From Gracilimonas sp. (GTDB taxonomy: Bacteria; Bacteroidota; Rhodothermia; Balneolales; Balneolaceae): 64,000 nt of DNA. The position numbers were made by a program, and so were the translations under genes. Of the stretch, positions 1 to 64,000 are shown one piece after another (the stretch's first letter is position 1; each line of letters begins with the position of its first letter). Below the pieces are notes generated by a model. It made no database searches, was not told the DNA's origin, and saw only the letters and a program-made list of their open reading frames with translations. The stretch is from positions 62,001 through 126,000 of the forward strand of contig JAKURD010000002.1 of the NCBI GenBank assembly GCA_022450045.1, in the 5' to 3' direction.

Positions 1-1115
1 GCAGAAGCCGCGCCGCCAACATTGGCCTGACTCCCAACCGCTACAAAGAAGAACGGAGCTTTAATGAATTTCCCAACCAGCAGCAGAATGGTTACGTGGA
101 TCAGGATCCATACGGCACCGATCACAAAATATCCAGGAGCATCGAGCATCGAGGCAATGTTCATTTTCATCCCGATGGTCATTACCAAAATATAGAGAAA
201 CAAGCTGCCGATCTTGGAAGCCCCGGCTCCCTCTAAATCACGGACTTTGGTAAAAGACAGGACAAGGCCACCGGTAGTGGCTACCACAATGATCCAAAAG
301 AAACTGGAATTCAAGCTGAGGTCAGCTAAAGCTGGAGCATTGGCATTAATCCAGGGAGCGATAGAATCGCCGGCAAGGTGGCCTAACGCTGTAAGTACGA
401 AAGCAACGGCCGCGATCTTGGTAAAATCAACAAGAGTAGGAACACGGGCTATATTAGACTGATAATCGGCGATTTTATTCTTTAATTCGGTAATAGCGGA
501 AGCATCGGCCTTGAACCAGGTATCTACTTTCTCAGAGATCCCCGCTCCATAAAGGAGAAAGGCCATCCAGATGTTGGCGACAATAATATCTACTGTGACC
601 ATCGCTCCAAACAGGTCAGTACTCGGTTCATAGATCTCAAGCATAGCAGTTTGATTCGCTCCTCCACCGATCCAGCTACCGGCAACCGTTGCGAGCCCGC
701 GCCAAACTTCATCTGGTCCGGTTCCACCAATGATCTCAGGATTTATGGTACCCACGATTAAAATGGCAATAGGGCCTCCCAACATAATGCTGAACGTTCC
801 AGCTAGGAACATAATGACGGCTTTTGGCCCAAGATTTAAAATTCCTTTCAGATCAATACTTAAGGTTAGCAATACCAAACTTGCAGGGAGTAAATATCGG
901 GAAGCGATGTAATACAAATTTGAATCCGCCTCCGACACAACTCCAAAAGTGGTCAATAAAGAAGGGAGGAAGTAGCACAATAGCAGTGAGGGTACAAATT
1001 TATAGAACTTTTGCCATTTAGGATTATCACTGTGTGAGGTAATAAAGATGCCCGCCAAAATAGCCATCAAAAGTCCAAAAGTAACCGCATCGCTTGTAAT
1101 CAGTGCTGAGTCCAT
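1..1115 (-). CDS. DUF819-type integral membrane protein (C-terminus cut by window edge)
   Basis: An open frame runs on the minus strand from an ATG at 1115 to the window edge without a stop, so the C-terminus is missing. The translation starts MDSALITSDAVTFGLLMAIL and is strongly hydrophobic, with repeated membrane segments and glycine-rich patches such as VAGSWIGGGANQTAM and, at the cut end, FFVAVGSQANVGGAASA. This pattern matches the DUF819 family of membrane proteins as I remember it. Members have no established substrate, though they are transporter-like. It is divergent from lysC, with about 230 bp between the two starts. The family call is from recognition of motifs, and no function is claimed. 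Confidence 0.75.
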   Translation of the reverse strand, partial: MDSALITSDAVTFGLLMAILAGIFITSHSDNPKWQKFYKFVPSLLLCYFLPSLLTTFGVVSEADSNLYYIASRYLLPASLVLLTLSIDLKGILNLGPKAVIMFLAGTFSIMLGGPIAILIVGTINPEIIGGTGPDEVWRGLATVAGSWIGGGANQTAMLEIYEPSTDLFGAMVTVDIIVANIWMAFLLYGAGISEKVDTWFKADASAITELKNKIADYQSNIARVPTLVDFTKIAAVAFVLTALGHLAGDSIAPWINANAPALADLSLNSSFFWIIVVATTGGLVLSFTKVRDLEGAGASKIGSLFLYILVMTIGMKMNIASMLDAPGYFVIGAVWILIHVTILLLVGKFIKAPFFFVAVGSQANVGGAAS

Positions 1116-1298
1116 GAAGTAGATTGAGTTCAATTTTCAAGTTCGAGTGAGAATACAAAATTCTGGGGAATGGGACAGTGTTGATTTTTTTGATTAGAAG
1201 ACTGATTCAGGTTTAAAGGCTCAAAACCGTAAATCATAAAAGATGTGAAAAATCATCTTGATAAAGTATTTAAATAAGGTATTGGGTGGATTAGTCTT

Positions 1299-1306
1299 TA
1301 TTTTTG
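1299..1306 (+). promoter_or_regulatory. possible -7 box of the lysC promoter
   Basis: TATTTTTG matches the TAnnTTTG -7 consensus known from Bacteroidota sigma factors and lies about 40 bp before the lysC ATG. No convincing -33 TTTG is seen at the expected 19-21 bp spacing. In AT-rich intergenic DNA this octamer can occur by chance. Confidence 0.22.
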
Positions 1307-1347
1307 GACTCGCTCATTTGATTTAACATTTAATCAGTTAGCAGTAC

Positions 1348-2676
1348 ATGATCGTATCAAAATTCGGAGGTACCAGTGTTGGAACATTGGAAGCCATGAA
1401 GCGCAGTGCCGACATCGTAGCGGCCGATGAAAACCGCAGGCTTATCGTAATAAGCGCAACGTCGGGAACCACAAATGATCTCGTGGCTCTTTCTGCGGCA
1501 ACTCTGGACTCTACCATGCGGGAAGAATTACTTGGGAATATCGAGAAAAGGCACCTTGAGATCATCGAACAATGTGTAAACAAGGAAAAACTCAGAGACG
1601 ATTTTTATACCCAGTTTTCAGCATTACGTGAGCACCTGGATTTTGTTGGACGTGATAAACGCTGGAAAGATCGGCTCTATTCGTTTGGGGAATTGATGTC
1701 CACCAAGATATTTGTGGAAGTCTTGAAAGAAAACGGTATAGATACCGAATGGCTGGATGCCCGTGAGGTTATGAAAACCGATTCTACTTTTGGGAACGCC
1801 GAGCCGATTTGGGAATCCATACAGAAGAAGGCCAAAAAGCATATTCAGCCCGGAAAGACATACCTGACCCAGGGATTTATCGGTTCGGATATCTTTGGAA
1901 ACACGACCACATTTGGACGTGGAGGAAGTGATTTTTCAGCCTCCCTATTTGCTGAAGCCGTTGGTGCCGATACCCTTGAGATCTGGACGGATGTTGCGGG
2001 TGTCTATACCACCGACCCAAGAATTGTACCGGATGCATTTCCGATCCACGAGATCTCTTTTGATGAAGCTGCCGAGCTTTCTGTTTTTGGGGGAAAGGTT
2101 CTGCATCCGGCAACGTTAAAACCTGCGATCCGAGGCGGAGTGAATGTTCGGGTGGCATCAAGCAGTGATCCTGAAAAGCCGGGTACGTTCATCGTAAAAG
2201 AAGCTGAGAAAAAGCCAGCGATCAGAGCTATTTCACTTCGCAAAGATCAAACGCTTCTTACTGTAAATAGCCTTGAGATGCTTCATCAGCATGGTTTTCT
2301 GGCTCATTTATTTAAGGTACTGGCAGAAAACAAGATCTCGGTTGACCTGGTAAGTACCAGTGAAGTAAGTGTAGCCCTTACTTTGGATACCGCTGTAAAT
2401 GCTGCCAATAAAGTAGAACTAACTGATAAAGTTCTCAAGGAATTAAGGCGATTTTCGGAAGTGGTGGTGGAAGAAGAACTTGCTTTGGTTGCACTGATCG
2501 GTAATAATATGCAGAAAACATCCGGGTTGGGTGGCCCGCTTTTTACTGCACTCGAGAAATATAATGTACGTTTAATCTGTCATGGAGCAAGCCCGAATAA
2601 CCTGTGTTTTCTGATAGATCATGAACAGGCTGAAGAAGTAGTTCGGATGTTACACAAGAAATTTATTACAGAATAG
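1348..2676 (+). CDS. lysC: aspartate kinase (monofunctional, LysC type)
   Basis: Phosphorylates L-aspartate, the first step to lysine, threonine and methionine. The 442-residue protein begins MIVSKFGGTSVG, the signature of the amino-acid kinase fold. It continues with the FGRGGSDFSASLFAEAVGAD and EIWTDVAGVYTTDPR blocks typical of aspartokinases. The region from about residue 300 to the end has the size and pattern of two ACT domains, the usual feedback site for lysine or threonine. It is monofunctional, with no homoserine dehydrogenase or DapG-like extension. It is followed after 12 bp by dapB and then dapA, so the three are likely one operon. The inhibitor cannot be told from sequence alone. 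Confidence 0.95.
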   Translation: MIVSKFGGTSVGTLEAMKRSADIVAADENRRLIVISATSGTTNDLVALSAATLDSTMREELLGNIEKRHLEIIEQCVNKEKLRDDFYTQFSALREHLDFVGRDKRWKDRLYSFGELMSTKIFVEVLKENGIDTEWLDAREVMKTDSTFGNAEPIWESIQKKAKKHIQPGKTYLTQGFIGSDIFGNTTTFGRGGSDFSASLFAEAVGADTLEIWTDVAGVYTTDPRIVPDAFPIHEISFDEAAELSVFGGKVLHPATLKPAIRGGVNVRVASSSDPEKPGTFIVKEAEKKPAIRAISLRKDQTLLTVNSLEMLHQHGFLAHLFKVLAENKISVDLVSTSEVSVALTLDTAVNAANKVELTDKVLKELRRFSEVVVEEELALVALIGNNMQKTSGLGGPLFTALEKYNVRLICHGASPNNLCFLIDHEQAEEVVRMLHKKFITE

Positions 2677-2688
2677 AAGAAGGAGACA

Positions 2689-3366
2689 ATGAAAATTTCA
2701 GTAATAGGAACGGGAAAAACAGGCGGAAAGGTTGTGGAGCTTTTAGGCGATGATCTTTTTGAAGCATTTGACAGAAGCAATCCTCCAACTGTGGAAAAAT
2801 TAAAAGAATCAGATGCTGTTATCATTTTTGTACCGGGTGATGCCGTTCCGGATATTCTTGATGAGGTTATTGAATCGGGAGTACCGGCAGCATGGGGTAC
2901 CACCGGATATAACTGGCCGGGAGAGCTTGAAAAACGGGTCAAAGCTAAAAATGCTAAATGGGTGTTAGCCTCTAACTTCAGTTTGGGAATGAACATCATC
3001 CGCAAGAGCATCGAAGCTATTTCAGCCGGATCATCTATTTTGGAAGACCCCAAGTTCCATATTCACGAAGTGCATCATGTCCATAAGAAAGATGCTCCAA
3101 GCGGTACGGCACTTTCATGGAAAGAGTGGCTGGATAAAAAAGCCGAAGTCACCTCAGCCCGCGAGGGGGATGTAAAAGGAATCCATGAATTGACCATGAA
3201 AACGGGCACAGAAGAGATCACCTTGAAGCACAAAGCCTTAGACCGGGCGCTGTTTGCTGAAGGAGCGATCTGGGCAGCGGAACAACTCATCAATAATTCG
3301 AAGATAGAAGCAGGAATTTGTACCTTTGGTCAGTTATTTGATCAAGTAATGGAGGAACAAGAGTAA
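2689..3366 (+). CDS. dapB: 4-hydroxy-tetrahydrodipicolinate reductase
   Basis: Second committed step to diaminopimelate: NAD(P)H-dependent reduction of the DapA product. A Rossmann nucleotide-binding motif GTGKTGGKV sits at residues 7-15. The DapB signature EVHHVHKKDAPSGT is at residues 127-140 and contains the catalytic His pair and Lys. At 225 residues it is shorter than the roughly 270 of Escherichia coli DapB; the N-terminal domain looks trimmed. It lies 12 bp after lysC, and its TAA stop overlaps the dapA ATG by one base (TAATG), which suggests translational coupling. Confidence 0.93.
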   Translation: MKISVIGTGKTGGKVVELLGDDLFEAFDRSNPPTVEKLKESDAVIIFVPGDAVPDILDEVIESGVPAAWGTTGYNWPGELEKRVKAKNAKWVLASNFSLGMNIIRKSIEAISAGSSILEDPKFHIHEVHHVHKKDAPSGTALSWKEWLDKKAEVTSAREGDVKGIHELTMKTGTEEITLKHKALDRALFAEGAIWAAEQLINNSKIEAGICTFGQLFDQVMEEQE

Positions 3367-4253
3367 TGGAAAAATTTCCACTTTGGACAGCAATGGTAAC
3401 CCCAATGAATACAGATGGGAGCGTTGATTACGAGAGCTTTGAAATGCTGCTCAGAAAACAGGAAGAAGCCGGAAACGGCGTGTTAGTATTGGGAAGTACC
3501 GGTGAGGGACTAAATTTAAATGAAGAAGAAAAACGAGAAGTAGTTGAGTTCTTCAATAGCTTGGATTTGGTCGTGCCTATGATGGTGGGTATCGGAGGAT
3601 TTAATCTCCCGGCCCAGGCCGATTTCATCCATTTTTGTAACGATATCAAACCTGATGCTTTATTATTGGTAACTCCTTTGTACGCCAAGCCTGGCGCTGA
3701 AGGTCAGTTCGAATGGTTTAGTGAATTGATGGGAGAGACAGAACTTCCCTGTATGCTATACAATGTACCATCCAGAACGGGGGTTAAAATGCATCCTTCT
3801 GTTCCTGCCCGATTAAGCAAGGAATTCGATCACCTGATGGGAGTGAAGGAAGCCAGCGGTAGTGTGGAGGAGTTCAAAGCTTTCAGAAGAGAAGCTCCGG
3901 ATGTAAAATTCTACAGCGGTGATGATGGATTAACTCCGGCTTTTGCCAAAGAGGGCGCGGTCGGGTTAGTTTCCGTAGCCTCAAATGTATGGCCTAACGC
4001 AACTCATAGATACACTGAAATGTGTATACAAGGGAATACAGATAACCTGTTTCCGCTTTGGAAAAATGCAACGGACGCTTTGTTTAAGGCTCCGAATCCG
4101 GTTCCTGCGAAAGTGTTGTTGAACCAAAAGGGATGGATTACAAATGATACGGTTCGGTTGCCGCTATCATTGGGAGATATTTCCGAAGAAGTAGAACAGG
4201 AACTCCTCAAAGCGGATAAAGAGATCAGCCGTTGGCTGGGAGATCAGCAATGA
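3366..4253 (+). CDS. dapA: 4-hydroxy-tetrahydrodipicolinate synthase
   Basis: Condenses pyruvate with aspartate semialdehyde. The 295-residue TIM-barrel protein has the GSTGE pyruvate-binding loop at residues 43-47, the catalytic Tyr132 in LYNVPSRTG, and the Schiff-base Lys161 in GVKEASG, at or within one residue of the E. coli numbering. It starts on the ATG that overlaps the dapB stop. The three-gene order lysC-dapB-dapA puts flux control and the first two lysine-branch steps in one transcript. Confidence 0.95.
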   Translation: MEKFPLWTAMVTPMNTDGSVDYESFEMLLRKQEEAGNGVLVLGSTGEGLNLNEEEKREVVEFFNSLDLVVPMMVGIGGFNLPAQADFIHFCNDIKPDALLLVTPLYAKPGAEGQFEWFSELMGETELPCMLYNVPSRTGVKMHPSVPARLSKEFDHLMGVKEASGSVEEFKAFRREAPDVKFYSGDDGLTPAFAKEGAVGLVSVASNVWPNATHRYTEMCIQGNTDNLFPLWKNATDALFKAPNPVPAKVLLNQKGWITNDTVRLPLSLGDISEEVEQELLKADKEISRWLGDQQ

Positions 4254-4261
4254 TTACCAGA

Positions 4262-4347
4262 AAGTCATCCTGATTGCGATCTATCGGAACGAAGGGTCTT
4301 TACATGTCTAAATTGTGTAGGTTCTTCGCTTTCGCTCGGAATGACTT
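4262..4347. repeat. small inverted-repeat element between dapA and dapD
   Basis: The gap between dapA and dapD holds an element bounded by AAGTCATCC (4262-4270) and its near-complement GGAATGACTT (4338-4347). Its interior includes TTCTTCGCTTTCGCTCGGAA. This layout resembles short intergenic repeats scattered through Bacteroidota-type genomes, but no second copy is present in the window. It could also form a hairpin in the dap transcript. Confidence 0.4.
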
Positions 4348-4390
4348 ATGAAGTGAGAACAAAAAGAAATTCAATAATTAAAAACTTAAA

Positions 4391-5137
4391 ATGAATTACG
4401 AAGAAGTTTTAGACCAATTAGAAGAAGGAACCCTGCGTGCCGCGAATAAGACAGAAAACGGCTGGGAAGCTAATATAGAAGTGAAGGAAGCGATCCTTTC
4501 TTCCTTTAAAGATGGCGAGAATACATCTTATGAAGGTATTTACAAGGGTTTTGTTGATAAGCACAATCTTCCACCCCGATTTTTTGCCCCTGAAGATGGT
4601 GTTAGATTGGTGCCCGGCGGTTCTTCCGTTCGAAGAGGAGCCTATGTTTCAGAAGGCGTGATCATCATGCCTCCGGCTTACATCAATGTCGGAGCTTATG
4701 TGGACGAAGGTTCTATGGTTGATAGTCACGCATTAGTTGGGTCCTGTGCTCAGATCGGGAAAAATGTGCATTTATCCGCAGGCGTTCAGATCGGTGGGGT
4801 ATTGGAGCCTGTTGGAATGAATCCGGTGATCATCGAAGATGATTGCTTTATCGGTGCCGGGGCGGTGATCGTAGAGGGAATTTTGGTGAAGAAGGGAGCG
4901 GTTATTGCTCCCGGTGTTACGCTTTCCAAAGCCGTGCCAGTTTATGATATAGTAAATGAGAAAATGCTGGATCGCGGTGCCGATATCCCTGAAAATGCAG
5001 TGGTAATCCCCGGAACCCGTCGTGTAAACAACGATTGGGCTAAAGAAAAAGGCTTAAGCATGGCGTGCCCTATTATAGTGAAGTACAGAGACGAAGGGAG
5101 TAATGCTTCTTTAGAATTAGAAAATGCACTTCGGTAG
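4391..5137 (+). CDS. dapD: 2,3,4,5-tetrahydropyridine-2,6-dicarboxylate N-succinyltransferase
   Basis: Transfers succinyl from succinyl-CoA to tetrahydrodipicolinate, which commits this organism to the succinylase route to diaminopimelate. The 248-residue protein has the Dap[17 protein letters not shown] block and a left-handed beta-helix hexapeptide run ([20 protein letters not shown], then [19 protein letters not shown]). It is somewhat shorter than E. coli DapD. It lies 137 bp downstream of dapA, with a repeat element in the gap, and probably shares its transcript. DapC and DapE are not in the window unless the ArgD-like aminotransferase at 8653-9831 serves as DapC. Confidence 0.93.
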
Positions 5138-5208
5138 ATAGTGTTTCGGCGTTTAAGTGTTAAGGTGCCTCCCGTTAATACGGTAACACCTTAACACGGT
5201 AACACTAT
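5138..5208. terminator. nested inverted repeats between convergent dapD and thrC
   Basis: Two nested inverted repeats fill the gap between the dapD and thrC stops. An 11-bp inner pair GTGTTAAGGTG (5157-5167) and CACCTTAACAC (5187-5197) lies inside an outer pair ATAGTGTT (5138-5145) and AACACTAT (5201-5208). The position between convergent genes suggests a bidirectional terminator. There is no strong T-run, so the mode is uncertain. Confidence 0.5.
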
Positions 5209-6914
5209 TATACCGCCAACGCCTTATTAGCTACGGCAAGTCCCTTCACAAAAGCTTGAATAACGGCTTCCAGCGTATCAGGGGAGGCTCCTTTGGATGT
5301 AAACTTATGTCCTTCTTTTTCCATGGTAAGTGTGACAACGACTAAAGAATCGGTATCCGGACTAAGAATTTCTACTTCGTGATTTGTTACTTCAAGGGGC
5401 AGGAATGAATCGGTCTCGGCTTTTATAGCTGTAAGTATAGCGTCAATAGGGCCAACGCCTTGGTCAAGTGAGATCACTTCATCACCACCATTTATCCGTA
5501 GTTTTACTGCGGCACTTACAAGGCCATGTTTACGCATGGTTAATTTATAATCAACTACTTCCACAGGATACTCAAGGTCAGCGTCTTCGTTATAAACGAG
5601 CGACCGAAGGACCTTTATCTCTTCTTCTTTTAAGGTTTTTCCTTTTCGGTTGATATTGTGAACATATTCATCATAAAGCTTGGTATGACCCTCATCCATA
5701 TTCACATTTTCAAATCCATTATTTCGGGATTGTCCCCAGCTGTTTTTCTGCATCTCTATGAAACCGGACTCGATGAATTGTTGAATGCGTTCCAGATTTG
5801 CTGGCAATACCGGAGAAGAAAGTGAATATTTTGCTACAATATGGGAACTTTTAAGTCCGGTTCCGGTAAGTACAAACAGGCATTTTTTGCCTTTGAAGGT
5901 ATCCAGGTTATTCTTGAATGTAGCTAAGGGAATGGCACAAGCCGGTTCCGTAAAATATCCTTCTTCCACCGTCATTTCCTTCATAGAATCAAGGAGTTCA
6001 TTTTCGGTAGCAGTGAAAGCAAGTCCATCCGTTTCTTCGATACCACGCAAAACTTTATAGAAATCCAAAGGGTCTCCAACGGCCACTGCATCAGCCATCG
6101 TGTTCACCTGATCCTTTACGATCTTATCTTTCTTAAAAATACCTTCTACAACCGGCGAACTTTGTTCGGGTTGAACGGCCACGAATTTAGGAATCTTATC
6201 TATCTGTCCGGCTGCTTTGAGTTCTTTATAGCCTTTATATATCGCAGCAAAATTAGTTCCTGCACCAATGGGTACGAAGATGTAGTCAAAGTCTGTCATT
6301 CCCTGATCATGCAGTTCGTAGGAGAATGATTTTTGCCCTTCTTGACGGAATACATAATCTCCGGCCAGGTAGTAATTCCCTGACTTGGCAAAATCCCTAC
6401 AAAGCTTTTCACAGATCATGAAATCCCCCTTGATCTTGATGATATTGGCATCATAGATGGTAGCCTGGGCAAGCTTCACTTCCGGAGTTTTCTCAGGCAC
6501 AAATACAAAACACGGGATCTTGAAATAGCAGGCATAAGCAGCCACAGATGCAGCCATATTTCCTGTTGAAGCCAGGCAAATGGCATCGGCTCCCAACTCC
6601 ATTGCTTTTTGCACCTCTATATAACTCCCACGATCCTTGAAGCAGCCGGTAGGGTGTTCAAACTCAAGCTTTCCATATAATTCAGCTTCATATTTTTCTG
6701 AAAGCCGGTTTAATCGCTTTAGCGGAGTGTAATTATTTTTAAGGGGATCTGGCAGAATTTCCTTAAGTGGGTACTGTATATTCTTTGCAGATTCGTTGTA
6801 CTCAATTTCCAGTACTCCCCCGCAGTTGGTACAGTACGTGCTGGTCTCTCTTTCGTCATTCTCCCGGCCGCACATGATGCAGCTCATTGTATATCCGGAA
6901 TTTGTTGCTTTCAT
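5208..6914 (-). CDS. thrC: threonine synthase fused to a LeuA-type allosteric domain
   Basis: Converts O-phosphohomoserine to threonine with PLP. The N-terminus has a zinc-ribbon pattern (Cys12, Cys15, Cys28, Cys31). The PLP lysine is Lys93 in HPTGCFKDRGS. The glycine loop (STGNMAAS) and the C-terminal LTGTGLK block close a normal catalytic domain at about residue 363. The remaining 200 residues are extra. After a helical linker, residues about 448-565 match the regulatory domain of 2-isopropylmalate/citramalate synthases, with GVGPIDAILTAI (486-497) and GASPDTLEAVIQAFVKGLAV (542-561). LeuA domains bind Leu or Ile. Because threonine is the precursor of isoleucine, the fusion suggests branched-chain feedback on this step, which is an inference. 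The gene is convergent with dapD. Confidence 0.9.
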   Translation of the reverse strand: MKATNSGYTMSCIMCGRENDERETSTYCTNCGGVLEIEYNESAKNIQYPLKEILPDPLKNNYTPLKRLNRLSEKYEAELYGKLEFEHPTGCFKDRGSYIEVQKAMELGADAICLASTGNMAASVAAYACYFKIPCFVFVPEKTPEVKLAQATIYDANIIKIKGDFMICEKLCRDFAKSGNYYLAGDYVFRQEGQKSFSYELHDQGMTDFDYIFVPIGAGTNFAAIYKGYKELKAAGQIDKIPKFVAVQPEQSSPVVEGIFKKDKIVKDQVNTMADAVAVGDPLDFYKVLRGIEETDGLAFTATENELLDSMKEMTVEEGYFTEPACAIPLATFKNNLDTFKGKKCLFVLTGTGLKSSHIVAKYSLSSPVLPANLERIQQFIESGFIEMQKNSWGQSRNNGFENVNMDEGHTKLYDEYVHNINRKGKTLKEEEIKVLRSLVYNEDADLEYPVEVVDYKLTMRKHGLVSAAVKLRINGGDEVISLDQGVGPIDAILTAIKAETDSFLPLEVTNHEVEILSPDTDSLVVVTLTMEKEGHKFTSKGASPDTLEAVIQAFVKGLAVANKALAV

Positions 6915-6973
6915 TAGAAAATAGGGTTGGTATTCACTCAGATTGTATAAACTGAAGGTATCAAAAAATTAAG

Positions 6974-6989
6974 AAAAAAGCGCTTTTTT
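6974..6989. repeat. perfect 16-bp palindrome AAAAAAGCGCTTTTTT
   Basis: A perfect loopless palindrome sits in the 86-bp gap between the hypothetical gene at 7001-7246 and thrC. A hairpin with no loop is poor, so it is more likely a protein-binding site or a chance A/T-tract structure than a Rho-independent terminator. Confidence 0.35.
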
Positions 6990-7000
6990 AGCTCATCTGA

Positions 7001-7246
7001 TTACAATGGAAGAATAACGATCTCTTCAAAATCGAGATCTAATTCTGATAATATGGGAGCCGCAATTTCTTCGATCTCCTCTTCGCTGTAGTCGTTTAGA
7101 CCTTCCAGTTTTACATACAGGATCTCATTTTGCTCATCTATGAAAAACCGGGCTTCATCTGATTCAAAAGATTCTTTCAATGTGTTAACCAAAAATTCCA
7201 CATCTTCGATAAACGCCTTAATTTCGTCTTCGGTAGGTTCGCTCAT
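7001..7246 (-). CDS. small acidic hypothetical protein
   Basis: This 81-residue, very acidic protein begins MSEPTEDEIKAFIEDVEFLV. It has no signal peptide, Cys pair or membrane segment. The middle (FFIDEQNEILYVKLEGLNDY) looks like two beta strands followed by an acidic helix, so a small alpha/beta fold is plausible. I do not recognise the family. It lies upstream of thrC on the same strand (86 bp gap) and is divergent from anmK with only 38 bp between the starts, so the two promoters must overlap. Codon use and position support a real gene. Confidence 0.65.
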   Translation of the reverse strand: MSEPTEDEIKAFIEDVEFLVNTLKESFESDEARFFIDEQNEILYVKLEGLNDYSEEEIEEIAAPILSELDLDFEEIVILPL

Positions 7247-7284
7247 TTTGTGTAGGTTCTTACTTAAATGTTAAGCTTGAAACT

Positions 7285-8463
7285 ATGAATAAATACATAG
7301 CAAAACTGAGTGAAATTTCTGAGAAACCGGAACGAATTATTTTAGGGCTGATGTCAGGAACGTCGCTTGATGGACTTGATATAGCATTATGTAAAGTATC
7401 GGGTACAGGCCGGGCCACTAATATCGAAGTAATTAGGTTCACGACCGTTGAATATGATTCGGAATTGAGAGGCATGCTCGCATCCATACAATCAAAAGAT
7501 AAGGTTGATACTCGGTTACTTACTTATTTACATTCTGAATTAGGGAATCTGTATGGGGACTGGATATTGGCTGTTTTGGGTGAATGGGGAATCAATAGTG
7601 AAGACATTGATCTGATCGCCAGCCACGGGCAGACTGTTTATCACGCACCGGCTGAAAATGAAGGCAGCCTGAATGCAACTTTTCAAATAGTGGATGGAGA
7701 TCATATTGCCCAAAAAACAGGCTTCATCACTATATCAGATTTTCGACAAAAACATACGGCGATTGGGGGGCAAGGGGCTCCGCTCGCCGGAATATTTGAT
7801 AAAGTCCTGTTTCGATCGGACTCCCAAAACCGGATGCTGTTAAACCTGGGAGGTATTGCAAATTTCACCTGGCTGCCGCCGATTGATAGTGGAGGTCAGG
7901 TTATTACAGCTGATACCGGTCCGGCCAACACACTCATCAACGAAGCCATGCAGAAGTATTTTGAACGGCCTTATGATGAAGGTGGAAATACGGCATCCAG
8001 GGCGGCGGTTCACTCCGAATTGGTTCGATACGTGCTGCTTGAGCCCTACTTCCGCAAACCCTTTCCCAAAACAACAGGGCAGGAAGATTTTCGGCTGGCC
8101 TACATTGAAGAATTAATGCAGGGACATCAAATTGAATTAACCCCGGAAGATCTGGTGGCGTCTCTGACAGCCATCACTTCACAAAGTATTAGAAGAGCGG
8201 TAGATGAAGTTGCCGGAGATCAGGAATTCGAGTGTTATGTAAGCGGCGGCGGAGTCCATAACAAAACCCTGATGGAAGACCTGCGAAAAAGAATACCTCA
8301 GGCTGCGTTCCGAGCCTTTGAAGAATTGGGTATTCCGGCGGATGCCAAAGAAGCAAGCATGATGGCCTTTTTTGCCAACGAATTAATAGCAGGAGAAGGA
8401 TTTCCAATTCCTGCGGTTACGGAAGAGAACGTGCATTTGGGGAAGATCAGTTTACCGGGTTAA
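7285..8463 (+). CDS. anmK: anhydro-N-acetylmuramic acid kinase
   Basis: Phosphorylates and opens 1,6-anhydroMurNAc released by lytic transglycosylases, giving MurNAc-6-phosphate for wall recycling. The 392-residue protein has the ASKHA ATP-binding start GLMSGTSLDGLDIALCKV, then IASHGQTVYHAP, LNLGGIANFTW, TADTGPANTLIN and the C-terminal YVSGGGVHNKTLM. All are typical of AnmK. It starts 38 bp from a divergent small gene. Its recycling role fits MltD (34082) and the amino-sugar genes near 60 kb. Confidence 0.93.
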   Translation: MNKYIAKLSEISEKPERIILGLMSGTSLDGLDIALCKVSGTGRATNIEVIRFTTVEYDSELRGMLASIQSKDKVDTRLLTYLHSELGNLYGDWILAVLGEWGINSEDIDLIASHGQTVYHAPAENEGSLNATFQIVDGDHIAQKTGFITISDFRQKHTAIGGQGAPLAGIFDKVLFRSDSQNRMLLNLGGIANFTWLPPIDSGGQVITADTGPANTLINEAMQKYFERPYDEGGNTASRAAVHSELVRYVLLEPYFRKPFPKTTGQEDFRLAYIEELMQGHQIELTPEDLVASLTAITSQSIRRAVDEVAGDQEFECYVSGGGVHNKTLMEDLRKRIPQAAFRAFEELGIPADAKEASMMAFFANELIAGEGFPIPAVTEENVHLGKISLPG

Positions 8464-8652
8464 GTAATTAAAAATTAAAGATTCAAAATGAAGAATTGGG
8501 ATTTTGGACCTTGAATAGTTTTCTCGGATGAAATCACAGCACATTACACCTATCACAGTTTGAACCACCCCGAGAAATCGGTGCAGGATGGAAGGATTAA
8601 CATGATTATTTGATCAGTGGTCATCTGCAACACCCGTGTCATCCGCGTTCCA

Positions 8653-9831
8653 TTATGCTGTCTGATCCAAGGATAAGACCAACACCTCAACCATCCGTTC
8701 AATCTGTTCAATGGTGATGACAAGGGGAGGTAGAAATCTTACTACCGTTCCATGAGCGGCGTTTCCAAGTACACTATGCTCAAACATTTTGTCAACCACA
8801 GGTCGTGCAGGGCGATTTAGTTCAACCCCGATCATCAGACCAAGTCCGCGTATGTCTTTTACCGATGGGTTTTCTGATAAATTTTCTTTCAGAAGATTCA
8901 TCATAAAAGCGCCTTTTTCTTGGGCCTGCTCTACGAGGTGTTCTTCTTCAATGGCATCCAGTGCGGCGTTGGCTACATGCGTTGTGAAGGGATTCCCACC
9001 AAAAGTGGTTCCATGATCGCCGAAACCAAAAGCTGAGGCCACTTCTTCTTTTACCATAATGGCACCAATAGGAACACCTCCGGCAAGTGCTTTTGCGGAA
9101 GCCACGATATCAGGCATTACATCAAAGTGCTGGTACGCATAGAACTTCCCGGAGCGGCCAACCCCACACTGCACTTCATCTATGATCATCAGGATATTTA
9201 AGTCATCACACAGCTGGCGCGTTTTCTGCATAAATTCCGCATCAATCATATTCACCCCTCCGGAGCCTTGGATGGTTTCAAAGGCAATGGCGATCGTATC
9301 TTCATCGGCTGCGGCTTTCAGTGCTTCAAAATCGTTAAAAGGCACTTGCTCAAATCCGGGAGGAAGTGGATCGAAACCTTCTGCATAGCTGGGCATGCCC
9401 ATCGTGATCGTAGCAACAGATCTTCCATGAAAGCCTTCACTAAGTGTGATCAAATTTCCGGACTTACCATGTTTTTTGCCCCACTTTCGAGCCAGTTTCA
9501 CACAGGCTTCCATTGCCTCCACACCGCTGTTGCAGAAGAAGACGCGATCCAATCCTGAAACTTTGGCCAGTTTTTCGGCAAGCAAACTCTGTGGTTCATT
9601 ATAAAAGAAATTTGAGGCATGCAGCAGCTTTTCCGATTGCTCTTTGATAGCGGCTACGACCTTAGGGTGACAATGGCCGAGATTATTTACCGCCAGTCCT
9701 CCAAAGGCATCCAGATATTCATTGCCCTCCGTATCCCAAACCAGTGCGCCCTTACCGTGAGATAAAGTTACCGGCAGGCGGTTATATACCTGGAAGTGAT
9801 ACTGTTTTTCAAGTCGCTGTGCTTTGTCCAT
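8653..9831 (-). CDS. argD: class III aminotransferase, acetylornithine aminotransferase-like (ArgD family)
   Basis: PLP-dependent aminotransferase of subgroup III. The 392-residue protein has the family blocks NSGVEAMEACVKLARKW (101-117), the PLP Asp in MIIDEVQCGVGRSG, and the Schiff-base Lys247 in SAKALAGGVPIGA. Size and motifs fit ArgD, which also acts as N-succinyl-diaminopimelate aminotransferase (DapC) in several bacteria. That second role would complete the dap set nearby, but it is inference. No arginine gene is adjacent, and a second class III enzyme lies at 27891-29069. The 189-bp gap to anmK holds no gene. Confidence 0.8.
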   Translation of the reverse strand: MDKAQRLEKQYHFQVYNRLPVTLSHGKGALVWDTEGNEYLDAFGGLAVNNLGHCHPKVVAAIKEQSEKLLHASNFFYNEPQSLLAEKLAKVSGLDRVFFCNSGVEAMEACVKLARKWGKKHGKSGNLITLSEGFHGRSVATITMGMPSYAEGFDPLPPGFEQVPFNDFEALKAAADEDTIAIAFETIQGSGGVNMIDAEFMQKTRQLCDDLNILMIIDEVQCGVGRSGKFYAYQHFDVMPDIVASAKALAGGVPIGAIMVKEEVASAFGFGDHGTTFGGNPFTTHVANAALDAIEEEHLVEQAQEKGAFMMNLLKENLSENPSVKDIRGLGLMIGVELNRPARPVVDKMFEHSVLGNAAHGTVVRFLPPLVITIEQIERMVEVLVLSLDQTA

Positions 9832-10005
9832 TTTCGTGATTCGTTTTTTTATGTTATTCGTTAATCGTAATCCGTAATTACCGAAAAAGCCTCAAACATC
9901 AATTTAATTTGCAATTAATAATCTCTTTTGAAGTTTTCACACAGCCTGTCAGGTTTGGTAACGCAGTCCCGGCAGCTTCGGATTCCCGTTAACTTGAAGA
10001 CAGAA

Positions 10006-10953
10006 TCACTTTTTAGCCCGCTCTTCCTTTTCTTTCAGAATATAATTTACGTACAAAAACTCCAGGGCTGCGGCTTCATAGCCTTTCCATTTTTGGATGA
10101 GTTCCTGAAATCGTTCTTCGGAGGTATTGTGAGGATCTTCTCCGTAGCTGTAGATGATCCACCGGCGCAGTCCTTTTTCTTCATCGCCTTTTTTGTTTGA
10201 GGGAAAAACCGCATCGGTTCGCCCTCTCATCATCATAAGATCCTGACCCGAAGTGGGACCAATACCTTTTACTTTTGTGATTAGGTCGTAAAATTCCTGT
10301 GGCTCACATTCCATCAGGTGATCCATATCCACATTACCCGCTACGATGTCGTTGGCTAACCCCACCAAATATTGTCCCTTACGAAGGGTAGGACCAAGTT
10401 TTCGGATGTTGGCCGGATCAGCCTTCATCAGCTGGTGGGGGCGTGGCCAGGCCGGGAGAGACCTTTTCCCAAGCATTAACGCTGTTCCATAGGCCTCCCG
10501 GATCTGGAACATCATCTTCTTGGCGGTTGGCTTGTGGTTCATCTGCATCTGCACAATTCGATAGAGGATATCTTCAAAAAGGTTAGCGCGAGTCATGCGC
10601 TTTAACCCATAGAGCTCACTCAGTTTGCCTCCTAAAACAGCATCATTCTCGGCTTGGTCATAAAGCGGACGAATATCCATATCCGTACCCAAGATCTTAG
10701 CCAGGCTTTTGTTGGCCTCTGTAACTTCATCTTTGGACAGGGATTCGGCAGATTCTATATGAAATTCGGGGTTTTCCGGGTCACCATTGAAAAAGACGGT
10801 CACGATCACATCGGTATCGCCAACGGGTATTGGGCGGGTGAATCCTTCCTCAAAAACTTTCTCCGGCTCATGTTCGTGATCAAAATAGGATTCAACATCC
10901 AGGCAGAGAAACCAGTCGTGCGGAGGTATGGATTTTACAGTCCAGGAACTCAT
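10006..10953 (-). CDS. AlkA-like HhH-GPD DNA glycosylase with altered catalytic loop
   Basis: The 315-residue protein has the layout of 3-methyladenine DNA glycosylase II. There is an N-terminal TBP-like half, then a helical HhH-GPD half with a hairpin motif VKGIGPTSGQDLMMMRG at residues 228-244. In AlkA-type enzymes this is followed by an FPxDD segment carrying the catalytic Asp, then GLRR. Here the equivalent reads VFPSNKKGDEEKGLRRW (249-265): GLRR is kept, but the Asp pair is replaced and a few residues are inserted, leaving Glu/Asp only in DEE. Base-excision activity is therefore uncertain. It is the first gene upstream of argD on the same strand and probably follows the OstA-like gene. 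Confidence 0.7.
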   Translation of the reverse strand: MSSWTVKSIPPHDWFLCLDVESYFDHEHEPEKVFEEGFTRPIPVGDTDVIVTVFFNGDPENPEFHIESAESLSKDEVTEANKSLAKILGTDMDIRPLYDQAENDAVLGGKLSELYGLKRMTRANLFEDILYRIVQMQMNHKPTAKKMMFQIREAYGTALMLGKRSLPAWPRPHQLMKADPANIRKLGPTLRKGQYLVGLANDIVAGNVDMDHLMECEPQEFYDLITKVKGIGPTSGQDLMMMRGRTDAVFPSNKKGDEEKGLRRWIIYSYGEDPHNTSEERFQELIQKWKGYEAAALEFLYVNYILKEKEERAKK

Positions 10954-10970
10954 AGGCTTGGAATTAAGAA

Positions 10971-12383
10971 TTAGTTGTCAGGTACATTTTGTAGCAGGTG
11001 CTCAAGGTATCGCATCGGTAATGTGAACGGCCGTTCTGTTGGAACCGGTGGGAATCGTGGTTCAGCGATAGTATCAGGCCGGCTGGGGCGCAGTTCGGGA
11101 TTCCACTTAAACCCTTCCAGTCTCCGCTCCGCCAATCCCGAAAATTCCTCAAAAAAGTATCCGTCATTTTTACCTGCAACCACACGCTGCAGTTCACCAT
11201 TCCTGAAATACATGACTGTTTGAGGAGAGGTGTATTCTACAGCTCCATCGGGCTGACCCTGTTCATTTGTAGTATGGTAAAGGACCTGACTGTTGGGATA
11301 TATTTTGAGCCTCGAAATGTCGCCTTCCTCAAAATCAGCGATCAGTGTATCTCCCTTTATCTGATGAAGCCTGCCGGTGGTACTGTCTTCCTGAACAGTG
11401 ATGGTATTATGGTAGGTTTTCAGCTGGCGGACTTCATTGCTATCCATCTGCACGCTGATATAGGGACCGTTAAGCTGTATATTATTATGCCAGGCAATAG
11501 GATTGGAAATAAGTTCAAAGATCTCTGTGGAGGAATCGTAAAGGAGGGTGTCAGAGATGGAAGAAAAATCGCTGGACCATACGCGGACGTTGCCATAGGA
11601 GCGCACCAGGTCGACAGAATCCTGCTCGATCAAAAGCAGCTCATCTGAATTGATATGCGTGGTATCGGTGGTATCTGCACTGATCTTACGGAAATAGGAA
11701 TTCCCATCCACAAAGCGCCTTCCGGTTGAATCGGCTTGAAGGTAATCTCCGGTGAGTAAACCATTGTTGCTGCTGTCTGCCACAAAGATATTGCTGAAAA
11801 GCTCCAGGTATTCAGATTTACGGTTTATAAATAAACTGTCGCCTTCCGCATATTGAGCGGTATCAGCGAGTTGCACGTTCCCTTTGAAAATGGCGCTATC
11901 CTGGTTTTGGTAATAAGTCCCTTTCTTTGCGATCAGAGTACCGCCTTCATCTTCGAGACGAATGCCATCTTCAAAAAAAGCGACCTTGGTGAAGAAATTA
12001 TAGTCCACTTTTTCACCAAACAGGGTGGTGCTGTCTTGTTCAATGATCACCCTTCCGCGGAGTAAACTCAATTCCTGGTCCGTATAATAATAAAGGGTAT
12101 CACTCCATATGATCTCATCCGGAGTTTCAATTTCGATGTTTCCATAGGCTCTCAACTCATTTCGGTCCAAAAACTGCCAGGCACTGTCACTAACCATTTC
12201 AATATTCCCTGTTTTCAGGCGTACATCGTACATCTTCCGGATCGGCTCACCGTTCTGAGTAATATTTGTAACCTCTCTGGCGCGCTGAATTTCCACCAAA
12301 TTTTGAGCATAGGAAGAAAACGGGATCAAAACTGACATGATAACCGTAAAAAGCAAGGGGAGTATGAAGTGCCTGTCTCTCAA
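10971..12383 (-). CDS. OstA/LptA-like LPS-transport periplasmic protein
   Basis: The 470-residue protein has a signal peptide (MRDRHFILPLLFTVIMSVLI, cleaved near SSYAQ) and then beta-rich repeats of the OstA type, such as LRAYGNIEIETPDEIIWSDT and IFKGNVQLADTAQYAEGD. These repeats form the beta-jellyroll of LptA/LptD-N proteins that carry lipopolysaccharide across the periplasm. It is much longer than E. coli LptA, as usual for Bacteroidota-type OstA-like proteins. Its ATG overlaps the lptC stop by 4 nt, supporting a shared LPS-export role. Confidence 0.85.
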   Translation of the reverse strand: MRDRHFILPLLFTVIMSVLIPFSSYAQNLVEIQRAREVTNITQNGEPIRKMYDVRLKTGNIEMVSDSAWQFLDRNELRAYGNIEIETPDEIIWSDTLYYYTDQELSLLRGRVIIEQDSTTLFGEKVDYNFFTKVAFFEDGIRLEDEGGTLIAKKGTYYQNQDSAIFKGNVQLADTAQYAEGDSLFINRKSEYLELFSNIFVADSSNNGLLTGDYLQADSTGRRFVDGNSYFRKISADTTDTTHINSDELLLIEQDSVDLVRSYGNVRVWSSDFSSISDTLLYDSSTEIFELISNPIAWHNNIQLNGPYISVQMDSNEVRQLKTYHNTITVQEDSTTGRLHQIKGDTLIADFEEGDISRLKIYPNSQVLYHTTNEQGQPDGAVEYTSPQTVMYFRNGELQRVVAGKNDGYFFEEFSGLAERRLEGFKWNPELRPSRPDTIAEPRFPPVPTERPFTLPMRYLEHLLQNVPDN

Positions 12384-12952
12384 TCTATTATGGTTTCTCC
12401 GGTTACTTCTCTCAGGGTATAATTACTCAGATCTGCATCTCCGTCCAGTCCTACCGCAGAAATGCTGTCGGAGGGAGTAATGATGGTCAGGAATTCCGGG
12501 GTACTAACCTTATCCGTATTTCGATCCCATTTCAGGTACTCTGACCACAATCGCTTCTGTTGCGGGGCTTCTACATACACATTCCCAAAAAGCTCGAAAA
12601 CAGCTTCGTCGGGCCTGTAAACGGCACTGTCCGATTGAACATAGGTCTTGAGGTTTCCCTCCTCATCAAAGATATCAATAAATACTGGTCCGCTTATTTT
12701 GGTAATGTTTCGGGTATCGTCTTTAATGGAGGCGGTATAACTTCCCTTTAATCTTAATTTGAGCTGCTCTTCCTCCATGATCTCCATATCCACACCCCAG
12801 CTTTCGGTTACGGTGAACAGGGAATCACTTAAAGCTTCATCAACTTGCCGGTTTTCATACTCAGAGAGTTCTCCACATGCCGATATCAGGAAGACACCAA
12901 AAAAAGCAATTAGCACACCGCTAAAGCGTACCAAAGTAACGGTCTCCCGCAT
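12380..12952 (-). CDS. lptC: LPS export lipoprotein LptC
   Basis: The frame is open from 12997, but I choose the ATG at 12952. It yields MRETVTLVRFSGVLIAFFGV followed by the lipobox ISAC, a proper lipoprotein signal, whereas the longer start adds 15 unlike residues. The mature part has LptC features: beta strands with GSYTASIKDDTRNITKISGP and QSDSAVYRPDEAVFELFGNV. Attachment as a lipoprotein differs from the inner-membrane-anchored LptC of E. coli. The gene overlaps the 3' end of upp by 32 nt in another frame and overlaps the downstream OstA-like gene by 4 nt. Confidence 0.8.
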   Translation of the reverse strand: MRETVTLVRFSGVLIAFFGVFLISACGELSEYENRQVDEALSDSLFTVTESWGVDMEIMEEEQLKLRLKGSYTASIKDDTRNITKISGPVFIDIFDEEGNLKTYVQSDSAVYRPDEAVFELFGNVYVEAPQQKRLWSEYLKWDRNTDKVSTPEFLTIITPSDSISAVGLDGDADLSNYTLREVTGETIID

Positions 12953-13547
12953 CGCCGAGGCCGGGAACGATAAATGCGTTTTCGTTGAGTTTTTCATCGA
13001 TAGCGGCTGTTATAATTAGAACGTCAGGATGATCGTTTTGAAGCCGTTCAATACCTTCCGGTGCAGCAATCAGGGAAACAAAGCGAATATTGTCAGCTCC
13101 GTTCTCCTTTAGGAATTTAATAGCATGAGAGCCTGTACCACCAGTGGCAAGCATGGGATCCACAACCAGGGTATAGGCTCCTTCTAAACCGCCCGGAAAG
13201 TTATGATAGTAGTTAACAGGTTCATGCGTTTTTTCGTCACGATATACCCCTATATGGCCAACTTTGGCATCCGGCATGAAATTGATGATACCATCTACTA
13301 AACTAAGACCTGCCCTGAGAATAGGGATCACGAAAACCTCTGTTTCCGGTAAATATCCCTTTGTTTTTTTGATGGGGGTTTCAACCTCACGTTCCTTGAG
13401 CGGAAGATCTGTCAGCGCCTGGTAGGCAAGCACGGTTCCAATGGTTCCCATTGCTCGCCGAAAGGCCGCTGTCTCAGTAGATTTATCCCGAAGTATTGTG
13501 AGGTACCTCTTAACTACGGGGTGATCTATTTCTATTACGTTTTTCAT
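12921..13547 (-). CDS. upp: uracil phosphoribosyltransferase
   Basis: Salvages uracil to UMP with PRPP. The 208-residue length is standard. Visible motifs are the substrate loop IPILRAGLSLVDG, the PRPP-binding VVDPMLATGGTGSHAI, and the C-terminal uracil-binding IDEKLNENAFIVPGLGDAGD, all diagnostic of Upp. The 3' end encodes the start of lptC in a shifted frame, so the two are translationally linked. The upstream neighbour is an amino-acid symporter on the same strand, 18 bp away. Confidence 0.95.
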   Translation of the reverse strand: MKNVIEIDHPVVKRYLTILRDKSTETAAFRRAMGTIGTVLAYQALTDLPLKEREVETPIKKTKGYLPETEVFVIPILRAGLSLVDGIINFMPDAKVGHIGVYRDEKTHEPVNYYHNFPGGLEGAYTLVVDPMLATGGTGSHAIKFLKENGADNIRFVSLIAAPEGIERLQNDHPDVLIITAAIDEKLNENAFIVPGLGDAGDRYFGTL

Positions 13548-13565
13548 GGAATACGTTGTTATAAC

Positions 13566-15197
13566 TTAGCTTTTAGCTTCCAGTTCGTCCATTTTCTTGA
13601 AGTAGGCCTTACTTGCTACGGCCACTGAACCTGAAAGAGCAAACAGAGCAATGAGATTTGGGAAGGTCATAAGACCCAAGGCAATATCACCGATGGCCCA
13701 CACTGTGGCAAGCGGGAATATGGCTCCCAAAAAGTGCATACCAAGATATACAACTTTATAGTAAACAATAGATTTGTCACCGGCCAGGTATTGTATGGAG
13801 CGGTCGCCATAATAACTCCAACTGATAGCCGTGGAAACACCAAACAGGAGTACACTGAAGGTGACAATATGTTTACCCCAAGGAATTAAAGGGGCCAGTC
13901 CTCTTTCGAAAGCAAGGGAGGTTAAGGGGGCTCCGTTTTCAATAACACTGGTGTAAACGTCAGCTATCACGTTTCCTTCATTATCCGTAAAGGTACCGGT
14001 TTCAATATTCAAGACTCCGGAAAAACGTTCATTCTGAGCTTCATCAACAAAGAAAAGACCGGTTTCAAAATCATTTCGCAGTACGGTTCCGTTTACAGGT
14101 TCGCCATCATCAATAATTAGCCTATTCGATCCATCTACTATTTCCACAGAGTTATTACTGTTTTGTGGTTCATAGACCATATCGTGGCGTTCTTCCCAAA
14201 CCCCTGTGGATACAATCACAAGCCCGGTCATAGTAACAACCACAATAGTATCAATAAAAGGTTCGAGTAGTGCCACTACACCTTCGCGCACAGGTTCTTC
14301 TGTTTTAGCCGCGCCATGAGCAATAGGTGCTGAACCCTGTCCGGCTTCATTTGAAAACAATCCTCGTTTAATACCCCAAACCAAAGTGGTTAAAAATAAT
14401 CCGGAACCTACACCAAATAGTCCGGCTTCGGGTGTAAATGCAGATGAAAAAATGGTACCAAAGGCAGGAATAATTGAATCCGCATTCAGGGTAAGAATAA
14501 TTAAAGCTCCCAGTACATAAATGATTGCCATAAGCGGCATCAATCGTGCAGTAACCTGTCCGATTCGTTTAATACCGCCAACAATAACCACTCCAACAAA
14601 AGCAGCGGTCACAATTCCGGAGATCCAGCTGGGGATTTGAAAGGTACTGTACATGGTATCGGCAATGGTGTTCGCTTGCACGGCATTACCTGTCAAGAAA
14701 GAGGTGATAACAGCCATAGAGGCAAAGAAAATAGCCAGCCATTTCCAATTCGGCCCGAGGCCTCTTTCGATATAATACATAGGGCCCCCAGATACAGAGC
14801 CATCGTCATTTTTTATTCTGTATTTAACAGCCAAGGTACATTCGGTGTATTTAATAGCCATTCCGAAGAATGCTGTAATCCACATCCAAAAAAGAGTACC
14901 GGGTCCGCCATAGTGAATAGCAATAGCCACACCTGCAATGTTACCGATGCCCACGGTTGCAGAAAGAGCAGTCGTGAGAGCCTGAAAGTGATTAACATCA
15001 CCGGTATCATCGGGGTTATCATACACACCCATTACTGATTTTACTCCGTGAGAAAATCTTCTTAATTGAACAAATCCAAGTCGAAGGGTAATGAATATTC
15101 CAAAGCCCAGTAGTACCACAACCATAATTGGGAATTGTTGCGGGGTTGACCAAACCAGATTATTCAACCAGTTGACGACACTTTCAAAAACTTCCAT
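13566..15197 (-). CDS. alanine/glycine:cation symporter family protein (AGCS)
   Basis: Sodium- or proton-coupled uptake of alanine or glycine at the inner membrane. The 543-residue protein has the family blocks TALSATVGIGNIAGVAIAIH (75-94), GGPMYYIERGLG, and GIKRGLFSNEAGQGSAPIAH (275-294), with multiple membrane spans. Between residues about 335 and 420, after STGVWEE and before LTSLAFERGL, lies a hydrophilic acidic stretch (for example VEIVDGSNRLIIDDGEPVNG). Most AGCS members lack this. It looks like a beta-rich inserted loop, probably periplasmic. Upstream lies about 300 bp of gene-free DNA before HU. Confidence 0.88.
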   Translation of the reverse strand: MEVFESVVNWLNNLVWSTPQQFPIMVVVLLGFGIFITLRLGFVQLRRFSHGVKSVMGVYDNPDDTGDVNHFQALTTALSATVGIGNIAGVAIAIHYGGPGTLFWMWITAFFGMAIKYTECTLAVKYRIKNDDGSVSGGPMYYIERGLGPNWKWLAIFFASMAVITSFLTGNAVQANTIADTMYSTFQIPSWISGIVTAAFVGVVIVGGIKRIGQVTARLMPLMAIIYVLGALIILTLNADSIIPAFGTIFSSAFTPEAGLFGVGSGLFLTTLVWGIKRGLFSNEAGQGSAPIAHGAAKTEEPVREGVVALLEPFIDTIVVVTMTGLVIVSTGVWEERHDMVYEPQNSNNSVEIVDGSNRLIIDDGEPVNGTVLRNDFETGLFFVDEAQNERFSGVLNIETGTFTDNEGNVIADVYTSVIENGAPLTSLAFERGLAPLIPWGKHIVTFSVLLFGVSTAISWSYYGDRSIQYLAGDKSIVYYKVVYLGMHFLGAIFPLATVWAIGDIALGLMTFPNLIALFALSGSVAVASKAYFKKMDELEAKS

Positions 15198-15499
15198 GAA
15201 TTAAATTTTATTGGTTAAGAGTATTTAAGAGGCAGGGAGAAAGTAAAAAACATTTGGGAATATTAAAGGATAACATTTGGGAAGCTTGCAGTTCATATAA
15301 TATTCTTAAACAAAGAAATAAAACAGGATATGATATGAATAAACGAAGGTTAGATCATTTCTGAATCAGAAATGGTAAAAGAGAGAGTAAAATTTTTTAC
15401 AGAACTTTTGGAATGATTTGTGAACGATTTTATAGTAGCTTTGTTTTCATTATAGTATTTTTGGAACTATATATTAAATAATAATCAATCTTTAAGATC
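15198..15499. other. gene-free interval between divergent symporter and HU genes
   Basis: About 300 bp of AT-rich DNA with no coding frame. It must contain divergent promoters for the symporter and for HU. Two TAnnTTTG-like octamers lie near the HU side. No tRNA, repeat or riboswitch-like structure was recognised. Confidence 0.6.
15436..15463 (+). promoter_or_regulatory. possible -7 boxes of the HU gene
   Basis: TAGCTTTG (15436-15443) and TATTTTTG (15456-15463) both match the TAnnTTTG -7 consensus and lie 37-64 bp before the HU ATG. A TTTG at 15417-15420 lies 15 bp upstream of the first, shorter than the usual 19-21 bp. The assignment is tentative. Confidence 0.3.
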
Positions 15500-15793
15500 A
15501 TGACTAAAGCAGATATAGTGGATGTTATTTCTTCATCTGTAGGCCTGACCAAAGTTGAAACCGAAGCCGTTGTAAATGGATTTATGGAGACGGTTAAAGA
15601 CACAATGAAACGCGGTGAGAATATCGAATTGCGTGGTTTTGGGAGTTTCAAAGTGGTAAAGAGAGCACAGCGCGTAGCACGAAATCCGAAAACGAACGAG
15701 GAAGTTATAGTTCCTGAGCAGTATGCTCCGGTGTTAAAAATGTCTAAAGATTTCAAGGAAGCGGTGAACGAAGCCCATATGGTTGAAAATTGA
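15500..15793 (+). CDS. HU-family DNA-binding protein
   Basis: Nucleoid protein that binds and bends DNA as a dimer. The 97-residue length is normal. The helical N-terminus (MTKADIVDVISSSVGLTKVE) is followed by the hallmark IELRGFGSFKVVKRAQRVAR and the arm ARNPKTNEEVIVPEQYAPVL with the intercalating Pro. HU and IHF subunits cannot be separated with confidence here. It is followed 83 bp later by the small basic protein gene, possibly on the same transcript, which ends at the hairpin at 15979. Confidence 0.93.
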   Translation: MTKADIVDVISSSVGLTKVETEAVVNGFMETVKDTMKRGENIELRGFGSFKVVKRAQRVARNPKTNEEVIVPEQYAPVLKMSKDFKEAVNEAHMVEN

Positions 15794-15876
15794 TTTAGAA
15801 AACCTGTGAAAACTTCTTATTTTTATGACCGTTCGAACAATAGTAATTTTTATTAAACACAGTTAGGTGAGTATTT

Positions 15877-15969
15877 ATGCCAAGTGGTAAAAAAAGAAAG
15901 CGCTCCAAAATTGCAAAGCACAAGCGTAAAAAGCGTCTGAGAAAAAACAGACACAAGAAGAAAAAGTAA
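15877..15969 (+). CDS. AURKAIP1/COX24-type small basic ribosome-associated protein
   Basis: A 30-residue frame beginning MPSGKKRKRSKIAKHKRKKR, followed by LRKNRHKKKK and a TAA. More than half the residues are Lys, Arg or His. The sequence closely resembles the tiny AURKAIP1/COX24-domain proteins of Bacteroidota-type genomes, related to mitochondrial small-subunit protein mS38 and thought to bind the ribosome. It lies between HU and a strong terminator. The ribosomal role is by family resemblance. Confidence 0.85.
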   Translation: MPSGKKRKRSKIAKHKRKKRLRKNRHKKKK

Positions 15970-15978
15970 GATTTTTAG

Positions 15979-16006
15979 AAGGCTCCGATTTCGGGGCCTT
16001 TTTTGT
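15979..16006 (+). terminator. Rho-independent terminator after the small basic protein gene
   Basis: AAGGCTCCG, loop ATTT, CGGGGCCTT form a 9-bp stem (one G-T pair), directly followed by a T-run. It starts 9 bp after the stop at 15969 and ends the HU/AURKAIP1-type unit. Confidence 0.85.
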
Positions 16007-16204
16007 TTATGGAAATAGTTAAAGAAGCAGTCACTGCTATCTGCAATCAAAGATACATGAGAGTTTGATTTACACTTTTCTTTGGGAGGGAAAAAGCTGA
16101 AGAGCAGGAAATGCAAGACTTTGATGTAAAAGAGTGCTGATGGTGTTGAATATTGAGGATGGATTCTTAGCTTTGATCGATCCCTAATAAACCTACAACT
16201 ACCT

Positions 16205-17023
16205 ATGAAGATCGCCCTCATTCAACAATCATGCTCTGAAAATAAAAATGCAAATGTAGAACATGGATTAGAATCTGCCCGTGAAGCCGCAAAGAACGGA
16301 GCTAAGCTCATCTGTTTCGCCGAACTCGCTTTTGAGCCTTTCTACCCTCAATACAAAGACCCTAAAGATCCGGGGCAGCATGCTGAGCCCATTCCGGGAA
16401 ACATCACCGATTCATTTTCAGAAATAGCCAAAGAGTTCGGAGTGGTGATCGTTTTGAATCTGTATGAAAAAGACGGCGATGCCCTGTACGACAGTTCTCC
16501 TGTTATAAACACCAACGGTTCCATTCTGGGAACAACACGTATGGTCCACATCACAGACTATGCCTGTTTTTATGAACAGGCCTATTATATGCCCGGCAAT
16601 AACGGTGCCCCGGTTTTTGATACGCCGTTCGGTAAAATTGGAGTGGCTATCTGTTACGATCGTCACTATCCGGAGTATATGAGGGCGCTGGCGATAGCGG
16701 GGGCAGATCTCGTGGTTATTCCCCAGGCAGGGTCCGTGGGCGAGTGGCCGGAAGGTCTATATGAAGCGGAAGTTCGAACAGCGGCTTTCCAAAACGGATA
16801 CTTCACGGCCCTTTGTAACAGGGTGGGGGAAGAACCCAAGCTAACTTTTGCAGGAGAATCATTTGTATGTGATCCTGCCGGAAAAGTTATAGCCCGGGCA
16901 GGAACTGGAACCGAAGAAATTCTTTATTGTGATGTAGATCTTGAGGAAGTGAAGAACTCTCATGCAAAGCAGTTGTTTTTGAGAGACCGACGGCCTGAGT
17001 TGTATTCAGGTTGGATAAAGTGA
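16205..17023 (+). CDS. nitrilase-superfamily carbon-nitrogen hydrolase with Met at the catalytic Lys position
   Basis: The 272-residue protein has the nitrilase fold, closest in feel to N-carbamoylputrescine amidase/beta-ureidopropionase enzymes. The Glu of the Glu-Lys-Cys triad is Glu40 (CFAELAFEPFYPQ) and the nucleophile is Cys150 (GVAICYDRHYPEY). The segment that normally reads like YRKxHIPD reads TTRMVHITDY here, placing Met113 at the catalytic Lys. The second structural Glu is Glu124 (FYEQAYYMPG). Either another residue takes the Lys role or this is a distinct subgroup. The substrate is unknown and no pathway neighbour helps. Confidence 0.8.
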   Translation: MKIALIQQSCSENKNANVEHGLESAREAAKNGAKLICFAELAFEPFYPQYKDPKDPGQHAEPIPGNITDSFSEIAKEFGVVIVLNLYEKDGDALYDSSPVINTNGSILGTTRMVHITDYACFYEQAYYMPGNNGAPVFDTPFGKIGVAICYDRHYPEYMRALAIAGADLVVIPQAGSVGEWPEGLYEAEVRTAAFQNGYFTALCNRVGEEPKLTFAGESFVCDPAGKVIARAGTGTEEILYCDVDLEEVKNSHAKQLFLRDRRPELYSGWIK

Positions 17024-17388
17024 AACTGTAATCAAAGCAACCCGACCCGTTCCGAAAGTAACAGCTGGCGCTGTTCTTGCTGTCCCTACCAAGGGACACA
17101 GAAGCAGGAATATTGAACATTCAACAAGGGAACATTGAATATCGAATTATTAAGTTGTTGCATTGGTAAGAACTTGTCTCTCTTTGGAGAGAGACAGGAT
17201 TTAGTTCCACTAAAATCCAGAGAGAGGACACTTAGGGGCAATGATGTATGCATTATTACATCCTCAATTCAAATTTAGAAGATCATGGAAAATCATACGT
17301 CAAACTTCACCACTCAATATTCTATATTCAATATTGAATATTCAGCAACGCTGTTTATCTTCTCATTAAATCAAGCACGTAAATTGTC
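17024..17388. other. gene-free interval with AT-rich palindromes
   Basis: About 365 bp without a credible gene. It contains repeated AATATTGAA/TTCAATATT motifs, including the perfect 16-bp palindrome TATTCAATATTGAATA at 17325-17340 and similar sequence at 17108-17145. A CTCTCTTTGGAGAGAGA hairpin lies near 17178. These look like dispersed intergenic repeats. Confidence 0.5.
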
Positions 17389-18603
17389 ATGCCCCAAACG
17401 TTGAAAGAAATTCGACTTCGCACCAAAGGAATTTTACCGGTACAAAAACTCAGGCTGCTTCATGAGCTTGGCATCATTTCATCGCATGAGAAATACCCGA
17501 TACAGGATGATCAGTTTCAGCCTAATTCCATTGATCTGAGGCTGGGAGAGGTTGCCTATCGGGTACGCTGCAGTTTCCTGCCGGAAAATGACACGGTACA
17601 TGATAAGGTTGAAAAGCTGAGAATGTATGAAGTGCCTATCACCGATGGTGCCGTGCTTGAGCAAAATTGCGTGTATATCATTCCGCTTCTTGAAAAGCTG
17701 AAAATGCCGCAGTCTAATGCTACCGTTCAAAAAGCACTGTTCAATGGCAACGAGGAAGTAAGTGAAGTTAGGCTGGGAAGTGTTGAAACCTTATCTGCAA
17801 AGGCTAACCCGAAAAGTTCAACCGGCCGGCTCGATGTGTTCACTCGCGTGATCACCGACTACTCACACCGTTTTGAAGAAATCACTCCGGGATATGAGGG
17901 CGGATTGTATCTGGAAGTAGTACCGAAATCATTTTCCATCAAGATCAAAACCGGTCAGAGGTTAAATCAGCTTCGCGTGCGGCACGGATTTGAGGTACTC
18001 TCAGATCAGGATCTCTTGCGGGTGCATGGCTCCGATCCTTTGCTTTTCAATGAAGAGCAGAAGCCGGTTTCCATGGAGAAGATCAAAGTGAATCAGGGGC
18101 TTTTTATGAGTGTCCACCTGAAGGGAAAGAAAGGGGAGATCATCGGCTATAAAGCGAAGAAGCATAATAATTACATCGATCTGGATCTTATCGGCTATTA
18201 TGAAGTGGATGAATTTTGGGAACCGATCTACGCCAATCAAAATGATCAGCTGATCCTGGAGCCGGAAGCATTTTACATTTTTGCATCGAAAGAACGCATT
18301 AGGGTTCCTGCGCATCTGGCGTGCGAGATGATGGCCTATGACACCGGTTCAGGCGAATTAAGAACCCACTACGCGGGCTTTTTTGACAGCGGATTTGGCG
18401 GCACCGTGGAAGATAAAGGAGCTCGTGCCGTACTTGAAGTACGTTCGCATGATGTCCCTTTCATGATCGAAGACGGACAAACCATGTTCAGTATGCAATT
18501 TGAACCCAATGCAGAACGGCCTGATTTTATGTATGGTGATGAAATTGAAAGTAATTATCAGGGGCAGGATCTGAAGCTTGGTAAACACTTCAAAGAACCA
18601 TGA
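17389..18603 (+). CDS. dcd: two-domain 2'-deoxycytidine 5'-triphosphate deaminase
   Basis: Converts dCTP to dUTP for thymidylate synthesis. The 404-residue protein is about twice the size of E. coli Dcd and belongs to the long family with two tandem dCTP-deaminase/dUTPase-like folds. The first half has FQPNSIDLRLGEVAYRVR. The second has RVPAHLACEMMAYDTGSGEL and HYAGFFDSGFGG, like the substrate-binding loops of short Dcd. The catalytic Glu cannot be assigned by eye. Its stop overlaps the next gene's ATG (ATGA). Confidence 0.82.
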   Translation: MPQTLKEIRLRTKGILPVQKLRLLHELGIISSHEKYPIQDDQFQPNSIDLRLGEVAYRVRCSFLPENDTVHDKVEKLRMYEVPITDGAVLEQNCVYIIPLLEKLKMPQSNATVQKALFNGNEEVSEVRLGSVETLSAKANPKSSTGRLDVFTRVITDYSHRFEEITPGYEGGLYLEVVPKSFSIKIKTGQRLNQLRVRHGFEVLSDQDLLRVHGSDPLLFNEEQKPVSMEKIKVNQGLFMSVHLKGKKGEIIGYKAKKHNNYIDLDLIGYYEVDEFWEPIYANQNDQLILEPEAFYIFASKERIRVPAHLACEMMAYDTGSGELRTHYAGFFDSGFGGTVEDKGARAVLEVRSHDVPFMIEDGQTMFSMQFEPNAERPDFMYGDEIESNYQGQDLKLGKHFKEP

Positions 18604-18818
18604 GTCGATTTCTGGTATCAAAATGCATCTGCCATTCCCGTGATTTTGCTGAGATCAAAGAATATGCAGAAGAGCATGGCCTCACTTCAGTAGAAGAGCT
18701 TCAATCCGAGAAATTTTGCAGCTGCGGCTGCGGGCTGTGTATTCCCTATATCGATCTTATGTTTGAGACCGGGAAAACTGAATTTAAGCCCGGCGCATAC
18801 TATAAGAATATTGAATAG
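18600..18818 (+). CDS. small BFD-like [2Fe-2S]-binding protein
   Basis: A 72-residue protein with a Cys-x-Cys pair at residues 9 and 11 and a cluster at 40, 42, 44 and 47 (FCSCGCGLCIPY), separated by a helical stretch. This resembles bacterioferritin-associated ferredoxin-type [2Fe-2S] domains, in which two Cys pairs hold the cluster. There are more cysteines than needed, so the ligand set is open. It overlaps dcd by 4 nt and is surely co-translated with it, but a functional link to dCTP deamination is not known to me. Confidence 0.6.
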   Translation: MSRFLVSKCICHSRDFAEIKEYAEEHGLTSVEELQSEKFCSCGCGLCIPYIDLMFETGKTEFKPGAYYKNIE

Positions 18819-18903
18819 TGAATTTGGCTGATCGTCTGACGAATTGTTGATAAAACCTCGGTATAGATCCGCTCCAGCTGAAAGCATCATAGTAATTAAC
18901 AAC

Positions 18904-18935
18904 TTTCACTTCCAACGCTTTGCGTTAGAGTGAAA
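18904..18935. repeat. hairpin-forming inverted repeat upstream of rsmE
   Basis: TTTCACT (18904-18910) and AGTGAAA (18929-18935) enclose a second pair AACGC and GCGTT with a TTT loop. The hairpin ends 20 bp before the rsmE ATG. It lacks a T-run, so it is more likely an mRNA structure or dispersed palindrome than a terminator. Confidence 0.45.
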
Positions 18936-18954
18936 ATGGCACGCAATTTCAACC

Positions 18955-19650
18955 ATGGACAATATTTTTTATACACACCCCAACAATATCTCCGAAGGCC
19001 GGTTAGAGCTTACCGATCAGGAAGCCCGCCATGCCGCTAAGGTGCTTCGGTTTGGACCGGGAGATGAACTCTATGCTTCGGATGGAGAAGGAAATATCTT
19101 CAAGACTAAGGTTATATCTGCTTCAAAAAACTCAGTTCAGACAGAGATCGAAGAAACGGATCATCAATCCGAACCCGAGATCAGGAAAGTACTTGGGTTC
19201 GGGGCTATCAAAAAAAGAGACCGTTTTGAATTTGCCGTTGAAAAAGCGGTAGAACTGGGGGCATGGGAGATCTGTATTTTCACCGGCGATCATTCAGAGC
19301 GCTCAAAGATAAATCAGGACCGGCTCCGGTCTATCGCGCTCAGTGCCTTCAAGCAAAGTAAAAGAAGGTGGCTGCCTGAAATTATATTTTTGAACGCTCT
19401 TGAAGAAGTTATGAGTCACTATGATGGATATCACCTGATCATGGCTCATGTTGAAAATAGAGTGAATACACCAGATTCACTTACGAATAAAGAGAACTTA
19501 TTACTGGTTGGGCCGGAAGGTGGATTTTCGGATCGTGAAATTCAGCTTTGCGCATCAAAAGATGCTGATTTCATCTCTCTTGGTAAGAATCGTTTGCGAG
19601 CCGAAACGGCTGTTGCTGCCATACTTTCTCAGTATCTTTTTTCAAAGTGA
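18955..19650 (+). CDS. rsmE: 16S rRNA (uracil-1498-N3)-methyltransferase
   Basis: Methylates U1498 of 16S rRNA using SAM. The 231-residue protein has the RsmE/SPOUT pattern: DQEARHAAKVLRFGPGDELY at the N-terminal PUA-like part, then EFAVEKAVELGAWEICIF, LLLVGPEGGFSDREIQLC and ISLGKNRLRAETAVAAILSQ, the knot and SAM site. Length and motifs are standard. It is followed by a terminator and is transcribed alone or with the dcd-BFD pair. Confidence 0.94.
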   Translation: MDNIFYTHPNNISEGRLELTDQEARHAAKVLRFGPGDELYASDGEGNIFKTKVISASKNSVQTEIEETDHQSEPEIRKVLGFGAIKKRDRFEFAVEKAVELGAWEICIFTGDHSERSKINQDRLRSIALSAFKQSKRRWLPEIIFLNALEEVMSHYDGYHLIMAHVENRVNTPDSLTNKENLLLVGPEGGFSDREIQLCASKDADFISLGKNRLRAETAVAAILSQYLFSK

Positions 19651-19654
19651 GTAT

Positions 19655-19681
19655 AAAAAGCCCGGATAAACCGGGCTTTTC
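19655..19681. terminator. bidirectional Rho-independent terminator after rsmE
   Basis: AAAAGCCCGG (19656-19665), loop ATAAA, CCGGGCTTTT (19671-19680) form a 10-bp stem with A- and T-runs on either side. It sits between convergent rsmE and the gene ending at 19709, so it probably serves both. Confidence 0.88.
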
Positions 19682-19708
19682 AATCATAAAAGTGATTAGA
19701 ATTTAAGC

Positions 19709-20260
19709 TTATGCTTCAGCCATCATATTTTGCGGCTTCCAGCATTCCTGAGTATTGGAAACGGCTTCTTCAGCAACATCTTCAATATGCAGTTCTTTAG
19801 CTACAATGTGAGGGAGTACTTCACTCGTTTTGGTTATCAATCCGGCAATTTCTGCCAAACTATTTTTGGTAAAATCAGCCAGATCATTATTCTTTGCTCC
19901 AAGTGCTGCAGTGTACAGCATGGTATATCCGGTAGCGATCATGCTAAGAGCAGTATAGTCGTCTCTTAGCATTTTCGAAATAGGATCTTCTCTTTGGGTA
20001 TCGATGGCGCCGGCAATAGTTCCGGTGAAAGCTGCGAATGTTTCCTTGATCTTGCTTTTGGTACCATCATTAATAAGACCTTCCATACCGGATAGAGTTT
20101 CTAATTGTTTAGAGATCGTCAGATCAATGGAGTGCAATAAGTTACTTGCTTTTTCTTCGGTAAGTTTACTTGAAGACTGCTGAGCTTTAATTGCTTTACT
20201 GGTATGCTTAAGCAGTGCGTGAAGATCTGTTGAATAGTTATTTAATATTTGTTCTTCCAT
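19709..20260 (-). CDS. hypothetical helical protein, possibly ferritin-like (DUF892 resemblance)
   Basis: The 183-residue protein is predicted by eye to be nearly all alpha-helical, with no signal peptide or membrane span. Segments such as LSGMEGLINDGT and EDPISKMLRDDYTALSMIAT resemble the YciE/YciF-type DUF892 ferritin-like family, but conserved metal-binding Glu/His positions cannot be confirmed. It is a single gene upstream of the convergent terminator. Lycopene cyclase lies just upstream on the same strand (51 bp). A stress-related role would be speculation. Confidence 0.55.
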   Translation of the reverse strand: MEEQILNNYSTDLHALLKHTSKAIKAQQSSSKLTEEKASNLLHSIDLTISKQLETLSGMEGLINDGTKSKIKETFAAFTGTIAGAIDTQREDPISKMLRDDYTALSMIATGYTMLYTAALGAKNNDLADFTKNSLAEIAGLITKTSEVLPHIVAKELHIEDVAEEAVSNTQECWKPQNMMAEA

Positions 20261-20311
20261 TATCTTGATGAATTAGATTCGAGTTCACCCATTAAAATGG
20301 ATCAATCGGTG

Positions 20312-21472
20312 TTATCGTTTCAAATTGTTCCCAATTGCCTTGAAAAAAGGGATATATGGAACAGAACTCATGATCTTCAGATCTTGACTAAAAGTCGTTT
20401 CTTCACCCAAAAACCGAAGAATATTATCCAGGCTGTTCTTCTTAAATAGTGAATGGAATACTCTCAGACTGTCTTGGGTAGAGTTGGATAAAATGTGCAA
20501 TAGAAGCAGATCATAATATCGGTATTTGAATTTTGAAGGACTTGGTGGGAGCGGGTCAAACCCTTGAATCAAATTTTGGGCCAGCTTCTGTGTATAGTCC
20601 TGAATTCGCATAAAAGTGTATCCGGTACTTGGCTTGGTCATCCCGCCGGCACTGCCAAGATTGATAATGTTACGTTCGTACAACGGGATATGAGGGCGGT
20701 CCTCCATTGGGATCTCACCATACTCTTTTCGTTTGATCTTATAATGCTCTTTATCAAGTCCATAGGTATGGTACAGGTAATGTTTTATCTTCTTTTTGTA
20801 TGCTTTTTTCTCTAAAGGCCTATCCGAAAATACAGTGAATTCAACCAATGCCTTTGTTTGAGTAAAAGGCAGCACATAGATAAAAGCCACACCTGGAGAG
20901 AACTCATTATCGAAGTCCATGATGGTGAAAGTTTCCGGATCGAAGGCGGTTTCACAAGCTTCAATTTCCCATCCTAAAAAATGTTGCAGAAGAGGATATT
21001 TTATCTGAGAAGGATCTAAATTTTTGGGCTTCATTACGCTTTGGAAAATATAATCCGCCAGGTAACTGTCGCCGCCCTTGGTTAAAAGAACTGCTTTATT
21101 TTTGTTGGCTGAAAAGTCGAGGATATTTTCTTCAAGCAGATCAAAATTCTTATGTCTCTTTAATTCACGAAGTATATACTCTTTGAAATCACCGCTTCGG
21201 ATGCAGTAATAGTTATATTCATTTAAATATCGAAACGTGCTATAGTCTAAAACAGAAACCCAGGTTTTTTTCCATTTCTTATAAATGATCTTTTTGAAAG
21301 GAGGTTCCCCGTCCGTCCAGAAACACCAGGTTTTGTCATTGGTTGGGGCAAAGGTAGAATCAACCACCAATACCTCACCCTTGTATCCGCCTTTTGCCAG
21401 ATACCATGCCAGGCTCAATCCTGAAAGTCCTCCTCCGGCGATAATAATGTTATATCTAAATTCAATCTTCAA
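20312..21472 (-). CDS. crtY: lycopene beta-cyclase family FAD enzyme
   Basis: Cyclises the ends of lycopene to make beta-carotene-type carotenoids. The 386-residue protein has the dinucleotide fold IIIAGGGLSGLSLAWYLAKG at residues 9-28, the cyclase block TNDKTWCFWTDGEPPF, the GEIPMEDRPHIPLYE region, and NLGSAGGMTKPSTGYTFMRI near residue 270. These match CrtY-type cyclases. No other carotenoid gene (crtB, crtI) is adjacent, though a UbiA-type prenyltransferase lies 2.2 kb away. The number of rings it forms cannot be judged. Confidence 0.85.
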   Translation of the reverse strand: MKIEFRYNIIIAGGGLSGLSLAWYLAKGGYKGEVLVVDSTFAPTNDKTWCFWTDGEPPFKKIIYKKWKKTWVSVLDYSTFRYLNEYNYYCIRSGDFKEYILRELKRHKNFDLLEENILDFSANKNKAVLLTKGGDSYLADYIFQSVMKPKNLDPSQIKYPLLQHFLGWEIEACETAFDPETFTIMDFDNEFSPGVAFIYVLPFTQTKALVEFTVFSDRPLEKKAYKKKIKHYLYHTYGLDKEHYKIKRKEYGEIPMEDRPHIPLYERNIINLGSAGGMTKPSTGYTFMRIQDYTQKLAQNLIQGFDPLPPSPSKFKYRYYDLLLLHILSNSTQDSLRVFHSLFKKNSLDNILRFLGEETTFSQDLKIMSSVPYIPFFKAIGNNLKR

Positions 21473-21615
21473 CGAAAAGCACCTCCGAAAAATGATCTTC
21501 AGGAAAGGAATAGGATACTGGCTTTAAAACTTTTTTCATGTTCGCGGTGTGTCAAACTTATGATAGCATTAGGTATTGATTATATTCCATCAAATCGTAA
21601 AAGCAAAATAATTCT

Positions 21616-22635
21616 ATGATCGATCTGCGAAGCGACACTATCACACGGCCAACTCCCAAAATGCTTGAAGCTATGATGAAAGCAAAAGTGGGGGACGATG
21701 TATTTGGAGAAGATGAAACTGTAAATGCTTTTCAAGATAAAGTGGCAAAGATGTTTGGAATGGAAGCCGGACTTTTTGTTCCAAGCGGAACCATGGGTAA
21801 CCAGTTGGCGGTGAAAGTGTTGACAGAACCCGGCGATGAAATTTTGATCGACTATAAGGGACATATCTTTAATTATGAGACTGGTGCAGCATCGGCTTTA
21901 TCGGGAGTTCAGGTTCGCATACTGGATGGTAAAAATGGGAAATTAAATATACCGATCCTGCAACATGCGAAAAGAGGTAATTTTGACTGGGAGCCTAAAA
22001 CAAAAGTAATTTGCCTGGAAAATTCGACCAATAAAGGGGGTGGAGTGTGCTACAGCAAGGAAGAATTGAGTGCGATCAAAGCATTTGCTGATAAAGAAGA
22101 TCTTCGGATTCATCTTGACGGAGCGCGGATCTGGAATGCCATGACTGCTACGAATATTAACCCCAAGTTTTTTGGTGAAGTTTCTGATACGATCTCTGTT
22201 TGTTTTTCAAAAGGATTGGGAGCTCCGGCAGGCTCCATGTTGTTATCCTCAAAAGAACGGATCGCCAAAGCCCGCAGATACAGAAAAATGTGGGGAGGAG
22301 GGATGCGTCAGGTTGGGTTGCTTGCTGCAGCCGCTGATTATGCATTGGAAAATAACTGGGATAATTTGCCTGAAGATCATCGAAGAGCAAAAGAAGTAGC
22401 TCAGGTTATCTTTGACAGTAAATCTCTGGCAGTGGATATGAACAAACTTCAAACCAATATCCTGTTGTTTGATACGGTGAAGGAACCTGCAGAAGCAGTA
22501 TTAGAAAAACTGGCTGGTAAAGGAATTCAGATGATTCCATTTGGCCCGAATACGATCCGAGCCACTTTCCATTTTGAAATAACCAATGATGATGTAGAGC
22601 AGGTAAAAGCAGCTTTAGCTGAAATAGGGAAATAA
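21616..22635 (+). CDS. ltaE: low-specificity L-threonine aldolase (beta-eliminating lyase family)
   Basis: PLP enzyme cleaving threonine to glycine and acetaldehyde. The 339-residue protein begins MIDLRSDTITRPTPKMLEAM, a near-perfect family start. It carries VGDDVFGEDETVN (25-37), SGTMGNQ, the PLP Asp168 in HLDGARIWNA, and the Schiff-base Lys199 in VCFSKGLGAPAGS. The stereospecificity is not visible from sequence. It is divergent from the crtY gene. It could draw on the threonine made by ThrC. Confidence 0.9.
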   Translation: MIDLRSDTITRPTPKMLEAMMKAKVGDDVFGEDETVNAFQDKVAKMFGMEAGLFVPSGTMGNQLAVKVLTEPGDEILIDYKGHIFNYETGAASALSGVQVRILDGKNGKLNIPILQHAKRGNFDWEPKTKVICLENSTNKGGGVCYSKEELSAIKAFADKEDLRIHLDGARIWNAMTATNINPKFFGEVSDTISVCFSKGLGAPAGSMLLSSKERIAKARRYRKMWGGGMRQVGLLAAAADYALENNWDNLPEDHRRAKEVAQVIFDSKSLAVDMNKLQTNILLFDTVKEPAEAVLEKLAGKGIQMIPFGPNTIRATFHFEITNDDVEQVKAALAEIGK

Positions 22636-22650
22636 AGTATTAACACTCTA

Positions 22651-23550
22651 TCAACTCTCAGCCATCATCAATAAACGGTTCATTGCATCAAGGATCTTCG
22701 ACCGAATCGGAACTCCCTTTTTAAAAATCATTTCCTGTTTTTGCTTGTATTCCTTGCGGCCGGAGTCCGTTTCAATTTTGATGGGTTCCAACCCCTGATC
22801 TCTCAGGTCATAAGGACTCGCCTGCATATCAATATAGCGGGCATCCATAGCTAATTCGAAAGCTTCCAGTATGAGTGAGCTTGGAATCCACGGGTACATT
22901 TTGAAGGCCCACTTGTACAGATCCATATTGGAATGAATACAGCCGGGCTGTTCCGTTTCGTGGAATTTCTCTCTGGAAAGCTCAAACTTATTCATAGGCT
23001 TGGCAGGATCAGTGAAGAACCGGAATGCATCAAAGTGGGTACAAAGCAAGGGGCGAGACCCCACAAATTCTGCAAGTTCATCCGGCTCCATGCGCATGGG
23101 AACCTGACTATGTCTTGGATTCTCAGAACGATAGACCATAGCCCATTCATGCATCCCAAAACATCCAAAAGAAGGGCGGCTTTGCCGGGTGTTCTCCAAC
23201 ATGGTGATCATCCACCTCAGCGATGAGATACGTTTTTCTGGAAAAAGATTTGGATCTACATACGCGACGCCGTCCTCAAGAGATAATTCACTGATCTCAG
23301 GAAGCTGTTCGGTTTCTGTATATTCCAGTCCCGCACCAACTCCCGGCGACCATCTTCTGAGATTGGAAGGGCGAAATGCATAATACTCGAACAAAAAATC
23401 CATTACCGGGTTCTTCTCTTGTCGGGAACGGGCTTCTAAATAGCTATTTAATAATTCATCCACTTTTTTTTCATGAGCGGCTTTTTCAGCCATCCACTTA
23501 GCTTCTGGGATGCTTTTCTTAATTTCTATATCCTGAGTTTCTGTTAACAT
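22651..23550 (-). CDS. conserved protein sometimes annotated as 3-methyladenine DNA glycosylase
   Basis: The 299-residue soluble protein has strongly conserved-looking stretches: FGCFGMHEWAMVYRSENPRH, CTHFDAFRFFTDPAKPMN, EQPGCIHSNMDLYKWAFKMY and MDARYIDMQASPYDLR. I recognise these from a widespread family that databases often call 3-methyladenine DNA glycosylase. No HhH-GPD or AAG fold is visible and I do not know of proof. The many His, Asp and Cys residues in those blocks suggest a metal-dependent enzyme. It is convergent with ltaE, 15 bp between the stops. Confidence 0.65.
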   Translation of the reverse strand: MLTETQDIEIKKSIPEAKWMAEKAAHEKKVDELLNSYLEARSRQEKNPVMDFLFEYYAFRPSNLRRWSPGVGAGLEYTETEQLPEISELSLEDGVAYVDPNLFPEKRISSLRWMITMLENTRQSRPSFGCFGMHEWAMVYRSENPRHSQVPMRMEPDELAEFVGSRPLLCTHFDAFRFFTDPAKPMNKFELSREKFHETEQPGCIHSNMDLYKWAFKMYPWIPSSLILEAFELAMDARYIDMQASPYDLRDQGLEPIKIETDSGRKEYKQKQEMIFKKGVPIRSKILDAMNRLLMMAES

Positions 23551-23678
23551 TTTTCAAAGATACGGAATGACAGTTGATAAAGTGAAAGTTGAGAGGATGA
23601 TTAGTGATTAAGTCAAAATCACCCTGTCAACTCTCAACTATCATGAGTTATATTGAATAAATTTATTTAAAAAGTAAC

Positions 23679-24539
23679 ATGCTAAAACAACTCCTGAATT
23701 TCATCATCCACCTTCGCCTTCACTATCAGTTTTTTATCCTTTCCGGGGGATATTTGCTGGCGGGGTTGTTTGTTGAGAACATCCACTGGGGGGAATTTTG
23801 GATGCAATTTTTGAATGTGCACGTGCTGTTATTTGGTGGAGCCACGGCTTATAATTCCTGGTGGGATAAAGATGAAGGTCCCATTGGGGGATTAAAATCA
23901 CCCCCGAAAATGAACCACTGGATGTGGCCGGTGTCAATGGGAATACAATATATTGGATTGGCCTGGGCATTGACAGTCGGCTGGAATTACGCGACCATAT
24001 ACGCTATCAGTATGCTATTCTTTTGGCTCTATTCCACCCCGCTTGCCAGGTGGAAAGGAAAGCCTGTTTTGAGTCTCTTTGCCATTGGGGTGAGTACAGG
24101 CACCAATTCCTTCTTACTCGGATTTTTAGCAGCCGGCGGCTATCCCATTACATTTTTTAAAGATGCCATTGCAGTGGGGGTAGCCTTGATATTACTCAGC
24201 CTTTACCCGGTTTCGCAGGTTTTTCAAACCGATGAAGATACACAGCGCGGGGATCAAACCTTTGCCGTTATATTTGGGTTGAAAGGCGTAAAATGGCTTT
24301 TTTCTACTCTTTTCCCCATTGGTTCTGCCCTGTTGGGATGGGGTCTTTTTCTCCAGAGTACAACCATTGGTTATCTATTTATAGGTGTGAATGTAATGGC
24401 TTATATTGGGTTGTCTTATTTTGTATGGAGGCTTGAGGGCAGATCAGAGGAATATCCTGTAGTTATGAAGATAAAGCTTATGGCCTCTCTGAGTTTTGTT
24501 TTATTTATAGGTACTGCATTAGCTTATCAAAATCTCTGA
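23679..24539 (+). CDS. UbiA-family prenyltransferase
   Basis: Integral-membrane transferase of an isoprenoid chain. The 286-residue protein has about eight or nine hydrophobic spans. The first Asp-rich motif is N59SWWDKDEGP, with Asp63 and Asp65, and the second is TDEDTQRGDQT in the loop after the mid-protein spans. Both would hold the magnesium-diphosphate. The acceptor (quinone, chlorophyll, haem or carotenoid) is unknown. Lycopene cyclase is 2.2 kb away, which makes a carotenoid role possible but unproven. Confidence 0.82.
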   Translation: MLKQLLNFIIHLRLHYQFFILSGGYLLAGLFVENIHWGEFWMQFLNVHVLLFGGATAYNSWWDKDEGPIGGLKSPPKMNHWMWPVSMGIQYIGLAWALTVGWNYATIYAISMLFFWLYSTPLARWKGKPVLSLFAIGVSTGTNSFLLGFLAAGGYPITFFKDAIAVGVALILLSLYPVSQVFQTDEDTQRGDQTFAVIFGLKGVKWLFSTLFPIGSALLGWGLFLQSTTIGYLFIGVNVMAYIGLSYFVWRLEGRSEEYPVVMKIKLMASLSFVLFIGTALAYQNL

Positions 24540-24607
24540 TTATGTAAAAAGTCTAAAAGCGAGATTTTTTTCATTCTTTGATAGAAACTTTCAATTGTAG
24601 TACTTAC

Positions 24608-24645
24608 ACTTTCAAGCTCTCGTCCCACTTTCAAGCTCTCGTCCC
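24608..24645 (+). repeat. perfect tandem repeat of a 19-bp unit
   Basis: ACTTTCAAGCTCTCGTCCC occurs twice back to back (24608-24626, 24627-24645), 28 bp before the next start codon. A shorter related ACTTTCAA lies at 24587. It could be a duplicated operator or simple slippage. Confidence 0.8.
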
Positions 24646-24672
24646 ATAGATTAGTCAAATCATATAGTTACA

Positions 24673-25935
24673 ATGCTCAGAGGAATCATTATCATCTTTA
24701 TTTTATTTATTACTGGTTTAATTTCGAACAATGTATTCGCTCAGGAAAATGAACAAAACTTACAGGATCTGGAAGTGAGGGTTTTTCTGGATTGTAATAG
24801 CTGCAATAATTCTTATATAAGAGATGAGGTTCAATTCGTGAATTTTGTCAGAGACAAAGAAGATGCTCACGTTCACTTACTAATAACCAGAGAACGTACA
24901 GGAGCCGGCACAGAATTTAAAATACAGGTAATAGGAAGGGGAATCTTTCTCGGTCAGGATAAAACGTTGTCGTATGTGTCGTTTAATTCCGATACGGATG
25001 AAGAAGAGAGAAGAGGACTAGTCAGGTATATCAGGGCGGCTCTCTTCCCCTATGTTTCAGCGACAAATGCTATCAATGAGATAGATATACTTTACACGCC
25101 GGTTGAAGAATCAACCACGGAGGTAACTGAAGACACATGGAACAGTTGGATATTTGAGCTGGATAGCAGAATATCTTTGGATGGGGAAGAGTCCAGAAAA
25201 TCGATGGATTATTCTGGGGGCTTTTCAGCCAATAGAACAACCAAGAAGGTGAAGACTGATGTTGGATATGAGTACGAATATGACAGAAGAACTTTTTCAG
25301 ATATAAATTCAGAGGGCAATGAAGAGGAATCTGTTTTCATAAGAAGAAGCCATGAGCTTGAGGCAAGCCATGTATGGGCATTAACCAATCATTGGTCTGC
25401 TGGTGTTTTTTCTGATGTAAGGAATTCAACCAGGAATAACTTTGATCTTAGCGTAATGGGGAGTACAGGCATTGAGTATAATATTTTTCCATACGAGGAA
25501 TACTCGGAGCGCGAAATATCCTTTGTATATATGCTGGGAGCTGAGTATAGAAATTACACGGAAACAACGATCTATCTGAAAGACGAAGAAACGTTACTTG
25601 GACAGGAGTTGAGAGGACGAATTGATTTTACTCAGACCTGGGGAGGTGTTTCGGGAAGGGCTAACTTTCGCACTTTTATGCACGACTTGAGCCGAAACCG
25701 TTTTGAAATAGATATGGATGTAAATTTCAGAATATTTCGCGGGTTGGAATTAAGTTTGTCCGGGCGGTATTCTATTATTAACGATCAACTTAATATCCCG
25801 GCTGGGAATATTAGTGATGCAGAACAGTTGCTTAATCTCCGTGAACAATTCACATCCTACTCCTATGGGGCTTTTATTGGCCTCGAATATACTTTTGGAT
25901 CTATATTTAACCAAGCCATCAACCCTCGTTTTTGA
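24673..25935 (+). CDS. uncharacterised outer-membrane beta-barrel protein with N-terminal DCNSC domain
   Basis: The 420-residue protein has a signal peptide (cleaved near NNVFAQ). An N-terminal domain follows with VRVFLDCNSCNNSYIRDEVQ, FVRDKEDAHVHLLITRERTG and VRYIRAALFPYVSATNAINE. From about residue 150 the sequence turns into alternating aromatic/hydrophobic strands typical of a barrel and ends in Phe, the usual Bam signal. I have seen similar proteins in Gemmatimonadota/Bacteroidota genomes without a known function. It is a lone gene: a tandem repeat lies before it and a MITE-like element follows it within 30 bp. Confidence 0.7.
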   Translation: MLRGIIIIFILFITGLISNNVFAQENEQNLQDLEVRVFLDCNSCNNSYIRDEVQFVNFVRDKEDAHVHLLITRERTGAGTEFKIQVIGRGIFLGQDKTLSYVSFNSDTDEEERRGLVRYIRAALFPYVSATNAINEIDILYTPVEESTTEVTEDTWNSWIFELDSRISLDGEESRKSMDYSGGFSANRTTKKVKTDVGYEYEYDRRTFSDINSEGNEEESVFIRRSHELEASHVWALTNHWSAGVFSDVRNSTRNNFDLSVMGSTGIEYNIFPYEEYSEREISFVYMLGAEYRNYTETTIYLKDEETLLGQELRGRIDFTQTWGGVSGRANFRTFMHDLSRNRFEIDMDVNFRIFRGLELSLSGRYSIINDQLNIPAGNISDAEQLLNLREQFTSYSYGAFIGLEYTFGSIFNQAINPRF

Positions 25936-25964
25936 AAATTACTGTAGAGGTGATACATAGTAAC

Positions 25965-26282
25965 TTAACGTGAATTCGAGATAAAGAATGTTAGAATAGC
26001 TGCAAGATCCGTCTAATGGATCAGCTGATTGATAGTGTAGGCGCAGAATATTGGATTAGGATAAGAACAAGTTTAGGTGCCCAAATCAGGCAATCGGTCA
26101 GATAGACTTGGAGCCATCAGACCGAGGGGTAGGGCAAACAGCCACGGATTCGATCAGATGGAAACCCCATCTGATCGATGGTGCAGGCGCAGGATGCAGG
26201 ATGAGGCTAAGAACAAGCTTGGGTGCCCAAAAGCATCTGTTTTTGTCCTTTCAACTTAGTTCTTATCTCGAACTCACGTTAA
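25965..26282. mobile_element. MITE-like element, family B, copy 1 (318 bp)
   Basis: The ends are inverted repeats of about 23 bp. The left begins TTAACGTGAATTCGAGATAA (25965) and the right ends CTCGAACTCACGTTAA (26282), differing by one substitution and one indel. The interior has no credible gene. It holds a 51-bp degenerate direct repeat (26035-26085 and 26181-26231, 42 of 51 identical by eye) and a perfect 10-bp hairpin GATCAGATGG/CCATCTGATC (26152-26176). The right 43 bp match the end of a second element at 44137-44328. No clear target duplication is seen. Confidence 0.7.
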
Positions 26283-26292
26283 CTCAGCCAAA

Positions 26293-26709
26293 TTAATGGC
26301 CTCCGGTTTCTCTTCTGAGCAATGCCTTGGCCTCATCAAGTAAGTTGGCAAAACGCAGATGCGGGTTAACGATATCATTGAGCTTAGCGAGCGTAATGGG
26401 TTTCTTGATAAAACAAACTTTTTCAGACTCGCCATAAAGCCATTTAAGGTTATGATGCTTCTTATAGATCAGGCTTAATTTTGTGGCTTCACTGTCTTGC
26501 ACAATTTTGGCTAAGGGCTGTGCCCTGATGGTCTCTGAATCCAGATCTAAAAAGGTAAATGTTGGTATGAGAGCGAAAAACCTATTTAAGGCTTCTTTAT
26601 CAGAATTGGCAGCAACAACAGGGATATCAAGTTTGTTCAGGAGTTCTTTAAGTTCCTCTGTAAGTTGGACGCTATCGCTTATGATCAATGCATTTCTTGA
26701 TGATTCCAT
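26293..26709 (-). CDS. receiver-domain-like protein (degenerate response regulator)
   Basis: The 138-residue protein looks like a stand-alone receiver fold. It starts NALIISDSVQLTEELKELLN, where canonical receivers have an acidic pair after the first strand. It continues with FTFLDLDSET (Asp55 or Asp57 as possible phosphoacceptor) and ends CFIKKPITLAKLNDIV with the conserved Lys-Pro. The acidic pocket is incomplete (one Asp, then Ser), so phosphorylation may be lost. No kinase is near. A MITE-like element ends 10 bp beyond its stop. Confidence 0.55.
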   Translation of the reverse strand: MESSRNALIISDSVQLTEELKELLNKLDIPVVAANSDKEALNRFFALIPTFTFLDLDSETIRAQPLAKIVQDSEATKLSLIYKKHHNLKWLYGESEKVCFIKKPITLAKLNDIVNPHLRFANLLDEAKALLRRETGGH

Positions 26710-26880
26710 TAGTTTTACTATTATTTCATTTAATAAGAGCTACGAATGAAGTAAAAGATCGGATTGTTACGTCCTTAGAAATTCTGATTCAAGGTTTCAG
26801 TAAGGAAAAAGAAAAATAAGGCATCAAAAGAGCGAATAAAAATTCTTAGTATTTCTAATAGCAGAGCGCGAAAAATAGAT

Positions 26881-27507
26881 ATGCAAAACAATTCAGACAC
26901 TGTTTCAGAAACAATAACATCCGAATTACTTGAGCAAGCTGTTGATTACACTACCCATCAACAAATAATCGCAGATCTGTTCAAAGAGAGCAGAACCACA
27001 AATGAAGACAATCGTGAGAATATGCTCAATTACACGAAAATGTATTTACAGCGTGTAAGTCGTTGGGATAAAAGGGGAAAACTGAATATTGAACTCATAG
27101 AAAAATTAGAATCTCTTCCCCGGAAAATGATATGGCTGGTGCTAAACGAAGGATGGTGCGGCGATTCCTCTCAAACGTTACCTTTCATTAATATAATGGC
27201 TGAAGTCTCGGAGAATATTGATTTGAAAATCATTCTCCGTGATCAAAACCTTGAACTGATGGATCAATTTCTGACAAATGGCGTCCGCTCCATACCAAAA
27301 CTGATTGCCCTGGACGCACATAGTTTGGAGGTATTGGGAACGTGGGGACCTCGCCCTAAAGAAGCTTATGAGATGTACAAGGCCCAGCGTGCCAATCCCG
27401 ACATTTCTAATAAGCAAGCAGTGGAAAATCTGCATCTGTGGTACGCGAGGGATAAAGGAAAATCCATTCAGCAGGAATTTATGGGGCTTTTGGAGCAGTG
27501 GATGTAA
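26881..27507 (+). CDS. thioredoxin-like protein with WCGDS active-site motif
   Basis: The 208-residue cytoplasmic protein has a thioredoxin-type strand LVLNEGWCGDSSQTLPFI in which the second Cys of CxxC is Ser (Cys93-Gly-Asp-Ser96). A cis-Pro loop SIPKLIAL and a C-terminal helix follow. It belongs to the thioredoxin family of about 200 residues common in Bacteroidota-type bacteria, in which the single Cys argues against disulfide exchange in the usual way. It begins about 170 bp from the divergent receiver-like gene. Confidence 0.75.
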   Translation: MQNNSDTVSETITSELLEQAVDYTTHQQIIADLFKESRTTNEDNRENMLNYTKMYLQRVSRWDKRGKLNIELIEKLESLPRKMIWLVLNEGWCGDSSQTLPFINIMAEVSENIDLKIILRDQNLELMDQFLTNGVRSIPKLIALDAHSLEVLGTWGPRPKEAYEMYKAQRANPDISNKQAVENLHLWYARDKGKSIQQEFMGLLEQWM

Positions 27508-27567
27508 GAATTCAAACTTAAAATGAAACATTAAAGAAGTCTGACTATTAATTTCAAGTTTTGAATC

Positions 27568-27830
27568 AATAGCGTCCTAAACATTGAAATACATTTTGGT
27601 AAAACGATCCTTCAAAAGGATTCTCGCAGAGTTGCGCTGAATAGCGATGCGTTTTGATAAAAGATCATCTGCGCTCCGAGCGCAGCGATTCCCACGAAGT
27701 GAAACTCAGCGGGTTAATCGGCGAGCCTCTGCGAAAAAAAAGGGATTGATTTTAAACATGTCAACTAATCCGTTTTTATCTTCGAAAACACAGGTTTTTT
27801 CAATTTTAAAAACGTTTAGGACGCTATCGA
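27568..27830. mobile_element. MITE-like element, family A, copy 1 (263 bp) with 8-bp target duplication
   Basis: Terminal inverted repeats AATAGCGTCCTAAAC (left) and GTTTAGGACGCTAT (right) bound the element. TTTGAATC occurs on both sides (27560-27567 and 27831-27838), an 8-bp target duplication. The interior has no gene but shows long inverted pieces such as TCGCAGAG and CTCTGCGA. A second copy in the same orientation lies at 29134-29382. The transposase that moves it is not in the window. Confidence 0.85.
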
Positions 27831-27890
27831 TTTGAATCTTTAATTTTGAATTACTTAGGTATCTTGTACTAATTCACGCTCAAAACAACC

Positions 27891-29069
27891 ATGTTCAATA
27901 AATTCCTCACATATATAGCCCAAACCAGTGATACTCCTCTGGGACTGGAGATCGATTACGCAGAAGGACCTTTTCTTTTTACGAAAAAGGGAAAACGCTT
28001 TGTAGACTTTATTTCGGGGATCGCTGTAAGCAGTTTAGGGCACAGGCACTCTAAAGTTGTGGAGGCAATCCACAAACAAGTGGACAAGCATCTGCACGTG
28101 ATGGTATATGGAGAATTTGTACAGCAACCTCAGATTGATTTCGCGGAGCTCTTAACTTCAAATCTTCCCAAAAAGTTAGGGCAGATCTATTTAGTGAATT
28201 CAGGAACTGAAGCTACGGAAGGAGCACTCAAACTTGCTAAAAAATATACGGGAAGAACGAAACTGATCGGTTTTAAAAACAGCTATCACGGGGATACGCA
28301 CGGTTCCCTGAGTGTTACCGGAAGAGAGGTATATCGTGACCCCTACCTGCCATTGCTTCCGGATGTGCATTTTCTGGCATTCAATTCATCTGCTAATTTA
28401 GAATTGATTGATGAGAAAACGGCCGCTGTAATTATGGAGCCTATTCAGGGGGAAGGAGGAATCATTCCTGCAGAAAAAGAGTGGCTGCAGAAAATTAGAA
28501 AACGATGCGATGAAGCCGGTGCATTGCTCATTTTTGATGAGATCCAAAGTGGATTTGGTCGCACAGGTAAATTATTTGCCTTTGAACATTATGAAGTCGT
28601 GCCGGATATATTGTGTATAGCCAAAGCAATGGGCGGCGGAATGCCGATAGGGGGATTTGTTTCATCAAAAGAGATATTCCAGAGTTTTAAATATGATCCC
28701 CCGCTAAATCACGTAACTACTTTTGGAGGCCACCCGGTTTCTTCGGCAGCCGCTCACGCCAATCTTCAAGAATTACTGAGTGGGGGTTATCTGGATCGGG
28801 CTTCAGACATTGAGCAAAAAGTAAGGTCTAAACTAAAAGGTAAAGGCATTGTAGAAGTTCGCGGAATGGGAGCCATGCTGGGGCTTCAGCTCGAAAGCCG
28901 GGAACTCACTAAAAATGTGGTAGAAAAGTGTTTTAAGCAGGGAATTTTGCTCGGATGGACGCTTCATTCCAATACCCTGATCAGACTTGCCCCCCCGCTG
29001 ATTATTGAGGATGAATTATTAAATGAAGTTTTGGATTCGATTTTGGAAGCTGTTGAGAGACATTCGTAA
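27891..29069 (+). CDS. class III aminotransferase (acetylornithine/GABA aminotransferase-like)
   Basis: The 392-residue PLP enzyme has LVNSGTEATEGALKLAKKYT (101-120), the PLP Asp in LLIFDEIQSGFGRTG, and the Schiff-base Lys245 in CIAKAMGGGMPIGG. It is related to but clearly distinct from the ArgD-like protein at 8653. The next gene is a succinate-semialdehyde-dehydrogenase-like enzyme on the same strand, a pairing typical of GABA use (GabT/GabD), so the amino donor may be GABA. ArgD or LysJ roles are alternatives. MITE copies lie immediately before and after it. Confidence 0.75.
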   Translation: MFNKFLTYIAQTSDTPLGLEIDYAEGPFLFTKKGKRFVDFISGIAVSSLGHRHSKVVEAIHKQVDKHLHVMVYGEFVQQPQIDFAELLTSNLPKKLGQIYLVNSGTEATEGALKLAKKYTGRTKLIGFKNSYHGDTHGSLSVTGREVYRDPYLPLLPDVHFLAFNSSANLELIDEKTAAVIMEPIQGEGGIIPAEKEWLQKIRKRCDEAGALLIFDEIQSGFGRTGKLFAFEHYEVVPDILCIAKAMGGGMPIGGFVSSKEIFQSFKYDPPLNHVTTFGGHPVSSAAAHANLQELLSGGYLDRASDIEQKVRSKLKGKGIVEVRGMGAMLGLQLESRELTKNVVEKCFKQGILLGWTLHSNTLIRLAPPLIIEDELLNEVLDSILEAVERHS

Positions 29070-29133
29070 CTGAACTCGGATGATACTGATCTTGTAGAAA
29101 AGCATAAATTTTAAAATATTAATCAGGTAAATC

Positions 29134-29382
29134 CAATAGCGTCCCAAACGTTGAAATACATTTTGGCAAAACGATCCTCGCAGATTTCCGCAAAGGATAT
29201 CGCAGAATTACGCTGAATAGCGATGCGTTTTGATAGAAGATCATCTGCGAAACTCAGCGGGTCAATCGGCGAGCCTCTGCGAGAAAAAAAGGGGATTGAT
29301 TTTAAACATGTCAACTAATCCATCTTTATCTTCGAAAACACAGGTTTTTTTCAATTTTAAAAATGTATTAGAACGCTATTAA
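29134..29382. mobile_element. MITE-like element, family A, copy 2 (249 bp) with 8-bp target duplication
   Basis: Same family and orientation as 27568-27830, with shared internal sequence such as GATTTTAAACATGTCAACTA and ATCTTCGAAAACACAGG. Ends are CAATAGCGTCCC (left) and AACGCTATT (right). GGTAAATC flanks both sides (29126-29133 and 29383-29390). A block around ATTCCCACGAAG that is present in copy 1 is missing here. It fills most of the gap between the aminotransferase and dehydrogenase genes. Confidence 0.85.
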
Positions 29383-29488
29383 GGTAAATCGTTTAATCAT
29401 GGTTCATTATTTGTGCAAAATTAAATCGGAATTATTACACTCTGTTAGCCGTTTGGATAAAAAAGAAATACAACGAAAACTTTAAATC

Positions 29489-30850
29489 ATGAAAACCATT
29501 AATCCGGCTACCGGGGAAACCCTTAAAGAATACCAGGAAATGAAAATTGGAGAGATCGACTCCATCATCCAAAAAGCCAATACGGCTCAAGGAGATTGGA
29601 AGGCCAGGAGTTTTGAAGAACGAGCGGAATATCTTCGAAAAATAGCTTCCATATTAAAAGACCGAAAAAATGAACTGGCCGAATTGATGGCAAAAGAAAT
29701 GGGGAAACCGTTAGCTCAGGGAGTAGGTGAGGCTGAAAAATGTGCCTGGGTGTGTGAATATTATGCAGATAACGCTGAAGCTTTTTTGGAAGATGATGTG
29801 ATTGAAACCGATGCTTCCAAAAGTTATGTAACCTTTAATCCACTGGGAGTGGTGTTAGCTATTATGCCATGGAACTTTCCGCTCTGGCAGCTTTTTAGGT
29901 TTGCTGCCCCGGCGCTGATGGCAGGAAACGGTGCCATCCTCAAACATTCCGCAAACACTACCGGCTGTGCCTTGGAGATCGAAAATATCATTCACGATGC
30001 AGGCATTCCAAAAGATCTTTTCCGAACGATTGTCAGGGATAAATCTGGAATGAAGGAAGTGATTCAGCATGAAGGGATCTCGGCAGTAACCCTGACCGGA
30101 AGTACGAGAGCCGGGAAAGCGGTAGCTGCTCAAGCCGGAGAAACACTCAAGAAAACGGTACTGGAACTGGGTGGAAGTGATCCGTACGTAATTTTGGAAG
30201 ATGCTGATATCAAAAAAGCGGCTGAAACCTGTGCTACATCCCGGCTTATTAACAGCGGACAAAGTTGTATTGCTGCTAAACGATTCATAGTAGTGGAAAA
30301 AGTGTATGATGAATTTGTAGAAGAATTCACCCGAATAATGAAGGCCAAAAAAGTAGGTGACCCGTTTGAGGAGAACAGTGATGTTGGTCCACAGGCAAGG
30401 GAAGATCTTAGGGATGAGCTTCATGATCAGGTTCAAAGAAGTGTAGAAAAAGGAGCGAAGATCCTTTTGGGTGGAGAGAAACCCAAAGGTTCAGGAGCAT
30501 ACTATCCGGTCACTGTTCTCGATGATGTTAGCCCCGGAATGCCGGCCTACGAAGAAGAATTGTTTGGTCCGGTGGCAGCCATCATCAAAGTAAAAGATGA
30601 GGCGGAAGCTATTGAAGTGGCCAATGATACTAATTTTGGACTTGGGGCAGCCGTTTTTTCCAAAGATGAAAAACGAGCTGAAGAAATAGCAGCTACTAAA
30701 ATGGAAGCCGGTTGTTGTTTTGTCAACGAATTCGTGAAGTCAGACCCAAGATTGCCTTTTGGAGGCATCAAACAATCCGGGTATGGACGGGAACTCAGCC
30801 TCTATGGAATCCGCGAGTTTGTAAATGCAAAGACGATTTATATCCAATGA
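29489..30850 (+). CDS. NAD(P)-dependent succinate-semialdehyde dehydrogenase-like aldehyde dehydrogenase
   Basis: The 453-residue protein has the aldehyde dehydrogenase fold. The cofactor block IMPWNFPLWQLFRFAAPALM (125-144) is followed by the general base Glu226 in TVLELGGSDPYV and the nucleophile Cys260 in RLINSGQSCIAAKRF. The C-terminal FGGIKQSGYGRELS is also typical. The overall pattern fits the succinate-semialdehyde dehydrogenase group. With the aminotransferase upstream it could finish conversion of GABA to succinate. Separate transcription is possible because a MITE sits in between. Confidence 0.85.
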   Translation: MKTINPATGETLKEYQEMKIGEIDSIIQKANTAQGDWKARSFEERAEYLRKIASILKDRKNELAELMAKEMGKPLAQGVGEAEKCAWVCEYYADNAEAFLEDDVIETDASKSYVTFNPLGVVLAIMPWNFPLWQLFRFAAPALMAGNGAILKHSANTTGCALEIENIIHDAGIPKDLFRTIVRDKSGMKEVIQHEGISAVTLTGSTRAGKAVAAQAGETLKKTVLELGGSDPYVILEDADIKKAAETCATSRLINSGQSCIAAKRFIVVEKVYDEFVEEFTRIMKAKKVGDPFEENSDVGPQAREDLRDELHDQVQRSVEKGAKILLGGEKPKGSGAYYPVTVLDDVSPGMPAYEEELFGPVAAIIKVKDEAEAIEVANDTNFGLGAAVFSKDEKRAEEIAATKMEAGCCFVNEFVKSDPRLPFGGIKQSGYGRELSLYGIREFVNAKTIYIQ

Positions 30851-30864
30851 TAGAAAGTTGATTG

Positions 30865-30885
30865 GATAGTAAGTGTGATAAAGGA
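30865..30885. repeat. left copy of the 21-bp direct repeat flanking the IS256 element
   Basis: The 21 bp beginning GATAGTAAGTGTGATAAAG occur again unchanged at 32165-32185, one on each side of the insertion sequence. IS256-family elements normally give 8-9 bp target duplications. Confidence 0.85.
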
Positions 30886-32164
30886 GACTGTTCACTTAAG
30901 TGTGTCAAAACTAACTTAGACACATGGAACCTACAAAAAACAACAAACATCTGGATGCTTTGGTGAAAGAATTGTCGGAGCAATTAACCCAGGGCAAGCC
31001 CTTAACCGGGCAGGACGGGGTGTTCACGCCCCTGCTAAAACGCGTGATAGAAGCGAGTCTGGAAGGTGAGATGGATGCTCCTCTGCAAGCAGAGAAAGGC
31101 TCTGGGTCCAATCGCCGTAATGGTCGTGGAAGCAAGAACGTTCAAAGCTCGTTGGGAGGATTTGAAGTATTTACTCCTCGTGACCGCGCTGGTAGTGTTA
31201 CCCCACAAACCCTTCCCAAACGCCAGCGACGGATCACCAGTGATGTGGATACCAAGATTCTCTCGCTCTACCGCCGGGGCATGAGCTATCGTGATATTCA
31301 GGCTCACCTGGTCGATATGTATGGGGTAGAGATAAGTACGGGGACGCTCAGTGCGATAACCGACCGGATCCTTCCACAGATTCTGGACTGGCAGTCCCGG
31401 CCACTGGATTCGGTCTACCCGGTCATGTGGCTCGATGCGATGCATTTTAAAGTCCGTGAGCACGGCAAAGTAATTTCTAAAGCCGTCTATTCGGTACTGG
31501 CGGTAAACACCGACGGCATCAAACAGGTGCTCGGTATTTACTTTGGAGACATTGAATCGGCCAGTTTCTCGCGCAGTGTATTGCATGAATTGCAACCACG
31601 TGGAGTCAAAGACCTCTTTGTGGCCTGCATCGACAACTTATCTGGATTTGGGGATGCTATTGAGGCCCTGTTTCCCCAGACCGATGTACAGTTATGTTTG
31701 GTACATCAAATGCGCAACAGCCTCAAGTATGTCAATTACAAAGATTATAAGGCCGTAAGCCGGGATTTAAGGAAAGTCTATACGGCACTGAATGACCCTG
31801 CAGCCCTGCAATATTTAGAGCAAGCCGAACACATCTGGGGAGCGAAATACAAAGTGATCTTCCGCAGCTGGCATTCCAACTGGGATCGACTCACGAACTT
31901 TTATAAATATCCGCCGGCCCTGCGTGGAGTGATCTATACCAATAATCCGATTGAGAGCTATCACCGGATGGTTCGTAAAGGAACCAAGACCAAAGGGGCA
32001 TTCAGCAGTGAGAATGCCATTGTTAAACAGATCTATCTGGCCACCATCAACGCCCAAACCAAATGGAGTGGAACCATATTTGGATGGTCCTCGGTTCGCC
32101 GGGATTTAGTAGATTACTTCGATGACAGATTTTTAACCCCTCACACACTTTAATGAACATTCCC
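30884..32164 (+). mobile_element. complete IS256-family insertion sequence (about 1.28 kb)
   Basis: The ends form imperfect inverted repeats of 22 bp: left GAGACTGTTCACTTAAGTGT (from 30884), right, read inward, GGGAATGTTCATTAAAGTGT (from 32164), with about 18 of 22 positions equal. One intact transposase gene fills the interior. A 21-bp direct repeat lies outside. It inserted between the dehydrogenase and nadE genes without breaking either. The exact left boundary is uncertain by 2 bp because repeat and end overlap. Confidence 0.88.
30924..32153 (+). CDS. IS256-family (Mutator-like) transposase
   Basis: The intact 409-residue DDE transposase has catalytic residues visible as Asp171 (VMWLDAMHFKV), Asp237 (FVACIDNLSGF) and Glu344 (YTNNPIESYHRMVRKGTKTK). 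The CLVHQMRNSLKYV block is a hallmark of the family, and the N-terminal helical region has RRGMSYRDIQAHLVDMYGVE. No frameshift or stop interrupts it, so the element may still be active. The ATG at 30924 lies just inside the left terminal repeat, as expected. Confidence 0.96.
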   Translation: MEPTKNNKHLDALVKELSEQLTQGKPLTGQDGVFTPLLKRVIEASLEGEMDAPLQAEKGSGSNRRNGRGSKNVQSSLGGFEVFTPRDRAGSVTPQTLPKRQRRITSDVDTKILSLYRRGMSYRDIQAHLVDMYGVEISTGTLSAITDRILPQILDWQSRPLDSVYPVMWLDAMHFKVREHGKVISKAVYSVLAVNTDGIKQVLGIYFGDIESASFSRSVLHELQPRGVKDLFVACIDNLSGFGDAIEALFPQTDVQLCLVHQMRNSLKYVNYKDYKAVSRDLRKVYTALNDPAALQYLEQAEHIWGAKYKVIFRSWHSNWDRLTNFYKYPPALRGVIYTNNPIESYHRMVRKGTKTKGAFSSENAIVKQIYLATINAQTKWSGTIFGWSSVRRDLVDYFDDRFLTPHTL

Positions 32165-32185
32165 GATAGTAAGTGTGATAAAGGA
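32165..32185. repeat. right copy of the 21-bp direct repeat flanking the IS256 element
   Basis: Identical over 21 bp to 30865-30885. The base before and after differs between the copies, so the repeat is exactly bounded at 21 bp, of which the last two may belong to the left IS end. Confidence 0.85.
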
Positions 32186-32261
32186 TAAATCACTCTATCA
32201 ACTCTCAACTCTCAACATATCTCCCTATCTTACTAAACCTGAATTAAATAAAAAATAGACT

Positions 32262-33974
32262 GTGCGCATACGACTTGAACAGCTGAATCCCACTATCGGT
32301 GATCTTTCCGGTAACAAAGAACTCATCCTATCCTCCATTGAGAAGGCGGGGGAAGATGGGATCGAATTGCTGCTTTTACCAGAACTTATGACCTGCGGAT
32401 ATCCGCCTATGGATCTTTTGGAACGGGAGGTCTTTCGGGAGTCGGTGTACAAATTGAACCGAGAGATCGTGAGCGCCACCGGAGAAACGGCTGTTATTTT
32501 TGGTTCCATCACTGAAAATTTGAGCGGAGTGGGTCGGAAAATGTATAACTCTGCTATTGCAGCTCAGCGCGGAGAAGAAATTACCCGCGTACACAAGGCG
32601 TTGCTTCCAACCTATGATGTGTTCGATGATCTACGTTATTTTGAACCCGGCAATGAATTTGAGCCTGTTATCATAAACGGATTTCCATTTGGGATCACGG
32701 TATGTGAGGACATTTGGTTCAACGACAATGAAATCCAATATCACATCTACGATAAAAATCCCGCAGAGATCCTGGCTGATAAAGGTGCCAAGGCGCTCAT
32801 CAATATTTCTGCATCACCATTTAATAAGAATAAACCGGTTAGCCGAAAGAATATGCTTCAAAAGCATGCCAAAAATCTCGGGTTGCCTTTGTTCTATATG
32901 AACTCAGTTGGGGCACAGACGGAATTGGTTTTTGATGGAGATTCGCTCGCTTTTGACGGAGCAGGAACTATGAAAGCAAGATCAAAACGGTTTGAACCTG
33001 ACGTGGTTGATATCAATTTCAACCCGCAAAATAATGAGGTTAAGGCACTCTCGGATGTTGCGGCCAATTTCGATAACCCACCCAAAGAAGAGGTTATATT
33101 TAAAGCCTTGGTACTTGGAGTGCGTGATTATCTGGAGAAATCCGGTGCGGCCAAAAAAGTAATTCTTGGATTGAGCGGAGGAATTGATTCTGCACTGACC
33201 TGCGTAATCGCTAAAGAAGCTTTGGGAGCTGAAAATGTGAAAACAGTGACCATGCCGTCGGAATTTTCATCTGAAGGAAGTGTGAGCGATTCCGAGAAAT
33301 TGGCTCAGAATCTTGGAGTAGAGTTAATAGAGATTCCGATAAGAGGAATTTTTGGCGCTTTTAATGATGCTTTGGGTCCTCATTTTGAAGGAACCGATTT
33401 CGGAGTTGCTGAAGAAAACCTGCAAAGCCGCACTCGTGGTGGCCTGCTCATGGCATTGGCTAACAAATTCAGTTATATGCTTTTGAATACAGGCAATAAA
33501 TCAGAAATGGCTGTGGGTTATTGCACGCTCTATGGTGATATGGCCGGTGGCCTGTCTGTAATCTCTGACGTTTATAAAACGGAAGTTTTTGATATTTGCC
33601 GCTGGCTGAATAAGGAATACTACAAAAAAGAAGTCATTCCCGAGAGTATATTAACTAAAGAACCGAGTGCAGAACTACGGCTCAATCAAAAAGATTCAGA
33701 TTCTTTACCGGATTATGGAACTTTAGATACGATCCTGGCCTACTACATTGAGGAGCAACTTTCAAGAGAGCAGATCATAAATCATGGTATCGATCCTGAG
33801 GTTATTGATAAGGTGTTTCATTTGGTAGATATGAATGAGTACAAGCGATATCAGGCACCACCAGGTCTCAAAGTATCTGCAAAAGCATTCGGAACAGGCC
33901 GGAGATGGCCATTAGCTCAGCAATGGACAGGACAGGAAAAGAGAATGTCTCAATCCGTAAAGTCAGAAAATTAA
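32262..33974 (+). CDS. nadE: glutamine-dependent NAD+ synthetase
   Basis: Makes NAD from nicotinate adenine dinucleotide, taking ammonia from glutamine. The 570-residue protein has an N-terminal nitrilase-type glutaminase (Glu41 in LLPELMTCGYPP, Lys in RVHKALLPTYDVF, Cys in GITVCEDIW) and a C-terminal synthetase with the P-loop-like LGLSGGIDSALT near residue 305 and GNKSEMAVGY. The start is GTG at 32262. No ATG start keeps the first strand. It lies directly downstream of the IS256 element, so its original promoter may have been displaced. Confidence 0.94.
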   Translation: MRIRLEQLNPTIGDLSGNKELILSSIEKAGEDGIELLLLPELMTCGYPPMDLLEREVFRESVYKLNREIVSATGETAVIFGSITENLSGVGRKMYNSAIAAQRGEEITRVHKALLPTYDVFDDLRYFEPGNEFEPVIINGFPFGITVCEDIWFNDNEIQYHIYDKNPAEILADKGAKALINISASPFNKNKPVSRKNMLQKHAKNLGLPLFYMNSVGAQTELVFDGDSLAFDGAGTMKARSKRFEPDVVDINFNPQNNEVKALSDVAANFDNPPKEEVIFKALVLGVRDYLEKSGAAKKVILGLSGGIDSALTCVIAKEALGAENVKTVTMPSEFSSEGSVSDSEKLAQNLGVELIEIPIRGIFGAFNDALGPHFEGTDFGVAEENLQSRTRGGLLMALANKFSYMLLNTGNKSEMAVGYCTLYGDMAGGLSVISDVYKTEVFDICRWLNKEYYKKEVIPESILTKEPSAELRLNQKDSDSLPDYGTLDTILAYYIEEQLSREQIINHGIDPEVIDKVFHLVDMNEYKRYQAPPGLKVSAKAFGTGRRWPLAQQWTGQEKRMSQSVKSEN

Positions 33975-34081
33975 AGACGCTAATTTGAGATGTTATCCGT
34001 TATTGAGCCTGTGCTTTAAATACTCCCAATTTTATATAATAATTAGTACTTTAGACAAAATTTTTAAATCATCTTCATTCA

Positions 34082-36088
34082 ATGCATAATTTGTTACAAA
34101 AAGCGGCCATTGCCCTAATCTGTTGCTTCTTCCTTAGTCCCGGAATTGCCGCACAGGACACAACCGCAACCATCGACCTAAAAGAAATGCCACTCCGGCT
34201 GCTGGATTATCAAAGTCCCATGCAGGGAGTGAAAGGTGTGGATGGGTTAAAGGAGCAGCCCGCCATGCAGGAACTGGATAATTTCCAGAAAGATATCATG
34301 AGCAGGATCTCTGATATATATCGTATTCATATTAATGCGATGGAGGCACAGGTAAATAACAATCCATTGCAAGCCGAAGCGAATATTAATGACGCATTGG
34401 CTGCTACTCAGGGATTATTGGATGATTATCCTGAGATCAGCGGAGATCGAAGATTTACTGAATTATACCGATCCGTAATTGCGGAATACCGGCAATTCTA
34501 TGGAATCACGGAAACAGGAAATGAGCCTCAAGGTGAAATTTTTGCCATCCAAGAAGAACTTTTTTCTGAAGATGAAAGCTGGGCGGACACGGATTTTAGT
34601 TTTCCGGAAGATCTTCAACTTCAAAAAACGCAGGTTCCTCTGATTCAGAATAAACATGTGAATCGCCATTTGGTTTATTACACATTGCGTCGCCCTGAGG
34701 TAATGGAAACCTGGCTTACACGTGCAGTGAAATACCAGCCAATGATGCGGAGGATCTTCAGAGAAGAAAAAGTGCCGGAAGAGTTGACTTATTTGGCCTT
34801 TATTGAAAGCGGACTGAACCCAAGTGCAAGAAGCTGGGCAGCTGCGGTAGGTATGTGGCAGTTTATCCGTGCAACAGGTTCCGTTTACGGATTGGAAGCC
34901 AATTGGTGGATCGATGAGCGTCGTGATCCTGAAAAGGCAACCAGGGCTGCAGCTCGTCATTTAAGGGATTTGTACAATATTTGGGGAGATTGGCACCTTG
35001 CCATGGCGAACTATAATATTAGTCCTCGTGGACTTAAAAGAGCCATTAACAGGGCCGGGGGCGTTGAAGATTACTGGGCAGCCTATCCTTATTTACCAAG
35101 AGAAACCCGCGGATACGTTCCAGGATTTATTGCTACCACTATGATTGGGATGAATCCGGAAGAATTTGGATTTCAAAAAGAGTATCAAGGTGAGCCATAC
35201 AGCTATGAAGTTGTTGAAGTTGAAGGACTAATGGAACTGGAAGACCTTGCTAAAGCGGCAGGTATCTCCACAGACGAATTGAAGGAATATAACCCGGAAT
35301 TATTGCGTTGGGCCACACCTCCCGGCGGAAAATATCCGTTGAAGATACCGGTTCAGAAAAAGCAGGAATTTTTGGCTAATTACGAGGACATTCCTAAAGA
35401 AAATCGCAGCCAGAATATTACCATGCATACAGTTAGAAGTGGGGAATCACTGGGTATAATTGCTAGGAAATATGGTACCACGGTAGCCGGCTTGTATGGC
35501 TCGAACGACAACCTTTCAAGTACGATCTATCCGGGCCAAAAAATTGTGGTTCCATTACCAAGGGGAAGTGCTTCTCAGATATCAGCAAATCAACCTACAA
35601 ACCAGCAGCGTAGCGTTAACACACAACGGTCTTCATCTTCAAATACAGTAAGTCCGCCGGCTAATTCTACTTCGCTTTCCTACAAAGTAAAAACAGGGGA
35701 TACCATCGGGCATATTGCTGAATGGTATGATGTACGCGCCTGGAATATCAGAACCTGGAACGGAATAGGGAATACGATCCGGGTTGGCCAAACGCTTTCA
35801 GTATATGTTCCGAACAGCAGAAAAGCTCATTATGAGAAAGTTAATGAGATGAGTTATGCAGAGAAGCAAGAAATTGAACGGAAGCAACGTCGTGGAGAAA
35901 ACATCTTTATAGCTGCTGCAACCTCAACTGATGGTGATAACTATACTACCTACACCGTTCAGCAAAATGATACCCTCAGTGAAATTGCTGAAAGCTTTGG
36001 AATAGGGTTAAGCGAGTTGAGAAGATTGAATAATATCAACGGAAATCGCATCTATGTAGGGCAAACACTACGCATTACTGCTAACTAA
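34082..36088 (+). CDS. mltD: membrane-bound lytic murein transglycosylase D with three LysM domains
   Basis: Cuts peptidoglycan to 1,6-anhydro products, which AnmK can recycle. The 668-residue protein has a signal peptide (to about AAQD, residues 24-26), a long N-terminal helical region, then the SLT catalytic domain with Glu242 in YLAFIESGLNPSARSW and the AAAVGMWQFI block. LysM wall-binding repeats lie at about 445-488, 535-580 and 622-666, each starting with a YxVxxGDT-like strand. It is followed after 5 bp by a processing protease, suggesting an operon. Confidence 0.92.
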   Translation: MHNLLQKAAIALICCFFLSPGIAAQDTTATIDLKEMPLRLLDYQSPMQGVKGVDGLKEQPAMQELDNFQKDIMSRISDIYRIHINAMEAQVNNNPLQAEANINDALAATQGLLDDYPEISGDRRFTELYRSVIAEYRQFYGITETGNEPQGEIFAIQEELFSEDESWADTDFSFPEDLQLQKTQVPLIQNKHVNRHLVYYTLRRPEVMETWLTRAVKYQPMMRRIFREEKVPEELTYLAFIESGLNPSARSWAAAVGMWQFIRATGSVYGLEANWWIDERRDPEKATRAAARHLRDLYNIWGDWHLAMANYNISPRGLKRAINRAGGVEDYWAAYPYLPRETRGYVPGFIATTMIGMNPEEFGFQKEYQGEPYSYEVVEVEGLMELEDLAKAAGISTDELKEYNPELLRWATPPGGKYPLKIPVQKKQEFLANYEDIPKENRSQNITMHTVRSGESLGIIARKYGTTVAGLYGSNDNLSSTIYPGQKIVVPLPRGSASQISANQPTNQQRSVNTQRSSSSNTVSPPANSTSLSYKVKTGDTIGHIAEWYDVRAWNIRTWNGIGNTIRVGQTLSVYVPNSRKAHYEKVNEMSYAEKQEIERKQRRGENIFIAAATSTDGDNYTTYTVQQNDTLSEIAESFGIGLSELRRLNNINGNRIYVGQTLRITAN

Positions 36089-36093
36089 TTGGC

Positions 36094-37737
36094 ATGACAA
36101 AGAAAAGGAAATACAGAGTAGGAATATTGGCTTTAGTTATTGGAGTAGCTTCGGCCGGGATTGCTGCGCAACAAACAGACATCTATTTCCTGATCAAAAA
36201 GAACTTCAGCATTTTCAGCGAAGCATATGAAAATGTAGCTCTGGAATATGTGGATGAAGTTGACCCTGAGATACTAATGCGCAATGGCATTGACGCCATG
36301 CTTGAAACCCTCGATCCTTATACGGTATTGTTCAGTGAATCTCAAAATGAACAGGCTGAGATCATGTCTCGAGGCAATTATGCCGGCATTGGAATAGAAG
36401 CGGGATATCGCGATGGCCAGGTAGTAGTGATCGCCCCAACAGAAGGAGGGCCTGCAGATCGGGCCGGAATTCGCGCAGGCGATGTGATTGTTGCAGTTGA
36501 TGGTGTTTCGACGGAAGACCTTCAGCCCGGGGGGGTAAACACTTTAACAAACGGTGAAGTTGGCTCAGAAGTGACCGTTACTATTGAACGTTTCGGATTG
36601 GGGCAAACATTAGATTTTACCCTGGAACGGCAGCGGATAGAGGTTACGAATATTTCTTATGCAGGTCTTATTGGTGAAAGTAAAGAAACGGGGTATATAC
36701 GATTGAGTCAGTTTGGGAATAACTCTGCAGAAGAAGTAAGAGAATCTTTGATTAAGCTTACAGAAAGCGCTGATCTGAATGGATTGGTTTTAGATCTCAG
36801 AGACAATCCCGGAGGAATTTTACAGGAAGCAGTTGCTATTATTGATAAGTTTATAGAGCCGGGTATCACAGTAGTGGATATTCGGGGGAGAGTAGCAGAA
36901 TACAATCAAACCTTTGCAACGCGTGAACCGGTTATGTTTGAAAAGCCGGTAGTGGTTTTGATGAATGGGGGAAGCGCAAGTGCATCAGAAGTGGTAGCCG
37001 GAGCATTGCAAGATTTGGACCGGGCTTTAATTGTAGGGGAGCAGAGTTTTGGAAAAGGACTGGTGCAGATCGTTAAGCCCCTGCCATATAATACTTCTCT
37101 CAAGATCACTATTTCACGCTACTATATTCCGAGCGGAAGAAGTATCCAAGCCGTTCAATATACGCATCAGGGAAGGAATGATGCGGTTATGAATACCGAT
37201 TCAAACAAGACAGAATTTAAGACCAGAAACGGCCGCACTGTTTATGAGGGCAGGGGTATTGAGCCGGATATTGTGGAGGGAGAGGAAGATCTCAGCATAA
37301 TAGAAATAGCACTTCTTCAGCAAGGAGTTTACTTTGATTTTGCTACAGAATTTGAAGCCCAAAATCCGTCTTTTGAATACACCGAACTACCTGATGATGT
37401 ATTTGATGAGTTCAGGGCTTTTCTGAGAGAAAGAGAATTTACTTTTAAGACAGATTCTGAAAAACTTTTGGCTGAACTCTCCACAGAATTAGAAGCTGTG
37501 GATGGCGCCCAGAGTCAACTTAATGGACTTCATGAAACTATAGGGAGAGAAAAAACCGCTCTTTTTGAGGAAAATGAATCGGACATCAGGCGAAGCCTGT
37601 TTTTAGAAATTACCTCCAGATATCAAGGTGAGTCGGGAAGCGTGAAGGCAGGCTTATCCTCTGACCCCGAAGTATTAAAAGCACTGGAATTTATTTACAA
37701 CACATCGGAATTGGATAAGATGCTGGCAGGGGAATAG
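36094..37737 (+). CDS. C-terminal processing peptidase (S41 family, PDZ domain)
   Basis: Periplasmic serine protease that trims or degrades proteins from their C-termini. The 547-residue protein has an N-terminal hydrophobic anchor/signal (residues 7-25), a PDZ domain at about 95-180 (GIGIEAGYRDGQVVVIAPTE), then the catalytic region with the Ser in MNGGSASASEVVAGAL (290-305) and the Lys321 base in GEQSFGKGLVQ. The CTP family is confirmed by LVLDLRDNPGG. The C-terminal tail (about 430-547) is helical. It lies 5 bp after mltD and 4 bp before the PHP gene. Confidence 0.92.
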   Translation: MTKKRKYRVGILALVIGVASAGIAAQQTDIYFLIKKNFSIFSEAYENVALEYVDEVDPEILMRNGIDAMLETLDPYTVLFSESQNEQAEIMSRGNYAGIGIEAGYRDGQVVVIAPTEGGPADRAGIRAGDVIVAVDGVSTEDLQPGGVNTLTNGEVGSEVTVTIERFGLGQTLDFTLERQRIEVTNISYAGLIGESKETGYIRLSQFGNNSAEEVRESLIKLTESADLNGLVLDLRDNPGGILQEAVAIIDKFIEPGITVVDIRGRVAEYNQTFATREPVMFEKPVVVLMNGGSASASEVVAGALQDLDRALIVGEQSFGKGLVQIVKPLPYNTSLKITISRYYIPSGRSIQAVQYTHQGRNDAVMNTDSNKTEFKTRNGRTVYEGRGIEPDIVEGEEDLSIIEIALLQQGVYFDFATEFEAQNPSFEYTELPDDVFDEFRAFLREREFTFKTDSEKLLAELSTELEAVDGAQSQLNGLHETIGREKTALFEENESDIRRSLFLEITSRYQGESGSVKAGLSSDPEVLKALEFIYNTSELDKMLAGE

Positions 37738-37741
37738 ACGA

Positions 37742-38593
37742 ATGCCCCCTAAAGCAGATTTACATATACACACTACTTGTTCCGATGGTAAGTTATCGCC
37801 CAGAGAGGCTGTTGAGATTGCCAAAGGGAAAAAATTAGTTAGCCTTTCCATTACCGATCACGATACCTACAAAGGGTTTTTTGAAGCCAGGAAAGTAGCG
37901 GACGAATTAGGGATCGAGCTCATTCCCGGTGTAGAGATAACATCTACCCTTGGGGATAAAGAAGCACATCTACTGGCATATTATTTTGATCCCGATACCA
38001 ATTACCTAGAGAACTTTCTAAGCAGTCAAAGAAATGCACGGAAAAACAGGATTAAAGGGATCATAAAAACAGTACAAAAGGCCGGGCTTGATGTAGATTA
38101 TGATGAAGTATGGGCAGAAGCAAACGGAGCTAATATCGGCCGCCCTCACCTGGCTCGCGTTCTCGCACAAAAGGGGTACGTCAGTAGTCCAAAAGAAGCA
38201 TTCATCAGATACTTAAGCAATCAAAAGCTGGGTTCAATTGAAAATACATATCCGGATTATAAAGAAGTAATAGAAATTGTGAAGAATGTGGGTGGTGCCT
38301 GTGTGGTAGCGCATCCGGGTAAAATGTACACTTCCGAAGAAATGAATGCTTTTATTGAAGCCGGAATTGATGGGATCGAGTGTATCCATCCCAGCCATAA
38401 TTATGCACTTCAAAAAAAATATACCGAACTTTGTGCGGAGCATGGGCTTCTCATGACCGGCGGCAGCGACACTCATGAAGCAAAAGACGCCGGGTACATG
38501 AATTTAGGAGTAGTGACCATTGCTTACAAACACATCGAGAAGATGAAGAAAATGACAGAACAGCGTAAGAATATTGTTGAAATCAAAAATTGA
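37742..38593 (+). CDS. PHP-domain phosphoesterase (TrpH/RNase AM-like)
   Basis: The 283-residue metal-dependent phosphoesterase has the PHP motifs ADLHIHTTCSDG (4-15), SITDHDTYKG, IPGVEITS, VVAHPGK and the final GGSDTHEAKD. All motif His/Asp residues appear present. The layout fits the TrpH/YciV subgroup that includes 5'-3' exoribonuclease/nucleoside-bisphosphate phosphatase enzymes. The substrate is not settled. It sits in a chain of genes with small gaps (4 bp before, 1 bp after), ending with ribH. Confidence 0.85.
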   Translation: MPPKADLHIHTTCSDGKLSPREAVEIAKGKKLVSLSITDHDTYKGFFEARKVADELGIELIPGVEITSTLGDKEAHLLAYYFDPDTNYLENFLSSQRNARKNRIKGIIKTVQKAGLDVDYDEVWAEANGANIGRPHLARVLAQKGYVSSPKEAFIRYLSNQKLGSIENTYPDYKEVIEIVKNVGGACVVAHPGKMYTSEEMNAFIEAGIDGIECIHPSHNYALQKKYTELCAEHGLLMTGGSDTHEAKDAGYMNLGVVTIAYKHIEKMKKMTEQRKNIVEIKN

Positions 38594-38594
38594 T

Positions 38595-39074
38595 ATGGCA
38601 TTAGAATTAATTGAAGGCGATACAACTCCCGGTAAGGTAAAAATCGGGATCGTAGTATCTCGTTGGAACTCAATGATCACCGAGAAAATGCTTGAGGGTG
38701 CACTTAAAGCGTTAAAAGGAAATGGAATTGTTGAAGAAGATATCACGGTTGTCAGATGCCCTGGTTCTTACGAGATTCCTTTGGCGGTCCAAAATGTAAT
38801 AAAGAACAGGGATGTGGATGGGGTGATAGCACTTGGTGTGGTAATAAGAGGTGGGACCCCGCACTTCGAATATGTTTGTGATGCCGTAAATCGGGGAATA
38901 ACCGATCTCATATTGAAACATAATAAACCGGTGGCTTTCGGAGTTCTTACAACGGATGATGTGAAACAAGCCTTGGAACGTGCGGGGGAGAAGGGTAATA
39001 AAGGTGGGGAAGCCGCTTTAGCCCTTCTTGAAATGATTTCCATAGAGCAAAAACTAAGATCCTCTGATAATTAA
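38595..39074 (+). CDS. ribH: 6,7-dimethyl-8-ribityllumazine synthase
   Basis: Penultimate step of riboflavin synthesis. The frame is open from 38574, but the ATG at 38595 gives MALELIEGDTTPGKVKIGIV, a typical start, just after the stop of the PHP gene (one base between). Motifs VVSRWNSMITEKMLEGALKA, VRCPGSYEIPLAVQ, ALGVVIRGGTPHFEYVCDAV and PVAFGVLTTDD mark lumazine synthase; the catalytic His is in TPHFEY. About 159 residues, a normal length. No other riboflavin gene is near. Confidence 0.93.
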   Translation: MALELIEGDTTPGKVKIGIVVSRWNSMITEKMLEGALKALKGNGIVEEDITVVRCPGSYEIPLAVQNVIKNRDVDGVIALGVVIRGGTPHFEYVCDAVNRGITDLILKHNKPVAFGVLTTDDVKQALERAGEKGNKGGEAALALLEMISIEQKLRSSDN

Positions 39075-39139
39075 TTTACCTTGATAAAGGACAAGCAAAG
39101 CTCTAATTTTCAAAGCTTCAAAACCAGCCTATAAATTAT

Positions 39140-39967
39140 TTGAAAGAGCTTACTTTAACAAACACAGTTCAGACTGACGAAGACAAGAAGAACCAGGAAA
39201 TCCTTAAGAATTCCGGGGAAGTTCCTCTTCATATTGCTATCATAATGGACGGCAATGGTCGCTGGGCCAAAAACAAAGGCAGTATTCGATTGCATGGCCA
39301 TAAAGTAGGGGTAGATTCAGTTCGTGATATTACTGAATCATGTGCTCAGCTCGGTGTTAAATATCTTACCCTGTACGCTTTTTCAACGGAAAACTGGGGG
39401 CGCCCTTCAATGGAAGTGCGTGGATTGATGAGACTCTTAGTTTCTTCATTGAGAAAGGAGGCAGATAATCTTAACAAGAATGATATTAGGCTTTCTACAA
39501 TCGGACAAATGGGACGTTTTCCTGAAAACTGTCAAACAGAGCTTCGCGAGGCCATTGAACTCACCAAGAATAATAAGAGACTGGAATTGTGTTTGGCACT
39601 AAGTTATTCCGGCCGTTGGGACATCACCGAAGCCGTTAAGAAAATTGCAGGTCATGTTAAGGAAGGTCGTTTAGATCCCGAGCTTATAAATGATCAAATG
39701 ATAAGCGATCATTTATCGACGGCAGATGTTCCCGATCCTGATCTTATTATTCGAACCAGTGGGGAATATAGGATCAGCAATTTTTTATTATGGCAACTGG
39801 CTTATTCAGAATTATATATTACCGAAACGTATTGGCCGGATTTCAGAAGAGATGAATTGTACGAAGCAATACGTTCTTACCAGCAAAGAAATCGAAGATT
39901 TGGAAAAGTTTCACCTTCCGAAGACGAAAACTCTTTTTCATCTCGTTTAGTAAACAAAAAATCATAA
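39140..39967 (+). CDS. uppS: isoprenyl (undecaprenyl diphosphate) transferase
   Basis: Builds the C55 lipid carrier for wall and LPS by cis-condensation of isopentenyl units. The 275-residue protein has AIIMDGNGRWAKNKG with the catalytic Asp, then TLYAFSTENWGRP and the C-terminal LIRTSGEYRISNFLLWQLAY, standard UppS motifs. The only good start is TTG at 39140; the next ATG lies inside the active-site motif. It precedes bamA by 17 bp, the same order as in many Bacteroidota-type genomes, so wall lipid and outer-membrane assembly may share a promoter. Confidence 0.93.
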   Translation: MKELTLTNTVQTDEDKKNQEILKNSGEVPLHIAIIMDGNGRWAKNKGSIRLHGHKVGVDSVRDITESCAQLGVKYLTLYAFSTENWGRPSMEVRGLMRLLVSSLRKEADNLNKNDIRLSTIGQMGRFPENCQTELREAIELTKNNKRLELCLALSYSGRWDITEAVKKIAGHVKEGRLDPELINDQMISDHLSTADVPDPDLIIRTSGEYRISNFLLWQLAYSELYITETYWPDFRRDELYEAIRSYQQRNRRFGKVSPSEDENSFSSRLVNKKS

Positions 39968-39984
39968 GCATTTAACCAGAAGGC

Positions 39985-42453
39985 GTGTTCTTACTTTTGA
40001 AAAGACTATTTATTGTCACCTTACTTACGATCGGCTTTATTCCACTTCTTACACAAGCACAAGACATTGAACTTACGGATCCGACAGCAATAACACCTGC
40101 TGAGTACCAGATTCTTGGGGTTACTGTGGAAGGAAATGAAAATACCCGCCAACAATTCATTATAAATACCAGCTTGCTGATTGAGGGTAATACCATTGTT
40201 TACCCCGGTGATATTGTAAACAATGCGGTAAAACGATTATACAGATCAGGATTGTTTTCTGATGTAAAGATATTTGTTACAGAACGTACTGCTTCAGGTA
40301 TCCGTTTTTTGATTGAAGTTGAAGAACAACCCCGGATCTTAGAATACCGTCTTGAAAATATTAAACGCTCACAACGTCGGGATCTCGAAGAACTCTTGGT
40401 ATTGACACCCGGAACCGTGATAACGGAAGCAACAATTGGGCAAGCAAAAAATACCATCCGCCGTTTTTACAGAGAGAAGGGGTTTTGGTATACCACCGTT
40501 GAAACCCGCACTGAAGAAGTGGATGGATCAGCAGACCGTGTGCGCTTGATATTTGATATTGATCCCGGAGAAAAACTTGAGGTTAAAGACATAACCTTTA
40601 ACGGAAATGAAGCTTTTTCTGATCGCAAGCTGCGAAAGAAAATGAAGCCTCTTAAAGAAGATGCATGGTGGAAAATTTTTGGTAAAAAGACCTTTAAAGA
40701 AGAAGAGTTTCAGGAAGGTAAAGAAAACCTGCTTACCTTTTATCGTGAAAATGGCTTTACGGATATAAGGATAGTTGAAGACTCTGTTTATACATATAAT
40801 TACAAAGGAGATAAAACCGGGATCCGGGTAGAGTTGAATTTGGCTGAGGGGCCACAATATAAAGTTCGTAACATAACCTGGGAAGGGAATACGGTATATG
40901 ATGACGAGACACTCACTGAATCACTTGGCTTCGAGAAAGGTGAGGTTTTCAATGAAAGTAAGTTTGATGAAAACGTAAACATCAATCAAAGAAACACGGA
41001 CATTACCAGCCTTTACCAGGATATTGGATATCTGTTCTTTCAGGTGGTTCCCAATATCAGAAAAGTAGCGGAAGATTCACTGGACATTCATTTCGAGATC
41101 TATGAAGATGAGATCGCTACTATTCAAGAGGTAAACTTTACCGGCAATACCAGAACGCACGATGATGTTGTTCGCCGGACACTCAGAACAGTACCCGGTA
41201 ATACTTATAGCCGTCAGGCTATCATAAGAACCATACGTGAACTCGGTCAGCTTGGGTATTTTGATCCGCAGAATATTGAACCTCAGCCCATTCCGGATCG
41301 CGAAAACAAAACGGTGGACATTCTTTATAAGGTTGATGATACTCAAAGTACAAGTAATTTTGAGTTTTCTGGAGGGTATGGGGGCGCTGGGATCGGGGTG
41401 ATATTATCTGCTCAGATCAATTTTAATAATTTTTCTATACAAAGAGCTTTTGAAAAAGGCGGATGGACACCAATTCCTTCTGGAGACGGACAAAAACTTT
41501 CACTTGGAGTACAGGTAACAGGCACCGGTTATCAAAGCTACAGCTTTGGGTTTCAGGAACCCTGGTTTAGAGGAAGACCCACCTCATTAGGACTTAATGT
41601 TTCATACAACTTACTGAACTATCGAAATTCGAGTGAGAGAAATGAGTTATTTTCAACTTCAGTTTCTATTGGTAAGCGGCTGAAGTGGCCTGATGATTTC
41701 TTTTCATATCGTACGATTGTAGGATACCAGCTTTATGATGTGGAAGGTAACGAGTCTTTCTTTGCAGAAGGAACTTCAAGCCTATTAACTTTTGAACAGG
41801 TTTTAGAAAGGAACTCACTGGATAATCCCATCTCACCGAGCAGTGGATCCAAGTTCAGTGTTTCAGGAGAATTTGCACCTCCGCTTCCCGGTTTTTCTGA
41901 GTACTATAAATTCCGTACCCAATACCAATATCACGTTCCGGTTGTGGAGAAGTTAGTACTTACAAGTCAGGTTCAATATGGGTATATCGGATACTTTACG
42001 GAAGATAAACGCAGTGATCTTAAGAAATTCCTGGTAGGAGGTACCCAACTTCAACAACGCCAAAGCTTCTTATATGATAATATAGATCTCAGGGGATATC
42101 CCGGTGGAACAAGACAAAGTATAGCTCCTATAGAAGATGGACGAAAGGTAGGAGGTACCATGTTTAGCAAATATTCATTAGAGTTAAGGTATCCTGCTAT
42201 TTCCAGCGAGCAAATTCAGGTAATACCATATGCATTTGTTGATGCGGGGAATTCTTATCTTGATTTTCAAGATTTTGACCCCTTTAAAGTTAAAAGATCT
42301 GCCGGATTTGGAGCACGCTTATATTTACCTATTTTAGGTTTAGTTGACCTGAGTTACGGTTACAGGCTTGATGGCGTAGAAGTGCCGGGCGGAACTGGTA
42401 ATGTACTTCCGGGCAACTGGGAATTCTTGTTTAATATTGGAACACCATTCTAA
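39985..42453 (+). CDS. bamA: outer membrane protein assembly factor BamA
   Basis: Central barrel of the Bam machine that inserts outer-membrane proteins. The 822-residue protein has a signal peptide (to about QAQ, residues 28-30), five POTRA repeats of about 75-85 residues (for example ILGVTVEGNENTRQQFI and IQEVNFTGNTRTHDDVVRRT), then the 16-strand barrel with YSFGFQEPWFRGRPTSLGLN, LRGYPGGT and VGGTMFSKYSLELRYP. It ends in Phe. The start is GTG at 39985, and a TTG at 39997 is an alternative. Three OmpH/Skp genes follow, likely its chaperones. Confidence 0.95.
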   Translation: MFLLLKRLFIVTLLTIGFIPLLTQAQDIELTDPTAITPAEYQILGVTVEGNENTRQQFIINTSLLIEGNTIVYPGDIVNNAVKRLYRSGLFSDVKIFVTERTASGIRFLIEVEEQPRILEYRLENIKRSQRRDLEELLVLTPGTVITEATIGQAKNTIRRFYREKGFWYTTVETRTEEVDGSADRVRLIFDIDPGEKLEVKDITFNGNEAFSDRKLRKKMKPLKEDAWWKIFGKKTFKEEEFQEGKENLLTFYRENGFTDIRIVEDSVYTYNYKGDKTGIRVELNLAEGPQYKVRNITWEGNTVYDDETLTESLGFEKGEVFNESKFDENVNINQRNTDITSLYQDIGYLFFQVVPNIRKVAEDSLDIHFEIYEDEIATIQEVNFTGNTRTHDDVVRRTLRTVPGNTYSRQAIIRTIRELGQLGYFDPQNIEPQPIPDRENKTVDILYKVDDTQSTSNFEFSGGYGGAGIGVILSAQINFNNFSIQRAFEKGGWTPIPSGDGQKLSLGVQVTGTGYQSYSFGFQEPWFRGRPTSLGLNVSYNLLNYRNSSERNELFSTSVSIGKRLKWPDDFFSYRTIVGYQLYDVEGNESFFAEGTSSLLTFEQVLERNSLDNPISPSSGSKFSVSGEFAPPLPGFSEYYKFRTQYQYHVPVVEKLVLTSQVQYGYIGYFTEDKRSDLKKFLVGGTQLQQRQSFLYDNIDLRGYPGGTRQSIAPIEDGRKVGGTMFSKYSLELRYPAISSEQIQVIPYAFVDAGNSYLDFQDFDPFKVKRSAGFGARLYLPILGLVDLSYGYRLDGVEVPGGTGNVLPGNWEFLFNIGTPF

Positions 42454-42458
42454 TTATA

Positions 42459-42992
42459 ATGCAAGCGATCAGAAATTTATTTCTTTTATCGTTTTCACTT
42501 CTTTTGATGCCTCAGGTAATGGGGCAGGATCAAAAGATAGGTTTCTTTGAATCAGATTATATACTGGAGCAAATACCGGAATATAATGGCATAGAACAGC
42601 AGCTGGACGTGTTAAGTACACAATGGAGGCAAGAGATCAGGGAACTTGAGGATGAGATTACAGAGCTTGAAGAAGATTACGAAGCCAAAGAAATACTATA
42701 TACCGAAGAAATTCGTAATCAGAAAAGGCAGGAAATAGCACAAAAAATTCAAGCTAAGGAACGTTACATAGCAGAAAAATTTGGTCCTGAAGGAGAATAT
42801 TTTAGCCGTCAAAAAGCATTATTGGAGCCTGTACAAAGACAATTATTTACTGCTGTAAGAGTGGTTGCCGAACGAGAACAAATAGACTTTGTATTTGATC
42901 GTTCGGGTGACATCTATTTAGTGTATGCAAACAATGAATACAATTTGAATGACGAGATCCTTGAGCAACTGGGAATAGAAATTAATGAGTAG
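42459..42992 (+). CDS. OmpH/Skp-family periplasmic chaperone, first of three
   Basis: The 177-residue protein has a signal peptide ending near VMGQD, a short beta strand IGFFESDYILEQIPEYN, and a long charged coiled-coil (residues about 40-115: LEDEITELEEDYEAKE). A returning strand IDFVFDRSGDIYLVYANNEYN closes it. This tentacle layout is Skp/OmpH. It begins 5 bp after bamA. The three paralogues share the IGxxxxxxxL strand but differ in coil sequence. Confidence 0.88.
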   Translation: MQAIRNLFLLSFSLLLMPQVMGQDQKIGFFESDYILEQIPEYNGIEQQLDVLSTQWRQEIRELEDEITELEEDYEAKEILYTEEIRNQKRQEIAQKIQAKERYIAEKFGPEGEYFSRQKALLEPVQRQLFTAVRVVAEREQIDFVFDRSGDIYLVYANNEYNLNDEILEQLGIEINE

Positions 42993-43046
42993 CGAAAGAA
43001 TATTTAACCTAAATACTTTATTTTCATAAAAAACAAAACAGATAAA

Positions 43047-43568
43047 ATGAACAAAAAACTAATTATAGCTTTATTCTTTTTTGGAAGCTTATTCACTTTT
43101 CAGGATGCGATTGCCCAGGTAAAAATTGGATATGCTAATCCTGCCCGAGTTTTAAGTGCTCTTCCCGAAGTAGAAGAAGTAGATCAGCAGATACAGGCAC
43201 TCATCGAGCAAAGTGATGAAGAGCTTGCCACTAAAGCAACCGAGCTGCAGTCTATATTCACTAACTATGAGTCAAACATGAACAATCTATCTGAACAAGA
43301 AAGAGTGATTCGTGAAGAGGAATTAATGGAGATGAATCAGCAGTTTGAGCAAGATCGTGAAAGCATGATGAATAATATCCGTCAAAGAAGAAGTGAATTA
43401 ATGACTCCGATCATAGAAAAAATGAATACGGCTATGGAAAGCATTGCAGCAGAAATGGAGTTAGATCTTATATTAAATGAAGGCACTTCAACCGGCGATG
43501 TTATTGTATTTTTTGCAAATAGTGAACAGCTGGATATTACAGATCAAATTATCGAAAGAATTCAATAA
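43047..43568 (+). CDS. OmpH/Skp-family periplasmic chaperone, second of three
   Basis: The 173-residue protein has a signal peptide ending near AIAQ, then VKIGYANPARVLSALPEVEE and a coiled-coil (about 45-125). The strand MELDLILNEGTSTGDVIVFF ends it. It binds unfolded outer-membrane proteins by analogy with Skp. The gap to the first paralogue is 54 bp and to the third 22 bp. The strand DLILNEGTSTGD is close to TYVLNTTTSSGD of the third copy, so these two are likely the most recent duplicates. Confidence 0.9.
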   Translation: MNKKLIIALFFFGSLFTFQDAIAQVKIGYANPARVLSALPEVEEVDQQIQALIEQSDEELATKATELQSIFTNYESNMNNLSEQERVIREEELMEMNQQFEQDRESMMNNIRQRRSELMTPIIEKMNTAMESIAAEMELDLILNEGTSTGDVIVFFANSEQLDITDQIIERIQ

Positions 43569-43590
43569 TCACAGTTAATAAATAATACTA

Positions 43591-44136
43591 ATGAAGAAAT
43601 TAAGCTTACTTATACTTTCAGTTATCATCGCATTTTCAGCCATTGATACTGTAAAAGCACAAGAAGAATTACAAATTGGTTACGTAAATCCGCAGGCTGT
43701 ACTGGCTAAAATGCCGGAAATGAGAGCCATACAACAGCGTTTGCAAAATTTTGCGGAGAAAAAACAGCAAGAACTTGCCCAGCAAGAACAGGAATTCCAA
43801 GTTGCAGTTGCCGAGTATCAGCAAAAAGCAGGCGTTATTTCTGAAGAAGCTAATCAACGTGAGCAGGAGCGACTTGGCCAAATGCAGCAACAATTGACGG
43901 TTGCTCAACAAGAAGCTGAGCAAGCTTTGCAGCAAAGAAGACAAGAACTGTTAAACCCCATGTTCTCTCAAATTAATGCTGCCATTAACTCAGTAGCTGA
44001 AGAAATGGGCCTTACCTATGTCTTGAATACAACGACTTCAAGCGGTGATCAGATCATTCTTTATGCATCTCCTGAGTTTCAGGAAAGATATGACATTACT
44101 GATGCCGTGATGCAGAAATTGGGAGTGTTTAACTAA
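43591..44136 (+). CDS. OmpH/Skp-family periplasmic chaperone, third of three
   Basis: The 181-residue protein has a signal peptide ending near TVKAQ, then LQIGYVNPQAVLAKMPEMRA. A very Gln/Glu-rich coiled-coil (about residues 45-120, for example MQQQLTVAQQEAEQALQQRR) precedes the closing strand LTYVLNTTTSSGDQIILYAS. It is the last gene before a MITE-like element that starts at the base after the stop, and a terminator at 44365. The Gln-rich coil contrasts with the more Glu-rich first copy. Confidence 0.9.
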   Translation: MKKLSLLILSVIIAFSAIDTVKAQEELQIGYVNPQAVLAKMPEMRAIQQRLQNFAEKKQQELAQQEQEFQVAVAEYQQKAGVISEEANQREQERLGQMQQQLTVAQQEAEQALQQRRQELLNPMFSQINAAINSVAEEMGLTYVLNTTTSSGDQIILYASPEFQERYDITDAVMQKLGVFN

Positions 44137-44328
44137 TTAACGTGTTCGATAAGACCATCGGTTGAGTACGTTAAGCGGGCATTTTGAGGCAAATGCTCGA
44201 AATCCTATGGTTTGTCAGGAATCGAATATTGAATAAATGGCAACCATTGGATTCCCGTTTCCGCGGGAATGACCATATTCATCCATTTTTATCCTTTTAA
44301 CTTGGTTCTTGTCTCGAACTCACATTAA
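44137..44328. mobile_element. MITE-like element, family B, copy 2 (about 192 bp)
   Basis: The right end CTCGAACTCACATTAA and the 27 bp before it match the right end of the element at 25965-26282, 38 of 43 positions by eye. The left end TTAACGTGTTCGATAAGACC is a worn version of the same terminal repeat. Inside is a palindrome ATTCCCG/CGGGAAT (44251-44270). It has no gene and sits directly after the third ompH stop. Confidence 0.6.
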
Positions 44329-44364
44329 TTAAACAGTCAGTTTTACCAAACCTATTCAATATTC

Positions 44365-44393
44365 AAAGCCACTCTTAAAAAGTGGCTTTTTTT
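44365..44393 (+). terminator. Rho-independent terminator after the bamA-ompH cluster
   Basis: AAAGCCACT (44365-44373), loop CTTAAAA, AGTGGCTTT (44381-44389) followed by a T-run. It lies between the convergent ompH cluster and the VWA gene (ending 44392). Confidence 0.88.
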
Positions 44394-45504
44394 ATTTCAC
44401 ATTCTTTTTACGGTTTTGGATATAATCCTCAAAAATATATCCACCAAGGTCATCAAGCGAAGCAAAATAGGCTTTACCCTTATTAGCTTCGGTCATTTCT
44501 CTTACAAAGCTTTGCAAATAAGGATCCTGAGCTATCATAAATGTGGTAATAGTGATTTGATCCCGCCGGCATTTTACCGCTTCATCAAGCACTTTGTTGA
44601 CGATCTTACGGTCTAAGCCAAAACTATTTTTATATAGTCTTCCATTCTCGATCATGCAGGATGGCTTTCCATCTGTGATCATAAAGATCTGTTTATTTGC
44701 ATATTTTTTACGTTGAAGGATATGTCTGGCTACTTCCAAACCCTGCTTTGTATTAGTGTGATAAGGGCCAACCTTTAAGTATGGCAGATCATCTACCGCT
44801 ATTTGCCAGGCCTCATTTCCAAAGGCCACTATGTCGAGGGAGTCTTTAGCATAATTGTTCATGATCAGTTCTGAAAGAGCCATAGCGACTTTTTTAGCCG
44901 GCGTAATTCTATCCTCTCCATACAATATCATAGAGTGGCTCAGGTCGATCAATAACACAGTTGCTACTGAGGTATAGTGATCTGTTTCATAAACTTCCAA
45001 ATCATCTTCCTGCAGATTGAAGGCATCTATGGAGCTATGGTTAAGCATATTCAGCATAGTCCCAACGCTGTCTATTTGGCCTATGTCATCTCCCTGTGTC
45101 CATTTACGTGTCTCAGGCTGCCGTTCGAGTCCGCGCCCTGTGTGCGGTGATTTGTGGGAACCCAGTCCACCTTTCTCTAAATTCTTGAAGACTTCCTCAA
45201 GGGAGCGTTTCCTGATACTGCGTTCGGTTTTTTTGGTGATGATAAGTCCGGAGCCCTCCCGGTCTTTATCGATATATCCGCGTTCTTTCAGTTCATCAAT
45301 AAAATCGCTCAATGAATACCCATCATCAAATTGGCCGGTGATGTCGTATTCGTTATCCAGTTCGGTCAACCATTTCAAAGCTTGAGAAACATCCCCGCTT
45401 GAGATAGTTAATAACTGCTGAAATAGATCCCAGAGTGTATCAAAAGGGGATTTACCGTCTGGAGCGGCAAAGCGCTCATCCCATTCAAAATATTTAAAGT
45501 GCAT
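44392..45504 (-). CDS. VWA-domain protein
   Basis: The 370-residue protein has an N-terminal helical region (1-180) and a von Willebrand A domain at about 185-350. The metal-ion site DLSHSM (motif DxSxS) lies in TVLLIDLSHSMILYGEDRIT, and the second metal residue is likely in IFMITDGKPSC. Such proteins usually work with a MoxR-type AAA ATPase in assembling metal centres or complexes, but none is adjacent. It is convergent with the ompH cluster and divergent from rnhB. Confidence 0.8.
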   Translation of the reverse strand: MHFKYFEWDERFAAPDGKSPFDTLWDLFQQLLTISSGDVSQALKWLTELDNEYDITGQFDDGYSLSDFIDELKERGYIDKDREGSGLIITKKTERSIRKRSLEEVFKNLEKGGLGSHKSPHTGRGLERQPETRKWTQGDDIGQIDSVGTMLNMLNHSSIDAFNLQEDDLEVYETDHYTSVATVLLIDLSHSMILYGEDRITPAKKVAMALSELIMNNYAKDSLDIVAFGNEAWQIAVDDLPYLKVGPYHTNTKQGLEVARHILQRKKYANKQIFMITDGKPSCMIENGRLYKNSFGLDRKIVNKVLDEAVKCRRDQITITTFMIAQDPYLQSFVREMTEANKGKAYFASLDDLGGYIFEDYIQNRKKNVK

Positions 45505-45606
45505 GGTATTCCTTTTTCTTAATCAAATACTTACTTGGTCAAATGAGTTCCATATCTTATCATTTCTTTATTAATGTTAGTAATAAAAATAGGGTAACAC
45601 AGGAAC

Positions 45607-46233
45607 ATGGAAAAATCTGAAAAACCGGACAGGCTAAAATTTGAACGCCGGTTGTGGAATGAGGGATATAGCCACATTGCAGGCCTTGATGAAGTCGGAA
45701 GAGGATGTCTTGCGGGGCCTGTTGTTGCAGCAGGAGTTATTTTTGAACCGGGTACAGATATTCCGGAAATAAGAGACAGTAAAGTGGTTACCGAAAAAGA
45801 GCGTCTTAAGCTCAGTGAGAGAATTAAAAAGAAGGCTATTTTTTGGAGCATTAAAGAGGGAAATATTCATGAGATCAATGAACTGAATATATTATGGGCG
45901 TCTCTTCATACGATGCAAAAATGTGTGGATGATATGCATCCTAACCCGGAATATTTATTAGTTGACGGGAATAGATACATCAGCTCTCTCATTCCGTACA
46001 CCTGTTTGGTAAAGGGGGATGACCGGTCGATGAGTATAGCTGCCGCATCAATTTTGGCAAAGGTATATCGTGATGAGTTGATGAAGGAATTACATAATAA
46101 ATATCCCGAATATGGATGGGATACAAATGTGGGATATCCAACTCCCCTTCACAAGAAGGCCTTGAAACAGTTTGGATACACTAAATATCACCGGACTACA
46201 TTCAATCTGGGGACACAAAAGAAAAGGCCATAA
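45607..46233 (+). CDS. rnhB: ribonuclease HII
   Basis: Removes ribonucleotides and RNA strands from RNA-DNA hybrids. The 208-residue protein has the family start HIAGLDEVGRGCLAGPVVAA with the catalytic Asp-Glu pair, and further Asp residues in YLLVDGNRYI and KGDDRSMSIAAASILAKVYR. Length is standard. It lies between the divergent VWA gene and convergent rodA, with 5 bp between its stop and the rodA stop. Confidence 0.95.
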   Translation: MEKSEKPDRLKFERRLWNEGYSHIAGLDEVGRGCLAGPVVAAGVIFEPGTDIPEIRDSKVVTEKERLKLSERIKKKAIFWSIKEGNIHEINELNILWASLHTMQKCVDDMHPNPEYLLVDGNRYISSLIPYTCLVKGDDRSMSIAAASILAKVYRDELMKELHNKYPEYGWDTNVGYPTPLHKKALKQFGYTKYHRTTFNLGTQKKRP

Positions 46234-46238
46234 TTATA

Positions 46239-47489
46239 TTATCGGTAGATGCTGAATTCCCTTTTATAGAAATCCATATTAAGGCATATTGCCAGCATAA
46301 TCGTATTCGTTAAAAATGCAGAACCCCCATAGCTTATAAATGGAAGCGGCAGGCCTATTACAGGAAGCAGAGCTGAGGCACTTCCCACATTGATAAAGAA
46401 ATGCACAAAAAAAACTGCGGTAACGCTTACCGTTACCAACTGTGCAAAAGGATGTTTGTGATTCCCGGCCATATTCAACAAACGGATGAACAGGAATAGA
46501 AATGCTAAAATAACAATAGCAGCTCCAATAAATCCGAATTCTTCACCAATTACACAAAAGACAAAATCAGTCCATTGCTCAGGCAAAAACTTGAGCTGAG
46601 TTTGGGTTCCTTCCAAAAAGCCCTTTCCGGTAAGGCCACCGGAACCAATGGCAGTTTTTGCCTGTATCACATTCCAGCCGGCACCGGTTGGGTCGTAAGA
46701 GGGATTTGTAAACGCAGCTATTCGAGCTATTTGGTGAGGTTGCAGCAATTGGGTGATAGCTAATTGAACCCCTGAAATGGTCAAAAATCCCGTGACTAAA
46801 GAGGCAATGGAAAGCCAAAGTCTTCTCTGAACGAAAAAGATCACACAGGTTAGAATGACAGCAGCGATCGCACCATAGTACCATTCAATGACCGACAAAT
46901 AAACAATAATGGCCGGAGAGATCATGAAAAGTGAAACGCCGTAGGGTAATCCTGACCAAAATAACATAACCGGGATAAGAGCTAAAAATATAAGTGCTGT
47001 ACCGAGATCGTTTTGCAGAAAAACCAAGATGGTAGGTATAAGGATAATGACCACCGCAATAAGAGCATATCGTACATTTTCGGCTGAGATGTCTCGCCGG
47101 CTTGTCAGGTAGTTGGCCGTAGCAAGGATAGTCGCAATTTTCATTAATTCACTCGCCTGAAGATTAGCAGGGCCAAGCCTTAACCAACTTTTGGCTCCGT
47201 TGATTTCTGTTCCAAATGCGAGTGTGAGGAGCATTAAAATGATTCCTATAGCATATAAAGCATATGACAATTGTATAAAGGTACGAGGAGATACTAATTG
47301 AACCGCGATCAAAACAAAGAGTGAGATCAATACCCATGCCGATTGCTTAAAGAAATTATTTTGTATGTATTCGGGCAGGAACTGAGAAACAGGCCCCTGG
47401 GTGGCACTGTAAATTGCAATGAGCCCGATCGCAGATAGCAACATCCACGTGAAAAGTACCGACCAGCTAAATTCTCTTAGGTTATTCAT
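46239..47489 (-). CDS. rodA: rod-shape peptidoglycan glycosyltransferase RodA
   Basis: SEDS-family polymerase that extends glycan strands with PBP2 in the elongasome. The 416-residue, ten-span protein has WLRLGPANLQASELMKIATI, FLQNDLGTALIF, NVIQAKTAIGSGGLTGKGFL and GLPLPFISYGGSAFLTNTIM, all SEDS landmarks. Its start overlaps the mrdA stop by 8 nt. It is last in the minus-strand mreB-mreC-mreD-mrdA-rodA series, which indicates a rod-shaped or curved cell. Confidence 0.95.
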   Translation of the reverse strand: MNNLREFSWSVLFTWMLLSAIGLIAIYSATQGPVSQFLPEYIQNNFFKQSAWVLISLFVLIAVQLVSPRTFIQLSYALYAIGIILMLLTLAFGTEINGAKSWLRLGPANLQASELMKIATILATANYLTSRRDISAENVRYALIAVVIILIPTILVFLQNDLGTALIFLALIPVMLFWSGLPYGVSLFMISPAIIVYLSVIEWYYGAIAAVILTCVIFFVQRRLWLSIASLVTGFLTISGVQLAITQLLQPHQIARIAAFTNPSYDPTGAGWNVIQAKTAIGSGGLTGKGFLEGTQTQLKFLPEQWTDFVFCVIGEEFGFIGAAIVILAFLFLFIRLLNMAGNHKHPFAQLVTVSVTAVFFVHFFINVGSASALLPVIGLPLPFISYGGSAFLTNTIMLAICLNMDFYKREFSIYR

Positions 47490-49335
47490 TAACGGGAGTG
47501 ATTAAGTCATTATTTGCTTCAGGATCAATAGGTTCAAAATTAATGACATGTTCATAGATCCAATTTCTGGAGATCTCACCCATAAAATATTTTTCGATGA
47601 TAAGGGAAGCGATCGGTGCAGCAGACCGTGAGGCAAAACCGGCATTTTCAACAAATGCGGTTACTACAATTTCGGGATTATCCATAGGGGCAAAAGAGGT
47701 GAACCATCCATGATCCAATCCATGAGGATTTTGAGCTGTCCCTGTTTTACCGGCTATTTCAATGTCCTGATGATTGGCATACCATCTGCCGCTGCCTTCA
47801 ACCACCACGCCGCGCATTCCTCTTTTGATCACATCAAGGTATTCGTCCTTTATCCATTCAATCTTCTTTCGCTGCGGATGAATATTGGTCAAATTTCCTT
47901 TAGGATCTTTAATTCCCTGGACAAGATGTGGCTTGATCCGATATCCGCCATTAGCTATAGTGCTGGTCATTTGAGCAATTTGTATCGGAGAAACTGAGAT
48001 CATGCCCTGGCCAATGCCAAAATTAAGCACATCTCCCAACCCCCAATAACGATCTCCAAATCTATTGTTGAGATAGGTACTGTCAGGGATGATTCCTGCA
48101 TTGGCATTTGGAAGATCTACAGCATTTGGAACACCTAAGCCAAAATCATTAATCAGATCACTCCATTCATTGAGTTTACCACTTGTAGCTATCTGATCCA
48201 TCAACGACAAGAAATAGGTGTTACTGGAAAAGGTAATGGCTTTCTCTAAATCATATTCACCGATATCAGCCAGATCACGGTAGGCGCGCCCGCGTATGTA
48301 TGCCCCGCTGTTATAGACTTCAGTTTCCGGAGTAATGATGCCCAGGTGCAAGCCGATGATTCCCATTAAAGGCTTGAAGATAGACCCGGGGGGCTGTCTG
48401 CTTGATATAGCCCGATTATACAGCGGAGTTGTTGAATCAGTATTAATAGCCTGCCAATAATCCAGGTCTAATCTGCCCGCAAGCCTGTCAAGATCATAGG
48501 AAGGAGAACTGACCATGGCCAATATTGCACCTGTATTAGGATTCATGGCTATAACAGCACCTCTTTTGCCTTCCATTAATTCTTCAGCGAAGATCTGCAG
48601 ATCCGTATCAAGGGTAGTAATAATATCAGCTCCCTGAACCGGCGTTCGAGTAAGAGTATTATCTTCAAAATTTCCGAGAGCCTGCCCCAAAGCATTAACC
48701 CGCAAATAATTTATGCCCATTCTACCTCTTAAAGTATCCTGATAGATCATTTCAAGGCCACTTTTACCAACTTTATCGCCCAGCCTAAGAGTGGATATTT
48801 GTTGGTATTCATTTTCATTGGCTTCCCTAAGATATCCAAGTAAGTGTGAAGCTTTCATCCCAGTAGGGTAGTGGCGCTTGCTTTCAATCTGATGACCTAT
48901 GCCCGGCAATCTCCACAGATTCTCTTGTACAGCTGAAAAAGTGGAGAAATCGATCTCTGTAAATAATCGGGAAGTTCGGTGCCAGGAATAATCCTGTGCT
49001 TGTTGTATATGAGATGCCAGTAACGAGTCCGGTATGTTGAGAATAGAAGAAAGCAGCGGAATATTGCTTTTATCGAAAAGGGAGGGGGTTATAGTGATCG
49101 AGAAGATGGGTTCATTATCAACAATGAGCCTGCCGTTTCTGTCATAGATCAAGCCTCTTGCGGGATCAATATATTCCTGCCGTATCGAATTCTCCTGACC
49201 GAGCGCGGCATACATATCGTATTCCACGATCTGTAGATAAAATACTCGGCCAAGCACAATGAAGGTCAAGCCAAAAATGATTACCTGCAAAGCCCGTATG
49301 GAAGTTCGTGTCCTATTTGTTTGACCTGTTGTCAT
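47482..49335 (-). CDS. mrdA: penicillin-binding protein 2 (elongasome transpeptidase)
   Basis: Cross-links peptidoglycan along the cell side wall with RodA. The frame is open from 49374, but the ATG at 49335 gives MTTGQTNRTRTSIRALQVII with the membrane anchor and leaves a 4-bp gap to the mreD stop, so I prefer it (617 residues). The PBP-dimer domain is followed by a transpeptidase with SxxK in RQPPGSIFKPL, SxN in ITFSSNTYFL and KTG in IAGKTGTAQNPHG. All three catalytic motifs are intact. Confidence 0.94.
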   Translation of the reverse strand: MTTGQTNRTRTSIRALQVIIFGLTFIVLGRVFYLQIVEYDMYAALGQENSIRQEYIDPARGLIYDRNGRLIVDNEPIFSITITPSLFDKSNIPLLSSILNIPDSLLASHIQQAQDYSWHRTSRLFTEIDFSTFSAVQENLWRLPGIGHQIESKRHYPTGMKASHLLGYLREANENEYQQISTLRLGDKVGKSGLEMIYQDTLRGRMGINYLRVNALGQALGNFEDNTLTRTPVQGADIITTLDTDLQIFAEELMEGKRGAVIAMNPNTGAILAMVSSPSYDLDRLAGRLDLDYWQAINTDSTTPLYNRAISSRQPPGSIFKPLMGIIGLHLGIITPETEVYNSGAYIRGRAYRDLADIGEYDLEKAITFSSNTYFLSLMDQIATSGKLNEWSDLINDFGLGVPNAVDLPNANAGIIPDSTYLNNRFGDRYWGLGDVLNFGIGQGMISVSPIQIAQMTSTIANGGYRIKPHLVQGIKDPKGNLTNIHPQRKKIEWIKDEYLDVIKRGMRGVVVEGSGRWYANHQDIEIAGKTGTAQNPHGLDHGWFTSFAPMDNPEIVVTAFVENAGFASRSAAPIASLIIEKYFMGEISRNWIYEHVINFEPIDPEANNDLITPVNE

Positions 49336-49339
49336 ACAC

Positions 49340-49810
49340 CTAATTACCTTTAAAAATGAAAAGTATTGAGCCAAGTAATGCAGTGTATAAACTATCTAAA
49401 AGAATAAAAATTATAGGGGAAAAACTTGCTGAATAAGCATCGGCGAAGCTTGCTAAACCTAAGAATATGAGATTATGTGAAATGGCAGCAATAAATATGA
49501 CAAGGAAAATTTGCCATATCAATAATCGGTTTTCCTTTCTGCGGTTAAGGAAGTTAAAAGCCATGAAGCATAGCAAAGTTTTAGAGAACATATTCAGTCC
49601 CCAATAATCGAAGAGAGCATCTTGCAGGAAGCTTAATCCTGCAACGATAAGGATAAGTTTTACCCGATCGTATTTCATGGTTATCCAAAGCACAAAGATA
49701 AGCAGGGGGTCGGGAGTAGCGCCAAAAAAACTGAGATGCTGGAATACAAATACTTCGGCAAGAATGAAGCTGAAACCTATTAATATGTCTTTATAAGTAT
49801 CCGTGCTCAT
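49340..49810 (-). CDS. mreD: rod shape-determining protein MreD
   Basis: Small inner-membrane protein of the MreBCD complex. The 156 residues hold about five hydrophobic spans. The pattern SFFGATPDPLLIFVLWITMK and LSFLQDALFDYWGLNMFSKT matches MreD, including the conserved D-x-L/F loop. Sequence identity in this family is low, so gene order is the main support: it overlaps mreC by 4 nt and is followed by mrdA. Confidence 0.85.
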   Translation of the reverse strand: MSTDTYKDILIGFSFILAEVFVFQHLSFFGATPDPLLIFVLWITMKYDRVKLILIVAGLSFLQDALFDYWGLNMFSKTLLCFMAFNFLNRRKENRLLIWQIFLVIFIAAISHNLIFLGLASFADAYSASFSPIIFILLDSLYTALLGSILFIFKGN

Positions 49811-50649
49811 TCAAAAAGTTGATTATACTCTTGTTGCAAATTAGAAACGTTTGAATCCGGTTCAAATTCAATGATAAAACCTTGGTCAATATCAGCCAGC
49901 ATTACGTAGGGCTCCAGGAAAATACGTTGGGTTTGTCTGCCGGGTTCCGGCTCAGTCCTTATAACTCTGCCAATGGGTATTCCGGCAGGGAACTGGTTGC
50001 TGCTTCCTGAGGTTTCCACCACATAGCCACTGTCAACCGATATGGTCTTGGGAACAAAATCCATCACTAATTCACCATATATCTCACCGTTCCAGCTCAC
50101 GATTCCGTTGGCTTGATTTTCCTGAATGCGTGCGCTTACTCTGAATAAAGAATTGTAGTAAGGCATAACTTGTGAATAATAATTACCTGCCAATACAATT
50201 TTTCCGATCAGTCCATTGGAGTTAACCAATGGCATACCTTCTTTTAAGCCGTGCGAGGTTCCGCCATCAACAGTCAGAATATTATTCAGGCCGTCCAGCT
50301 GTTTGCCTACAATAAGTACGGGGGTCATTTCAAAATTACTTTCCTTACGATATTCTAACAGTGCTCTCAGCTCCTTATTCTCCTCTTCGATAGCGCGCAA
50401 GCGGCTCAATTCATCCTGTAATAAGATATTTTGGCGCTGTAAATAGGTATTGGTATTCAGAGCCTGCCGGTACACCCGGATATTTGCAAGGGGTTCCTCA
50501 AGTACACTGAAAGAAGTAACAGAAATTTTTCGCAGGGTATCTATACCGCCCTGATGCCTGCCAATCATGATGGCGAAAGCAAACAGTAAGATGAGGGCAG
50601 TTATTATGTAATCTTTAGCATCACTTAATTTGAATGATCTAAATCGCAT
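49807..50649 (-). CDS. mreC: rod shape-determining protein MreC
   Basis: Periplasmic scaffold that links MreB to PBP2. The 280-residue protein has one N-terminal membrane span (about 15-33), a coiled-coil (LQRQNILLQDELSRLRAIEE) and the beta-rich MreC domain with TVDGGTSHGLKEGMPLVNSN, GLIGKIV and FPAGIPIGRV. It sits between mreB (14-bp gap) and mreD (4-nt overlap). Confidence 0.93.
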   Translation of the reverse strand: MRFRSFKLSDAKDYIITALILLFAFAIMIGRHQGGIDTLRKISVTSFSVLEEPLANIRVYRQALNTNTYLQRQNILLQDELSRLRAIEEENKELRALLEYRKESNFEMTPVLIVGKQLDGLNNILTVDGGTSHGLKEGMPLVNSNGLIGKIVLAGNYYSQVMPYYNSLFRVSARIQENQANGIVSWNGEIYGELVMDFVPKTISVDSGYVVETSGSSNQFPAGIPIGRVIRTEPEPGRQTQRIFLEPYVMLADIDQGFIIEFEPDSNVSNLQQEYNQLFE

Positions 50650-50663
50650 TCATTTCCGGGGTA

Positions 50664-51728
50664 TTAGGAAATTACCGGTCGGTAATATTCAAGGTTTTCA
50701 AGTATGGCACCGGTACCGCGAACAACGGCAGTAAGAGGATCTTCAGCAATATGAACCGGAAGATCTGTAGTTTCCATGATCAGTCTGTCGAGATTCTTGA
50801 GAAGTGCTCCACCGCCGGTCAACATAATACCTCGGTCCAAAATATCAGCTGAGAGTTCAGGCGGAGTTTGTTCCAGTGATTTGGTAATGGATTCCACAAT
50901 GGTATTTACCGATTCGGCAATAGCTTCCCGCGCATCCTTGGATGTAATGTGTCTGGTTCTTGGAACTCCATTTACCAAGTCACGACCTTTGGTGATCATC
51001 TCCAGCTCTTCATCAAGGGGAGCAGCTGAACCGATCTCACATTTGATCTTCTCGGCCGTACGTTCACCGATCAGTAAATTGTGATTTCTCCGGAAATAGT
51101 TAATGATATCATCATTTAACTCATCTCCACCCAAACGCACCGATTGTGCGTAAACAATACCCGAAAGAGCAATGACAGCAATCTCGGTGGTTCCACCACC
51201 AATATCGACGATCATGCTTCCAACCGGTTCATGCACATCTAAACCAATTCCAATAGCAGCCGCCATCGGTTCATCCACTAAATAAACTTCTTTTGCCCCG
51301 GCATGTTCGGCACTGTCACGTACTGCTCGTCGCTCAACTTCTGTGATTCCACTGGGAACACAGATCACCATTTGGCGCGTAGTGGAATACCATTTCATTT
51401 TCACTTTTTTGATCATTCCACGGATCATTTGTTCAGCTACTTCAAAATCAGCAATTACACCATCTCTGAGAGGGCGTACAGTCCTGATCTTGTTGTGAGT
51501 TTTTTCGTGCATCAGGCGGGCTTCATGTCCCGTAGCAACGGGTACATTCTGCTGATTCAATGCCACTATGGAAGGTTCATTAAGCACGATGCCTTCACCG
51601 CGAGAGTAGATAAGGGTATTTGCTGTACCCAGATCGATGGCTATATCGGTATAAAGAAAATCTAAGAAGCCTTTTTGAGATTGTTTTTTTGAGTGCTCTG
51701 AGGTATTCACGCCGCGAGATTCTGACAT
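50664..51728 (-). CDS. mreB: rod shape-determining actin homologue MreB
   Basis: Actin-like filament that directs side-wall growth. The 354-residue protein has the phosphate-1 loop AIDLGTANTLIY, MVICVPSGITEVERRAVRDS, phosphate-2 loop IVDIGGGTTEIAVIALSGIV and the LTGGGALLKNLDRLI adenosine motif. An extra N-terminal basic/polar tail (MSESRGVNTSEHSKKQSQKG) precedes the fold. It is the first gene of the shape cluster and lies 142 bp after purH. Confidence 0.96.
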   Translation of the reverse strand: MSESRGVNTSEHSKKQSQKGFLDFLYTDIAIDLGTANTLIYSRGEGIVLNEPSIVALNQQNVPVATGHEARLMHEKTHNKIRTVRPLRDGVIADFEVAEQMIRGMIKKVKMKWYSTTRQMVICVPSGITEVERRAVRDSAEHAGAKEVYLVDEPMAAAIGIGLDVHEPVGSMIVDIGGGTTEIAVIALSGIVYAQSVRLGGDELNDDIINYFRRNHNLLIGERTAEKIKCEIGSAAPLDEELEMITKGRDLVNGVPRTRHITSKDAREAIAESVNTIVESITKSLEQTPPELSADILDRGIMLTGGGALLKNLDRLIMETTDLPVHIAEDPLTAVVRGTGAILENLEYYRPVIS

Positions 51729-51870
51729 TTGCGCTATTTAAGTAAATTGAACATTATGAGGTGTAGATCGAAAGAAAATACAATATTGGGATTGTATTTG
51801 CGAATGTTTAAGACATGAAAAATTGGAATTTTATAATAAGGAGAAAATTCATTTTTTAAAGGTCCGCAGG

Positions 51871-53445
51871 TTAATGTTTAAAGTGGCGTTGGCCTGTAAA
51901 GATCATTGCCATATCATATTCATCTGCTTTTTGGATTACGTCTTCATCTCGAATACTTCCTCCGGGCTGTATCACTGCTTTTGCTCCTGCTTTTGCAGCG
52001 GCTTCAACACCATCAGCAAATGGGAAGAAGGCATCCGATGCAACGGCCGATCCATTAAGTTCCAGGCCTTCTTTTCCGGCTTTAGCAACGGCTATTTCTG
52101 AAGAATCAACCCGGCTTGTTTGCCCTGATCCAATTCCCAGCGTTCGGCCTTCTTTGGCATAAACGATGGCATTTGATTTTACATGACGAACTACTTTCCA
52201 TGAAAACAACAAGTCTTTCATTTCCTGCCCGGTTGGTTTTCTTTTGGTAACCACTTTGAATTTATCCGGATCGGCAGGACTTAGATCGGCTTGTTGATCC
52301 AGCATGCCGCCAAAAATAGTTCGTGATGACGTGGCTTGTACTTCCTTAACCGACTTTTTGATCCGTATTAATCTGCGATTTTTTTTCTGGGTAAGAAGCT
52401 CCAGTGCATCTTCACTGTAGTCGGGCGCAATGATGATCTCGGTGAAGATCTCATCAATAGCTTTTGCGGTTTCAATATCCAGTTTCTGATTCACCACAAC
52501 AATGCCGCCAAAGGGCGAAACCCGGTCTGTGCTAAATGCTTTTTTATATGCTTCGGTCAGGTTTGCATCAACACCAACTCCACTTGGTATGGTGTGTTTT
52601 ATGATAGCACAGGCCGGTTCATTGGTATCAAAATCTGAGATGATATTCAGTGCGGCATCCACGTCCAGATAATTGTTGTAGCTAAGCTGCTTTCCGTGAA
52701 AGCAATCGATGAAATCATTTTGATTCCCATAAACAGCAGCTTTTTGATGGGGATTTTCACCATAACGCAATTCCTGCGAGAGTGGCAGAGAGATATTGAT
52801 TTGTTTAGCCGGCTCTTCTTTAATTAGTTTAGTGAAGTAATTAGAGATCGCGGAATCATAGTCGGCGGTATGTGCAAAAGCATCTTTGGCAAGTGCTTTC
52901 CTTGTATCAAAAGAAATCGCCATATGTTCTTCAAATTCCTCAATAAATGATGTGTATTGAGCAGGGGAACTGAGTATAGAAACATGGGCAAAGTTTTTGG
53001 CGGCAGCGCGGATAATAGTGGGGCCACCAATGTCAATGAATTCAGTGGCTTCAGCCGGTGTCACATTAGGATCAGCTACTTTGTCTTTGAACGGATACAA
53101 GTTCACAACTACCAATTCGATAGGAGTGATACCAAGTTTCTTGATCTCTTTCAGGTCAGCTTCATGCGAAGTCCGGGCCAGTATCCCTCCGTGTACCATC
53201 GGATGTAACGTTTTAACCCTTCCGTTCAGGCATTCCTGAAATCCGGTAACTTCTGATACATCCTTCACCGGAATACCTTCTTTTTGAATGGCCCTGGCTG
53301 TCCCTCCGGTTGAGATGATCTCTACTCCTGATTTGTGAAGGGATTGAGCCAGTTCAGTAATGCCCCTTTTATCTGAAACAGAAAGGAGAGCTCTTTTAAT
53401 TTTTTGTGAGGTTGTGGGTAGCTTCGAAAGCGGTTTTAAAGACAC
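51871..53445 (-). CDS. purH: bifunctional AICAR formyltransferase/IMP cyclohydrolase
   Basis: Last two steps of de novo IMP synthesis. The 524-residue protein has the N-terminal cyclohydrolase domain ([55 protein letters not shown]) and the C-terminal transformylase with [14 protein letters not shown] (Lys-His catalytic pair), [10 protein letters not shown] and [20 protein letters not shown]. It lies 13 bp downstream of purN, and the two share a purine role. Confidence 0.95.
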
Positions 53446-53458
53446 GGTAAGATATAGT

Positions 53459-54043
53459 TTAGAGGGTTTGCAGATATTTTTCTATGGCGGCAGGGTAAAG
53501 CCAGTGTTCTTCTTTTAGAATTTTTTTAGCAAGTTGTTCAGGCGTATCATTTTCTTTAACCTTTACAACAGAACGGGCAATAACCGGGCCTTCATCAAAC
53601 TTGCCGGTAACTATATGAACCGAACACCCGGATTGGTGATCTTTGGAATTGATGACAGCACGGTGAACATTCATTCCATAAAATCCTTTTCCTCCGAATT
53701 TCGGTAATAAGGAGGGGTGAATGTTTAGAATACGATTCTCAAATTTTCTGATTACGGGAGCAGGGATCTTTTTCAAGTATCCAGCCAAAACTATTAGATC
53801 TGTCTCCCAGGAAGTAAGCTGATCAATTAACTCTTCTGCAAATTTTTTGTCATCGGGCAGCTTATTGGGAGCGAGCACGCGTGCAGGGATGCCATGGTTT
53901 TCAGCCCGTTCTAAGGCTCCTATATGATTTCTATCGGTGATAAGCCCGGCAATATTAGCGGTAATATTACCGGCATTTACAGCATCAATTATGGATTGAA
54001 AGTTAGTGCCCGAGCCGGAGGCAAAAACAACGATATTCTTCAA
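53459..54043 (-). CDS. purN: phosphoribosylglycinamide formyltransferase
   Basis: Transfers formyl to GAR in purine synthesis. The 194-residue protein has IVVFASGSGTNFQSIIDA with the phosphate loop, VLAGYLKKIPAPVIRKFENR, ILNIHPSLLPKFGGKGFYG with the catalytic Asn-His, and the Asp motif in VTGKFDEGPVIA. Length fits. It is followed by purH at 13 bp. The upstream AI-2E permease gene is 78 bp away. Confidence 0.95.
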   Translation of the reverse strand: MKNIVVFASGSGTNFQSIIDAVNAGNITANIAGLITDRNHIGALERAENHGIPARVLAPNKLPDDKKFAEELIDQLTSWETDLIVLAGYLKKIPAPVIRKFENRILNIHPSLLPKFGGKGFYGMNVHRAVINSKDHQSGCSVHIVTGKFDEGPVIARSVVKVKENDTPEQLAKKILKEEHWLYPAAIEKYLQTL

Positions 54044-54121
54044 AAGACCTTAGGGTTTTGCATTGCCTGATTGGGCGGAAAAGATAGCAAATGTTTAGGT
54101 TGAATAAAGAATTTAATTCAG

Positions 54122-55207
54122 TTAATCCGGATCGTTGGATGGAGTGATGTCTCGTCGAAACACTTGATAGTTGTTGAAGCTCCAGCTGAGCTGTGTGATG
54201 GTGATCTTGATAACAGTAGCTAATGGAATTGCTATAAGCATCCCTAAAATTCCTGCCGTTTCGGCCCCAATCAGAATAATGAATAAGATAGCTACGGGGT
54301 GCATATCTGCTGATCTTGAGAAAAGCATGGGTTGAAATACGATATTATCCAACATCTGAACGATAAAAATGGCCAGAATACATGCCGCGACCATAGAGAA
54401 ATTTCCGGTCTCGATAATTGAAACAATGATAGAGAGGAAATATCCTAAAATGGGTCCGAAATAGGGAATAGTATTGGCAAGGCCAACGGCAATACCAACC
54501 GACATTGAGTTATCTAAACCGGCAATACTTAAAGTTGCCCAGGAGGACAGTGCCACAAGAAAACTTTGCATTAAAACACTTCTAAAGTAAAGTCCGAGGC
54601 GCTTTTCAATTTTATCGAGTACGGTGAGAGTGGTCTCGAAATATTTATTGGGAACCAATTGAAGCAAATCTCTTCGGATTTTACTTCCGTCCTTTAAAAA
54701 AAAGAAGGCAGCAAAAGGAACTACTAAAACAGCAGAAAAGATGTTTGTAAAAATACTTAGTGCATCACTGACAATGGATGAAATTTGATTCACGTTGAAA
54801 AGCTCATTGAATACAATAGTTATGTTTTCTACCAAAAAACCTTCCGGCAGAAACTCAAATTTATTGATGAGTTGATTTTCCACTCTTTCTGCTATCTGCT
54901 GGATATTATCCACATTGAGCTGTGCTGTAAGTTCAGCCATTTGGTTAGCAATAATAGGGATGACACTGGTAGATATAAAGACTAAAACCAATATCACAGT
55001 AGCAAGTATGAGGGTAATACCGAACGTTCGGTTTAATCCCATTGACTGAAGACGATTGGCAAATGGATCTAAGATGTAACTGAGGATCATAGCCAAAACA
55101 AGAAATACAACCAGGTTTGAATAGTTATACATGATCATCAATCCCACTGCGATGGCAGCAAGGCCAAGTATAAAACGTACAACCCGATCAAGCGTAATAT
55201 TTTTCAT
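54122..55207 (-). CDS. AI-2E family transporter (YdiK/PerM-like membrane protein)
   Basis: The 361-residue membrane protein has about eight hydrophobic spans and a soluble middle (residues about 85-150). The family blocks PFAAFFFLKDGSKIRRDLLQ, GLANTIPYFGPILGYFLSII and QMLDNIVFQPMLFSRSADMH are visible. Proteins of this family are named for a proposed autoinducer-2 exporter, yet many serve other, unknown efflux roles. Its start overlaps the recX stop by 4 nt, so it shares the recA-recX transcript. Confidence 0.87.
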   Translation of the reverse strand: MKNITLDRVVRFILGLAAIAVGLMIMYNYSNLVVFLVLAMILSYILDPFANRLQSMGLNRTFGITLILATVILVLVFISTSVIPIIANQMAELTAQLNVDNIQQIAERVENQLINKFEFLPEGFLVENITIVFNELFNVNQISSIVSDALSIFTNIFSAVLVVPFAAFFFLKDGSKIRRDLLQLVPNKYFETTLTVLDKIEKRLGLYFRSVLMQSFLVALSSWATLSIAGLDNSMSVGIAVGLANTIPYFGPILGYFLSIIVSIIETGNFSMVAACILAIFIVQMLDNIVFQPMLFSRSADMHPVAILFIILIGAETAGILGMLIAIPLATVIKITITQLSWSFNNYQVFRRDITPSNDPD

Positions 55208-55938
55208 TGGTTAGTAAGGGCTAAGAATTCATCCATGTGTTTTAAAATATCGTTCGAATTGTAACCTTTGCGCATCAAAAAGTCGAATATCTTTTTCTTT
55301 CGTTTTTGGTCCGGTTCCCGCTGATAACGTTTCTTCTTTTTCCGGATCAGATCCAGCATGCTTTCTTTTACAGCTGTTTCTCCAAAAACTTCCCGAATAC
55401 ATTCTTCAACTACGGACTTCGAAATCCCTTTTTTAAATAACTGGTTCCGGATCTTATAAGGCCCCCAGTGATTAAACTCAAATTTATCGGCGGTATATTT
55501 TAGGCCAAATTTTCGGTCGTCGATGTATTCCTTTTGTTCGAATTCATCAAGAATTACATCTATAAAGCTGCCAGAATAACGCTTTTTGTACGCTTTGTCT
55601 CTTAGTTCTTTCCTGGAATGATCACGACGAGAAAGAATTCTAAAAAAATAATCCCTTGCTGCCCATTTCTGTTCAGCCTCTGTGATTTGGTCAAATAAAA
55701 AAGGCGTTACTTCAACGCCTTTTTTCAGGTTTAGATCTGTTAAGGTAGCTTCAGAAACGCCAACTAAGAATTGATCATCTGTAAATAATGAAAAGCGGGA
55801 TGTATTTTTTTTCTGAACCTGAATGTCAGAAATGACAGCTGGAAGAAGCGCACGGGCTTCCTCCAGCTTTTCCTCTTTTGGCTTCCGTTTAGTCCTCAAC
55901 GTCTGCCGTTTCTTTTTCCTCTTCTTCTTCTGATTCAA
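55204..55938 (-). CDS. recX: regulatory protein RecX
   Basis: Binds RecA filaments and limits their extension. The 244-residue protein has the three-helix RecX repeats: [40 protein letters not shown] and [21 protein letters not shown] very basic N-terminal tail ([20 protein letters not shown]) comes before a beta-like segment (residues about 50-85). It overlaps the 3' end of recA by 50 nt in another frame, so the tail's first residues are encoded inside recA. The true start may lie further in, though no other ATG is available. Confidence 0.85.
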
Positions 55939-56935
55939 GGATCTCGCCCATCAGTTTGGCCCGAACTTTTTCTTCAATAGCTTTTGTAAGCTTCTCATCT
56001 TCTTCAAGGAATTGCATAGCGGCATCAGAACCTTGACCGATAGGTTCTCCATCGTAACGGAACCAGCTTCCTCGCTTCTCAATGATGTCATATTCAACGG
56101 CAAGGTCGAGTATCTCAGAAATTCGTGAGATGCCCTTACCATACATAATATTGAATTCCACAACTTTGAAAGGTGGGGCTACTTTGTTCTTGGCAATTTT
56201 TACTTTGGTTCGGTTTCCAACCACTTCGTCACCCTTCTTAATGGAACCGATCCTTCGAATATCGATTCGTACGGAAGAATAGAATTTAAGTGCGCGTCCA
56301 CCGGTGGTTGTTTCGGGATTTCCGAACATCACCCCGATCTTTTCACGAACCTGATTTATGAAAATACAGGAAGTGCGGCTTTTATTGATGATACCCGTGA
56401 TCTTACGCATGGCTTGCGACATCAACCGTGCTTGCAGTCCCATATGCGAATCGCCCATCTCACCTTCCAGCTCTGCGCGGGGTACGAGGGCGGCAACGGA
56501 GTCAACTACGATAACATCCAGGGCTCCGGAGCGGATCAGTGTTTCGGTGATCTCCAGTGCCTGCTCTCCGTTATCCGGTTGTGATACCAGAAGTTCTTCT
56601 ACGTTGATTCCCAGTGCTTTAGCATATCTTGGGTCAAAGGCATGCTCAGCATCTATAAAGGCTGCATACCCGCCATTCTTTTGTGCCTGTGCAATTACCT
56701 GAAGGGCAAGGGTGGTTTTACCACTGGCCTCAGGGCCGTAAATTTCTGTGACGCGTCCTCGCGGAATTCCTTGTACCCCAAGAGCATAGTCAACCATAAT
56801 GGAACCGGTGGATATGACATCAATATCCTGTATGGATTCGGCTCCCAGTTTCATGATGGTTCCTTTGCCATGTTGTTTTTCAATTTGCCCTACGGCCATA
56901 TCGAGGGCTTTCATTCTGTCATCTGATTTCGCCAT
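55889..56935 (-). CDS. recA: recombinase RecA
   Basis: DNA strand exchange and SOS co-protease. The 348-residue protein has the Walker A loop [40 protein letters not shown], Walker [13 protein letters not shown], the loop [20 protein letters not shown], and an acidic C-terminal tail ([13 protein letters not shown]). It is followed by overlapping recX and an AI-2E permease. Upstream is a large gene-free interval with a TATATTTG box. Confidence 0.97.
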
Positions 56936-56964
56936 GATTATTTCTTTTTTGAATTTGTTTTAGG

Positions 56965-56972
56965 CAAATATA
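56965..56972 (-). promoter_or_regulatory. possible -7 box of the recA promoter
   Basis: Reading the minus strand, TATATTTG matches the TAnnTTTG -7 consensus about 30 bp before the recA ATG. No clear -33 TTTG is seen at the usual spacing, and no recognisable LexA box. Confidence 0.35.
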
Positions 56973-57147
56973 AGGTACGAAGGTGTCAGTTTATGTCACC
57001 CTTTTTTGCGCTGCATCCAATATATGTTCAATATATGTGATAGACAAATATCTCTTTAACCTTTTTCATATTTCCCAAAAAATTTTCTGTTTGTATAGTA
57101 AGAGGGATGAAAAAAGAATTCCTTACAAATTTTTATTAAAAAGTTGA

Positions 57148-57557
57148 TAGTCCCTATGGGACTAAAGAAACATATGTAATAGAACGATCATTCTTTGAGT
57201 CGTCCCGCTGGGACTTCGTTTGGGTGTGATTTATTAGCCACGGGAAAATCCCGCGGCTACATTCTATCATCCCTCCGGGATTTCGTGAATTTACAATCAC
57301 GGAGCTTGAATGTGGGGGGAGTTTAGTCCATAAACAAAGTTTAGTCTTAGAAAAAACGATTATCTGTCAATGAATCAGTCCCGATAGGGACGGCCGATTG
57401 TAGTCCCGGAATTCATTCCGGGTTGGATATGCGATTGATAATCAAATCCCCCAGGGATGACCTAACCAAAATCATTCAACAAAGAAAATTTAAACCTGAG
57501 TTCGATTATTGATAGTTTGAAAAATGCCTAAAAAGTCATCCCTGCGAAGGCAGGGAT
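57148..57557. repeat. cluster of eight REP-like palindromes with TCCC/GGGA cores
   Basis: In order: TAGTCCC-TAT-GGGACTA (57148-57164); GTCCC-GCT-GGGAC (57202-57214); TAGCCACGGGA with TCCCGCGGCTA (57235-57259); ATCCC-TCC-GGGAT (57269-57281); GTCCC-GATA-GGGAC (57378-57391); CCCGGAAT-TC-ATTCCGGG (57405-57422); ATCCC-CCA-GGGAT (57446-57458); ATCCCTGC-GAAG-GCAGGGAT (57538-57557). Stems share CCC/GGG cores, but the spacers are unequal and the loops differ. They resemble REP/REPIN-type dispersed repeats. No matching transposase is in the window. Confidence 0.75.
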
Positions 57558-57685
57558 CTTATTATTGCCAGTAATTCAATCATAGATACCTAAAAAACAA
57601 GTAGATTTCGGGCATTCGCCGCGAAATGACCAGCTTGCCTATGATAGAACCTGCTTTTTAATCAAACTCAGGTTTTAACCATAAA

Positions 57686-58870
57686 TCAAATGTCCGCAAC
57701 AACCTTATCCAATTCATCCATCGCTTGTTTTATTTGGGAGGAAGTGATGTAAGGTGCTGGGCCAAATCTCAAGATCTCACCGCGGGCATCGGTAAAGACT
57801 CCATTTTCCATCAGTGCTGCTCTGATCTCACGGGCTTTTGGTGAGGTCAGGGACAAAAATCCTCCGTTTCTCTCCAAAGGTTCTTCGTGGGTGAGGTGGA
57901 TGATGGAACGGTCAAAAGTTTTTTCCTTGAACAGCGTACGTAACAGGCCTACCTGTGCCAGATATTGTTCTCTGAGTATCTCAGGAGACAATCCGTGTTC
58001 CTGAAAGAACTCCACTACTTTGGCTGCCCGAAATTGGGAGGATGGATCATAGGTTCCGCTGGCAAAACGCTGATTGTCATGATCGTATTCAACGGGATCA
58101 TTATTGCGTGGTTTGTCGAGTGTGCTAAAGGAAGCGAACCAACCCGTAATAGCCGGGCGATATTCACAATCTTTTGGGAATCTGAGGAAACAATTAGCCT
58201 CCCCCCATTGCAAATATTTATATCCGCCGATCAAAATAAAACAATCTTCCAATCCGGCTTCACGGATAGAGAGCGGTACCACATTGGTACCGTGATAATC
58301 ATCGATCATCACGGGAATACCCTTTTCACGGGCGGCAGCTGCGATCTCTGTAAGGTGCGTATTGATGAGCGAAGTCTCAAAATAAACCCTTGAAAGCATG
58401 ACAGCCGAAGTCCGGTCATCCATTTCCCCAATGATACGTTCGGCAAAACTTTCGTCAGGTTGAACCGGAACCTGTACGAACTCAAGCCCTTCTTCTTCCA
58501 GCCGATGAAGCTGCCGGAACAGGGAATGGAACTCTCCATCGGTGGAAATGATCTTAGGTTTATTCTTCAGATCCAGGCTGCTCATCCAGCTCACAAAAAG
58601 CACATGGGTGCTTTCCTCGCGGCAGTAGAATCCGTCGGGATCATCATAAAAATCCCGAAGGTAAGTACGCAGGATCTCGGTCTTTTCGAATGCTGCTTCC
58701 CATTTGTTGTCCACATCACGGGCACATACATCAAAATATTTGGTCTGTCCCTCGCGGGCAACATCGGGCCAGGCTTGGTGGGAATGTCCGGTAAAGAGGA
58801 GTCGCTCCGATACATTAAAATGAGTGTAGTGCGGAATGAGTTTATGTGCTAAAAAATCAATATCTGACAT
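57686..58870 (-). CDS. kynureninase-like PLP enzyme (class V fold)
   Basis: The 394-residue PLP protein has RLLFTGHSHQAWPDVA (residues 23-38), a likely PLP Asp190 in VMIDDYHGTNVVP, and a Schiff-base Lys218 in LIGGYKYLQWGEANCFL. Kynureninases have a similar SYKYLNxGPG segment, but the Gly-Pro-Gly part is changed here. The next gene upstream is tryptophan 2,3-dioxygenase, so cleavage of kynurenine or a related compound to an anthranilate is the best guess. Kynurenine formamidase is not seen in the window. Confidence 0.72.
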   Translation of the reverse strand: MSDIDFLAHKLIPHYTHFNVSERLLFTGHSHQAWPDVAREGQTKYFDVCARDVDNKWEAAFEKTEILRTYLRDFYDDPDGFYCREESTHVLFVSWMSSLDLKNKPKIISTDGEFHSLFRQLHRLEEEGLEFVQVPVQPDESFAERIIGEMDDRTSAVMLSRVYFETSLINTHLTEIAAAAREKGIPVMIDDYHGTNVVPLSIREAGLEDCFILIGGYKYLQWGEANCFLRFPKDCEYRPAITGWFASFSTLDKPRNNDPVEYDHDNQRFASGTYDPSSQFRAAKVVEFFQEHGLSPEILREQYLAQVGLLRTLFKEKTFDRSIIHLTHEEPLERNGGFLSLTSPKAREIRAALMENGVFTDARGEILRFGPAPYITSSQIKQAMDELDKVVADI

Positions 58871-58930
58871 CGAGAAGCCTTTTTATGGGTTTGGTTAGAA
58901 AAACTGAAAATCTGCAGGTTTGGTTCATTT

Positions 58931-59710
58931 TTAAAATTTGGCTCTTATTGCCCAAAGGTCGGGAAAGACAGGATTGTTCAGCGTTCTATGAAGATACTTT
59001 GCTCCGTCAGAGCCACCCGTTCCTTTTTTTGTACCAATAGTCCGCTCCACCATTTTTACGTGGCGATATCGCCATTCCTGTAAACCCTCGTCATAATCCA
59101 CAAAAAGCTCGGCGACCATAGCCGCTTCGGGATCATTATTCATGGCTTCAACCAATGCTTCCTGAATTTCATCAGAAGGTTCATGGATCAATCCTTTTTC
59201 ATTTTCTCGTTTGGGGTGAACTTCATACCCGCGTGTTCGCATATAGCTGCAAAAACTTTCCCATAAAGTAGATTCTTCCATGCGTGATTCAAGGATCTCA
59301 ATGTGTTTGGGCTGATCTTGATGAGCCTCTTTCATCAAAGAAAAACGCAGGCCGCAAACGATCTCCATCTCACGAAACTGCAGGGACTGAAATCCACTGG
59401 ATTGCCCCAGAAATTTACGGAAGCTGTTGAATTCGAGCGGGGTCATTGTTTCGAGAATATCAATTTGGGAAACCATGGTTTTCAGGATGGTTAGAATACG
59501 CCGCATGGTTTTGATGGAACCCCAGGTATTACCGGCTTCAAGGTCTCTGCGAAGCTTGCCAAACTCATGCAGAATTTGCTTAAACCACAATTCATAGGTT
59601 TGATGAATGATGATAAAAAGCATCTCATCATGTTCGGGCGGGTCCGACTTATATTCCTGAAGCTCAGTGAGTTCATCAATTTTGAGATAGTTAGTGTAGG
59701 TCAGGCTCAT
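58931..59710 (-). CDS. kynA: tryptophan 2,3-dioxygenase
   Basis: Haem enzyme opening the tryptophan indole ring to N-formylkynurenine. The frame is open from 59827, but the ATG at 59710 gives MSLTYTNYLKIDELTELQEY, the usual start, so I use it (259 residues). Motifs: HDEMLFIIIHQTYELWFKQI with the substrate-site His, FLGQSSGFQSLQFREMEIVC, and the haem-ligand His in EWRYRHVKMVERTIGTKKG followed by GTGGSDGAKYLHRTL. It is 60 bp upstream of the kynureninase-like gene, forming a tryptophan-degradation pair. Confidence 0.93.
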   Translation of the reverse strand: MSLTYTNYLKIDELTELQEYKSDPPEHDEMLFIIIHQTYELWFKQILHEFGKLRRDLEAGNTWGSIKTMRRILTILKTMVSQIDILETMTPLEFNSFRKFLGQSSGFQSLQFREMEIVCGLRFSLMKEAHQDQPKHIEILESRMEESTLWESFCSYMRTRGYEVHPKRENEKGLIHEPSDEIQEALVEAMNNDPEAAMVAELFVDYDEGLQEWRYRHVKMVERTIGTKKGTGGSDGAKYLHRTLNNPVFPDLWAIRAKF

Positions 59711-59906
59711 AAATAAATAAATAAATTTGATTCGGTTGGATAATACCGAGTTCAGCATTGTTATGCTAAAAGAATGACGGAGAACGGAAGACCTACGACG
59801 GACCGATGATGAGTAATGAATGGCCAATGATTAAATAACGAATACGCCAATAACAATTAACAAATCATCAATAACGAAACACCAAAAAATTCTTTACTAT
59901 GAACGT

Positions 59907-60749
59907 ATGAATACATTGATTGCAGATAGTGGCGCTTCGAAAACCGACTGGGTTTTATTGGGTGAAGAACAGCCTCAGTTCATTCAAACGGAGGGGCTTA
60001 ATCCAAATTTAGTTTCAGCAACTGAATTTATGAACGTATTGAGTAAAGAGCTGAAGCCCAATTTGTCTGGAAAAGCCGTTGGCCGGATCTATTTCTACGG
60101 TTCGGGTTGCGGTTCATCCCAGAAGAAAACGGAAGTGGAACGCTATATAAAAGAGGTATTTGAGTTTGCGAAGGTTAAGGTAGGAACAGATCTTGATGCC
60201 GCCGGGTTGGCGCTGTTTGGAAAGAAGGAAGGGATTGTATGTATCTTAGGAACCGGATCAAGTGCCGGTTTTTTTAAGGATGGAAAAGTGGTGAAACAAA
60301 TGCCTTCAGTGGGCTATCCGGATGGAGATGAGGGCGGTGGGAGTGACATCGGAAAGCGCATCCTGAAGCTGTACCTGTCTGGAAATCTCCATAAAGACCT
60401 CAAGTCGTTTCTGGATAAAAAGATCGAGACAGATACCGGGAAATTGCACCTGATGTTTGAGAAGACAAAGGAAGGGAAATTGTTTGCATCCAGGGTGTGT
60501 AAAGTGATGGGCACAAAATCACATTACCCTCAAGTGCAGCAGATACTGTACAACGGATTTGAATCCTTTTTAAAGAAAGTAAACGCAACGTTTCCGGAGG
60601 AGATCAAGAAGTGCGAGTTGGGATTTGCAGGGTCGGTGGCCTCAGTGTATGAGGCGGAGCTTCGGGCCTGCGCAAGACAGATGGAATTTGAGATCAGTTC
60701 GGTGGTTCGAAGCCCCATTGAACATATCGCACTTTATTATTCGAAGTGA
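59907..60749 (+). CDS. BadF/BadG-type ATPase, N-acetylglucosamine kinase-like
   Basis: The 280-residue ASKHA-fold protein has the phosphate loop LIADSGASKTDWVL at residues 4-17, GTDLDAAGLALFGKKEGIVC, and the catalytic/phosphate-2 GTGSSAGFFKDGKVVK. A GGYPDGDEGGGSDIGKR-like segment reads SVGYPDGDEGGGSDIGKRIL. These fit eukaryotic-type GlcNAc kinases and their bacterial relatives. It is convergent with NagB-PIG-L (7 bp between the stops), so it may supply GlcNAc-6-phosphate. The substrate is inferred. Confidence 0.8.
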   Translation: MNTLIADSGASKTDWVLLGEEQPQFIQTEGLNPNLVSATEFMNVLSKELKPNLSGKAVGRIYFYGSGCGSSQKKTEVERYIKEVFEFAKVKVGTDLDAAGLALFGKKEGIVCILGTGSSAGFFKDGKVVKQMPSVGYPDGDEGGGSDIGKRILKLYLSGNLHKDLKSFLDKKIETDTGKLHLMFEKTKEGKLFASRVCKVMGTKSHYPQVQQILYNGFESFLKKVNATFPEEIKKCELGFAGSVASVYEAELRACARQMEFEISSVVRSPIEHIALYYSK

Positions 60750-60755
60750 TTTTGG

Positions 60756-62672
60756 CTAAGGTATATACCGGACAAAAGCTTCTATAGCTTCGTATTCTGC
60801 CAATCCAAGCTGGTCATAAAGTTGGGCCGTGCGTTGATTGCGCTCTTCCGCCCGCTGCCAAAATTCTCGCTTATCGGTACCGGGAAAAAGCGGCCGGTCT
60901 TTTTGGGATTGATGTTTGAAAATGGCACTTCGTTTCCGTTTTTTTTCTTCAGGACTTAAAGGCACTGCCATTTCAATTTCATCAATATCCCATTCCTGCC
61001 AGGCCCCGCGATACAACCAGGTCCGGCAGTCTTTCATCCACGTTTCATCTTTAAGTTCATCCAGTGCTTTAAAAATGGCATTGAGGCATACCCGGTGCGT
61101 GCCATGCGGATCAGAGAGATCACCTGCGGCATAAATCTGGTGTGGTTTTATTTCTTCTATCAGTTTTTTAACGATTTTGATATCCTCTGTCCCGATAGGT
61201 TTTTTACGGATTTTCCCGGTTTCATAAAAAGGCAAGTCCAGGAAATGGATGTGTTCATCCAGAATACCCACATATCTGCACGCAGCTTTGGCTTCGCCCC
61301 GGCGGATTAGACTTTTGATGGTTTTAATTTTTTCCGAATCTACTTCCCCTGGTGATTTTTGACTGATAAAAGCCCTGGCTTCGTCAAATAACTTCATCAC
61401 ATTTTGGTCCTTCAAACCAAATGCTTCATTGTAATCCGTTACAAAGTCGGCAAACCTCAGTGCTTCTTCATCAAAAACGGCAATGTTGCCCGATGTTTGA
61501 TAGGCTACATGTACTTCATGCCCCTGATCGGCGAGCCGGGTAAAGGTGCCGCCCATGGAGATAACATCATCATCGGGATGAGGGCTGAAAATGAGCACCC
61601 TTTTGGGATAGGGCTCTTTACGTTCCGGCCGGGTTGTATCGTCGGCATTGGGTTTGCCGCCGGGCCACCCGGTGATGGTATGCTGAATTTCATTAAACAC
61701 ACGGATATTGATGGTATAGGCACTGCCAAAATCAATCAGGATATCGTTCATCCCATGCTCACTGTAATCCTGATCAGTAAGCTTCAGGATAGGCTTTTGC
61801 AGGTTTAAACTCAGCCATACTACCGCTTTCCGGATGAGCTCATCGGTCCATTTGATGGGGCCGATTAGCCAGGGGGTTTTAACACGGGTAAGTTCTGCGG
61901 ATGCTGCATTATCAAGGATGACTTCTGCGTTATTGTGATTTTGCAAATAGGTAGCCGGCACCTGCCCGGTGATATCTCCCTCCACCGTTTTCTTAATAAT
62001 CGGGGCTTTGCCCTCTCCCCACGCCATAAGAAGCAGGCGTTGGGCATTTAAAATAGTGCCGACGCCCATAGTAATAGCACGGCGCGGAACATTCTCAGTC
62101 CCAAAAAATCCGCTGGCAGCATCCAGTATGGTGAGGCTGTCGAGTGCAATAAGACGCGTTTTGGAATTCACCGAAGATCCGGGCTCGTTAAAACCGATAT
62201 GTCCCGTACGCCCGATGCCCAGAATTTGTATATCGAGTCCTCCATATTTGTCAATCTCCCGCTCATAGTCTTTACAAAAAGGGATAACTTCCTCCCGGCT
62301 CAGCGTACCATCGGGGATGTGTATATTTTCCCGGGGAATGTTGATGTGGTTAAATAAATACTCATCCATGTACCGCACATAACTTTGCATGGAATCCGGT
62401 TCCATCGGGTAATATTCATCCAGGTTAAAAGTAATTACGTTGCTGAAATCCAGCCTTTCTTCTTTATGGAGCCTCACCAGCTCATCATACACGTTGGTAG
62501 GGGTAGAGCCGGTTGCGAGTCCAAGTACGGTATGTGTATCTTCGGCGTTGTTCGTTCGGATGGTTTCTGCTATTTCGCGGGCTACATATAAGGAGGCTTC
62601 AGCGGCGTCACTAAAAATATTGGTAGGGATTTTTTCAAACTGATGATATTCCGCGTTAAAAACTGAAGACAT
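60756..62672 (-). CDS. nagB: glucosamine-6-phosphate deaminase fused to a PIG-L/LmbE domain
   Basis: The N-terminal half (about 25-275) is NagB: LGLATGSTPTNVYDELVRLH, TFNLDEYYPM (Asp85) and LGIGRTGHIGFNEPGSSV (His158), converting GlcN-6-phosphate to fructose-6-phosphate. From about residue 356 there is a PIG-L-type deacetylase domain with the metal motif FSPHPDDDVISMGG (PHPDD at 364-368) and AAGDLSDPHGTHRVC. The fusion could remove an acetyl group and then deaminate, and I recall it in Bacteroidota genomes. The C-terminal tail is helical and charged. It is 638 residues versus about 266 for E. coli NagB. Confidence 0.93.
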   Translation of the reverse strand: MSSVFNAEYHQFEKIPTNIFSDAAEASLYVAREIAETIRTNNAEDTHTVLGLATGSTPTNVYDELVRLHKEERLDFSNVITFNLDEYYPMEPDSMQSYVRYMDEYLFNHINIPRENIHIPDGTLSREEVIPFCKDYEREIDKYGGLDIQILGIGRTGHIGFNEPGSSVNSKTRLIALDSLTILDAASGFFGTENVPRRAITMGVGTILNAQRLLLMAWGEGKAPIIKKTVEGDITGQVPATYLQNHNNAEVILDNAASAELTRVKTPWLIGPIKWTDELIRKAVVWLSLNLQKPILKLTDQDYSEHGMNDILIDFGSAYTINIRVFNEIQHTITGWPGGKPNADDTTRPERKEPYPKRVLIFSPHPDDDVISMGGTFTRLADQGHEVHVAYQTSGNIAVFDEEALRFADFVTDYNEAFGLKDQNVMKLFDEARAFISQKSPGEVDSEKIKTIKSLIRRGEAKAACRYVGILDEHIHFLDLPFYETGKIRKKPIGTEDIKIVKKLIEEIKPHQIYAAGDLSDPHGTHRVCLNAIFKALDELKDETWMKDCRTWLYRGAWQEWDIDEIEMAVPLSPEEKKRKRSAIFKHQSQKDRPLFPGTDKREFWQRAEERNQRTAQLYDQLGLAEYEAIEAFVRYIP

Positions 62673-62781
62673 AAAGGAGTTTTCTCGATTAATTTAATGG
62701 AAATTGACTATACCTTACACTCATGCATGTGATCATGAAGATACAACCTCTAAGAATCTACGTAAAATTCGAAGATAACTT

Positions 62782-63546
62782 ATGATTGATACGCACTCCC
62801 ATATTTACCTTGATCAATTTGATGAAGACCGAGACGAAGTGTTCCGGCGCGCGGCGGAAGCCGGAGTGGAAGCCATCTTTATGCCGGCCATCGACTTCGG
62901 TTCCATTCCTCAAATGGAAAAACTGAGCCATCCTGAAATTGCATTTTACAAGATGGGAGGCGTACATCCCTGTGATGTAAAGAAGGAACTTCCAAACAGT
63001 TTTGAAGAACAGCTTTTCAAATTTTGCTCACGGGATGATTTTTACGGAGTGGGGGAGACCGGTCTCGATTATTACTGGAGTACCGAATTGGTAAAGCAAC
63101 AAAAAGAGAGTTTTCACATTCATTGCAAGGCAGCTAAGCAGGTGGGAAAGCCGGTCATTATTCACAATCGGGAGAGCACGAAGGATATGCTGGAGATCAT
63201 TGAGCAGGAACAGGATGGAAGCCTGAGTGGTATCTGGCACTGCTTCAACGGGACGGTGGAAGAGGGGAAGCGAGCCATTGATCTCGGACTGCATCTCGGC
63301 ATTGGCGGGGTGGTTACTTTTAAAAACGCCGGAGTGGATAAAACGGTGGCCCAACTCCCCTTAGAAAAAATGATGCTGGAAACCGATGCACCATATCTTT
63401 CCCCGGCGCCGAAACGCGGCAAACGCAACGAACCCGTCTTCATGAAATTCACCGCCCAAAAGCTGGCGGATATTTTTGAATTAAGTGTGGAGGAGATCGA
63501 TGAGAAGACTACGGGGGTAGCGAAACGATTGTTTGGGGTTGACTAA
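62782..63546 (+). CDS. tatD: TatD-family metal-dependent hydrolase
   Basis: DNase/hydrolase of the amidohydrolase superfamily. The 254-residue protein begins MIDTHSHIYLDQFDEDRDEV with metal-binding His5 and His7, followed by VGETGLDYYW, VIIHNRE, GIWHCFNGTVEEGK and the Asp of MMLETDAPYLSPAP, all TatD signatures. It is divergent from nagB (about 110 bp). The 3' side is a 245-bp gene-free stretch before an insertion sequence. Confidence 0.94.
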   Translation: MIDTHSHIYLDQFDEDRDEVFRRAAEAGVEAIFMPAIDFGSIPQMEKLSHPEIAFYKMGGVHPCDVKKELPNSFEEQLFKFCSRDDFYGVGETGLDYYWSTELVKQQKESFHIHCKAAKQVGKPVIIHNRESTKDMLEIIEQEQDGSLSGIWHCFNGTVEEGKRAIDLGLHLGIGGVVTFKNAGVDKTVAQLPLEKMMLETDAPYLSPAPKRGKRNEPVFMKFTAQKLADIFELSVEEIDEKTTGVAKRLFGVD

Positions 63547-63791
63547 TTGGTAAGAGCTCTTATTTTATCGCAGGTATTATTTGGCTACTTTATACGACTA
63601 ACGAGACGGATAACATCCAAAATATCCCGAATAAGACATTTAGACCACGATTAGCGAATCTTATCTGCCGCTTGCTAACAACCCCTTGTTCGTATAATAT
63701 TATGTTAGCACACCTAAACTGCATGACATCTTTCTACTTTTTTTCTATCAATCTCTGATTGTCCGGAAATTTTAATTTTGATATTAATCAA
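63547..63791. other. gene-free flank before the ISL3-family element
   Basis: AT-rich DNA with no coding frame or hairpin of note. The last bases ATATTAATCAA touch the IS end and should hold one copy of the target duplication, which cannot be checked because the far end is outside the window. Confidence 0.5.
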
Positions 63792-64000
63792 GGCTCTATG
63801 TTGATTCGTGTGGGTAAGATATAAAAGTGCTACTATTGATCTACTCAATCAACCCGCATGTTTACCGAGAATAAATGAATAGTAAAGAACTTTTTTCGAT
63901 GGCCTTAGGCTTGGAGTATCCCTGGAAACTCAATAACGTGGATTTTATCGAGGAGGATGGTCAAAAAGTTCTAAGCATTGATATTGGCTTCGAAAAAGGA
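63792..64000 (+). mobile_element. left end of an ISL3-family insertion sequence (cut by window edge)
   Basis: The sequence GGCTCTATGTTGATTCGTGT at 63792 has the GGCTCT start typical of ISL3 ends, about 80 bp before a transposase-like start codon. The right end lies beyond the window. Confidence 0.65.
63875..64000 (+). CDS. ISL3-family transposase (N-terminus only)
   Basis: An open frame begins at the ATG 63875 (MNSKELFSMALGLEYPWKLN) and continues NVDFIEEDGQKVLSIDIGFE to the window edge without a stop. Both blocks resemble the N-terminus of ISL3 transposases: a short helix, then a strand pair before the zinc-binding Cys cluster, which is not yet reached. Intactness cannot be judged. Confidence 0.7.
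   Translation, partial: MNSKELFSMALGLEYPWKLNNVDFIEEDGQKVLSIDIGFEKG

Follow-up and report, generated by a model that had tools for sequence, protein, structure and literature searches.

The fusion of a LeuA-type regulatory domain to an enzyme of the threonine synthase family was confirmed as real in the window, by which the whole analysed stretch of 64,000 nucleotides of Gracilimonas sp. DNA is meant, and is conserved in Balneolales. Judging from sequence, the fused protein is likely not the cell's threonine synthase and could instead be a threonine (or serine) deaminase under isoleucine control, a prediction that we put forward tentatively, at somewhat less than an even chance. The open reading frame extends on the minus strand from an ATG at 6914 to a stop at 5208 with no internal stop and is composed as follows.

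5208..6914, minus strand: fusion gene, 568 aa, threonine-synthase-family PLP domain and LeuA_dimer regulatory domain
6789..6887, minus strand: N-terminal cysteine-rich, zinc-ribbon-like segment, residues 10-42
5862..6731, minus strand: catalytic PLP domain (PALP), residues 62-351, Pfam E 6.5e-61
5610..5825, minus strand: linker, residues 364-435, with predicted helices in the models
5238..5609, minus strand: LeuA_dimer regulatory domain (PF08502), residues 436-559, Pfam E 3.9e-17
5448..5459, minus strand: Gly486-Val487-Gly488-Pro489, signature of the regulatory domain

The preliminary description had proposed a LeuA-type domain on the C-terminal part and had quoted two signature blocks for it. 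The Pfam search bore this out, LeuA_dimer reaching 62.8 bits where the curated cut-off is 24.9, and both blocks were located, GVGPIDAILTAI at residues 486-497 and GASPDTLEAVIQAF at residues 542-555. A match to NCBIfam leuA_bact begins at residue 407, inside the linker, the later part of which may derive from LeuA subdomain II. In the N-terminal segment Cys12, Cys28 and Cys31 are invariant across 56 fusion rows, and PF08271 scored below its cut-off there (17.8 against 29 bits).

The same architecture was recovered in a protein search, where both Pfam domains were present in all 120 relatives listed out of 692 matches. Those of the 120 that bear an organism name are from Gracilimonas, Balneola, Balneolaceae or Bacteroidota, and the source databases call the fusions either threonine synthase or simply PLP-dependent enzyme. 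Using the C-terminal 206 residues as query, the fusion type was found in 54 of the 244 genomes of the class, all inside the window's order Balneolales and at 37 to 100% identity. In the other 39 matching genomes of the class the matches were only weak (22 to 32% identity), and most of the frames that held them had the length of LeuA or CimA. Counting one genome found through the catalytic part only (G122), the fusion is present in 55 of 128 genomes of the order. Catalytic and C-terminal matches share one open frame in 52 genomes of the order, and LeuA_dimer exceeds its cut-off in 51 of these; in the 52nd, G077, 95 of the 206 C-terminal residues were matched. Only one half of the fusion, at the start of a contig, was seen in G105, G106 and G122. 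That two adjacent genes merely appear as one through misassembly or a frameshift error is hardly conceivable and is refuted by the one-frame genomes, by the two-domain relatives listed and by the residue conservation across 56 fusions. A scan of named species genomes with two fusion-typical peptide patterns returned 41 loci, 36 of them close and titled Gracilimonas, Balneola, Fodinibius, Aliifodinibius, Balneolales or loosely labelled bins, and five distant ones at 24 to 33% identity. No fusion was found outside Balneolales in the genomes searched or among the 120 proteins listed, the named-species scan being one that distant fusions elsewhere would escape since both patterns are typical of the fusions.

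The catalytic part was compared with fold type II threonine synthases (ThrC of Thermus, Bacillus, Aquifex and Mycobacterium), with which it shares the fold, the lineage, the PT-x-x-FKDRG type of PLP lysine motif, Arg190 and a TGxGLK motif. The fusion differs from them in a changed substrate-phosphate site, in the zinc-ribbon-like N-terminus, in the C-terminal LeuA-type domain and in being kept without ThrB. The positions concerned in the active site are:

6636..6638, minus strand: Lys93 of PTGCFKDRG, invariant, the predicted PLP lysine, corresponding in the alignment to Lys61 of Thermus threonine synthase
6555..6557, minus strand: Met120, replacing the substrate-site Thr of threonine synthase, invariant in 56/56 fusions
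6357..6362, minus strand: Gly185-Asp186, replacing Asn-Ser of threonine synthase, invariant in 56 fusions

We take the phosphate of O-phosphohomoserine to be held by Lys61, Thr88, Asn154, Ser155, Arg160 and Asn188 of the Thermus enzyme. Upon alignment, four of these six positions are changed in the fusion, to Met120, Gly185, Asp186 and Ala218 or Cys218. As the phosphate-site residues are replaced and invariant in their replaced form, and as the fusion is kept in genomes without ThrB and ThrC matches, O-phosphohomoserine is likely not the substrate of the catalytic domain and the protein is probably misnamed as a threonine synthase. The fusion scored 165.7 against a cut-off of 167.1 with the curated thrC model TIGR00260, while a distant fusion (L099) scored 176.6. 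Of the complete threonine synthase described earlier, the fold and the lineage stand; the score lies just below the cut-off of the model and the active site departs from the solved enzymes.

Sequence and tree both place the catalytic domain in the threonine synthase lineage and not with IlvA or TdcB. The score against the IlvA model NF006390 was 103.7 for a cut-off of 421, and in a tree of 30 rows IlvA fell outside the fusion group on a long branch. A BhcB-like enzyme and CysM also formed long branches in it, and the genome's own ThrC was omitted as too divergent. Among these 30 rows the sister of the fusions is an unfused archaeal STGNM/GDY family (Micrarchaeota and others; support 97/95), which carries PF00291 only and no LeuA domain, is mostly 345-355 aa long and is often annotated threonine synthase. 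STGNM was found in 119 of 120 listed relatives and GDY or GDF in 102, the other 18 not matching the search pattern. On one Micrarchaeota contig (L160, 395-6504) the unfused sister enzyme is flanked by genes resembling, by sequence, citrate synthase, aconitase and isocitrate or isopropylmalate dehydrogenase.

The threonine pathway of the fusion genomes was then considered, using absence thresholds of 1e-20 for ThrC, 1e-8 for ThrB, 1e-30 for LeuA and 1e-60 for IlvA; presence lists were compiled by hand, and the sizes of these four sets, out of five obtained, equal the search tallies, whereas the fusion and CimA lists have no tally to compare with. In the preliminary description a Leu- or Ile-binding domain on threonine synthase would let a branched-chain amino acid set flux at the threonine branch. 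A second threonine synthase of this kind, acting on O-phosphohomoserine, we consider quite improbable. The window's genome (G000) has thrA-thrB-thrC in one operon with an ordinary ThrC of 289.1 bits (cut-off 167.1), and an ordinary ThrC is present in 40 of the 55 fusion genomes. The fusion is retained in 14 of the 55 that lack matches to both ThrB (homoserine kinase) and ThrC, nine of the 14 being at least 95% complete, and it therefore persists where its supposed substrate is not made by the known route, although homoserine kinases belonging to other families may exist there. Homoserine dehydrogenase was found in 18 of 20 chosen genomes; the two with no match, G089 and G090, are 1.5 Mb in size with a completeness of about 90%, and both are among the 14. 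Were the fusion standing in for ThrC, genomes with ThrB and without ThrC would be expected, and the sole case is G077, which was tallied as ThrB present on a match cut short to residues 2-214 of 310. As a gauge of how often one partner is missed or lost, three of the 73 non-fusion genomes have ThrB without ThrC and three the reverse.

Four genomes without matches to ThrB and E. coli-type ThrC (L113, L114, L115 and L116) have an enzyme of about 400 aa that resembles PRK08197 threonine synthase. The L113 enzyme scored 510.5 bits with PRK08197 (cut-off 303) and the other three group with it in the tree. In L113 and L115 the gene adjoins a LysR-like regulator, named from sequence, and the enzyme is possibly catabolic.

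The regulatory domain was examined by structure prediction and profile comparison. In the full model the strands and helices of the C-terminal part follow one another as in the regulatory fold. The domain was also modelled alone, because the structural listing for the full model was filled by one domain with no listed row covering the C-terminal part, and its top matches were then LeuA and citramalate synthase. Compared as a single sequence with those in the PDB, the C-terminal 156 residues gave no match at E 1, and a profile of 18 fusions retrieved the Leptospira citramalate synthase regulatory domain (3f6g) at 6e-4. The catalytic part of that synthase is a TIM barrel. Its pocket residues and their roles are those we presume for LiCMS, all eight letters agreeing with the solved chain. 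Relative to this pocket (3f6g, 3f6h) the hydrophobic wall is retained in the fusions and Asp431 is retained in five of six, while Gln495 is replaced by Thr, Ile or Val and Tyr454 by an invariant histidine:

5379..5381, minus strand: His512, invariant, located where LeuA and citramalate synthase have the pocket Tyr

Two pocket-wall positions resemble the isoleucine-binding and not the leucine-binding type; in comparison with LeuA (Mycobacterium, 3fig) they are Ile/Val in the fusion where the LeuA of G107 has Ser and Gly. Our best guess is that the effector would be a branched-chain amino acid, most likely isoleucine, yet it may be another molecule on account of the histidine in place of the pocket Tyr. 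The Leu- or Ile-binding domain proposed earlier is upheld as to family and, at two pocket-wall positions, as to type; the binding itself is a prediction.

Feedback on LeuA itself has been described (PMC10464499). The LeuA of the window's genome (L018:2351-3508, contig C56) is a single copy of 385 aa that ends before the regulatory domain and so has no leucine-sensing domain, whereas a relative in G107 with 61% identity to it (L122:5210-6697) has one; feedback on the short enzyme may have been lost, or control may be exerted by other means. As the fusion is the sole LeuA_dimer match in the window's genome, it could in principle supply a regulatory domain in trans to LeuA. This is very improbable and was rejected in view of the 20 of 55 fusion genomes in which a LeuA match is missing, and of genera g19 and g21, in which a short LeuA was found (in 7 of 9 and 1 of 1 genomes) and no LeuA_dimer match at all. 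The same 20 genomes indicate that feedback from the cell's own leucine synthesis is not the general role of the fusion.

Under the deaminase reading, the catalytic domain would have lost its hold on the phosphate of O-phosphohomoserine, and the same PLP would carry out beta-elimination of water from threonine or serine, giving 2-oxobutyrate or pyruvate. Besides their main reaction, the Thermus and Microcystis threonine synthases reportedly also deaminate threonine (PMC12172450), so that an enzyme without the phosphate site would be left with beta-elimination. The C-terminal domain would pair with that of a second subunit and bind a branched-chain amino acid in a pocket with isoleucine-type walls and His for the usual Tyr, and the helical linker may carry the effector signal onward.

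Threonine deaminase is classically inhibited by isoleucine, as PMC12172450 also states, and IlvA has both a C-terminal regulatory part and isoleucine feedback. The overall logic of the fusion would be that of classical threonine deaminase feedback, assembled from parts other than those of IlvA: the fold is shared with IlvA and TdcB and the reaction is predicted to be shared, but the lineage and the family of the regulatory domain differ. A beta- or gamma-replacement enzyme of the same fold under LeuA-type control, for instance a cysteate synthase or a threonine synthase using O-acyl-homoserine, is an unlikely alternative that nonetheless carries some weight.

Several observations argue against a deaminase. 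The catalytic domain belongs to the threonine synthase lineage and not to that of IlvA or TdcB. IlvA is also present in 18 of the 55 fusion genomes, G000 included, so that threonine deamination by the fusion would in part duplicate that of IlvA there, and nine non-fusion genomes with IlvA manage without the fusion. In favour of a deaminase are three fusion genomes (G006, G026 and G107) that have kept LeuA and ilvDBNC with no match to IlvA or CimA, although other deaminases may exist in them as the IlvA threshold was strict (1e-60), and G026, which has lost thrABC too, might just take up isoleucine. The ilvC and thrA matches of G006 stand about 60 bases apart, at a place occupied by ilvA in five relatives (G001, G002, G004, G005 and G007) according to coordinates; ilvA was apparently cleanly lost there (L165, about 19026-19089), within a leu / ilv-thr gene cluster. 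A further and more speculative proposal, which we regard as rather less probable than not, is that the fusion constitutes a new class of threonine deaminase that evolved separately and is gated by isoleucine, in which a threonine synthase scaffold minus its phosphate site would be joined to an isoleucine sensor of the citramalate synthase type, confined to Balneolales and hidden under the threonine synthase name.

No description of a threonine synthase combined with a LeuA-type domain, and no paper mentioning PF08502 or LeuA_dimer, was found in the open-licence PubMed Central literature, and as far as these searches reach the domain fusion is undescribed. We know of no LeuA-type domain in plant threonine synthase. 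The allosteric plant enzyme (Arabidopsis) differs in its effector, S-adenosylmethionine, which is covered along with the CBS regulatory module in a review on the allosteric control of PLP enzymes (PMC9081730); isopropylmalate and LeuA are not mentioned in its main text. If the proposed control holds, the LeuA-type sensor would be a portable module able to control a fold type II PLP enzyme, adding one more to the regulatory add-ons known for this fold type. The family called threonine synthase in Balneolales likely has another job, and perhaps the archaeal sister family has too, which bears on the prediction of auxotrophy from genomes.

In the window the fusion gene lies tail to tail with a plus-strand row of lysine genes, lysC-dapB-dapA-dapD (1348-5137), and no Rfam match was obtained in positions 1-12000. 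Directly upstream and in the same direction lies a small gene:

7001..7246, minus strand: acidic orphan ORF of 81 aa

The ORF had no Pfam match above cut-off and belongs to a conserved family. It is found in 109 of the 128 genomes of the order, many of them without the fusion; it was for this reason dropped as a dedicated partner, and its presence is no evidence of function. Of the 31 loci inspected, 29 have the ORF beside the fusion, 26 of them according to ORF calling and three more according to tblastn; the two others are L087, where the contig ends, and L101. The ORF is likely co-transcribed with the fusion gene.
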